Positions 1 to 37,871 of a stretch of 37,871 nt of DNA are shown here, piece by piece. The first letter of the stretch is position 1, and every line of letters starts with the position of its first letter. The translations under genes and the position numbers were made by a program. The notes below the pieces were generated by a model. The model saw only the letters and a list, made by a program, of their open reading frames with translations. It did not search any database and was not told where the DNA came from. The DNA is from Actinomycetes bacterium (GTDB lineage Bacteria; Actinomycetota; Thermoleophilia; Solirubrobacterales; Solirubrobacteraceae): the NCBI GenBank assembly GCA_021846845.1, contig JAJZWB010000019.1, positions 1 through 37,871 of the forward strand. Direction: 5' to 3'.

Positions 1-756
1 ACGCAGAACCCCGCCGGGGACCCGCCGACCCCCGCCGGGGACCCGCCGACCGCAGCCGGGGACCCGCCGACCGCAGCCGGGGACCCGCCGGCCCCCGGTG
101 AGCCGCGGGGCACCGCCGGCGACCCGTCGGCACCCGCAGCGGGCCCCCCATCATCCGCCCCCGGCGGCCCGCGGACCGCCCCCGGCGGCCCGCCGACCCC
201 CGGCGACCCGCCGCGCGCGACCACCGCCGGCGACAACCCTCGATCCCGCCCGCCGGCCGCGACACGGACGCCATCCGCCGGCGGCGCTGCGCCCTCGCCG
301 CCGGCCTCGGGATCGCCCGGGGAGGAGCCGGCCGATCGGGGGGTTCGCCGGCTCTACTGGGCGATCGGCGCGGTGGTTGTCGCCCTGCTCGTGGTCGGAC
401 TGGTCCGATACTCGGCGGCGAAGAACGATGCTGAGGCCCAGCGGAAGGCCCAGCAGCTAGTGCAGAGGTTCGATCGCCTGGGGCTCGCGGCTCCCGTCAG
501 CCGCAACGACATCGCCAGATCGCTGGGCACCGACGGCGGAGCGGTGTGCGCAAACCCCGCCAACGCGCTCGGCAAGGCGACGCTCGACGACATGCTCGCC
601 AACGGAGCCTCGTTCGTCGGGCACCGGCCCGTGATCTTCGACCGTCGCATCCTGCTCGGCGAGGTGATGATCCTGCAGGTCTACTGTCCCGAGAAGCTGG
701 CCCCCTACCGCCAGAAGATCGACGCCCTGAAGCTGCGCAACACGGTCAGCGGCTGA
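1..756 (+). CDS. 5'-truncated protein with Pro/Gly/Asp-rich repeat region followed by a single TM helix and short C-terminal domain
   Basis: Frame 1 is open from base 1 to TGA at 754-756; translation TQNPAGDPPTPAGDPPTAAGDPPTAAGDPP...RRLYWAIGAVVVALLVVGLVRYSAAKNDAEAQRKAQ; no start in window upstream of repeats. Confidence 0.65.
   Translation, partial: TQNPAGDPPTPAGDPPTAAGDPPTAAGDPPAPGEPRGTAGDPSAPAAGPPSSAPGGPRTAPGGPPTPGDPPRATTAGDNPRSRPPAATRTPSAGGAAPSPPASGSPGEEPADRGVRRLYWAIGAVVVALLVVGLVRYSAAKNDAEAQRKAQQLVQRFDRLGLAAPVSRNDIARSLGTDGGAVCANPANALGKATLDDMLANGASFVGHRPVIFDRRILLGEVMILQVYCPEKLAPYRQKIDALKLRNTVSG
13..96 (+). repeat. Four tandem 21-bp units (gccggggacccgccgaccNcN) encoding (T/A)AGDPP(T)
   Basis: Units at 13, 34, 55 and 76 read directly from sequence; the same motif degenerates further downstream. 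Confidence 0.85.
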
Positions 757-2417
757 TGCCCGGCGAAGCCCGCCTCGGCCCGTCCGGAGACTCCGCGAGC
801 GAGGCTCAGCCGGAGCCGCGGGCGGGACGCGGAGTGCTCGCGGCGGCGTCGATCTCGGCGCTGGTGGTCAACGCCAACACCTCCGCGGTCACGATCCTGC
901 TGCCAGCCATCAGCAGGGATGTGGACACGCCGGTGGCGCGGCTGCAGTGGGCGGTCACCGGCTACAGCCTCGTCGGCGCCGCGGTGATCGTGACCTCCGG
1001 AGCCCTGGGCGACGTCCTGGGACGACGCAGGGTGTTCCTCGCCGGCCTCGGTCTGTTCATCGCCTCCTGCGTGCTGATCGCGCTGTCCGGGACCGGCGCC
1101 GCCGTGGTCGTCGGCCGCATGATCCAGGGCGCGGCGGGCGCGACGATCCTCGCCTGCGGCATGAGCCTCCTGTCGGTCGCCGCCTCCGGCTCCGAGCAGA
1201 TGAGGGCGATCACCGTGTGGGGAGCGGCGTCTGCCGCGGGCGCCGCGGCGGGCCCTCTGGTCGGCGGGCTGCTTGTGGACGTCACCGGATGGCAGGGACT
1301 CTTCTGGATCGACGCCGTGGTCGCCGCCGCGTGCGTTCCGGTGACGGTCGTGGCCGTCCGGGAATCGAGCGACCCGACGCGCTCGCGCTCGATCGACTAC
1401 TGGGGCACGCTGCTGATCGCGATCGTGCTCGTCCCGCTCGTGCTCTCGCTCAGCAAGGGCAACGACTGGGGCTGGGCTTCTGCGGCGACGATCGGCTGCC
1501 TGGCGGTGTCCGCGGCCGCGGCACTGGGCTTCGTGGCCGTGGAGCGGCGCGTCGCGGCCCCGCTGGTCAACCTGGGGCTGCTGCGCAACCGGGTGCTCGT
1601 CGGCGCGACGCTGGCGATCCTGATCGTCGCCGGTGCCATCAACGCGCTCATGTACGTCCTGAGCCTCTACTTCCAGAACCCGTCCGCCCTCGGGATGAGC
1701 GCGCTGGAGGCGGGTCTCGCGACGCTGCCGGCAGCCGCCGGCATGGTCGCGATCACGCCGCTCATAACCCCCCTTGCGATCCGGATCGGGACGGGTGCCG
1801 CGGTCGGGCTCGGCTTCGCCCTCGCAGCCGCCGGCTGCGCGGCGATCGTGTTCGTCAGCGCGTCCTGGCAGTACCTGGCGTTCATGGCCCCGCTGGTCGC
1901 GATCGCCGCAGGGCTCGGCCTCGCCAACGGCCCGGCCTCATCGGCGTCGACGGCGTCGGTCAGCGCGGACGAGGTCGGCCAGGCGTCCGGGATCTCCAAC
2001 ATGGCCCGTTACATCGGCGGCTCGGTCGCCGTCGCCGCCGTGGCGATGGTGTTCAGCGCGGTCACCAACAAGAAGCTCGCCGCCGGGTCAGCCACCCCGG
2101 ACGCGATCGCGTCCGGGCTGTCCAGCGCCGCGCTCGTGCTGGCCCTCTTCTCCGCCGCGGGCATCGGCCTCGCCCTGCTGGCCAGGGGCCATCGCCAGGC
2201 TCGGGCGAGCGCGGTCGACCGCGCGGCCGCTGCGGCCGCCGGCTCCCACACGCTCCCTACACGTCCGGTGTCAGGGCGGCCCGCGGCCGGTGCGGGCAGC
2301 GGTCCGGCCCGGGTGAGCAGCGGTCCGGCCCGGGTGAGCAGCGGTCCGGCCGGGCCGGCGCAGCCGACGAGTGCTGCACGTCGCGGCAGGGAAAGGGCAC
2401 GGCATGCCGGCAGATGA
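756..2417 (+). CDS. MFS transporter, DHA2/EmrB-QacA-type drug exporter
   Basis: ATG at 756 overlaps the preceding TGA; multiple hydrophobic helices; GALGDVLGRRRVFLAGLGLF motif-A-like segment; ORF track frame 546..2417. Confidence 0.85.
   Translation: MPGEARLGPSGDSASEAQPEPRAGRGVLAAASISALVVNANTSAVTILLPAISRDVDTPVARLQWAVTGYSLVGAAVIVTSGALGDVLGRRRVFLAGLGLFIASCVLIALSGTGAAVVVGRMIQGAAGATILACGMSLLSVAASGSEQMRAITVWGAASAAGAAAGPLVGGLLVDVTGWQGLFWIDAVVAAACVPVTVVAVRESSDPTRSRSIDYWGTLLIAIVLVPLVLSLSKGNDWGWASAATIGCLAVSAAAALGFVAVERRVAAPLVNLGLLRNRVLVGATLAILIVAGAINALMYVLSLYFQNPSALGMSALEAGLATLPAAAGMVAITPLITPLAIRIGTGAAVGLGFALAAAGCAAIVFVSASWQYLAFMAPLVAIAAGLGLANGPASSASTASVSADEVGQASGISNMARYIGGSVAVAAVAMVFSAVTNKKLAAGSATPDAIASGLSSAALVLALFSAAGIGLALLARGHRQARASAVDRAAAAAAGSHTLPTRPVSGRPAAGAGSGPARVSSGPARVSSGPAGPAQPTSAARRGRERARHAGR
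2296..2352 (+). repeat. 21-bp tandem repeat (gcagcggtccggcccgggtga), about 2.7 copies, encoding the MFS C-terminal tail SSGPARV
   Basis: Copies at 2296, 2317 and 2338 (last diverges). Confidence 0.8.
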
Positions 2418-2473
2418 TCCGCCGCGATCGAGCCTCCGGCGCCGGGTCCGGCTCAGAGGAGAAAGGACACGCC

Positions 2474-3832
2474 ATGCCAGTCGATGACCTGCGACCAGCC
2501 ATCGGGGACCTGATGGATCGTGCCAGGGACGATCTCGCGACGCTCGTCGCGTTCAGGTCCGTCGCCGACCCCAGGCAGTACCCGCCAGAGGAGTGCCGCG
2601 CGGCCGCGCAGTGGGTGGTCGACGCCTTCGCCGAGGTCGGGCTGCGGGACGTCCGGATGTCGCGCACCCCCGACGGGAGCCTGGCCGTTCACGGTGCCTC
2701 GCCCGCCCCCGACGGCGCACCCACGGTGCTGCTGTACTGCCACTACGACGTGCAGCCGCCGCTCGGCGAGGACGCGTGGGATACACCGGTCTGGCAGCTG
2801 ACGGAACGCGACGGCCGCTGGTACGGGCGCGGAACGGCCGACTGCAAGGGCAACATCGCGATGCACCTCACCGCGCTGCGTGCCCTGCGGGAGCGCCACG
2901 GAGAGCTTCCATGCGGTGTGAAGCTGATCTGCGAGGGCTCCGAGGAACAGGGAACCGGCGGGCTAGAGGCCTTCGTGCCGCAGAACGCGGAGCTGCTGCG
3001 CGCCGACGCCATCCTGGTCTGCGACACCGGCAACTCCGCGGTCGGCGTGCCGACGCTCACCACCACCCTGCGGGGCATGGCGAGCGTGGACGTGCGATTG
3101 AGCGCGCTCGCCGGCGCGATGCACTCAGGCATGTTCGGCGGACCGGCGCCCGATCCGGTCGCAGGGCTGATCTCGATCCTGGCCTCGCTGCACGACGCTC
3201 GCGGCGACACCACGGTCGACGGGATCGACAACACCCAGACGTGGGCCGGGCTGGACTACGCGTCCGTGCAGTTCCGCGCCGACGCCCGGGTTCTCGACGG
3301 AGTGGACCTGATCGGCAGCGGGTCTGTCGCCGACATGCTCTGGGCGCGCCCGGCGGCCACCGTGGTCGGGATCGACGCGCCACCGGTGATCGGCTCCGCC
3401 TCGGCGGTCCAGGGAACGGCCGCAGCCCGGGTGAGCCTGCGCGTGCCCCCTGGGATCGACGGCGCCGCCGCACAGGATGCGCTCATGGCGCACCTGCGCC
3501 GGCGCGTGCCGTGGAACCTGCGATGCGAGATCAAGCGTGTAGCCGTCGGCGATCCGTTCGTGGGCTCGCTGGCGGGCCCCGGCTTCGATGCCCTGCGCGC
3601 CGCGATGGAGGAGGCATACGGGCGTGAGCTGACCACGGAGGGACAGGGTGGCTCGATCCCGCTGTGCAACGTGTTCGGCGAGACCTACCCAGAGGCCGAG
3701 ATCTTCCTGCTCGGTGTCGAGGAGCCGAGATGCCTGATCCACGCGCCGAACGAGAGCGTCGACCCCTCGGAGATCGAGCATCTGGCGCTGGCCGAGGCGC
3801 TCTTCCTGGAGAAGTACGCGAGGGTCGCTTGA
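2474..3832 (+). CDS. M20 family metallopeptidase/dipeptidase
   Basis: ATG 2474 preceded by gaggagaaagga RBS; motifs YCHYDVQPP, GRGTADCKGN, CEGSEEQGTGG, AMHSGMFGG. Confidence 0.9.
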   Translation: MPVDDLRPAIGDLMDRARDDLATLVAFRSVADPRQYPPEECRAAAQWVVDAFAEVGLRDVRMSRTPDGSLAVHGASPAPDGAPTVLLYCHYDVQPPLGEDAWDTPVWQLTERDGRWYGRGTADCKGNIAMHLTALRALRERHGELPCGVKLICEGSEEQGTGGLEAFVPQNAELLRADAILVCDTGNSAVGVPTLTTTLRGMASVDVRLSALAGAMHSGMFGGPAPDPVAGLISILASLHDARGDTTVDGIDNTQTWAGLDYASVQFRADARVLDGVDLIGSGSVADMLWARPAATVVGIDAPPVIGSASAVQGTAAARVSLRVPPGIDGAAAQDALMAHLRRRVPWNLRCEIKRVAVGDPFVGSLAGPGFDALRAAMEEAYGRELTTEGQGGSIPLCNVFGETYPEAEIFLLGVEEPRCLIHAPNESVDPSEIEHLALAEALFLEKYARVA

Positions 3833-5289
3833 TGCGCCGCGCGCCGGCGAACGCGGGTGAGCTCGCGCAGCACGCCGCCGCCGCAGACCGCTCGGCGGCT
3901 GAGGACGGAGCCGACGGTGCGCCGCAGCCGACGATCGGCCTCGTATCGTGCCTGGCATTCGCCGTGGGGACGATGGTCGGCGGCGGCGTCTTCACCCTGT
4001 CGGGCACCGCGGTGAACACCGCGGGGCCCGCGGCGATCCTCAGCTACCTGCTCGCCGGCACGGTGATGCTGCTGGCGGCGCTGTGCTTCGTCGCGATCGC
4101 CGGGCGCGCGCGACGCGGCGACAGCGGCTACGGGCCGGTCGGAGACCTGCTCGGGCCGCTGTGGCGCTTCCTGGCGATGTGGGGCTTCTACATCAATGGC
4201 GTGATGCTGCTGACCTTCCTGCTCGTCTCGTTCGGCGACTACCTCAACCAGTACTTCCTCTCAGGGCTGGGAGCGCTGGCGGCCGCGGTGATCGCGACCG
4301 CCGCGATCGCGATGCTCAACCTCGGGCCCGCCGACCGGGTCGGGCGAGCCGAGACGGTGGTCGTCGCCGTCAAGATCGCGATCCTGCTGTTCTTCGTCGC
4401 GTGGGGCCTGTCCCAGATCTCCGATGCCCGTTTCACGCCGTTCTCCCCGGGGGGCGCGCACGGAGTCCTGCAGATGACCGCGCTCCTGTTCACCGCATAC
4501 ACGGGCTTCAACGTGGTAACCAACATGGCGGGCTCGGTGCGCGACCCGCGCCGGACGGTGCCGGTGGCGGTCATAGGATCGGTGCTGATCTCGGCCGCGC
4601 TCTACGTGGGCGTCATCCTCGCGATGCTCGCCAGCGGCGTCGACCACTTCGGCGACGCGGGCGTTGGGCAGGCTGCGGAGGCCCTGATGGGAGGCTGGGG
4701 CGGCTACGTGATCGCTTTCGCTGCCTGCCTGTCGACGCTCTCGGGCGCCAACGCCAACATGCTCGGAGCCAGCGAGCTGATGCTGCGGCTGGTCTCGCAG
4801 CGCGACGTGCCGGCGGCGCTCGGGCGAACCACCGGCCACGGAAGCCCGGTTCTGAGCATCGGCCTGATCACAGCCGTCACCGTCCTGCTGGTGTCCCTCT
4901 CCAACCTGGACAACGTAGTCGCCTACTCCAACGTGGGGGCACTGGTGGCGATGATCATCGTCAGCGCCGCGGCGCTGAGACTCGCCCGGCGCGGATGGCC
5001 CGGTTCAGGGCTTCGCCTGCCGGGAAAGGCGACGATCCCCGCCGTGGCGATCGTCGTGTGCCTGGCGCAGTTCCCATCCCTTGGATGGGGGCGCGTGGGA
5101 GTCGGCCTGCTGCTGGTCGCGGCCGGGCTGCTCCTCTATTTCGCACGCCGCATCACCCGCTTCGGCGAGGGCGTGGTCGAGGCCATCGGCACGCGAATGC
5201 TGACACACGACACACCTCTTCAGCGCGCGCTGCGGGATGTCGAGCTGTACCGAATCCTCACACGGGGGCGTCACTGTTACCGTGAGTAG
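3832..5289 (+). CDS. APC superfamily amino acid permease
   Basis: ATG 3832 overlaps the M20 stop (TGATG); N-term IGLVSCLAFAVGTMVGGGVFTLSGTAVNTAGPAAILSYLLAG; about 12 hydrophobic segments. Confidence 0.88.
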   Translation: MRRAPANAGELAQHAAAADRSAAEDGADGAPQPTIGLVSCLAFAVGTMVGGGVFTLSGTAVNTAGPAAILSYLLAGTVMLLAALCFVAIAGRARRGDSGYGPVGDLLGPLWRFLAMWGFYINGVMLLTFLLVSFGDYLNQYFLSGLGALAAAVIATAAIAMLNLGPADRVGRAETVVVAVKIAILLFFVAWGLSQISDARFTPFSPGGAHGVLQMTALLFTAYTGFNVVTNMAGSVRDPRRTVPVAVIGSVLISAALYVGVILAMLASGVDHFGDAGVGQAAEALMGGWGGYVIAFAACLSTLSGANANMLGASELMLRLVSQRDVPAALGRTTGHGSPVLSIGLITAVTVLLVSLSNLDNVVAYSNVGALVAMIIVSAAALRLARRGWPGSGLRLPGKATIPAVAIVVCLAQFPSLGWGRVGVGLLLVAAGLLLYFARRITRFGEGVVEAIGTRMLTHDTPLQRALRDVELYRILTRGRHCYRE

Positions 5290-5291
5290 TG

Positions 5292-5320
5292 GAACGCGCG
5301 CGGGATCGCCGCGCGCGTTC
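5292..5320 (+). terminator. Strong hairpin downstream of the permease
   Basis: gaacgcgcgcgg-gatcg-ccgcgcgcgttc: perfect 12-bp stem, 5-nt loop, 3 nt after the stop; no U-tract. Confidence 0.6.
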
Positions 5321-5376
5321 GACGCCGTCTGACCGCGGGCCGTTCCGGAACGCGGTGGCGCGCTCCACGCGCCGCT

Positions 5377-5784
5377 TCAGGAGGAGCGATGCCGGTCGAC
5401 CGACCTGCGCCGCGGCGCCGCGGCGCAGCCGCCTCCGGTCTGGCTCTCTGCCCTGCTCACGGTGAGCACGCCGTCGTTGCTTCGGCGCACGTGCACCACG
5501 TACACGGTGCCGTTGGCAGCGGCCGTGCGGACGTCGAAGACGGGAACGCCATGCTCGACATCCGCCTCGGTGCGCAGCACTCGGGGCCGGCAGGCACCCC
5601 GGTGGTGCCTGTCAAGGTAGACGACCGCGGCGTGATCGGCGCGCCTGGCCGCCGTCGTCTGAGACCGGCCGGCCGCGCTCGCGACCACCGGCGACAGCCC
5701 GGCGGTCACGCCTGCGATCGCGACGGCTGATGCAACGGTGACGCCGCGGCTGCGACCTGCGGCGGATCGAACGCCCTCGATCAT
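5377..5784 (-). CDS. Small secreted protein, PepSY-like C-terminal segment
   Basis: Signal-peptide-like N-term (MIEGVRSAAGRSRGVTVASAVAIAGVTAGLSPVVASAAG); EHGVPVFDVRTAAANGTVYVVHVRRSNDGVLTV resembles PepSY strands; start may be 5823. Confidence 0.5.
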   Translation of the reverse strand: MIEGVRSAAGRSRGVTVASAVAIAGVTAGLSPVVASAAGRSQTTAARRADHAAVVYLDRHHRGACRPRVLRTEADVEHGVPVFDVRTAAANGTVYVVHVRRSNDGVLTVSRAESQTGGGCAAAPRRRSVDRHRSS

Positions 5785-5927
5785 CTTCACGCTCCTTACC
5801 TGGTCTTGTGACTGCACGATCATCGGCGTGCTCGATGAGCGTCACACCGGATGATGGGATCACGCTAAACCGGGGATGAGAGTCTTTTCACCGGGCCGTT
5901 CGTGCGGCCGTGCGCATGGCGCACCGC

Positions 5928-7253
5928 TCACATGAACAGCTGCTGATAGATGAGGAAGACGTTCATCACGGTGATCGCGATCGCGCACGCCCAGGCCGCG
6001 ATGCTCGTGATCGGCCTGTTGACATGCACTCCCATGACGGAGCGCCGACCGGTCATGACCACCAGGGGGATCAGCGCGAGCGGAATGCCGAACGAGAGCA
6101 CGACCTGGCTGAGCACGAGCGCCCGGGTGGGATCCACTCCCAGCGCGATCACGATGATCGCCGGGATCATCGTGAGCGCACGGCGAAGCATGAGCGGGAT
6201 GCGGAAGTTGATGAAACCGGCCATCACCACCTGGCCGGCGAAGGTCCCGACGCTTGAGGATGACGCGCCGGAGGCGAGCAGCGCCACCGCGAAGGCGAGC
6301 GCCGCGGTGCCGCCGACGAGATGGCCGAACTCCGCGTGTGCCTGCTGGATCGTGCTCAGGCCGCTCAGCGCGGGCGTGTGGAACAGCTTCGCGGCGACGG
6401 CGAGCATCGCCATGTTCACGATCCCCGCGAGGCCGAGGGCGATGATCACGTCGAGTCGCTCGAAGCGGATGACCCGAGCCCGCTCGCCGTCGTCGCGGCA
6501 GGCCATGCGTCCCTGGGTCAGGGCCGAGTGCAGGTAGATGACGTGCGGCATCACCGTCGCACCCACGATCCCGACGGCGATGTAGACCGAGCCCGTGCCG
6601 TGCAGGCCCGGAAGCAGGCCGTGCAGCGAGCCGCTCGCGGACGGGCCGATGCGGAGCGTCTCGTAGAGGAACCCGAGGAAGATGATCCCCAGCAGCGCGG
6701 TGATCGCCAGCTCGAAGCGGCGCAACCCGCGCGCCTGAAGCTCGAGGATCGCGAACGCGATCACGCCGGTGATCACCCCGGCCGGCAGCAGCGGGACGTG
6801 AAACAGCAGGTTCAGGCCGATCGAGGCTCCGAGGAACTCGGCGATGTCGGTCGACATCGCCATGATCTCCGCCTGGATCCACATCCCCCATGTCACGGCC
6901 CGCGGGGCGTGGACGCGGATCATCTGGGGCAGGTTGCGGTCGGTCGCGATACCGAGCTTGGCCGACAGGTACTGGATCAGCATCGCGACCAGGTTCGCCA
7001 GCAGCACCACCCACAGGAGCAGGTAGCCGTACTGCGCGCCTCCCTGCACGTTGGTGGCGAAGTTCCCCGGGTCCACGTATGCGATCGAAGCGACGAACGC
7101 GGGCCCGAGCATGAACAGCGTGGCGCGCAGCCTTCCCCTGGACAGGACGCGCTCGAGCGCGCTGGGACCGCCCTGCTCGGGCAGCGTGACCGACGCGCCA
7201 TCCGCAGCGACGCCCTCGAGCGCGGGAACGGCTGCTCGGCGCCAGGCGCTCAT
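5928..7253 (-). CDS. mntH: Nramp family divalent metal (Mn2+/Fe2+) transporter
   Basis: Motif DPGNFATNVQGGAQYGYLLLWVVLLANLVAMLIQYLSAKLGIAT; start overlaps the regulator stop (ATGA). Confidence 0.92.
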   Translation of the reverse strand: MSAWRRAAVPALEGVAADGASVTLPEQGGPSALERVLSRGRLRATLFMLGPAFVASIAYVDPGNFATNVQGGAQYGYLLLWVVLLANLVAMLIQYLSAKLGIATDRNLPQMIRVHAPRAVTWGMWIQAEIMAMSTDIAEFLGASIGLNLLFHVPLLPAGVITGVIAFAILELQARGLRRFELAITALLGIIFLGFLYETLRIGPSASGSLHGLLPGLHGTGSVYIAVGIVGATVMPHVIYLHSALTQGRMACRDDGERARVIRFERLDVIIALGLAGIVNMAMLAVAAKLFHTPALSGLSTIQQAHAEFGHLVGGTAALAFAVALLASGASSSSVGTFAGQVVMAGFINFRIPLMLRRALTMIPAIIVIALGVDPTRALVLSQVVLSFGIPLALIPLVVMTGRRSVMGVHVNRPITSIAAWACAIAITVMNVFLIYQQLFM

Positions 7254-7933
7254 CTGGACGCGGGCTCCAGCTCGATCCGCATCGCACGCGCGAGCCCCCC
7301 GCCGAGCGGCATCTCCCGCTCGCCGACCCGGACGAACACCGGTCCACCGAACGGCTGGCGGCCGATCACCTCCAGCTCGTCCCCCAGAGCTATCCCCTGC
7401 TCGGCCAGGTAGCGGAGCATCTCAGGGTCCGAGTCGGAGACGCGTACGAAGCGCCCGATCGTCCCAGGCGAGAGCTCCTCCAGGCAGCACGTCTCCGCCT
7501 CGTGGATCTCCAGCGCCGGCGACGGGATCGGGTCACCGTGCGGGTCCACAGTCGGGTCCCCGAGGCGTTCCGCGATCAGCCGCTCCAGCTCGTCGGACAG
7601 CACGTGCTCGAGGACCTCCGCCTCGGCGTGCACCTGGTCCCAGGGCATCCCGAGCTCATCGGCGAGGAACAGCTCCAGCAGGCGGTGATGACGCATGACC
7701 TCCAGCGCGACCCGGCGCCCGCGATCGGTGAGCCGAACTCCCCGATACGGCTCGTGCTCCGCCAGGCCGAGGTCCGAGAGCTTGCGCAGCATCGCCGAGA
7801 CCGAGCCCGGCGTGACCCCGAGCCGTGCGGCCAGATCGTTGGTCGAAACCGGGGTGCCCCCACGCGACTCCAGCGCGTACACGGCCTTCGCGTAATCCTG
7901 AATGTGAGCGGAGACCGATTCCACAGCTGACAT
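7250..7933 (-). CDS. mntR: DtxR/MntR family metal-dependent transcriptional regulator
   Basis: SAHIQDYAKAVYALESRGGTPVSTNDLAARLGVTPGSVSAMLRKLSDLGLAEHEPYRGVRLTDRGRRVALEVMRHHRLLELFL; C-terminal FeoA/SH3-like domain; alternative TTG start at 7954. Confidence 0.9.
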   Translation of the reverse strand: MSAVESVSAHIQDYAKAVYALESRGGTPVSTNDLAARLGVTPGSVSAMLRKLSDLGLAEHEPYRGVRLTDRGRRVALEVMRHHRLLELFLADELGMPWDQVHAEAEVLEHVLSDELERLIAERLGDPTVDPHGDPIPSPALEIHEAETCCLEELSPGTIGRFVRVSDSDPEMLRYLAEQGIALGDELEVIGRQPFGGPVFVRVGEREMPLGGGLARAMRIELEPASR

Positions 7934-7937
7934 ATGG

Positions 7938-7959
7938 GAAGTTTGGCATGCCAAACTTC
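7938..7959. promoter_or_regulatory. Candidate MntR/DtxR operator (22-bp perfect palindrome)
   Basis: gaagtttggcatgccaaacttc is identical to its reverse complement; lies immediately upstream of the mntR ATG at 7933. Confidence 0.75.
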
Positions 7960-8139
7960 ATCTGTCAAGGCGGCTCACCCAGGCTCTGAGGTCGGCTCAT
8001 CACGACCGGTCCGCATCGGCGACCGGTCCCGCCGGCGAGACGCGCCACCGATGCGCCAAACTGGGGCGCAGCCGTGCGCGCGAACCCCGTGACGATCCCC
8101 GCGGCGATCGCCGCTCCGGCGCCGAGGGGACTCTGAGCG

Positions 8140-8958
8140 GTGACGGCCGACGGGCGCGAGCCGTCTCTTCAGGCCCGGTTCAATGCGGAGGTCTGGCGCG
8201 CGGGGCGGTATCTGTCCCAGTACGACCGTCGCGACCTGCATCCGGCCGAGGCGCTTATGCTCGCACGCCATCGGGAGCACTTCTCACGCCGGGTGCTGGA
8301 CGTCGGCTGTGGCGCGGGACGGATCCTCCGCTATCTGGTGGCGCTCGGGGCCGACGCGCACGGCGTGGACATCTCACCGCGCATGGTCGAGCACTGCCGA
8401 GCGCTGTTCCCCGCGCTTGACATCCGCATCGGCGACGTCCGCTCGCTGCCGGAGTCCGCCCACGGCGCGTTCGACGTCGTGCTGCTGTCGGACAACCTGC
8501 TCGACGTGCTGGACGATGCGGAGCGAAGGTCGGCGCTCGCCGACATCCGCGGGTTGCTGGCGGAGGGGGGCCTGCTCGTCTTCTCCTCCCACAACCTCTG
8601 GGCCCGCGATCATCGAGGCAGCGCGCCGGGCGAGCGCCGCGCGGGACGACTCGGGCTGCTGCTGGATCGCCCCCCGCGCTGGACGCTGCGCGCCATCGGA
8701 GGCCTGCCGCGTCGGCGCGCCAACCGGCGGCTGCTGGGCCCCCACCAAAGCCGCGCGGTCGACCACGCGATCGTCAACGACGCCGCTCACGACTACTCGC
8801 TCCTTCACTACTACATCTCACGTGGCGCCCAGGAGCGCCAGCTCGCCCAGCTCGGGCTGCGCCTGATCGAGGTGCTCGAGTTCGACGGCACGTCCGTCCC
8901 GGCGGGCGCCGACGGCCGGGGAGGCTCGCTGTATTACGTGGCTACGCCGACGGGCTGA
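8140..8958 (+). CDS. Class I SAM-dependent methyltransferase
   Basis: VLDVGCGAGRILRYLVALGADAHGVDISPRMVEHCR motif I; FDVVLLSDNLLDVL; GTG start. Confidence 0.85.
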   Translation: MTADGREPSLQARFNAEVWRAGRYLSQYDRRDLHPAEALMLARHREHFSRRVLDVGCGAGRILRYLVALGADAHGVDISPRMVEHCRALFPALDIRIGDVRSLPESAHGAFDVVLLSDNLLDVLDDAERRSALADIRGLLAEGGLLVFSSHNLWARDHRGSAPGERRAGRLGLLLDRPPRWTLRAIGGLPRRRANRRLLGPHQSRAVDHAIVNDAAHDYSLLHYYISRGAQERQLAQLGLRLIEVLEFDGTSVPAGADGRGGSLYYVATPTG

Positions 8959-9008
8959 AGCTCGAGCCGCGAGCCCCGCACCGAGCCCGCCGCGGGGCGC
9001 AACGGGGT

Positions 9009-9126
9009 CGCCGCTGCAGCCGGGTCTGGCCGGGGCGCCGCTGCAGCCGGGTCTGGCCGGGGCGCCGCTGCAGCCGGGTCTGGCCGGGGCGCCGCCTGGC
9101 GCCGCTGCAGCCGGTTCTAGCCGGGG
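9009..9126. repeat. 27-bp tandem repeat, three perfect copies plus one diverged copy after a 10-bp interruption
   Basis: cgccgctgcagccgggtctggccgggg at 9009-9035, 9036-9062, 9063-9089; diverged copy 9100-9126. Confidence 0.92.
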
Positions 9127-9869
9127 CGCCGCATCCGCCCCAGCGTCAGGCGCAGGCCGGCGGCGCTCGCGAGGATGACCACCAGCCCCGCGCCCAGCGC
9201 TGCGAGCGAGAACGTCAGCAGATGCGGCAGGCGCGCGCCGACGCTGACCCGTGCCGAGACCCCCGGCGACGCATCTGCGTTCATCACCACGATCCGCCAG
9301 CCACTGGGCCGCGGAGCCCAGTCGATGGTGCGCGTGCCTGCTCCGGCGCTCGTCGCGACCCAGAACCGCTGCGCGGCGGGCGGCGACGCGGGCGCTCCGC
9401 CGCCGACCGAGGTGACGATGCTCTCCCCGGTCAGGCTGCCGGCCCCGGCGTGTGCGACTCCGGCCATGTAGCGATCGACGGCGCCCACGGGCCCGATCCC
9501 CGCGAAGACCGGCTCGGCGCTCGCGACCCGAACGCGGATCGTGCCGAGAAGCTCACTCGGGATCAGCAGATCGCCCGATGCCCCACCCCGGTAGCTGGCC
9601 GACACGATCGCGTACGTCGAGGTCGCCGAGCGCGCCGGAGAGGTCATCACGTAGCCGCTCGCGTCACGCTGGGTGCGGTCGATCACGATCCCGGCGATGC
9701 CGCAGGCGATCGCCGCCAGCGAGACGAGCGCCGCGAACCCCGCCACGCTGACCGCGAGCGCCGTGCCGGCCCCGACGGACCGCCGGCCGGGGAAGGGCGG
9801 CGCCCGCAGGCTCACAGCAGCCAGCCGGGGTCGAGGCCGAGCTCGCGCGTGTCGGGTCCGAGCTCGCAC
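9117..9869 (-). CDS. Actinobacterial membrane protein, two TM segments flanking an extracellular beta-rich domain
   Basis: Hydrophobic segments ALAVSVAGFAALVSLAAIACGIAGIVI and LLTFSLAALGAGLVVILASAAGL; GYVMTSPARSATSTYAIVSASYRG resembles N-terminal regions of DUF4389-associated proteins; start may be internal. Confidence 0.6.
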   Translation of the reverse strand: MRARTRHARARPRPRLAAVSLRAPPFPGRRSVGAGTALAVSVAGFAALVSLAAIACGIAGIVIDRTQRDASGYVMTSPARSATSTYAIVSASYRGGASGDLLIPSELLGTIRVRVASAEPVFAGIGPVGAVDRYMAGVAHAGAGSLTGESIVTSVGGGAPASPPAAQRFWVATSAGAGTRTIDWAPRPSGWRIVVMNADASPGVSARVSVGARLPHLLTFSLAALGAGLVVILASAAGLRLTLGRMRRPG

Positions 9870-10273
9870 GAGTCCCGGGCCGTGCGCTCCGGGTCGGCCC
9901 GCACCCGCACGGGGTGAGAAGCTGAGGCCGGGTGGGGCGTGGCCTGCGTCTGGCTCATCGCGTGATCCGAGTCGGTTCGCCTCCGGTCAGCGTCGTGCAG
10001 CGGGCGGCCCGGCGCATCCCGCCGCGGCCGCGGACTCGCTGCCGCCGACTACGGTCATCGCCGCACGAGGGCCGCAGACCGAACCGCACGGCACACGACT
10101 GCGCGCCGTCCGCAGCCATGGGAGACTCGGCTCGCCGGCCCGAACGCGAATCGGCCCGCCGGCCTGAGCGACGCGAATCGGCCGTCGGCCCGAACGCGCA
10201 TCGGACCACGAACCGTTCCGAATTGGGATCGGCCACCGAACCCGCACCCGAGCATCTCCAAGGCGAACCGACA

Positions 10274-11059
10274 ATGGACCCCGCACCAGATCACCTCCTC
10301 GGCGAATCGGGCACGAGCGAGGCGCTGCGAGCGCAGGCGCGCGAGCACATCCGAGACCATGCACGGCTGGAGGCCCCTCGCATCGAGCGTCTCTCCCGCG
10401 TGCGCGAGTTCGTGCTCGGCGCGCAGGACGGCCTGCTGGTACCCCTGGGCGTGGTGACCGGCATGGCCGCCGCCAACCCGGGCCGCCCCGCGATCCTCGT
10501 GGCCGGCATCGCCGAGGCCGTGGCCGGCTGCATCGCGATGGGCGGTGGCTCCTACCTGGCCAGCGAGGCCGAGGAGGCCCTGTACGCGGCGGAGATCGCC
10601 GACGAGGGTCGGGAGGTGGAGGAGCAGCCCGACCGTGAGGTGGCCGAGCTGGCGCTCGTGCTCGAGGACGAGGGACTGCCGCGGGCCGACGCGGAGCGTG
10701 TAGCGGCGGGACTCGCCGCCAACCCGACCGTGTTCCTGCGCACGAAGATCCAGAAGGAGCTGGGGCTCTCGCCGGACGTCGGCGGCGCGGCGCTCGGCGA
10801 CGCGCTCGTCGTCGGGCTGACCTACATGGGCGCGGCGATCGTGCCCCTCTGGCCCTACGCGGTCCTCCCGCTGATGGCCCCGGCCCTGGTGACGAGCATC
10901 GCCTGCACGCTCTTCGCACTGTTCACGCTCGGCGTCGCCAAGGGACGGATCGCACGGCAGGCGTGGCGACGCGCCGGCGCGCAGGTGCTCGCGATCGGCT
11001 CGGCGAGCGCGGCGATCGGCTTCGCCATCGGACACCTGGTCACCGCCATCACCGGGTGA
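10274..11059 (+). CDS. VIT1/CCC1 family Fe2+/Mn2+ transporter
   Basis: EFVLGAQDGLLVPLGVVTGMAAANPGR...AGIAEAVAGCIAMGGGSYLASEAEEALY; upstream in-frame ATG at 10118 also possible. Confidence 0.87.
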   Translation: MDPAPDHLLGESGTSEALRAQAREHIRDHARLEAPRIERLSRVREFVLGAQDGLLVPLGVVTGMAAANPGRPAILVAGIAEAVAGCIAMGGGSYLASEAEEALYAAEIADEGREVEEQPDREVAELALVLEDEGLPRADAERVAAGLAANPTVFLRTKIQKELGLSPDVGGAALGDALVVGLTYMGAAIVPLWPYAVLPLMAPALVTSIACTLFALFTLGVAKGRIARQAWRRAGAQVLAIGSASAAIGFAIGHLVTAITG

Positions 11060-11082
11060 CGCACCCGCGGTTGACACACCTG

Positions 11083-11322
11083 ATGGAGGGATCGCAGTTC
11101 GTGATCGCGACCCGCTCGCCTCTGATCCACGCCTGCCGGGGCGCGCTGATCTGCCGCCGCTCCGAGTCCGGACTGGAGCAGGTGAGCTGCGACGAGGCGG
11201 AGCAGGTGAGCTGCGACGAGGCGGAGCAGGTGGCCTGCGACGACGCCGAGCCCGTGAGGCGGACGTGGAGCTTGCTCGCCGCGCGTCAGCGGTTCGTCGC
11301 GCAGCTGCCGTCCGACGCCTGA
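11083..11322 (+). CDS. Possible small Cys-containing repeat protein (79 aa)
   Basis: Open frame containing (EQVSCDEA)2-EQVACDDA; 24-bp repeat unit keeps frame; weak RBS; hairpin at 11331-11346 follows. Confidence 0.35.
   Translation: MEGSQFVIATRSPLIHACRGALICRRSESGLEQVSCDEAEQVSCDEAEQVACDDAEPVRRTWSLLAARQRFVAQLPSDA
11176..11247. repeat. Three tandem 24-bp units (gagcaggtgagctgcgacgaggcg)
   Basis: Copies at 11176, 11200 (identical) and 11224 (3 mismatches). Confidence 0.92.
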
Positions 11323-11344
11323 GCGGCGCCGAGCCCGCCCGGGC

Positions 11345-12043
11345 TCACGATGGCCCGGCGCCGGCACCGAGGCCGTTCAGCCACGCCCGGATCAGCGCTC
11401 CGGCCGGCGTCGCCTGCCCCTCCCCGTAGCCGGTCGTCGCGCGCGCCAGGGTGATCCCGTCCAGCGTCGACCATCCGTACTCGATGCCGGTGCCGCGCGA
11501 CGCGAAGCGGGCGACCACCTGCCCCTGCACCAGCGTGCTGCCGGGGCGTGCGATGTCGGTGATCTGCTCGGCGACATACTGGACGCGGCCCGCGTCCGGA
11601 CCGTCGAGCAGCTCGAAGTAGACCAGCGGCTGCCCCGCGTACCAGTCCGGGATGATCGCCAGCACCCGGACGGTCCCGGGCGCGAGGATCGGGGCTCCCA
11701 CTGGCAGGGTCGCGTCGACGCCCTGGTCCGTGCGTCCCCAGGAGGTCACGTAGCGGAGCGGGTCGATGTAGCGAGCCCCATTGACGGTCGCGGCCACCAG
11801 CTCCAGGCGGAGCTCGCGACGCACCTCCGCCAGAGAGGGCGCGTGCGCGTGAACGTCGCCCAGCGGGTCGGTGGACGAGATCGCGACCGCCTGCTGCCCC
11901 GCGACCGGCTCGACGGCCTGCGGATGCGGGTGAAGCGCGGCCGTGGAGCCGCCGGACACCCCGCAGGACGCGAGCGCGATCGCCGCCAGGAAGGCCGACA
12001 GCAGGCCGGTGAGATCGGTTGCGAGTGAGGGCCGGCGCGGCAC
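11345..12043 (-). CDS. Lipoprotein, possibly with a degenerate peptidase M23-like fold
   Basis: Lipobox LASCG after a hydrophobic segment; ITDIARPGSTLVQGQVVARFASRGTGIEYGW resembles M23/LysM-associated turns. Confidence 0.55.
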   Translation of the reverse strand: MPRRPSLATDLTGLLSAFLAAIALASCGVSGGSTAALHPHPQAVEPVAGQQAVAISSTDPLGDVHAHAPSLAEVRRELRLELVAATVNGARYIDPLRYVTSWGRTDQGVDATLPVGAPILAPGTVRVLAIIPDWYAGQPLVYFELLDGPDAGRVQYVAEQITDIARPGSTLVQGQVVARFASRGTGIEYGWSTLDGITLARATTGYGEGQATPAGALIRAWLNGLGAGAGPS

Positions 12044-12217
12044 GTCCGGGGTCGCCTCCGTCAGCGTTGGCAGGCAGCCAAACGCTAACAGCCGCCCTCA
12101 CCGCGGCGACACGGACAGGAGCCGTCGGCGCCCTCCGGCCGGAACGTCACTCAGCGGCGCCGCCGAGCGGGCGGCGACAGGTCCCGAACCGTCCGCCCCC
12201 TCCTGCCGGAGCGTCTC

Positions 12218-14731
12218 TCAGCGCCGGCGCCGGGCCGGCCGGGCCGGTGGAGCCGGCGTGACGATGACCCGCACCCGGCCCCGCATCCACGCGGGCAGGC
12301 GCAGGCGCAGCGACCGCGCGAGCCTCGCCGGCCGGGTGCAGGTTCCGCCGCGCCGGTGGCCGCCGATCTCGCAGACCCTCACACGCAGCTCTCCCCGGAC
12401 CCCGGCTGCGCGACGGACGACGAGCGTCCGGATCGCGCCTGCTCGCGCGCGTCCTCGGCGGCTGGACGCCACCGTCGCCACCGGCACCACCGAGACGTCC
12501 GCCGTCGCCAGCCGCCGCCCGCGCGCGAAGAGCGCCGCCCTGTGCCCGCTCCATAGGACCGCGGACGCCGTGGACGAGCTCGTGCGATGGACGCGCCGGC
12601 CGCCGCGGTCCCCCGTCGCCTTGGGCGGCGCGGGCTGCACCGCCGTGACCGGACCGACCGCCGCCGATGCGGCGATGGCGGAGCCGAACTGGTTGGCGGC
12701 GCTCACCACCACCCGCACGAGCAGCCCCGCGTCGGGCGCGCCGAGCGTGTACGCGGCGGCCGTCGCGCCGGCGATCGGCGACCAGGTGGCGCCGCCGTCC
12801 GAGGATCGCTGCCATTGATAGGAGTACCCGTCGGCGGTCGGACTCCAGGCGCCGGCTGAGGCGGTCAGGGCATCGCCCTGGAGCGCGGTGCCGACCGCCG
12901 CGGGCGCCGCCGTCGGCTGGGGCGGGCCCGCGGCCGTGGTCAGCGTGTAGTCGTAGCCGTAGCTGACCCCATCGGCGTTGCCGGCGACGAGGCGGTAGTG
13001 GTAGGTCGTACCGGCCGCGAGCCCGGACAGCTCGGTCGTGATCGCCTGCGGTCCGGCCGCCGCGCCGATGCTCGCGGCGGGCGACTGCTGGCCGTATGCG
13101 GTGGTCGGCCCGTACTGCCAGTAGTAGGTGGTCGGCAGGCCGTTGGCGTAGATGCCCGCCGTGAGGTTCGCCGTGCCGGCGGCCACGCTCACGGCATAGC
13201 TGTTGCCGCTCCCGGGCCCGACGCTGGGAGCGCCGATCCCCGGGGCTCCGGCGACGACGTCGCCGGAGATCGACCCGTTGCCGGTCGGGCCGTCGTAGCC
13301 CGGGCCGGCGTTGCAGATGTAGGCGATCGACGCGTCGCAGCTGCCGTTGGATCCACTGGAGATGTCGTTGAGCAGGGCCGCGTCCGTGTAGGCCCACTGA
13401 GGGGTCGTGCCGGCCACCCCGGTGACGGCTTCGTAAGCGGCGATCAGCGGCGAGGCGAGGCTCGTGCCGCCGGCCAGGAGCCAGCCGCCGTTGCCGGAGT
13501 CGTAGACCGCCAGCCCGGTCGCGGGGTCGCCGTCGGCCGACACGTCGACGTACGCGCGGCCCGTGCAGGCGCCGTCGGGCTGCCAGCTGGGCTTGTCCTC
13601 CCCGAGGTCGCACCCGGAGCCGCCGCCCCAGCCGCCGCTCAGCGCCCAGGCGGACTCGTCGAATCCGCGCGCGCTCGGCGCCGTGCTGGACGACGGCGCC
13701 AGCGTGGTCCCGCCGGCCGCGGTGACACCCGGCAGCGCGGCCGGGTAGGCGTCCCAGCCGGGACCGTTGTAGCCGCTGTCGCCGGCGGCGGCGATCACCG
13801 CCGCGCCCGGGAACGTGTAGGTGCCGGGGATCGGGACGCCAGACGCGACCGACCAGCTGTCGGATATCTGGCTCGCGCCGAGTGCGGCGGCCGTCACCTC
13901 GGCCTGGTCCATGTCGCTCAGGCTGGTGCTGTCGGCCTCGACCAGCAGGATGTGGCAGTTGGGGCACAGCGCGGTCACCGCGTCGAGGTCGAGCGAGATC
14001 TCGAGCTCCCAGCCCTGATCCGGTGCGGGCAGCGGCGACGCGGCCCCGTTCTGGTTGACCTTGGAGAAGCAGCCGCCGGCCGTGGTGCAGGGGGGCAGGC
14101 CGTAGGTAGACCTGAAGGCCGCAAGGTCAGACTCGGCGGTCGGGTCGTCGTATGCGTCCACCACGGCGACCGTGTCCGAGCCACCCGCCGTCTGCGACAG
14201 GTACGTGAGATCGTAGGCCTGCTGCAGGTACGCCGGGGTGCCCGCCGCGGGAGGCGTCGCCGGCACCCCAGCCTGCGGCCTGATGACGCCCGCGAGGCGC
14301 GGGAGCGCAGGCGCGATCGAACTCCGCCCACGCACTCGCGGGCGGACCAGACGCCCGTCGGAGCGCAGCACGAGCGCCTGCGCGGCGCAGCGGGCATGAC
14401 CGGGCGCGGCGGGGGGGCAGGTGTCGATCACCCGCACCTGCGACGGGCGCAGGCCCGTCAGCGATGCCAGGGCGCCCGCGCGCGCGGCCCCGCTCGGCGC
14501 CGTGGCCGGGATCCCATCTCCGCGCCCGCGGTGACGGCTCCCGGGCGCCAGGCGGGTTGGTGAAGGCGATGCGGTGGCCGCGATCCCCTCCCCGCGCCCG
14601 CGGTGACGGACCGCGGCCTGCGCGGGCACGGCGAGCAGCAGCGCTGCGGCGAGCACACCCAGCAGCAGGCGGACCGGCGCGTCGGGGGTGGCGAGCCGGC
14701 GGGCCGCGCCGGTGCGGGAGGGATCTGACAT
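12218..14731 (-). CDS. Secreted S53 (sedolisin-like) serine peptidase with C-terminal Ig/FN3-like region
   Basis: ExxxD motif (WELEISLDLDAVTALCP), AAAGDSGYNGPGWDAYPA oxyanion region, catalytic Ser in GGTSLASPLIAAY; signal peptide VRLLLGVLAAALLLAVPAQAA. Confidence 0.85.
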   Translation of the reverse strand: MSDPSRTGAARRLATPDAPVRLLLGVLAAALLLAVPAQAAVRHRGRGEGIAATASPSPTRLAPGSRHRGRGDGIPATAPSGAARAGALASLTGLRPSQVRVIDTCPPAAPGHARCAAQALVLRSDGRLVRPRVRGRSSIAPALPRLAGVIRPQAGVPATPPAAGTPAYLQQAYDLTYLSQTAGGSDTVAVVDAYDDPTAESDLAAFRSTYGLPPCTTAGGCFSKVNQNGAASPLPAPDQGWELEISLDLDAVTALCPNCHILLVEADSTSLSDMDQAEVTAAALGASQISDSWSVASGVPIPGTYTFPGAAVIAAAGDSGYNGPGWDAYPAALPGVTAAGGTTLAPSSSTAPSARGFDESAWALSGGWGGGSGCDLGEDKPSWQPDGACTGRAYVDVSADGDPATGLAVYDSGNGGWLLAGGTSLASPLIAAYEAVTGVAGTTPQWAYTDAALLNDISSGSNGSCDASIAYICNAGPGYDGPTGNGSISGDVVAGAPGIGAPSVGPGSGNSYAVSVAAGTANLTAGIYANGLPTTYYWQYGPTTAYGQQSPAASIGAAAGPQAITTELSGLAAGTTYHYRLVAGNADGVSYGYDYTLTTAAGPPQPTAAPAAVGTALQGDALTASAGAWSPTADGYSYQWQRSSDGGATWSPIAGATAAAYTLGAPDAGLLVRVVVSAANQFGSAIAASAAVGPVTAVQPAPPKATGDRGGRRVHRTSSSTASAVLWSGHRAALFARGRRLATADVSVVPVATVASSRRGRARAGAIRTLVVRRAAGVRGELRVRVCEIGGHRRGGTCTRPARLARSLRLRLPAWMRGRVRVIVTPAPPARPARRRR
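14502..14609. repeat. Two-copy 36-bp direct repeat separated by exactly 36 bp, inside the S53 N-terminus
   Basis: gtggccgggatcccatctccgcgcccgcggtgacgg (14502-14537) versus gtggccgcgatcccctccccgcgcccgcggtgacgg (14574-14609), 3 mismatches. Confidence 0.85.
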
Positions 14732-14872
14732 CGCATGACAGGCATTGGCGGCCGGCGCTCAGACCGGCAGCAACCCGGCTCATCCGTGGACGGTTGTCGT
14801 AGCCGTGCGTCCAGCCGAGGATGGACCCGGGCGGTCCGCGCCGCTGCCCGTCCCATGCGGGCGTGCGGGCGC

Positions 14873-16099
14873 CTACGGACCCGGAGCCAGCCGGCGGTCG
14901 CGTCCAGCCGCAAGGCCGGTCGCGATCTGGGGCGCCACCAGCACCAGCAGCAGGACGAGGGGCGGCGTCCAGGAGTGCGTGAACGCGTGGAGGGCGCCGA
15001 CCAGGAGCGGCCCCAGCGCCCCGAGCACGTAGCCGACCGATTGCGCCAGCGTCGACAGCCCCTCTGTCGCAGCGACGTTGCCGCCTCGCATGACGATCAT
15101 CATCAGCGCCAGCGGGAACATCGAGTTCTGGCCCAATCCCAGCAGCACCGCCCACAGGTAGGACGCCGACATCGGCACCAGCAGCACGCCGAGCAGCCCG
15201 GCGAGGGTCAGCGCGCAGCCGCCGACGACCAGGCCGCGCTGGTCGCGAAACCGCATCGACAGCCAGGGGACCACCGGCGCCGTGACCAGGCCCACGATCA
15301 TCGTGAGGCTCAGCAGCAGGCCGGCATGGCCGGCTCCCGCGCCATGGCTCTCGAAGATCGTCGGCAGCCATGCGAGCGTGGCGTAGAAGCCGCCTGATTG
15401 CAGGGCGAAGAACAGCGTCACCTGCCATGCCAGCGGACTGCGCAGCAGGCTGCGGGCCGAGTACTCCCGGCGCGCCCCGGACCGGCCGGCATGGTCCCCG
15501 ACTCCCCTGGAGCCGGACCCGGTCAGAGCCGGCGCCCAGGCGAGAGCCGCCGCGGCCGCCGGTACGGCCCAGACGCCCAGGCCGGACCGCCAGCCGCCGC
15601 CGAGCGCGTTCGCGAGTGGGACGGTGGCGCCCGCGGCCAGCGCGGCGAACCCGATCAGCGCCGTGCCGTACAGCGCCATCGCCGGCCCCGTCCGGTCGTG
15701 GAAGTGCAGCCGGACGAGCACCGGCACAAGCACGTTGCCGGTCGCGATCGCCGCGCCGGCCAGGGCGGTGCCGACGAACAGGAAGCCGACGCCCGGCACC
15801 AGGCGAGCCGCAATCCCGATCAGCAGCAAGCACAGCGCTCCTGCGATCGTGCGGTGCAGGCCGAAGCGCCGCGCGAGCGCGGGCGCGAGCGGCGCGAGCA
15901 GGCCGAAGCAGAGCACCGGCAGCGTGGTGAGCGCGCCGGCCCAGGTCGACGACAGGTGCTCGTCGGCCTGGATCCTGCTCAGGACCGGCCCGACGCTGGC
16001 CGCGGCGGGCCGCAGGTTGATCGCGACGAGCACCACCCCGGCCGCGAGCAGGGCACTGGAGACCGGAGCCGGGTCGATCCGCTCGCCGTTCACGAGCAC
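14873..16099 (-). CDS. MFS transporter, CynX/NimT-like
   Basis: NLRPAAASVGPVLSRIQADEHLSSTWAGALTTLPVLCFGLLAPLAPALARRFGLHRTIAGAL; 12 hydrophobic segments. Confidence 0.85.
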   Translation of the reverse strand: MLVNGERIDPAPVSSALLAAGVVLVAINLRPAAASVGPVLSRIQADEHLSSTWAGALTTLPVLCFGLLAPLAPALARRFGLHRTIAGALCLLLIGIAARLVPGVGFLFVGTALAGAAIATGNVLVPVLVRLHFHDRTGPAMALYGTALIGFAALAAGATVPLANALGGGWRSGLGVWAVPAAAAALAWAPALTGSGSRGVGDHAGRSGARREYSARSLLRSPLAWQVTLFFALQSGGFYATLAWLPTIFESHGAGAGHAGLLLSLTMIVGLVTAPVVPWLSMRFRDQRGLVVGGCALTLAGLLGVLLVPMSASYLWAVLLGLGQNSMFPLALMMIVMRGGNVAATEGLSTLAQSVGYVLGALGPLLVGALHAFTHSWTPPLVLLLVLVAPQIATGLAAGRDRRLAPGP

Positions 16100-16118
16100 A
16101 AGCTACGTGAAACCGGGG

Positions 16119-16757
16119 CTATGACGGACGCACGCCGGCCACGGTCGTGATCCTGCCGCCGAACAGGAACGCGGTCTGGCGCAGCGATGCCTCCATGTCG
16201 GCCGGCTCCAGGGCGGACACCGCGTCGCGTGGGATCACGACCTCGTACCAGCGCAGCGCCGCGCTCGCGGCGGTGTAGTGAACGCAGATGTTTGCGACCG
16301 TGCCGCAGATCACCAGCGTGCGCACCGCCCACAGCCGCAGGAGATGGTCCAGCGAGGTGCCGTGGAAGGCGTCGTACCGCAGCTTGCGGATGACGGTCTC
16401 GCCGGGCTCTGGCGTCAGCTCGTCGACGATCCTCCAGCCCCAGCTGCCGCTGCGCGCATGCTCGGGCCAGATCCTCCACTCGGGATCGCCCTCCTCGTGC
16501 GTGTCCTGCGTGAACACGACCCTCATGCCGCGCGCGCGGGCGAGCCTCAGCAGCGCGGCGATCGACGGCACGGTCGCCGCCGCGTCGGGGACCCGCAGGG
16601 CGCCGGCCTCGGCGACGAAGTCGTTCTGCATGTCCACGACCACCAGCGCCGAGCTCGCAGCGTCCAGACGCACCTCTTCGTGGACCACGTAGCCTGGATC
16701 CGGCGCGGTCGACCGCGCTGCGCGGCGCCGCTCGTCGGGTGGATGCTCCGCCGTCAT
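16119..16757 (-). CDS. Isochorismatase-family cysteine hydrolase
   Basis: ALVVVDMQNDFV, KLRYDAFHGTSLDHLLR, ICGTVANICVHYTAASA (D-K-C triad). Confidence 0.88.
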   Translation of the reverse strand: MTAEHPPDERRRAARSTAPDPGYVVHEEVRLDAASSALVVVDMQNDFVAEAGALRVPDAAATVPSIAALLRLARARGMRVVFTQDTHEEGDPEWRIWPEHARSGSWGWRIVDELTPEPGETVIRKLRYDAFHGTSLDHLLRLWAVRTLVICGTVANICVHYTAASAALRWYEVVIPRDAVSALEPADMEASLRQTAFLFGGRITTVAGVRPS

Positions 16758-16800
16758 GCCACCAAGGCTACGCACGTCCCGCCCGCCGGCAGCGGAGGGG

Positions 16801-18264
16801 TCACCTCGCTCGCCAGGCCCCGTCGACGCCGTCTGCCTGCGGCGCCGACGCGGGCCCGAAGCAGATGCGCATCACCGCACCGCCGCCGGGGGCGTTGCCC
16901 GCCTCGGCGAACCCGCCGTGAGCCTCGGCCGCCTGGCGGACGATCGCCAGGCCGAGACCGGAGCCGGGTTTGGAGCGCGCGTCACGGGCCCGGTGGAAGC
17001 GATCGAAAACGAACGGCAGGTCCTCCTCACGGAAGCCGGGGCCGTGATCGGCGACCGTCAGCACACCGCCTCGCAGCGTCACCTGCACCGATCCGCCGTC
17101 GGCGCCGTACTTGGCCGCGTTGTCCAGCAGGTTGCTCACCGCACGCGCGATCCGGTCCCCCTCTCCGTGCACCAGCGCCGGCTCGATGTCGGCCTGGAAG
17201 ACCAGCCCGGGCGCCCGGCGCCGGGCCCTCGTCACGGCCGCCTCGACGATCTGATCGAGCCGCACGTCCCCCGGGTCGGCCCCCGGCTTGGCTCCCCGCG
17301 CCAGCTCGACGACGTCCGAGACGAGCGCCGTGAGGTCGTCGAGCTCGTCGATCACATCCTGCCGCAGCGCCGTGCGGTCCTCCGGCGACAGCCGCTCCTC
17401 GTCACGCATGAGCTGCAGGTTGGCTCTGATCGATGCGATCGGGGTGCGCAGCTCGTGCGATGCGTCGGCGACCAGGTTGCGCTGCGCTCGCACCGCCTGC
17501 GCGAGCGCGTCCAGCGTGCGGTTGAAGGCCTGGGCGAGACGTCCCAGCTCGTCATGGGTGGAGATGTCGACGCGCTCGGACTCCAGCCGCTCCGGGTTGT
17601 CGGCGATCGCCTCGGTCTGGCGCGTGAAGCGCGCGATCGGCGCAAGCGCCGTCCGGGCGACGAGGAAGCCGAGCACAGCCGCGAACGCGGCGCCCAGCGC
17701 CGCGATCACCACCAGCAGCACCTGCTGCTTGCGCAGCGTCCGCTCGACGTCGCTGAGCGGCAGCGCCACCAGCAGCGCTCCACGGTTGGCTATCCCGGTC
17801 GCCAGCACGCGCAGGTCGGTCCCGTTGGCCGTTCGATCGCTGAACCGGCGCCCCGACCCGCTCGCCGCCAGCGCGCGATCTGTGGCGATCACCGGGATCC
17901 GGCCGTTCTGGCCGGGCGGTACGTACACGGTGCCATCGGGATGCACCAGCGTCACCACCCCGGTGGCGCCGCCGAACGCTGGCCCCGCGTCGCCGAGGTT
18001 CAGGCCCTCGCCGGGATCGCCGGTCTGATCGGGCGAGGAGAACGATCCCGTGTCCTGGCCTCCGGACTCTGACCCTGGTGCAGGCGCTCCGCCGGCCGGC
18101 AGTCCCGCGCGCGCGAGGATGTTGCTCGCGAGGCTGCGCAGCGAGTTGTCGACCTGCCCGTACAGCTGCGAGCTGAGGCCCGCATAGGCGGAGACGCTCA
18201 CGGCGATCACGGCGATCGCCACCGCGATTCCGCTGGCGAGTCCCAGCCTGACGCGAAGGCTCAC
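16801..18264 (-). CDS. Sensor histidine kinase (HAMP, HisKA, HATPase; MprB-like)
   Basis: LVADASHELRTPIASIRANLQ H-box, NLLDNAAKYG N-box, DHGPGFREED G1, GSGLGLAIVRQ G2. Confidence 0.92.
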   Translation of the reverse strand: MSLRVRLGLASGIAVAIAVIAVSVSAYAGLSSQLYGQVDNSLRSLASNILARAGLPAGGAPAPGSESGGQDTGSFSSPDQTGDPGEGLNLGDAGPAFGGATGVVTLVHPDGTVYVPPGQNGRIPVIATDRALAASGSGRRFSDRTANGTDLRVLATGIANRGALLVALPLSDVERTLRKQQVLLVVIAALGAAFAAVLGFLVARTALAPIARFTRQTEAIADNPERLESERVDISTHDELGRLAQAFNRTLDALAQAVRAQRNLVADASHELRTPIASIRANLQLMRDEERLSPEDRTALRQDVIDELDDLTALVSDVVELARGAKPGADPGDVRLDQIVEAAVTRARRRAPGLVFQADIEPALVHGEGDRIARAVSNLLDNAAKYGADGGSVQVTLRGGVLTVADHGPGFREEDLPFVFDRFHRARDARSKPGSGLGLAIVRQAAEAHGGFAEAGNAPGGGAVMRICFGPASAPQADGVDGAWRAR

Positions 18265-18944
18265 TCCCCGGGCTCTCTGAGCGCGTAGCCGACGCCGCGA
18301 ACCGTGTGGATCAGCGGTCGGGAGCCCGCATCCTCCAGCTTGCGGCGCAGGTAGCCGACGTATACGCGCAGCGCGTTGGAGGTGGGCCCGAAGTCGTAGC
18401 CCCAGACGCGGTCGTAGATCAGGCTGTGCGGCAGGACCCTGCGCGAGTTGAGCATCAGCAGCTCCAGCAGCTGGTATTCGGTGCGGGTCAGCTCCACGAA
18501 CGTGCCGGACACCTCGACGCCGTGGCGGGCCCGGTCGAGGCGCAGCTCCGCGAACGTGAGACCGCCGTCGACGTCGCCCTCGCCTCCCGCGCGGCGCAGG
18601 AGCGCCCGCAGCCGCGCGCGCAGCTCATCGATGTCGAACGGCTTGACGAGGTAGTCGTCGGCGCCCGCATCGAGGCCGTCGATCCGGTCAGAGACCGCGT
18701 CGCGGGCGGTCAGCATCAGGATCGGCACGCGGTTGCCCTCTCTCCGCAGGAGCCGGCAGACCTGCAGGCCATCGATGTCGGGGAGCCCGATGTCGAGCAC
18801 GACCGCGTCGGGCACCACGGCCGCCACCTGCGCCATCGCCTCCGAACCGCTCGCGGCGGACACCACCTCGTATCCGGACAGCGACAGCGCGCGGCGCAGC
18901 ACGTCGCGCAGCGCCCTGTCATCGTCGACCACGAGCAGCCTCAT
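18261..18944 (-). CDS. OmpR/PhoB-family response regulator
   Basis: MRLLVVDDDRALRDVLRRAL, VVLDIGLPDIDGLQVC, LMLTARD, LVKPFDIDELRARLRALLRR, winged-helix C-term HTVRGVGYAL; overlaps HK start by 4 nt. Confidence 0.93.
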   Translation of the reverse strand: MRLLVVDDDRALRDVLRRALSLSGYEVVSAASGSEAMAQVAAVVPDAVVLDIGLPDIDGLQVCRLLRREGNRVPILMLTARDAVSDRIDGLDAGADDYLVKPFDIDELRARLRALLRRAGGEGDVDGGLTFAELRLDRARHGVEVSGTFVELTRTEYQLLELLMLNSRRVLPHSLIYDRVWGYDFGPTSNALRVYVGYLRRKLEDAGSRPLIHTVRGVGYALREPGE

Positions 18945-18987
18945 GCGTTGATTCTGGTCGCTGCAACGGCGCTGCGCGAGACGCTCA

Positions 18988-19006
18988 TACGCTGCCCTTA
19001 CGCTGC
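18988..19006. promoter_or_regulatory. Candidate response-regulator binding site: TACGCTGC direct repeat with 11-bp period
   Basis: tacgctgcccttacgctgc, 44-62 bp upstream of the response-regulator ATG. Confidence 0.35.
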
Positions 19007-19025
19007 GGCCGCGGACGAGCCCGCG

Positions 19026-19427
19026 TCAGCGGGCCGCGCGCTCGCGCAGGACTGCGCCGAGGATGCCGTTCAGGAACGCCGGCGCGCCCGCGCCGCAGAA
19101 CTCCTTCGCGGTCTCGATCGCCTCGTCGATCGCGCCTTCGGGCGGGATCGGGCGATCGCCCGGGAGCACCTCAGGATGGAGGATCTCGAGCAGCGCCACG
19201 CGCAGGATCGCCCGCTCCAGCGGCGCGATCCGCTCAAGGCTCCAGTCGGCCGCGTGCTCGGCGATCAGCGCGTCGAGCTCGGCCTGGTGCTCACGGACCT
19301 GCTCGGCGAGCGCCAGCGTGAAGATGTGGACGTCGCGCGGCAGCGAGTCGCCCAGTGGGCGCGAGAGGAGATCGCTCTGGTAGAGCGCCCACACGGCGGC
19401 GCGCCGCTGCTCGGTCCGCCTCGCCAC
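19026..19427 (-). CDS. nusB: Transcription antitermination factor NusB
   Basis: RRAAVWALYQSDLL..., ERIAPLERAILRVALLEIL, EAIETAKEFCGAGAPAFLNGILGAVLRE. Confidence 0.92.
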   Translation of the reverse strand: MARRTEQRRAAVWALYQSDLLSRPLGDSLPRDVHIFTLALAEQVREHQAELDALIAEHAADWSLERIAPLERAILRVALLEILHPEVLPGDRPIPPEGAIDEAIETAKEFCGAGAPAFLNGILGAVLRERAAR

Positions 19428-19431
19428 GCGC

Positions 19432-20505
19432 TCAGCCGACGATCTGCAGCTCTTTCGGCAGCGAGGTCAAGACGCGCGTGCCGGTATCCGTCACCACGAC
19501 GAGGTCCTCGATGCGCACCCCGAAGCGGCCGGGCAGGTAGACGCCGGGCTCGACGGTGACGACGTTCCCGGCGGCGAGCACCGACTCGGACCGCTGCGAG
19601 AGCCTTGGCGCCTCATGTATCTCCAGTCCGACGCCGTGCCCGAGCCCGTGGCCGTAGTGCTCGGCGTGGCCGGCACCGTCGATCACCGCCCGCGCGGCGG
19701 CGTCGGCCTCACGTCCTCCGACGCCCGGACGGACCGCCTCCAGACCGAGCCGCTGCGCCTCGCGCACCAGCTCGTACGCGGCGCGGGCCTCCTCGCCTGG
19801 CTCTCCGGTGGCGACCGTGCGCGTGCAATCGGAGCAGTAGCCGTCCAGCTGCGCGCCCCAGTCGATCACCACCAGCTGGTTGGGGACGATCTCGACGTCG
19901 CGGGGCTCGGCGTGCGGGAGGGCGCCATGCGGACCGCACGCGACGATCGGGTCGAACGAGGTTCCCTGAGCGCCGCGGTCGACCATCGCCCTCGTCAGCG
20001 CCGTCGCGACCTCGCGCTCCGTGCGCCCCACGAGCCCCTGCTCGAGGATCGAAGCCAGCGCTTCGTCCGCGAGCCGAGTCGCCTCAGCGATCATCCTGAT
20101 CTCATCCGGCTCCTTGACCAGTCGCAGCTCCTCGACCGGGTCGCCGGCCGCGACCAGCTCCACGCCCGGCGGGAGCGACTGACGCAGGTGCGCGTGGGCG
20201 CGGACGGTCAGATGGGCGTCCTCGAATGCCAGCCGGAGCGCGCCGGCGCCGACCAGCTCGATCACCCCGTCGATCAGGTCCTGGGCGACGATCCGGCGCT
20301 CGAACGCATCCCCGACCTCCACCGCGGACTGCTCGATATACCGGAAGTCGGTGAGGAATGTCCGCGCACGTGGCCCGAGCAGCACGGCCCCGTTGGAGCC
20401 CGTGTAGCCGGTCAGGTAGCGCACGTTGACCAGCGAGGTGACCATCAGCAGGTCCGCCCCGAGGTCGGGCAGGCGCTCGACCAGCCTTGCGGCGCGACCG
20501 CTCAC
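19432..20505 (-). CDS. M24 Xaa-Pro aminopeptidase
   Basis: NVRYLTGYTGSNGAVLL, DWGAQLDGYCSDCTRT, GHGLGHGVGLEIHEAP, VVTVEPGVYLPG; GTG start overlapping aroQ TGA (GTGA). Confidence 0.9.
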   Translation of the reverse strand: MSGRAARLVERLPDLGADLLMVTSLVNVRYLTGYTGSNGAVLLGPRARTFLTDFRYIEQSAVEVGDAFERRIVAQDLIDGVIELVGAGALRLAFEDAHLTVRAHAHLRQSLPPGVELVAAGDPVEELRLVKEPDEIRMIAEATRLADEALASILEQGLVGRTEREVATALTRAMVDRGAQGTSFDPIVACGPHGALPHAEPRDVEIVPNQLVVIDWGAQLDGYCSDCTRTVATGEPGEEARAAYELVREAQRLGLEAVRPGVGGREADAAARAVIDGAGHAEHYGHGLGHGVGLEIHEAPRLSQRSESVLAAGNVVTVEPGVYLPGRFGVRIEDLVVVTDTGTRVLTSLPKELQIVG

Positions 20506-20981
20506 CGGGCCGCCATCTCCCCCGTGCGCTCGGCCCCCTGCTCGAGCCGCTGCGCAAGCGCCAGCAGCCCGTCTCGGTAGCCGAGCGGGCCGCGGCCGGC
20601 GATGCGCGCCAGGCACAGGTCGGAGATCACCGAGACGCGGCGAAACGGCTCACGGGCATCGACATCGGACAGGTGGACCTCGACCGCGGGCAGGCCGGTC
20701 AGCTCCAGCGCGTCGCGAATCGCGTACGAGTAGTGCGTCCAGGCCCCGGGGTTGAGGACCACTCCGTCGACGTCGCCGCGGAGCCCGTGCAGGTGCTCGA
20801 CGAACTCGCCCTCGTGGTTGGTCTGGAAGAAGCGCGGCTCTACCCCGAGATCCGCGGCCGCGTCGGCGATCGAGCGCTCAAGCTCCGCCAGCGTCAGGGA
20901 GCCGTAATGGGCGGGGTCGCGCCGGCCCAGCTGGTCCAGGTTGACCCCATGCATGATCTCGATCCGCATGCGCACGCGCAC
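20502..20981 (-). CDS. aroQ: Type II 3-dehydroquinate dehydratase
   Basis: GVNLDQLGRRDPAHYGSLTLAELE, FFQTNHEGEFVEHLH, VLNPGAWTHYSYAIRDAL, EVHLSDVDAREPFRRVSVIS; start may be 20969. Confidence 0.93.
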   Translation of the reverse strand: MRVRMRIEIMHGVNLDQLGRRDPAHYGSLTLAELERSIADAAADLGVEPRFFQTNHEGEFVEHLHGLRGDVDGVVLNPGAWTHYSYAIRDALELTGLPAVEVHLSDVDAREPFRRVSVISDLCLARIAGRGPLGYRDGLLALAQRLEQGAERTGEMAAR

Positions 20982-21037
20982 GCAACGACCCTAGCGGGTC
21001 CGGAGGGCCGGAGGTCGCGCGCCGTGCCGGACGCCAG

Positions 21038-22612
21038 TCAGCGGGCGAGCTCGCGCACCGCGGCGATCAGATCCCGGGTGGGGACCTCGCACCCCGGCCT
21101 CGGCTCGCCCGGCTCGGACAGCAGCACGAACGGCACCGGGCCCGAGCCGACCCGCTTCTTGTCGCGCGCGGTGGCGACGACGACCGCATCGGGGTCGAAC
21201 CGCCCGCGGCCGGTCGGCAGGCCGCGCGCGCGCAGCAGCTCCGCCACCTCGCCGCGCAGGTCATCCGCTCCCGAGAGCCGCAGCGCCGCCATCAGCCCGA
21301 GCGCGACGGCCTCCCCGTGGCGGTACGTCGCGTAGCCGGTGACGGTCTCGATCGCATGCCCCACCGTGTGCCCGAGGTTGAGCACCTGGCGCAGACCGGC
21401 ATCGCGCTCGTCGCGCGCGACGATCCGCAGCTTGGTGTGCGCGCAGGCCGCGACGATTCGCGGCCAGTTCGGGTCCTCCCAGCCGGCGCCGCCGCGAACC
21501 CGCTCCCACAGCCAGCCGCCTGCGATCAGCGCTGTCTTGACCACCTCCGCGTAGCCTGCCGCGAGCTCCGCCGGGGGAAGGGTCGCGAGCGCGTCGGTGT
21601 CTGCGATCACGGCCCTCGGCTGGTGAAAGACGCCGACGTAGTTCTTGGCCTCTGGAAGATCCACCCCCGTCTTGCCGCCGTAGGCCGAATCGACCTGGGC
21701 CACGAGCGTGGTCGGCACCTGGACGATCCGCACCCCGCGCTGGTAGGTGGCGGCGCAGAAGCCGGCGAGGTCGCCGACGACGCCACCACCGAGTGCCACC
21801 ACGACATCGGCGCGCGTCATGCCGGCGCGAGCGAGCTCCGTCCAGACGATCTCGGCGTGCGCGACGGTCTTGGACTGCTCGCCGGGCATCACCGTCACCC
21901 GCCCGTCGACGGCTCCGAGCCGATCGCCGTACAGCCGCGCGGCGTTGTAGTCGCTGACCACGAACCGGCGACCGGCGACGGTGGCCGGCCAGAACGGCCG
22001 CTCGCCGAGCAGTCCGGGGCCGACATAGGCCGGATGGTCGCCCGACGCGGTGGATGCCCAGAGCATCGTGACCCTGTCGGGCACGCCCTCGTGAGCGGCC
22101 AGCACCGCGGCCATCGACCTGCTGGCCTGATGGCCGACGATCACGTCGGCGGCCGCGGCGTACAGCGGCTCGCGCTCGGCGTGCAGGCGCACGAAACGCT
22201 CCCGGTCCGCGGCCAGCGGCCTGGACCCTTCGCCGCAGCGAGCCCACGCCGTCTCGGGGTCGACGTCGAGCCAGACCACGAGGTGGCCGCGGAGCGCCTC
22301 GCGAACCGCCGCGGAGCCGATCGCCCCCCCGCCGAGCGCCAGGACGCGCCGCGCGGCGCGACCGTCAGGCCCCCGCCGGGAGGCCTCCTGCGCGAGCAGC
22401 TCGAGCGTGATGCGCTCCTCGGCGGCGCGGAAGGCGCCCTCGCCGTCCCGCGCGAAGATCTGCTCGATCCGATGCCCGAGCCGCCCCTCGATCTCGCGAT
22501 CGACGTCGACCGCCTCGGCGCCGAGCGCGTCCGCAACGGCACGCGCGGCGGTCGACTTCCCGGCCCCCATGAAGCCGATCAGCGCGACGGCCGGCGTCAG
22601 ATGTCCCCCCAC
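21038..22612 (-). CDS. aroKB: Bifunctional shikimate kinase / 3-dehydroquinate synthase (AroK-AroB fusion)
   Basis: N-term IGFMGAGKSTAARAVADALGAEAVDVDREIE (shikimate kinase); C-term DVVVALGGGVVGDLAGFCAATYQRGVRIVQVPTTLVAQVDSAYGGKTGVDLPEAKNYVGVFHQP (DHQ synthase) in one uninterrupted ORF. Confidence 0.92.
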   Translation of the reverse strand: MGGHLTPAVALIGFMGAGKSTAARAVADALGAEAVDVDREIEGRLGHRIEQIFARDGEGAFRAAEERITLELLAQEASRRGPDGRAARRVLALGGGAIGSAAVREALRGHLVVWLDVDPETAWARCGEGSRPLAADRERFVRLHAEREPLYAAAADVIVGHQASRSMAAVLAAHEGVPDRVTMLWASTASGDHPAYVGPGLLGERPFWPATVAGRRFVVSDYNAARLYGDRLGAVDGRVTVMPGEQSKTVAHAEIVWTELARAGMTRADVVVALGGGVVGDLAGFCAATYQRGVRIVQVPTTLVAQVDSAYGGKTGVDLPEAKNYVGVFHQPRAVIADTDALATLPPAELAAGYAEVVKTALIAGGWLWERVRGGAGWEDPNWPRIVAACAHTKLRIVARDERDAGLRQVLNLGHTVGHAIETVTGYATYRHGEAVALGLMAALRLSGADDLRGEVAELLRARGLPTGRGRFDPDAVVVATARDKKRVGSGPVPFVLLSEPGEPRPGCEVPTRDLIAAVRELAR

Positions 22613-23763
22613 CCGATCCGGTCGCGGTAGGCGCGCACCGCCGCTCGCGCGTCGTCGATGTGATCGCCGCCGAACTTGCGCCGATACGCGTCCGCGAGCA
22701 CGAACGCGACCATCGCCTCGGCGACCACCCCGGCGGCCGGCACGGTGCAGGAATCGGTTCGCTCGCGCAGGGCCTGCGCCGGAGCGTGGGTGGAGATGTC
22801 CACGGAGCGCAGCGGCTTGGTCAGCGTGGGCAGCGGCTTCATCGCCCCGCGCACGACGAGCGGCTCGCCGGTCGTCATCCCCCCCTCGACGCCGCCGGCG
22901 CGATTGGTCTCCCGGTGGAGGCCGCGCCGCTCGTCGTAGAAGATCTCGTCGTGTGCCCGGGAGCCCGGCAGACCGGCCACCTCGAGCCCATCGCCGATCG
23001 CGACCGCCTTGACCGCCTGGATCGAGAGGATCGCCTGGCCGAGCACGCCGTCGAGACGCTCCTGCCAGGAGACGTGCGAGCCGAGTCCGGGGACCAGGCC
23101 GAAGGCCCGCACCTCGAACACCCCGCCAAGCGACTCGTTCGCCTTTCGCAGCCGGTTGATCTCCTCGACCATCGCGCGACCGGCCTCGGCGTCCAGGCAG
23201 CGGACCGGCGATTCGTCGACGCCCCCGAAGTCATCGGGGCGCAGGTCGTCGCGGCGGGGCGCCGCGACGCCGGCGATCTGGATCACGTGCGAGAGCACCT
23301 GCACCCCCATCGCGGTCAGGAACGCCTTCGCTACCGCGCCGCCGGCGACGCGCGCCGCGGTCTCGCGCGCGCTCGCCCGCTCGAGGATGTCCCGCACGTC
23401 GGTGAGGCCGTACTTCTGCGTGCCGGCCAGGTCGGCATGACCCGGACGCGGGAGGTGGACCTCCGCCGGAGGGTCCTCCACGGGCCAGGGGCTCATGCGC
23501 TCCTGCCAGTTGGCGAAATCGCGATTGGCGACTGTGAGCGCGATCGGACCGCCGAGCGTCCGGCCGTGGCGGACGCCGGCGGTCACCTCGGCCCGGTCTC
23601 GCTCGATCTTCATCCTCCCACCGCGCCCGTGGCCCAGCTGGCGGCGGGCCAGGTCACGGTCGATCGCCTCTCGGTCGAGCATCAGGCCGGCCGGCATGCC
23701 CTCGACGATGCACGTCAGGCCCGGACCGTGAGACTCGCCGGCGGTCGTCAGCGTGAGCATCAT
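22597..23763 (-). CDS. aroC: Chorismate synthase
   Basis: TTAGESHGPGLTCIVEGMPAGL, GRGGRMKIERDRAEVTAGVRHGRTLGGPIAL, RASARETAARVAGGAVAK, GGMTTGEPLVVRGAMKP. Confidence 0.95.
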   Translation of the reverse strand: MMLTLTTAGESHGPGLTCIVEGMPAGLMLDREAIDRDLARRQLGHGRGGRMKIERDRAEVTAGVRHGRTLGGPIALTVANRDFANWQERMSPWPVEDPPAEVHLPRPGHADLAGTQKYGLTDVRDILERASARETAARVAGGAVAKAFLTAMGVQVLSHVIQIAGVAAPRRDDLRPDDFGGVDESPVRCLDAEAGRAMVEEINRLRKANESLGGVFEVRAFGLVPGLGSHVSWQERLDGVLGQAILSIQAVKAVAIGDGLEVAGLPGSRAHDEIFYDERRGLHRETNRAGGVEGGMTTGEPLVVRGAMKPLPTLTKPLRSVDISTHAPAQALRERTDSCTVPAAGVVAEAMVAFVLADAYRRKFGGDHIDDARAAVRAYRDRIGWGDI

Positions 23764-23951
23764 CAGACCGCTGCCGCGCCCTGCTCAGCCGGTGCCTGCT
23801 GCGCGTCGATCCCGGGGATCCGGTGACCGGTGCCACGACACCATGAACACACGACCTCGTGGGGAGTGCCGCCGAGGCCGGAGATCAGGCGTCCGGTGCC
23901 GCGGCAGGGGCTGCAGCGCTGCTCGCTGGGGTTGGTCTCGTCTACGGCCAC
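23763..23951 (-). CDS. Small DnaJ-type zinc-ribbon protein (two CxxCxGxG motifs, 62 aa)
   Basis: GTG start at 23951; VAVDETNPSEQRCSPCRGTGRLISGLGGTPHEVVCSWCRGTGHRIPGIDAQQAPAEQGAAAV; stop overlaps aroC ATG (ATGA). Confidence 0.7.
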   Translation of the reverse strand: MAVDETNPSEQRCSPCRGTGRLISGLGGTPHEVVCSWCRGTGHRIPGIDAQQAPAEQGAAAV

Positions 23952-23962
23952 GGCCGGGCAGG

Positions 23963-24829
23963 TTAGCCGCTGGCGCGACCCGCCCCCGGGTCGCCGCGCA
24001 TCGCACCGCCCGCGACGGCTCCGCAGCCGGCCGCCATCCCGACGGCGGCGCGCATCGCGTCGAGCGGCGCGGCCAGGCCGGTGAAGCGCTCGAAGCTGAG
24101 CGCGCCCTGGCCGACCAGGAGCTCGAGCCCGTCGACGGCCGGGATCCCGCGCTCGCGAGCGGCCTCGATCAGCCGCGTCCCGCGATCGGTGTACACCAGG
24201 TCGACGACGCACCCGTAATCGAACAGCGCGTCGGCGGTCAGCGGCAGACGCCCGAACGGATCGGAGCCGTCGAGGCCCACCGCGGTGCAGTTGACCAGCA
24301 GGTCCGCGGCCGCCGGGCTGCTGACCGGCGTGCCCCCCAGCGCAGAGCACAGCTCGACCGCCCGCTCGTGCGTGCGGTTGAGCACCGACACCCGCGCCGC
24401 TCCGGCGTCGAGCAGCGCCCACACGGCGGCACGAGCGCTGCCGCCGGCGCCGAGCACGAGCGCGGACCTGCCGGCGACCCCGAACGGCAGCGCCGCGACC
24501 AGCGCCGGCGCGTCGGTGTTGTCGGCGTGGATCAGTCCGCCGGCGCCGAAGACCAGCGTGTTGGCGGCACCGATCGCACGGGCGGCCGGGGTGACGTCGG
24601 TTGCGAGGCGCAGCGCCGCCTGCTTGTGGGGGATGGTGACGTTGGCGCCCGCGAACCCCGCCGCCGGAAGCGCGGGGACGATCTCGCCGAGCAGCGCCGG
24701 CGGCACGGGCAGGAGCTGGTAGCGCCAGCCGTCCAGGCCCGAGGCGGCGAGCGCAGCGTTCTGGATCTGAGGCGAGCGGCTGTGCGCGACCGGCCACCCG
24801 AGCACGCCGAGGCGCCTGGCGCGGCCCAT
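23963..24829 (-). CDS. aroE: Shikimate dehydrogenase
   Basis: LGVLGWPVAHSRSPQIQNAAL, GANVTIPHKQAAL, GAANTLVF, LVLGAGGSARAAVWALLDAGAARVSVLNRT. Confidence 0.93.
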   Translation of the reverse strand: MGRARRLGVLGWPVAHSRSPQIQNAALAASGLDGWRYQLLPVPPALLGEIVPALPAAGFAGANVTIPHKQAALRLATDVTPAARAIGAANTLVFGAGGLIHADNTDAPALVAALPFGVAGRSALVLGAGGSARAAVWALLDAGAARVSVLNRTHERAVELCSALGGTPVSSPAAADLLVNCTAVGLDGSDPFGRLPLTADALFDYGCVVDLVYTDRGTRLIEAARERGIPAVDGLELLVGQGALSFERFTGLAAPLDAMRAAVGMAAGCGAVAGGAMRGDPGAGRASG

Positions 24830-24830
24830 C

Positions 24831-26684
24831 TCAGCAGCTGTTTCGCCGGTCGGCGGCGAGCATGTTCAGGAATTGCGCATAGGTCGAGGCGAACACGGTC
24901 TGGTTGGTGCAGGGCTTGGCGAAGAAGTACAGGTAGTTGGTGTGCGCCGGATGCGCGGCGGCCTGGATCGCCGCCAGTCCGGGACTGTTGATCGGCGTCG
25001 GCGGCAGCCCGAAGTGGTTGCGGGTGTTGTACGGCGACCGGGACGCGAGCTGCGAGACGGTCAGCGGGCCGGTGAAGTTGCCGGTCGCGTAGCGGGTGGT
25101 CGAGTCCATCTGGAGCATCATCCCGTCGGCGAGCCGGTTGTAGATGACGGACGCGACCAGCGGTCTCGATGCCGGGGTGGCGGCCTCGCCCTCGACCAGC
25201 GAGGCGATCTTCAGCACGTCGTAGGGCGTCAGATGGCGACTGCGCGCGTAGGAGAGGTTGACGGTCGCGAAGCGCCGCTTGAAGTCGAGCAGCTGGTCGG
25301 CCACCAGGACCTTGATGTTGATCGGGTCGACCAGGTTGAAGGTGTCGGGGAACAGGAATCCCTCCAGCGACGGCACGTGCGGCGGCGCGCCATAGGCGTG
25401 CGGGTTCAGCAGCGGCGAGCTGCGGGTCGCCGTGAGGTAGTTGCCGCGGATCCCCTGCTCCCGAAGCAGCTTGGCGACGTACTGCCGCGTGTGGCCGTCG
25501 GCGATCGTGAGGTTGGTGGTCCTGACCGGGGGCGGGAGCTTGGTCAGCGCCGCGAGCACGGCGGTGTAGCTCATCCCCAGCTCAAGGTGATAGGTGCCGG
25601 GTCGCAGATCGCCGCGCTGACCCGCGAGCGTCGCGCGCAGCTCGAAGAACAGCGCCGACGAGATCACTCCGTCACGCTCGAGCAGGTTGCCGATCGCGGT
25701 GGAGCTGGAGCGCGCCGGGACCACGACCGTGATCCGGCCGTGAGGCGATGCGCCGAACGGCTGGAACAGCCTGACGATGAACCACGCCAGCGCGGCCGCC
25801 AGGACGAGCGCCGCCAGCGCGAAGATCCGGCCGATGTGCGAGCGCCCCCGCCTGCGAGCGGCCGGTTGGCGCGATGGCAGCCGGCGGCGCGAACCCGGCC
25901 CCGGTTCACGCGACGCCGCCGCCCGCCTGCGCAGCGTTCCGTCGTGGCGGCTGATCCGGCGGGTGCCCGACGGCCGCTCGTGATGCTCCGGCGAGAGCGC
26001 GCCGTGAACCTGCTCCGCGTCCTGGTCGGGCTGCGAGGACTCGCCGAGCGCCGGCGCATCACCGTGCCCTGGCCCCAGGCCCAGCCCGGAGGCGGCCCCC
26101 GGGAGCGGACCGCCCTCGGACTCCGGCCCCGGGCCGAGACGCGAGCCCGCCGCCGAGCCCAGGCCATCCTCCGGCCCCGGGCCGAGACGCGAGCCCGCCG
26201 CCGAGCCCAGGCCATCCTCCGGCCCCGCACCCGGCAGCTCCTCCGCCTCGGCCTCCGGGCCCGACACCGAGCCCGGCGCCAGCCCCGGGAGGTCCTCCCA
26301 GGTCGAAGGCACGTCCAGCTCGGAGGTGTCCTCTGGCGCGCCCAATCCCGGACGCGACGGCTGCCCGAGCCCGTCCGACCCGAGCCCCGCAGACCCTGGA
26401 CCGTCCGACCCGAGCCCTTCCAGCCCGAGCCCTTCCAGCCCGAGCCCTTCCAGCCCGAGCCCTTCCGACCCGAGCCCGTCCGACCCGAGCCCCGCCGACC
26501 CGAGCCCCGCCGACCCGAGCCCAGCCGACCCGGGGTCGTCCGAGGAGCCGCCGAGCTGCTCGTAGTCGACGAACGCCGGCGTCGAGCGCCTCCTCGCCGC
26601 CGCAGCGGACTCCGCGCGGCGACGGGCGCGCTCCAGCCGCGCCGCCTCACGCTCGGCCGGGGTCCGCTTGCGAGCCTCAGCCAC
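24831..26684 (-). CDS. mltG: Endolytic transglycosylase MltG with long low-complexity cytoplasmic N-terminus
   Basis: GTG start at 26684; TM segment IGRIFALAALVLAAALAWFIVRLF; IASLVEGEAATPASRPLVASVIYNRL, MMLQMDSTTRYATG, SPYNTRNHFGLPPTPINSPGLAAIQAAAHPAHTNYLYFFAK. Confidence 0.92.
   Translation of the reverse strand: MAEARKRTPAEREAARLERARRRAESAAAARRRSTPAFVDYEQLGGSSDDPGSAGLGSAGLGSAGLGSDGLGSEGLGLEGLGLEGLGLEGLGSDGPGSAGLGSDGLGQPSRPGLGAPEDTSELDVPSTWEDLPGLAPGSVSGPEAEAEELPGAGPEDGLGSAAGSRLGPGPEDGLGSAAGSRLGPGPESEGGPLPGAASGLGLGPGHGDAPALGESSQPDQDAEQVHGALSPEHHERPSGTRRISRHDGTLRRRAAASREPGPGSRRRLPSRQPAARRRGRSHIGRIFALAALVLAAALAWFIVRLFQPFGASPHGRITVVVPARSSSTAIGNLLERDGVISSALFFELRATLAGQRGDLRPGTYHLELGMSYTAVLAALTKLPPPVRTTNLTIADGHTRQYVAKLLREQGIRGNYLTATRSSPLLNPHAYGAPPHVPSLEGFLFPDTFNLVDPINIKVLVADQLLDFKRRFATVNLSYARSRHLTPYDVLKIASLVEGEAATPASRPLVASVIYNRLADGMMLQMDSTTRYATGNFTGPLTVSQLASRSPYNTRNHFGLPPTPINSPGLAAIQAAAHPAHTNYLYFFAKPCTNQTVFASTYAQFLNMLAADRRNSC
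26122..26226. repeat. 48-bp perfect tandem duplication (two copies plus partial third) in mltG
   Basis: tccggccccgggccgagacgcgagcccgccgccgagcccaggccatcc at 26122-26169 and 26170-26217, continuing tccggcccc. Confidence 0.93.
26364..26543. repeat. About 12 tandem 15-bp units in mltG encoding GLG(S/L)(D/E/A) pentapeptides
   Basis: cccgagcccNNccNa repeated in phase from 26364; three consecutive identical units at 26409, 26424, 26439. Confidence 0.92.
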
Positions 26685-27087
26685 GTTCCGGCCCCTCCGC
26701 CCCGCCGCCGGCGTGGGCCAGCCAGCCCTCCAGGAGATGCGCCGCGGCGCGCGAGTCCTCGCTGGCGCGGCCCCCGACCCTCGCCGCCAGCCTGGTGGTG
26801 AGCCGCTCGTCCCACAGCTCGACGTCAACCGGAAGCTCGCGCTCGAGCGCGGCTGCGAACCGGCGCGCCTCACGGGTCTGGTCGGAGTCGTCCCCCGACA
26901 TAGACAGTGGCAGCCCGATCACCACCAGCTCAGCTTCGAGAGCCGAGACCAGGTCGCGAAGCCGGGCCCGCCCGCGCCGCGAGTCCGGCCGGAGCACCGG
27001 CTCCAGAGGAGTCGCGAGCGTGCCGGTCGGATCCGAGACGGCACACCCGCAGCGGGCGCTGCCGTAGTCGAGAGCCAGCACCCTCAA
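26677..27087 (-). CDS. ruvX: YqgF/RuvX Holliday-junction resolvase-like pre-16S rRNA nuclease
   Basis: MRVLALDYGSARCGCAVSDPTGTLATPLEPV, LVVIGLPLSMSGDDSDQT, VELWDERLTTRLA. Confidence 0.92.
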   Translation of the reverse strand: MRVLALDYGSARCGCAVSDPTGTLATPLEPVLRPDSRRGRARLRDLVSALEAELVVIGLPLSMSGDDSDQTREARRFAAALERELPVDVELWDERLTTRLAARVGGRASEDSRAAAHLLEGWLAHAGGGAEGPERG

Positions 27088-27114
27088 GCTAGGAGGTTCC
27101 CCGGTCGTCCGCCG

Positions 27115-29784
27115 TCATCCGGTGTCGGCCTCTAGCCTCGATTCGATCAGCCTGCCTGCCGCCTCGAGCGCCTCGGGCAGCCTGTCCGGCTCTCGCCCAC
27201 CGGCCCGCGCCATCGTGTCGCGTCCTCCCCCGCCGCCCCCTACCAGCGTGGCCGCCTCGCGGACCACCTCGCCGGCACGAACGCCGCGGCTCACGAGCGC
27301 CGGCGCGACGCTCACCACCAGGTCGACACGGCCGTCGCCGGCGCGCCCGAGCACGATCGCCGCGTCCCCGAGCCTGCTCTTGAGCTGGTCCACGAGCGGG
27401 AGCAGCGCGTCGCCGTCCGCGATCGAGACGGACGCCGCGAGCACCCGAGCGCCCGCGACCTCCCTCGCCGCGGCCGCCAGAGCTTCGACGTCGACGGCGG
27501 CGCCCCCACCGCCGCGCCGGCTCTCGCGCTCAAGCTCGCGGACCCGCTCCGACAGCCTCAGCACGGTCTCCGCGACCCGGTCAGCGGGCACCCGCAGGCG
27601 CTCGGCGGCGAGCTGCAGCTCGTGATCGCGGGCCCTTGCGAGCGACACCGCCTCGGGGCCGGTGATCGCCTCGATGCGCCTCACGTTGGCCGCGCTTGAC
27701 GTCTCCGACGTGATCCGGAACAGCCCTATCTCCGAGGTCGCGCGCACGTGCGTGCCTCCGCACAGCTCGCGGGAGACGAGCCCACGCTGACCGTCGTCGG
27801 GCCCGTCGCCGACCTCGATCATCCGCACGATGTCGCCGTACTTCTCGTTGAACAGCGCCATCGCGCCCAGCGCCTTCGCCTCCTCGAGGGTCGTGGTCAG
27901 AGCCCGAACGGGGTGGCTCTCGACGATCCAGCGGTTGACGTCGTCCTGGACCTGGGCGAGCTGCTCCGGCGTCAGCGCCGCGCCATGGGTGAAGTCGAAC
28001 CTGAGCTTGTCGGGCCCGACGTATGAGCCTGCCTGGTGTACGTGGGTCCCGAGCCTGCGCCTGAGCGAGGCGTGCAGAAGGTGGGTAGCGGTGTGGTTGC
28101 AGGCGGTCGCGTGCCGTACCGCCGGGTCGACGTGCGCCCTGACGCGCCGGCCGATCTCGAACGAGCCGTGCTCGGGCTCGAGCCTCACGACCTGGTCGGA
28201 CCCCAGCCGTATGACGTCGGCGACGCGGGCACGGCACTCGCCTCCCTCGCACTCAAGGTAGCCGCTGTCGGCCACCTGGCCGCCGCCGGTCGCGTAGAAC
28301 GGCGACTCGAGCAGCTTCACGAGCACGGTGCCGTCCTCACCGGCGACCGCACCGATCGTCGTCTCGGCGTCGGTCGTCTCGTAGCCGACGAACTCGGTCT
28401 CGAACCCAGCGCCGCTGGACAGCGACACCGCCCGGTCTCGAAGCGCGTCGCCGCCCCGCTCGCCCCGCCCGTGACGGCGCGCGCGAGCGCGCTGCTCCTC
28501 CATCAGCGACTCGAACCCCGCCTCGTCCACGCCGAGGCCGTGCTCGGCGACGATCTCGAGCGTCAGCTCGATCGGGAAGCCGAAGGTGTCGTGGAGCTGG
28601 AACGCGTCGGCGGCCGCGATCCCCTCGGCGTCCTGCTCCCGCGCCTGCTCGATCAGCTCGTCGAGCCGCCTCAGCCCGACGGCGAGCGTGCGACCGAAGC
28701 TCTCCTCCTCGGACGACAGCCAGCGGCGCACCGTGTCCCGCTGCTGCGACAGCTCCGGGTACTCGTGCGCCATCAGCTCGGTCACGACGTCGGCATAGCG
28801 AGACAGGAACCCGGGGTCGAGGCCGAGCGCTCGCCCCTGCTGGATCGCGCGACGCATCACGCGCCGCAGCACGTAGCCGCGGTCCTCGTTTGAGGGCACG
28901 ACGCCGTCGGCGAGCAGGAAGGTCATCGCGCGACCATGGTCGGCGAGCACCCGCATCGCCCGGTCGGCCTGGAATCCCTGACCGTAGCGGCGGCCGGACA
29001 GCTCCTGGCCCAGCTCGATCAGCGGCCAGAACTGGTCGGTCTCGAACACGCTGGGCTTGTCCTGGAGGATCGCCGCCATCCGGTTGAGGCCCAGGCCGGT
29101 GTCGATGTTGCGCGCCGGCAGCGGCGATACGACGTTGACCGGATTCTGGTCGAACTCCATGAACACCAGGTTCCAGTACTCCAGGAACCGTTCGTTGTCT
29201 CCGCCCGGAAGGTCGTCGGGGCGGCCGTGCTCGACGCCGCGGTCGAGGTACAGCTCCGAGCACGGGCCGCAGGGTCCCGTCGCACCGGCCTGCCAGAAGT
29301 TCTCCGAGCGCGGGCACTCGACGATCCGCTCACGCGGCACCCCGATCTCCAGCCAGGCGTCGATCGCCGTCTGGTCGGGGCCGAGGCCGAGCTCGTCGTC
29401 GCCCGCGAACACAGTGATCCAGATGTCGGCCGGGTCGAAGCCGAAGCCGTCGGTCGACAGGTCCCAGGCGAACCGGGCCGCCTCCGCCTTGAAGTAGTCG
29501 CCGAACGAGAAGTTCCCCAGCATCTCGAAGAACGTCAGGTGGCGCGTGGTCGTGCCGATGATCGCGATGTCCGGCGTGCGGAAGCTCTTCTGGCAGGTGG
29601 TGACACGCGGATGCGGCGGGCGCTCGGCGCCGGCGAAGTAGGCCTTCAGCGGGTGCATCCCGGCGACGGTGAACAGAGCCGAGGGGTCGTGCTCGACGGG
29701 CACCAGGGACGCGGACGGAAGACGCAGGTGGTCGCGTGCGACGAAGAACTCCAGGAAGGTGGCGCGGATCTCGTCCGAGGTCAT
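27115..29784 (-). CDS. alaS: Alanyl-tRNA synthetase
   Basis: FTVAGMHPLKAYFAGAERPPHPRVTTCQKSFRTPDI, HNTATHLLHASLRR-type editing motif (CNHTATHLLHASLRRRLG), SRELCGGTHVRATSEIG. Confidence 0.96.
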   Translation of the reverse strand: MTSDEIRATFLEFFVARDHLRLPSASLVPVEHDPSALFTVAGMHPLKAYFAGAERPPHPRVTTCQKSFRTPDIAIIGTTTRHLTFFEMLGNFSFGDYFKAEAARFAWDLSTDGFGFDPADIWITVFAGDDELGLGPDQTAIDAWLEIGVPRERIVECPRSENFWQAGATGPCGPCSELYLDRGVEHGRPDDLPGGDNERFLEYWNLVFMEFDQNPVNVVSPLPARNIDTGLGLNRMAAILQDKPSVFETDQFWPLIELGQELSGRRYGQGFQADRAMRVLADHGRAMTFLLADGVVPSNEDRGYVLRRVMRRAIQQGRALGLDPGFLSRYADVVTELMAHEYPELSQQRDTVRRWLSSEEESFGRTLAVGLRRLDELIEQAREQDAEGIAAADAFQLHDTFGFPIELTLEIVAEHGLGVDEAGFESLMEEQRARARRHGRGERGGDALRDRAVSLSSGAGFETEFVGYETTDAETTIGAVAGEDGTVLVKLLESPFYATGGGQVADSGYLECEGGECRARVADVIRLGSDQVVRLEPEHGSFEIGRRVRAHVDPAVRHATACNHTATHLLHASLRRRLGTHVHQAGSYVGPDKLRFDFTHGAALTPEQLAQVQDDVNRWIVESHPVRALTTTLEEAKALGAMALFNEKYGDIVRMIEVGDGPDDGQRGLVSRELCGGTHVRATSEIGLFRITSETSSAANVRRIEAITGPEAVSLARARDHELQLAAERLRVPADRVAETVLRLSERVRELERESRRGGGGAAVDVEALAAAAREVAGARVLAASVSIADGDALLPLVDQLKSRLGDAAIVLGRAGDGRVDLVVSVAPALVSRGVRAGEVVREAATLVGGGGGGRDTMARAGGREPDRLPEALEAAGRLIESRLEADTG

Positions 29785-29832
29785 GGGCGCTGCAGTTTAG
29801 GCTCGACGCTCGACACGGCGGAGACGCGCCGG

Positions 29833-31308
29833 CTACTCGGGGGCGGTCCGATACGCGAGCGGCCGGTCGATCGTACCCCAGCCGACGACCAGATCGCCAT
29901 CCATCAGGCACGCGAGCTGGCCCGGAGCGGCGCCGTCGGCCGCCTCACGCAGGTCGATCGACAGCGAGCGATGGGCGCCGGGCTCCGGATCCCCGACGAC
30001 GCGCGCGCGCAGCGGCCGGGTCCTGTAGCGGAGCTTGACGCGGTCGACGCGCGCACCGCGTCGGTGCAGCCGCGCGGCGCGGAGCGTCACCCGATCCGTG
30101 CGCAGCCGCTCCCGGGGCCCGACCGTGACGCGGCCGCTGACGGCGTCGCGCGCGAGCACGTACAGGGGCCGCGGCGCGCTGAGGCCGAGCCCGTGGCGCT
30201 GGCCGATCGTGAACCTGTGCTGTCCGGCGTGGTGACCGAGCACCTTCCCGGCGGCATCGACCAGCTCGCCGGTCCGATCCACGATCCCGCCATGGCGGGC
30301 GAGGAACGCCTCACGGGACGTGCCGGCCAGGAAGCACAGGTCCTGGGAGTCGGGCTTGGAGGCCACCGGAAGCCCCGCGGCGGCGGCGAGCTCGCGCACC
30401 TCAGGCTTGTGCAGCTCACCGAGCGGGAAGCGCATCCGACGCAGCGAGTCCGGCGCGAGCGCGGCGAGCATGTAGGTCTGGTCCTTGGCCCCATCCGCCG
30501 CGGAGCGCAGCAGCGGCCCCAGCGGGTCGCCGGCCTCGGCGACGCGGGCGTAGTGGCCGGTTGCCAGGCCGCCGGAGCACCCGAGGCGATCGGCGAGCGT
30601 GAGCATCGCGTCGAGCCGCACATGGCCGTTGCAGCGCACGCACGGGTTCGGCGTCTCGCCCGCCGCCCAGCCCGCGATGAACCGGTCCACCACGCCGGCC
30701 CGAAACGCGGGCCGGAGATCCAGCGTGAGGTGCGCGAGCCCCATCCGGTGCGCGAGCGCCCGGGCCTGGGCCACCGCGGTCGCAGAGCAGCAGCTTCGCT
30801 CGGCGTCGCCGACCTCGTCGGACCAGAGCTCGAGCGTCACCGCGACCGTCTCTCCTCCGCGCGCGCAGAGATGCGCGGCGACCGCGCTGTCCACCCCGCC
30901 GCTCATCGCGACCAGCGTGCGGCCCTCGGTGGGCGCGAGCACGGCGTGCTCGCGCACGGCGGCGCCGAGCGCGCGCGCGAGCGCATCGGCCGCGAGCTGC
31001 GCCGCATGCTCCTTGGCTGGGCTGAGGCCGCCGAGCTCAGCGGCGATCTCGGCGGCGCCGATCCGAGCCGCGTCGAGCACGGCGGCGCCGCGCACGAGCG
31101 TCACCGCAGCCGAGGCGGCCGCGGTGCAGGCGCCGCAGCCGTGCGCCTCGAAGCCCGCGTCGGCGACCGCGGCCCCCGTGACGGCGACCGAGAGCGCCAC
31201 CTCGTCGCAGCACGCATGCCCGCCCGCCACGGCGGTGTGGCAGCCGGGCGGACGATGCCCCAGGCCCTGGGGCGAGTTGAGGTGATGCTCGAACGCGAGC
31301 GCGTCCAT
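29833..31308 (-). CDS. mnmA: Fusion: N-terminal IscU/NifU_N-like Fe-S scaffold domain + C-terminal tRNA-specific 2-thiouridylase MnmA
   Basis: N-term MDALAFEHHLNSPQGLGHRPPGCHTAVAGGHACCDEVALSVAVTGAAVADAGFEAHGCGACTAAASAAVTLVRG...SPAKEHAAQLAADALARAL; C-term VAMSGGVDSAVAAHLC, GETPNPCVRCNGHVRLD, DSQDLCFLAG, HAGQHRFTIGQRHGLG; single ORF; GTG 31323 possible start. Confidence 0.88.
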   Translation of the reverse strand: MDALAFEHHLNSPQGLGHRPPGCHTAVAGGHACCDEVALSVAVTGAAVADAGFEAHGCGACTAAASAAVTLVRGAAVLDAARIGAAEIAAELGGLSPAKEHAAQLAADALARALGAAVREHAVLAPTEGRTLVAMSGGVDSAVAAHLCARGGETVAVTLELWSDEVGDAERSCCSATAVAQARALAHRMGLAHLTLDLRPAFRAGVVDRFIAGWAAGETPNPCVRCNGHVRLDAMLTLADRLGCSGGLATGHYARVAEAGDPLGPLLRSAADGAKDQTYMLAALAPDSLRRMRFPLGELHKPEVRELAAAAGLPVASKPDSQDLCFLAGTSREAFLARHGGIVDRTGELVDAAGKVLGHHAGQHRFTIGQRHGLGLSAPRPLYVLARDAVSGRVTVGPRERLRTDRVTLRAARLHRRGARVDRVKLRYRTRPLRARVVGDPEPGAHRSLSIDLREAADGAAPGQLACLMDGDLVVGWGTIDRPLAYRTAPE

Positions 31309-31325
31309 CTCGAGCAGCGGCACCG

Positions 31326-33125
31326 CTATCTGAGTCTGAGCCCCAGCTCCCGCAGCTGGAAGTCGTCCACCGGCGCCGGCGCGCCGGTCAGCGGGTCGCC
31401 ACCGCTGGTGGCCTTGGGGAACGCGATCACCTCGCGGATGTTGTCCCGGCCGGCGAGCAGCGCCACGATCCGATCGATCCCGAGCGCGATGCCACCGTGC
31501 GGCGGCGCCCCGTAGCGCAGCGCGTCGAGCAGGAACCCGAACCGTGCCCGGGCCTCCGCCTCGTCGATCCCGATCAGCTGGAAGACCCGCGACTGCACGT
31601 CGCCGCGATGGATGCGGATCGAGCCGCCACCGATCTCGTTGCCGTCGAGCACGAGGTCGTAGGAGCGTGAGAGCAGGCTCGCCGGATCGTCCATGTCGGC
31701 CGCTGTCGCCGGGTCGCCCGCCTGCGTGGCGGGGGCGGTGAACGGGTGGTGCTCGGCGTCCCAGCGGCCCTCCTCCGGCCGGTAGGTGAACATCGGGAAC
31801 TCGATCACCCAGCGAATGTCGTGGGAGCCCGCGGGCACCAGGTCGAATCGCCGCGCGAGCTCCAGGCGAAGCGCTCCCAGCGCCTGGGCCGTGACGGGCG
31901 CCTCGTCGGCGACGATCAGCAGGACATCGCCGCGACTCCCGCGCAGCGCGCGGGTGACGGCGGTCATCTCGGCGCCCGTGAGGAACTTGGCGATCGGCGA
32001 GCGCCACGGCTGCTCGCCGTCGTGGTCCTCGACGAAGGCCCACACGAGCCCCTTGGCGCCATGCTGCCTGGCCAGCTGGGTGAGCGCGTCGAGGTCGGAG
32101 CGGGTCAGCTCGCGAGCGCCGGCGTTGATCCCGCGCACCACGCCACCGCCGGCCAGCGCGCCGGAGAAGACCTTGAACTCGCTGTGGGCGAGGGCCGCGC
32201 CCAGATCGGCCAGCTCCAGGCCGAAGCGGGTGTCCGGCCGGTCGGAGCCGAAGCGCCCCATCGCCTCGGCGTGCGTCATGCGCGGCCACGGCGGTGAGGG
32301 CACGTCGAAGCCGGCGTCGCTGAACACCGCGGACATCACGGCCTCGGTCGTCTCGAGCACGTCCTCCTCGTCCACGAAGGCCAGCTCGACGTCGAGCTGC
32401 GTGAACTCGGGCAGCCGGTCGGCGCGCGCGTCCTCGTCCCGGAAGCAGCGGACGATCTGGTAGTAGCGCTCGAAGCCGCCGACCATCAGCAGCTGCTTGA
32501 ACAGCTGCGGTGACTGCGGCAGCGCGTAGAACGAGCCCGGGGCGATCCGGGCGGGCACGAGGAAGTCGCGGGCGCCCTCGGGCGTCGAGCGCGTCAGGAA
32601 CGGCGTCTCGATCTCGAGGAAGTCGCGCTCGTCCAGGACCCGGCGGATCGTCTGGATGACGCGGTGGCGCAGTGCGATCGCCTCCTGCAGCGGAGCCCTC
32701 CGAAGGTCGAGCGAGCGATGGCGCAGGCGCAGGTTCTCGTCAAGGGGGCCATCCTCGTCCACCGGGAACGGGGGCGTCTCGGCGTCCGCCAGGATCTCCA
32801 GGTCCGCGACCACGAGCTCGATCTCGCCTGTGGCGAGGTTGGGGTTGACGTTCTCGGGGGCGCGCTTGGCGATCGTCCCGGAGGCCGTGATCACGTCCTC
32901 TGAACGGAGCTTGTGCGCCTCCGCGTGCGCATCCGGCGCGGTCTGCGGGTTGAACACGAGCTGGAGCAGCCCCGAGCGCTCGCGCAGGTCGATGAAGATC
33001 AGGCCGCCATGATCGCGACGGCGGTGGACCCAACCCGACACGCGCGCGAAGCCGTCCGCCCGCCGAGCATCGAGATCGCCGGCCCAGCTGTCGCGATAGC
33101 GGTTGGCCCGCGGCGCGCGCTTCAC
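31326..33125 (-). CDS. aspS: Aspartyl-tRNA synthetase
   Basis: GWVHRRRDHGGLIFIDLRERSGLLQLVFNP, FLEIETPFLTRSTPEGARDFLVP, FRDEDARADRLPEFTQLDVELAFVD, GIALGIDRIVALLAGRDNIREVIAFPK; GTG start. Confidence 0.95.
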   Translation of the reverse strand: MKRAPRANRYRDSWAGDLDARRADGFARVSGWVHRRRDHGGLIFIDLRERSGLLQLVFNPQTAPDAHAEAHKLRSEDVITASGTIAKRAPENVNPNLATGEIELVVADLEILADAETPPFPVDEDGPLDENLRLRHRSLDLRRAPLQEAIALRHRVIQTIRRVLDERDFLEIETPFLTRSTPEGARDFLVPARIAPGSFYALPQSPQLFKQLLMVGGFERYYQIVRCFRDEDARADRLPEFTQLDVELAFVDEEDVLETTEAVMSAVFSDAGFDVPSPPWPRMTHAEAMGRFGSDRPDTRFGLELADLGAALAHSEFKVFSGALAGGGVVRGINAGARELTRSDLDALTQLARQHGAKGLVWAFVEDHDGEQPWRSPIAKFLTGAEMTAVTRALRGSRGDVLLIVADEAPVTAQALGALRLELARRFDLVPAGSHDIRWVIEFPMFTYRPEEGRWDAEHHPFTAPATQAGDPATAADMDDPASLLSRSYDLVLDGNEIGGGSIRIHRGDVQSRVFQLIGIDEAEARARFGFLLDALRYGAPPHGGIALGIDRIVALLAGRDNIREVIAFPKATSGGDPLTGAPAPVDDFQLRELGLRLR

Positions 33126-34402
33126 TAGAGCCGTCCCCCGCGGAGGATCTCGGCGATCGCCGCCGCCGGCTCGAGCTGCGATTGCTCTCCGGACCCCATG
33201 TTCTTGAGCGTCACCTGCATCGGGCCGTCGATGATCGCAACCCAGCCGGCGCCGATGCGGTCCGCCTGGCGCAGCTGGCCCTTGAGCGAGCGGCCCGCCA
33301 GCTCCATCTGGGCGCTCAGACCGGCGCGCCGTGCGCGGTTGGCCAGCTCGAAGGCTGTTCCCGTGACGCGCGTGCGGTCCTCCCGGCGCCCGCCGTCGCC
33401 GGCGACCGCGACCGCGACGAACAGGTCGACCACCGCCGGGGCGACCGGAAGCTCGCCGGCGGCGAGCAGCATCCGCTCCACCCCGGCCGCCCATCCCGCG
33501 GCGGGGGTCGGATCGCCTCCGAGCTGCTGCACGAGCCCGTCGTAGCGACCGCCGCCGCCGACCCCCGATTGGGCGCCGAGCGCGTCGGAGGTGAACTCGA
33601 ACACGGTCCGCGTGTAGTAGTCGAGGCCGCGCACCAGCGTCGGGTCAAGCTCGTACCGGAGCCCGGCGCCGTCGAGCAGCTCTCGCACCGCGGCGAAGTG
33701 CTCGGCGTCCTCGGGCGCCAGCCGGTGCAGCAGCAGCGGCGCGTCGCGCATCGTCTCCCGCGTGCGGCGGTCCCCGGCGTCGAACGCGCGCATCGGGTTG
33801 AGGTCGATCCGGGCCACCACCTCCGGCGAGAGGCCGTCCTCGTGCGCGCGCAGGAACGCGATCAGCTCCTGGCGGTAGTCGGCCCGGGTCGCCGGGGTCC
33901 CGAGGCTTGATAGCCGCAGACGGGTGCCGCGGATCCCGAGCGACTCGAGCAGGTCGGCCAGCAGCAGGATCAGCTCGGCGTCGGTCGCCGGCTCGTCGGA
34001 GCCGATCGCCTCCGCGCCGACCTGCCAGAACTGGCGGTATCGCCCCTTCTGGGGCGCCTCGGCGCGGAAGAAGCTCGACAGGTACCAGAGCTTCACCGGC
34101 TGCGCGAGCCGGTGCATGCCGTGCTCCAGATAGGCGCGGCAGACCGGCGCCGTGCCCTCCGGGCGCAGGGTGAGCGAGCGCCCACCACCGTCGTCGAACG
34201 TGTACATCTCCTTGCGCACGATGTCGGTCGCCTCCCCGACGCCGCGCGCGAACAGCTCCGTCGGCTCGAACGCGGGCGTCTCGATCCGTCCGTACCCGGC
34301 GGCGCCGAGGATCCGCTGCGCGTGGGCCTCCAGCAGCGCCCGGCGCTCGCAGTCCGCCGGGAGCACATCGAAGGTGCCGCGTGGGGCCTGGAACGAGCTC
34401 AT
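33125..34402 (-). CDS. hisS: Histidyl-tRNA synthetase
   Basis: APRGTFDVLPADC, RPEGTAPVCRAYLEHGM, FFRAEAPQKGRYRQFWQVGAEAIG, LVRGLDYYTRTVFEFTSD, GGGGRYDGLVQQLGG. Confidence 0.95.
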   Translation of the reverse strand: MSSFQAPRGTFDVLPADCERRALLEAHAQRILGAAGYGRIETPAFEPTELFARGVGEATDIVRKEMYTFDDGGGRSLTLRPEGTAPVCRAYLEHGMHRLAQPVKLWYLSSFFRAEAPQKGRYRQFWQVGAEAIGSDEPATDAELILLLADLLESLGIRGTRLRLSSLGTPATRADYRQELIAFLRAHEDGLSPEVVARIDLNPMRAFDAGDRRTRETMRDAPLLLHRLAPEDAEHFAAVRELLDGAGLRYELDPTLVRGLDYYTRTVFEFTSDALGAQSGVGGGGRYDGLVQQLGGDPTPAAGWAAGVERMLLAAGELPVAPAVVDLFVAVAVAGDGGRREDRTRVTGTAFELANRARRAGLSAQMELAGRSLKGQLRQADRIGAGWVAIIDGPMQVTLKNMGSGEQSQLEPAAAIAEILRGGRL

Positions 34403-34417
34403 CGTGCGAGCCGGTGG

Positions 34418-35068
34418 CTAGGCGTTGCGCGCGAGCTCGCGCAGGAAGGGGTTGTGATCCCGCTCGGCCCCGAGCGTGGTCAGTCCCATGTGCCCCGGGT
34501 GCACGACCGTCTGCGGTGGGTAGGCGTCGATGAGCGACCCGATCGAGGCCAGCAGCGTGGGCCAGTCGCCGCCCGGCAGATCGACCCGCCCCACCGAGTC
34601 CCTGAACAGGACGTCCCCCGAGAACAGCGCCTCGCTGCCGCGGACGTAGTAGCTGACATGTCCCGGGCTGTGCCCCGGTACGAACATCACCTCAAGCGTC
34701 AGGCCGGCGAGCTCCAGAGTCTCCCCGCCGGCGACCGAGTGCTCGGCGTTCCAGCTCTCGAACGGGCCGACGCCGGGCCAGCGCACGTGCCCGTCGATGT
34801 CGGCGAGCACCTCGAGCTCCAGCTCAGGGCAGTAGACGGGAGCGCCGGTGGCCCGGGCCACGGGCGCGACCGCGCCCACGTGGTCGAAATGCGTGTGGGT
34901 CAGGAGGATCGCCTCGACGGTCTGGATCCCCAGCGCCTGGAGCGCGCCCAGCAGGCGCGGGGCCTCGTCCCCGGGGTCGACGATCACGGCGCGGTCGGAG
35001 CTCGGCGCGCGAACGATGTAGCAGTTCTCCTGCACCGGCCCGACCGTGAACATGCGCGCGTCGATCAT
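34418..35068 (-). CDS. MBL-fold metallohydrolase (glyoxalase II-like)
   Basis: EAILLTHTHFDHVGAVAPVA, VMFVPGHSPGHVSYYV, LFSGDVLFRDSVGRVDLPGGD, VHPGHMGLTTLGAERDHNPFL. Confidence 0.92.
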   Translation of the reverse strand: MIDARMFTVGPVQENCYIVRAPSSDRAVIVDPGDEAPRLLGALQALGIQTVEAILLTHTHFDHVGAVAPVARATGAPVYCPELELEVLADIDGHVRWPGVGPFESWNAEHSVAGGETLELAGLTLEVMFVPGHSPGHVSYYVRGSEALFSGDVLFRDSVGRVDLPGGDWPTLLASIGSLIDAYPPQTVVHPGHMGLTTLGAERDHNPFLRELARNA

Positions 35069-35123
35069 CCGCGCGCCGTCCGATCGCTCCGCGGGCAGGT
35101 CGCCGTCGTGCGAGCCGCGCCGG

Positions 35124-35492
35124 TCATCTTGAGCCGGTCCGGCCGGTCTGCGCCTGGCGGCGCTGCTGGCGCCGGTAGAGCCAGCCGTCCATGTAGAAGC
35201 CGGCGGGCGTGTATAGCGCCATCGCGAACGCGGCGAAGATCAGCGCGGGCGCCACGCGGAAGTGGTTGGTGACGAGCAGGAACACGAACATGAACACGGC
35301 CGCGAGGATCGCCTTCTTGAACGCCCCCTTCCAGGTCGGCGGCTGGAGCTTCCTGGCCTCGCGGGCCTTGGAGCGGTCCTGCTGCTTGCGTTCCTTGGGG
35401 CTGGGGGGGCGACCCGTGCGGCCGCGCGCCTCGATCGTGCCGGCGGCGTTGCCGCGGTGCTTGGTCTGGCGCTTGCGCTTGGTATGTGCCAT
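35124..35492 (-). CDS. Conserved hypothetical membrane protein with basic N-terminus
   Basis: MAHTKRKRQTKHRGNAAGTIEARGRTGRPP...; two TM segments AILAAVFMFVFLLVTNHF and ALIFAAFAMALYTPAGFYMDGWLY. Confidence 0.65.
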   Translation of the reverse strand: MAHTKRKRQTKHRGNAAGTIEARGRTGRPPSPKERKQQDRSKAREARKLQPPTWKGAFKKAILAAVFMFVFLLVTNHFRVAPALIFAAFAMALYTPAGFYMDGWLYRRQQRRQAQTGRTGSR

Positions 35493-35585
35493 CTGCGCTG
35501 TGGAGCTTACGACGCGCGCGCGTGATCGTGGGGCTCGATTCGCGCGCGCGCCCGAGGATCGGGCCGGTTGCCCTCACGACGGGGT

Positions 35586-35664
35586 CCGGCGGGCGTCACG
35601 CCGACGCGCGGCGGCCCCCAAGCGAGAACGCCCGGCGGGCGTCACGCCGACGCGCGGCGGCCCC
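35586..35664. repeat. 33-bp perfect direct repeat, two copies 13 bp apart, each containing GGCGT-C-ACGCC dyad
   Basis: ccggcgggcgtcacgccgacgcgcggcggcccc at 35586-35618 and 35632-35664. Confidence 0.93.
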
Positions 35665-35709
35665 GCGCGCAGACGAGCGGCGGTTGTCCCACGAGGCGAC
35701 CGTCGACCC

Positions 35710-36585
35710 TCACAGCGGACGTCCGATGCGTCTCGCCCAGGCCGCGAGCTCCTCCTCGATCGTCGCACGACCCCGCAGCGGGACGTCGGCGGGGAAGCCC
35801 TCCAGCGCGACCTCGGGCGCGAGGCCCACGAGCTCCGCGTCGGCCACGGCCGCATGGCGGGCGACCGCCGCCACGACCTCGGACGGCGGCGTGGCGCGAT
35901 GGTCCTCGATGTTGGTCGACACCTGCGCAAGGCCGAGCTGATCGAGCCACAGCCCGATCGCCCTCAGACCGGGGCGACCCTCCGCCCCGCCCTCGCGGAT
36001 CAGCGCCGCGATCCTCCGCGCGTCCTCGAGCGTCGCCGGCGGGGCCAGCTCGACGTTGAAGGCGACCAGCGGCGGGCGCGCCGCGACCAGCACGGCGCCG
36101 GCCGTCGGGTGCAGCCGCCGCGGCCCGAAGTCGGGGGTCAGCTCCCCGGCCTCGATCCGCCGCTCGAGCTCCGCGGGCCCTCCACGTCGAAGCTCCGCGC
36201 GCGTTCGCCCGTCCGCCAGGGTTCCGTAGAGGAACACCGGCAGCTCGAGACGCTCGGCGAGCAGGTCGGCGAGCACCAGCGCCTCGGCGCACGCCGCGCC
36301 CCTGTCTCGCTCGTCGATGTAGACGATCGGCGCCACGTCGAGGGCCCCGACGCGCGGGTGCACTCCCGCGTGGCGATCCAGCGTAACCGAGCGCACGACC
36401 TCGGCCGCGCCGGCAACCACCGAGGCCGCCAGCTCGCCCGGCTCGCCCGCCAGCGTGTAGGCGCTGCGGTGATGGTCGGGATCGGAGTGGACGTCGAGCA
36501 GGCCCGGGCCGAACGCCCGTCCGATCCGCTCTATCGTCGTCCGCTCGCGCCCCTCGGAGACGTTTGGATAGGCCAGGAGCGTCAT
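35710..36585 (-). CDS. Glutamate formiminotransferase (FTCD N-domain, standalone)
   Basis: MTLLAYPNVSEGRERTTIERIG, DVHSDPDHHRSAYTLAG, HAGVHPRVGALDVAPIVYID, DFGPRRLHPTAGAVLVAARPPLVAFNVEL; start may be 36609. Confidence 0.9.
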   Translation of the reverse strand: MTLLAYPNVSEGRERTTIERIGRAFGPGLLDVHSDPDHHRSAYTLAGEPGELAASVVAGAAEVVRSVTLDRHAGVHPRVGALDVAPIVYIDERDRGAACAEALVLADLLAERLELPVFLYGTLADGRTRAELRRGGPAELERRIEAGELTPDFGPRRLHPTAGAVLVAARPPLVAFNVELAPPATLEDARRIAALIREGGAEGRPGLRAIGLWLDQLGLAQVSTNIEDHRATPPSEVVAAVARHAAVADAELVGLAPEVALEGFPADVPLRGRATIEEELAAWARRIGRPL

Positions 36586-36700
36586 CGCGCGGGGATCATA
36601 GGCGCGCAACGCCCCATCGCGCCCGAATGGCTGGCCGAACGCGGTGGCGCGCCGCCTCGGCGCGCACCGACCCGCTCCCCCGTCCAGGGTGCCCCGACGC

Positions 36701-36706
36701 TACACT
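36701..36706 (+). promoter_or_regulatory. -10-like element TACACT upstream of the tRNA-like sequence
   Basis: gacgcTACACTcccg, 11 nt before GCCGGAG. Confidence 0.35.
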
Positions 36707-36717
36707 CCCGGCCCCTC

Positions 36718-36754
36718 GCCGGAGTAGCTCAGTCGGTTAAAGCGGCTTGCAAGG
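36718..36754 (+). pseudogene. 5' half of a tRNA gene (acceptor strand, D-arm, start of anticodon arm); no matching 3' half adjacent
   Basis: GCCGGAG-TA-GCTC-AGTCGGTTAA-AGC-GGCTTGCAAG matches the tRNA 5' consensus; no anticodon-stem partner or TTCRANY T-loop follows. Confidence 0.5.
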
Positions 36755-36804
36755 GGTACCGTCGCGAGCCCCCGGCGCTGGCGCGCCCTGATTGGTGGGA
36801 TGAA

Positions 36805-37413
36805 GTGGCATCCCCCCCTTCGGGGCTGGAGGACGTTTCTGGCTGTCCCACAGTTTGCCTAGATCCGGGAGGAGGCAGGCGCGAGCGCGCGCGAGGGCTT
36901 GACGCGATCGGGCGCACCCTCCCCCACGATCCCGCAGCTGGTGCCGCGCTCGATGCGGTGAACGGCCCTCGCTTCGACGGGTGGGCCGCGGTGGCGGTTC
37001 GGGCGTGGCAGGCCAACACCGATGCGCCGTGGCGGCTCACGCGCCTGGCCAGGCTCCGTCTGGAGCGCTACTGCGACCTGCTTGACCGCGAGGCCGGACG
37101 ATCCGGCTACGCGATCGCGTGGCTGGTCGGCGAGATCGAGGACGCGTTTGAGCCCTACGTGCTCGGCGGCTCTATGGCGCTCGGGCGGCGGCCGTGGGAT
37201 CGCGACGCGCCGATTGATGCCGCGCCGCGATCGCTGGGCTTGTTCGTGCGGCTGCTACGCCGCAAGTATCGGCTCGAGCGCCGCCGGCGGCGCGACAGGC
37301 GCCCAGCGGCGCGCGCGGACCGCGTCGATCGCCTCCCACGGCGAGAGCGCGGCGAGGTAGCGCTCGGTGGTCGCGAGGCTGGCGTGCCCGAGGAGCTGCT
37401 TGATGAGCGGTAG
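36805..37413 (+). CDS. Hypothetical accessory protein; 3' end overlaps the recombinase gene antisense, so it may be truncated or shorter
   Basis: Protein-like core PRFDGWAAVAVRAWQANTDAPWRLTRLARLRLERYCDLLDREAGRSGYAIAWLVGEIEDAFEPYVLGGSMALGRRPWDRD...; start uncertain (GTG 36805 or 36958). Confidence 0.35.
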   Translation: MASPPSGLEDVSGCPTVCLDPGGGRRERARGLDAIGRTLPHDPAAGAALDAVNGPRFDGWAAVAVRAWQANTDAPWRLTRLARLRLERYCDLLDREAGRSGYAIAWLVGEIEDAFEPYVLGGSMALGRRPWDRDAPIDAAPRSLGLFVRLLRRKYRLERRRRRDRRPAARADRVDRLPRRERGEVALGGREAGVPEELLDER

Positions 37414-37871
37414 CGGGACGCCCTCGCGGGCGAGCTCGGACGCGAACGCGTGCCGGAGGCCGTGCGGGTGAATCCGCCGGTTGATCCCGGCCCTCGCGGC
37501 GGCGTCCTTGAGCGCCTCGCGAAGCACGCTCGCGTAGACCGGCTTGCCGCGCGTTGGCTGGCTGATCACGCAGATCAGCGGCCGGGTCGGGCCGATACGC
37601 AGCCGGCGACGGCGCTCGAGCCAGAGCGCGATGACCGCGGCGCCCTCCGGGTCAATCCCGACCACACGCCGGCGCCCGCCCTTGCCGCGAAGCACGGTCA
37701 CGGTCCCGGCCGCCAGGTCCAGGTCCTTGGGGGCGAGCGCGAGCGCCTCGGCGATCCGCAGCCCCGAGCGCCACATCAGGACGACCGCGGCGCGGTTTCG
37801 GTCCCCTGCGGCGCCGCGCCCGAGCGCGGCCATCAGCCGGTGGATCTCGTCTCGCGACGGGACCTCTGCCG
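37255..37871 (-). CDS. Tyrosine recombinase/integrase, 5' part beyond the window edge
   Basis: R...HxxR...H...Y set: GLRIAEALAL, HPHGLRHAFASELAREGVPLPLIKQLLGHASLATTERYLA; frame stays open to 37871 (AEVPSRDEIHRLMAALGRG). Confidence 0.88.
   Translation of the reverse strand, partial: AEVPSRDEIHRLMAALGRGAAGDRNRAAVVLMWRSGLRIAEALALAPKDLDLAAGTVTVLRGKGGRRRVVGIDPEGAAVIALWLERRRRLRIGPTRPLICVISQPTRGKPVYASVLREALKDAAARAGINRRIHPHGLRHAFASELAREGVPLPLIKQLLGHASLATTERYLAALSPWEAIDAVRARRWAPVAPPAALEPILAA

What the first reader, a model, noticed from the sequence alone, without database searches (positions are those of the whole stretch)
29833..31308. Fe-S scaffold (IscU/NifU_N-like) domain fused to the tRNA thiolase MnmA
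One uninterrupted minus-strand ORF carries an IscU/SufU-type domain (HACCDEV in place of NPxCGDxx; HGCGACTAAASAA in place of GxGCxIxxAS) followed directly by a complete MnmA with both catalytic Cys motifs (NPCVRCN, DLCFLAG) and the PP-loop SGGVDS. The third IscU ligand Cys (usually KxxCxxL) is replaced (SPAKEHAAQLAADALARAL), so the domain may hold or hand over sulfur or a cluster differently from a canonical scaffold. The MnmA part also has an SCCS motif (AERSCCSATA) not needed by the classic two-Cys mechanism. Hypothesis: a self-contained sulfur/Fe-S relay feeding s2U34 synthesis in cis, possibly replacing TusA-E or a cluster-independent MnmA. The architecture may already exist in domain databases; I do not know of a functional description.
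Basis: partly seen in the sequence, partly recalled or inferred. Interest (0 to 1): 0.72.

Follow-up and report, generated by a model that had tools for sequence, protein, structure and literature searches.

The report
IscU-like domain fused to MnmA
In soil actinobacteria related to Conexibacter, the enzyme that puts sulfur on tRNA carries a built-in relative of the iron-sulfur assembly protein IscU that lacks the residue human IscU uses to receive sulfur; the pattern points to an undescribed, testable way of feeding sulfur into tRNA.

Summary
Window 29833-31308(-) is one 491-aa ORF with an IscU/NifU_N domain (Pfam E=1.3e-17) followed by a complete MnmA. It is no artefact: the fusion recurs in nearly every Solirubrobacterales genome sampled, in other families of the class, in a complete genome (Conexibacter sp. 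S30A1) and in a Rubrobacter-like family. Sister lineages keep an unfused precursor, an iscS-iscU-mnmA operon beside aspS and alaS; in some, one in-frame stop codon separates iscU and mnmA. The MnmA part is C-type (CC-CxxC-C), described as Fe-S dependent, so the 'extra' SCCS defines its class. The IscU-like domain keeps Cys33, Asp35, Cys58 and His101, equivalent to the four iron ligands of free human ISCU2, but has Ala102 in place of Cys138, ISCU2's persulfide acceptor. The order appears to lack IscS and has SufS/SufU. Among 80 relatives the first Cys is kept in 79, the second in 72, the third in 30; one family keeps only a Cys-free remnant. Most likely it is a desulfurase-docking and sulfur hand-over module acting in cis rather than a classical cluster scaffold. 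I found no functional description in the papers held. Function is inferred, not shown.

The parts
29833..31308 (-). iscU-mnmA fusion gene, 491 aa (stop codon included)
   Evidence: ORF and translation; full-length fused homologues
30955..31308 (-). IscU/NifU_N-like domain, about residues 1-118
   Evidence: Pfam NifU_N 9-115, E=1.3e-17; AF2 model pLDDT 94-99 in this part; Foldseek to A. fulgidus IscU 4eb5_C, rmsd 1.3 A
31204..31212 (-). Cys33-Cys34-Asp35: Cys33 and Asp35 align with the first IscU ligand Cys and the Asp (human ISCU2 Cys69, Asp71); Cys34 replaces the usual Gly
   Evidence: Alignments; coordinates
31135..31137 (-). Cys58, second IscU ligand (ISCU2 Cys95)
31003..31008 (-). His101-Ala102: His kept (ISCU2 His137), third ligand and persulfide acceptor (ISCU2 Cys138) replaced by Ala
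   Evidence: ISCU2 roles from PMC11021402
30325..30918 (-). MnmA ATP-binding (PP-loop/HUP) domain with SGGVDS, SCCS (Cys173/174), NPCVRCN (Cys223/226) and DLCF (Cys325)
   Evidence: Pfam tRNA_Me_trans 131-328, E=5e-57; invariant columns
30118..30309 (-). MnmA central PRC-barrel domain
   Evidence: Pfam tRNA_Me_trans_M 334-397
29869..30042 (-). MnmA C-terminal beta-barrel domain
   Evidence: Pfam tRNA_Me_trans_C 423-480, E=1.2e-4, over its cut-off
27115..29784 (-). alaS, next gene downstream (48 bp gap); part of the conserved neighbourhood
   Evidence: ORF; alaS near mnmA in relatives
31326..33494 (-). aspS, next gene upstream (the real start is probably internal to this ORF); ends 17 bp before the fusion's start codon
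   Evidence: ORF; aspS upstream in relatives

Best explanation
The protein is a C-type (Fe-S-dependent type) MnmA with a covalently attached IscU-like adaptor. SHOWN by sequence: the fusion, its conservation, the precursor iscS-iscU-mnmA operon, the ligand changes, and that searches of Solirubrobacterales find SufS but no IscS. INFERRED: the adaptor docks on the available cysteine desulfurase (an IscS/NifS-type enzyme in Rubrobacter-like and other families, SufS in the window's order) through an IscU/SufU-type interface, holds one metal ion with Cys33, Asp35, Cys58 and His101, draws the desulfurase's Cys-persulfide loop to that site, and lets the sulfur pass, directly or through Cys33 as proposed for SufU Cys41, to the MnmA active site (Cys223, Cys226, Cys325 with its cluster), which thiolates U34. 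Because the residue equivalent to ISCU2's persulfide acceptor is gone, de novo cluster assembly by the ISCU2 route is not expected; the separate SufS/SufU system would do that. This would stand in for the TusA-E relay by tethering donor to acceptor.
For: Operon context: all 17 unfused rows of the tree have iscS beside iscU-mnmA, and 11 of 63 fusions keep it. Ligand pattern: Cys-Asp-Cys-His kept with the third Cys lost in 36/36 sampled f1-f4 genomes (35 Ala, 1 Val), 5/5 f5 (Gly) and 30/30 f23 (Ala or Gly), including its 5 unfused members. First Cys in 79/80, second in 72/80, third in 30/80. The four kept residues match the four iron ligands of free ISCU2, and the lost one is its persulfide acceptor (PMC11021402). 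SufU Cys41 lies in the position of the first Cys and is the proposed acceptor from SufS (PMC4934914). Solirubrobacterales genomes give only SufS-type desulfurases. The N domain is under purifying selection (median dN/dS 0.35 against 0.28 for the MnmA part). Confident joint fold, pLDDT 96.5, pTM 0.93, with IscU and MnmA matches. One family keeps a Cys-free folded remnant (hhalign probability 95%, E=2.7e-8, column shuffles at most 3%; AF2), which fits a docking role.
Against: No biochemical data. Fusions in f8, f10, f11, f55 and f73 mostly keep the third Cys, so cluster assembly there stays possible. Four f8 genomes have an MnmA with no such domain, so it is not strictly needed. A separate SufU presumably binds the same SufS; competition is untested. 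A TusA-family protein is encoded in the genome, so another relay cannot be excluded. The genome is a draft (95% complete).
Confidence: 0.5

Rival explanations
1. Dedicated cluster-loading domain: the IscU-like domain builds or stores an Fe-S cluster and delivers it in cis to the C-type MnmA, which needs a [4Fe-4S] cluster.
For: C-type MnmA of T. thermophilus has a [4Fe-4S] cluster and is inactive in air (PMC8584467); the domain is homologous to IscU scaffolds; all three Cys are kept in most f8, f10, f11, f55 and f73 fusions.
Against: Third Cys lost in the window's whole order, second Cys and Asp also lost in f9 and f12, all Cys lost in f7, while the C-type MnmA motifs stay: a C-type MnmA persists without a competent scaffold in cis.
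Confidence: 0.2
2. Structural relic: the domain came along when iscU and mnmA fused and now only stabilises the fold or helps bind tRNA.
For: Cys-free remnant in f7, absence in four f8 genomes, repeated ligand losses.
Against: First Cys kept in 79/80 and second in 72/80; Cys33 and Cys58 at 90% or more across 99 fusions; dN/dS close to that of MnmA.
Confidence: 0.2
3. Sequencing or assembly artefact, or gene-calling error, joining two genes.
For: The window comes from a 219-contig draft assembly.
Against: Fusion seen in many independent genomes, including complete chromosomes; the ORF is clean.
Confidence: 0.01

Closest known systems
C-type MnmA (CC-CxxC-C), e.g. Thermus thermophilus MnmA (Shigi et al. 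2020, cited in PMC8584467 and PMC11784392)
   Same: PP-loop SGGVDS, CC, CxxC and third Cys; complete three-domain MnmA
   Different: Window protein carries an extra N-terminal IscU-like domain
IscU / ISCU2 / archaeal NifU-1 (PDB 4eb5 chain C, 1wfz)
   Same: Fold (rmsd 1.3 A to 4eb5_C); first Cys, Asp, second Cys and His kept
   Different: Third Cys, the ISCU2 persulfide acceptor, is Ala; fused to MnmA; no IscS found in the order
SufU, zinc-dependent sulfurtransferase of Bacillus subtilis (PDB 6jzw, 5xt5)
   Same: Works with SufS; sulfur proposed to pass through the Cys in the position of Cys33
   Different: Much weaker sequence match (E about 0.003); SufU keeps three Cys; the genome has a separate SufU (L001)
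B. subtilis MnmA with dedicated desulfurase YrvO (adjacent genes; PMC10219651)
   Same: MnmA fed by a dedicated, co-encoded sulfur partner
   Different: Partner is the desulfurase itself, not an IscU-type domain; fused only artificially
iscS-iscU-mnmA operon of deep-branching Actinobacteriota (f6, f29, f51, f67; this work)
   Same: Same genes, same order, beside aspS and alaS where the sequence reaches
   Different: Separate genes, all IscU ligands kept, iscS present

Membership tests
MnmA (tRNA 2-thiouridine(34) synthase) | Equivalog HMM above its curated cut-off | tested here: met
   NF001138 307.2 against 284; TIGR00420 250.2 against 236.95
MnmA (tRNA 2-thiouridine(34) synthase) | s2U34 synthesis | not testable with these tools
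   Needs biochemistry or an mnmA mutant
C-type MnmA | CC, CxxC and third Cys | tested here: met
   Cys173/174, Cys223/226, Cys325, invariant in 99 fusions
C-type MnmA | [4Fe-4S] cluster | not testable with these tools
   Reported for T. thermophilus (PMC8584467)
IscU/NifU_N fold family | Significant NifU_N match and IscU fold | tested here: met
   Pfam E=1.3e-17; Foldseek 4eb5_C rmsd 1.3 A
Canonical IscU scaffold | Three ligand Cys plus Asp | tested here: not met
   Cys33, Asp35, Cys58 present, third is Ala102; below the NCBIfam IscU cut-off, 52 against 192 bits
Canonical IscU scaffold | Genomic pairing with IscS | tested here: not met
   No IscS-type desulfurase found in G000 or in ten relatives of the order, SufS only; precursor lineages do have iscS beside it
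Canonical IscU scaffold | Assembles and transfers an Fe-S cluster | not testable with these tools
   Needs anaerobic biochemistry
SufU | Equivalog HMM above cut-off | tested here: not met
   TIGR01994 29.5 against 92.5 bits; note that the genome's own SufU also falls just short, 86.4
SufU | Cys in the CGD position proposed to accept persulfide from SufS | tested here: met
   Cys33 aligns there; its function was not tested

The most novel reading that the evidence does not exclude
A new kind of sulfur-delivery module: an IscU-derived domain that has lost scaffold chemistry and works as a built-in, metal-bound docking platform which captures the persulfide loop of SufS (or IscS) and hands sulfur straight to an Fe-S-dependent tRNA thiolase, replacing the Tus relay in a large part of the deep-branching Actinobacteriota.
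Probability: 0.35. Interest if true: 0.7.

Novelty: new variant of a known kind. Interest (0 to 1): 0.5.

Why it matters
How the cluster of C-type MnmA catalyses sulfur transfer is described as unclear (PMC8584467). A natural covalent link between an IscU-type protein and such an MnmA ties sulfur supply to the thiolase and makes the question testable with a single protein. The natural series from a full ligand set to a Cys-free remnant gives ready-made variants that tell docking apart from cluster chemistry. It also shows how an operon (iscS-iscU-mnmA) turns into a fused enzyme.

Tried and rejected
Artefact or frameshift: rejected by recurrence in independent and complete genomes. 'Extra SCCS motif': rejected, it is the class signature. 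Loss of the third Cys caused by fusion: rejected, because the unfused iscU of the Rubrobacter-like family also lacks it and several fused families keep it. A statistical link between loss of adjacent iscS and loss of the third Cys: same direction in most independent pairs, but only 4-5 pairs, not significant. Single origin of the fusion: not supported; at least 7 fused/unfused changes on the MnmA tree, though deep branches are weak. Interdomain Cys distances: model coordinates are not released by the tool. Occurrence outside Actinobacteriota: could not be searched (no handle in another phylum; the one genome-contig scan reaches close relatives only). Literature: nothing found with MnmA, NifU and 'fused', with Thermoleophilia and MnmA, or on an MnmA fusion of this kind; only openly licensed papers are held, and Shigi 2020 itself is not.

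Full report
CHECK. The ORF 29833-31308(-) translates without a stop to 491 aa. Pfam finds NifU_N (9-115, E=1.3e-17), the MnmA ATP-binding domain (131-328) and the two other MnmA domains. NCBIfam calls the protein MnmA above cut-off but not IscU, NifU or SufU. PDB sequences closest to the first 121 residues are yeast Isu1, A. fulgidus NifU-1 and an archaeal-type IscU; SufU is much further off. The alignment to A. fulgidus NifU-1 puts Cys33, Asp35 and Cys58 on the corresponding ligands and Ala102 on the third Cys.

HOW WIDESPREAD. A scan of GTDB genomes with the protein returned full-length fusions from many Solirubrobacterales, including the complete chromosome of Conexibacter sp. S30A1. Of 299 genomes of the class, 291 matched, and most of the listed matches span both domains in one frame.

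WHERE IT CAME FROM. Family f6 of the same class, and f29, f51 and f67 elsewhere in the phylum, have iscS, iscU and mnmA as separate neighbouring genes; in f6 aspS lies upstream and alaS downstream. In three of the f29 genomes, f51 and one f23 genome the two reading frames are in phase, with a single stop codon between them. In f10, f11 and f23 the iscS gene still precedes the fusion. The MnmA tree needs at least seven changes between fused and unfused, so fusion or splitting recurred; deep branches are not firm.

LIGANDS. Unfused iscU genes outside f23 keep the first Cys, Asp, second Cys, His and third Cys. In the window's order (f1-f4) 35 of 36 sampled genomes have Cys-Asp-Cys-His-Ala and one has Val at the last place; f5 has Gly; f23 has Ala or Gly, also in its five unfused members; f9 and f12 keep only the first Cys; f8, f10, f11, f55 and f73 mostly keep all three Cys. 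Among tree rows with a recognisable domain the first Cys is present in 79 of 80, the second in 72 and the third in 30. In f7 only a Cys-free stretch of about 75 residues remains; a profile comparison shows that it is homologous (probability 95%, E=2.7e-8; shuffled columns at most 3%), and AF2 folds it with confidence as three strands and a helix.

WHAT THE LIGANDS SAY. In human ISCU2 free Fe is held by Cys69, Asp71, Cys95 and His137, and Cys138 receives the persulfide from NFS1 (PMC11021402). The window domain keeps the counterparts of the first four and lacks the fifth. In B. subtilis SufU the Cys41 loop, the position of Cys33 here, is the proposed receiver from SufS (PMC4934914). So the ISCU2 route looks closed in this lineage, and a SufU-like route or direct transfer to MnmA stays open. 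This is inference from homology.

PARTNERS. G000 has SufS next to a SufU. No IscS-type desulfurase was recognised there among the Pfam aminotransferase class V matches, nor in ten Solirubrobacterales genomes searched with the IscS model, where best hits are 90-117 bits; the two of them that were classified are SufS. A TusA-family gene and a DsrE-like gene lie together on another contig (DsrE is my reading of the sequence); whether they serve tRNA is unknown.

MNMA PART. CC, CxxC and the third Cys are invariant in 99 fusions, which makes it a C-type MnmA; that type from T. thermophilus carries a [4Fe-4S] cluster and is inactive in air (PMC8584467).

STRUCTURE AND SELECTION. The AF2 model has pLDDT 96.5 and pTM 0.93, which suggests a defined placing of the two domains, but coordinates are not released. 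Foldseek matches MnmA (2hma, target TM 0.87) and IscU (4eb5_C, 1.3 A). Median dN/dS over 120 pairs is 0.35 for the N domain and 0.28 for MnmA (a rough NG86 estimate on GC-rich genes).

VERDICT. A real, conserved combination of two known families for which I found no functional description. I commit to a desulfurase-docking and sulfur hand-over role in cis (0.5), with cluster loading (0.2) and structural relic (0.2) as rivals.

Noticed in passing
L200-L202 (f29), L209 (f51), L214 (f23): iscU and mnmA in the same reading frame separated by one stop codon: natural one-step intermediates of fusion (or fission).
   Followed up: partly
f7 loci, e.g. L103, L062, L065: MnmA with a conserved Cys-free N-terminal extension of about 75 aa that is a remnant of the IscU-like domain.
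   Followed up: yes
L096-L099 (f8): MnmA without any IscU-like domain inside a clade that also holds fusions: apparent complete loss.
   Followed up: partly
L086 (G000 contig C62): TusA-family gene beside a DsrE-like gene in a genome in which no IscS was found; role unknown.
   Followed up: no
window 31207-31212: Vicinal Cys33-Cys34 (CCD instead of CGD) is shared by many close relatives of the window protein; Cys61 is seen only in the window protein among those printed.
   Followed up: partly
window 22600-24829: Shikimate dehydrogenase and chorismate synthase genes downstream of alaS on the same strand.
   Followed up: no
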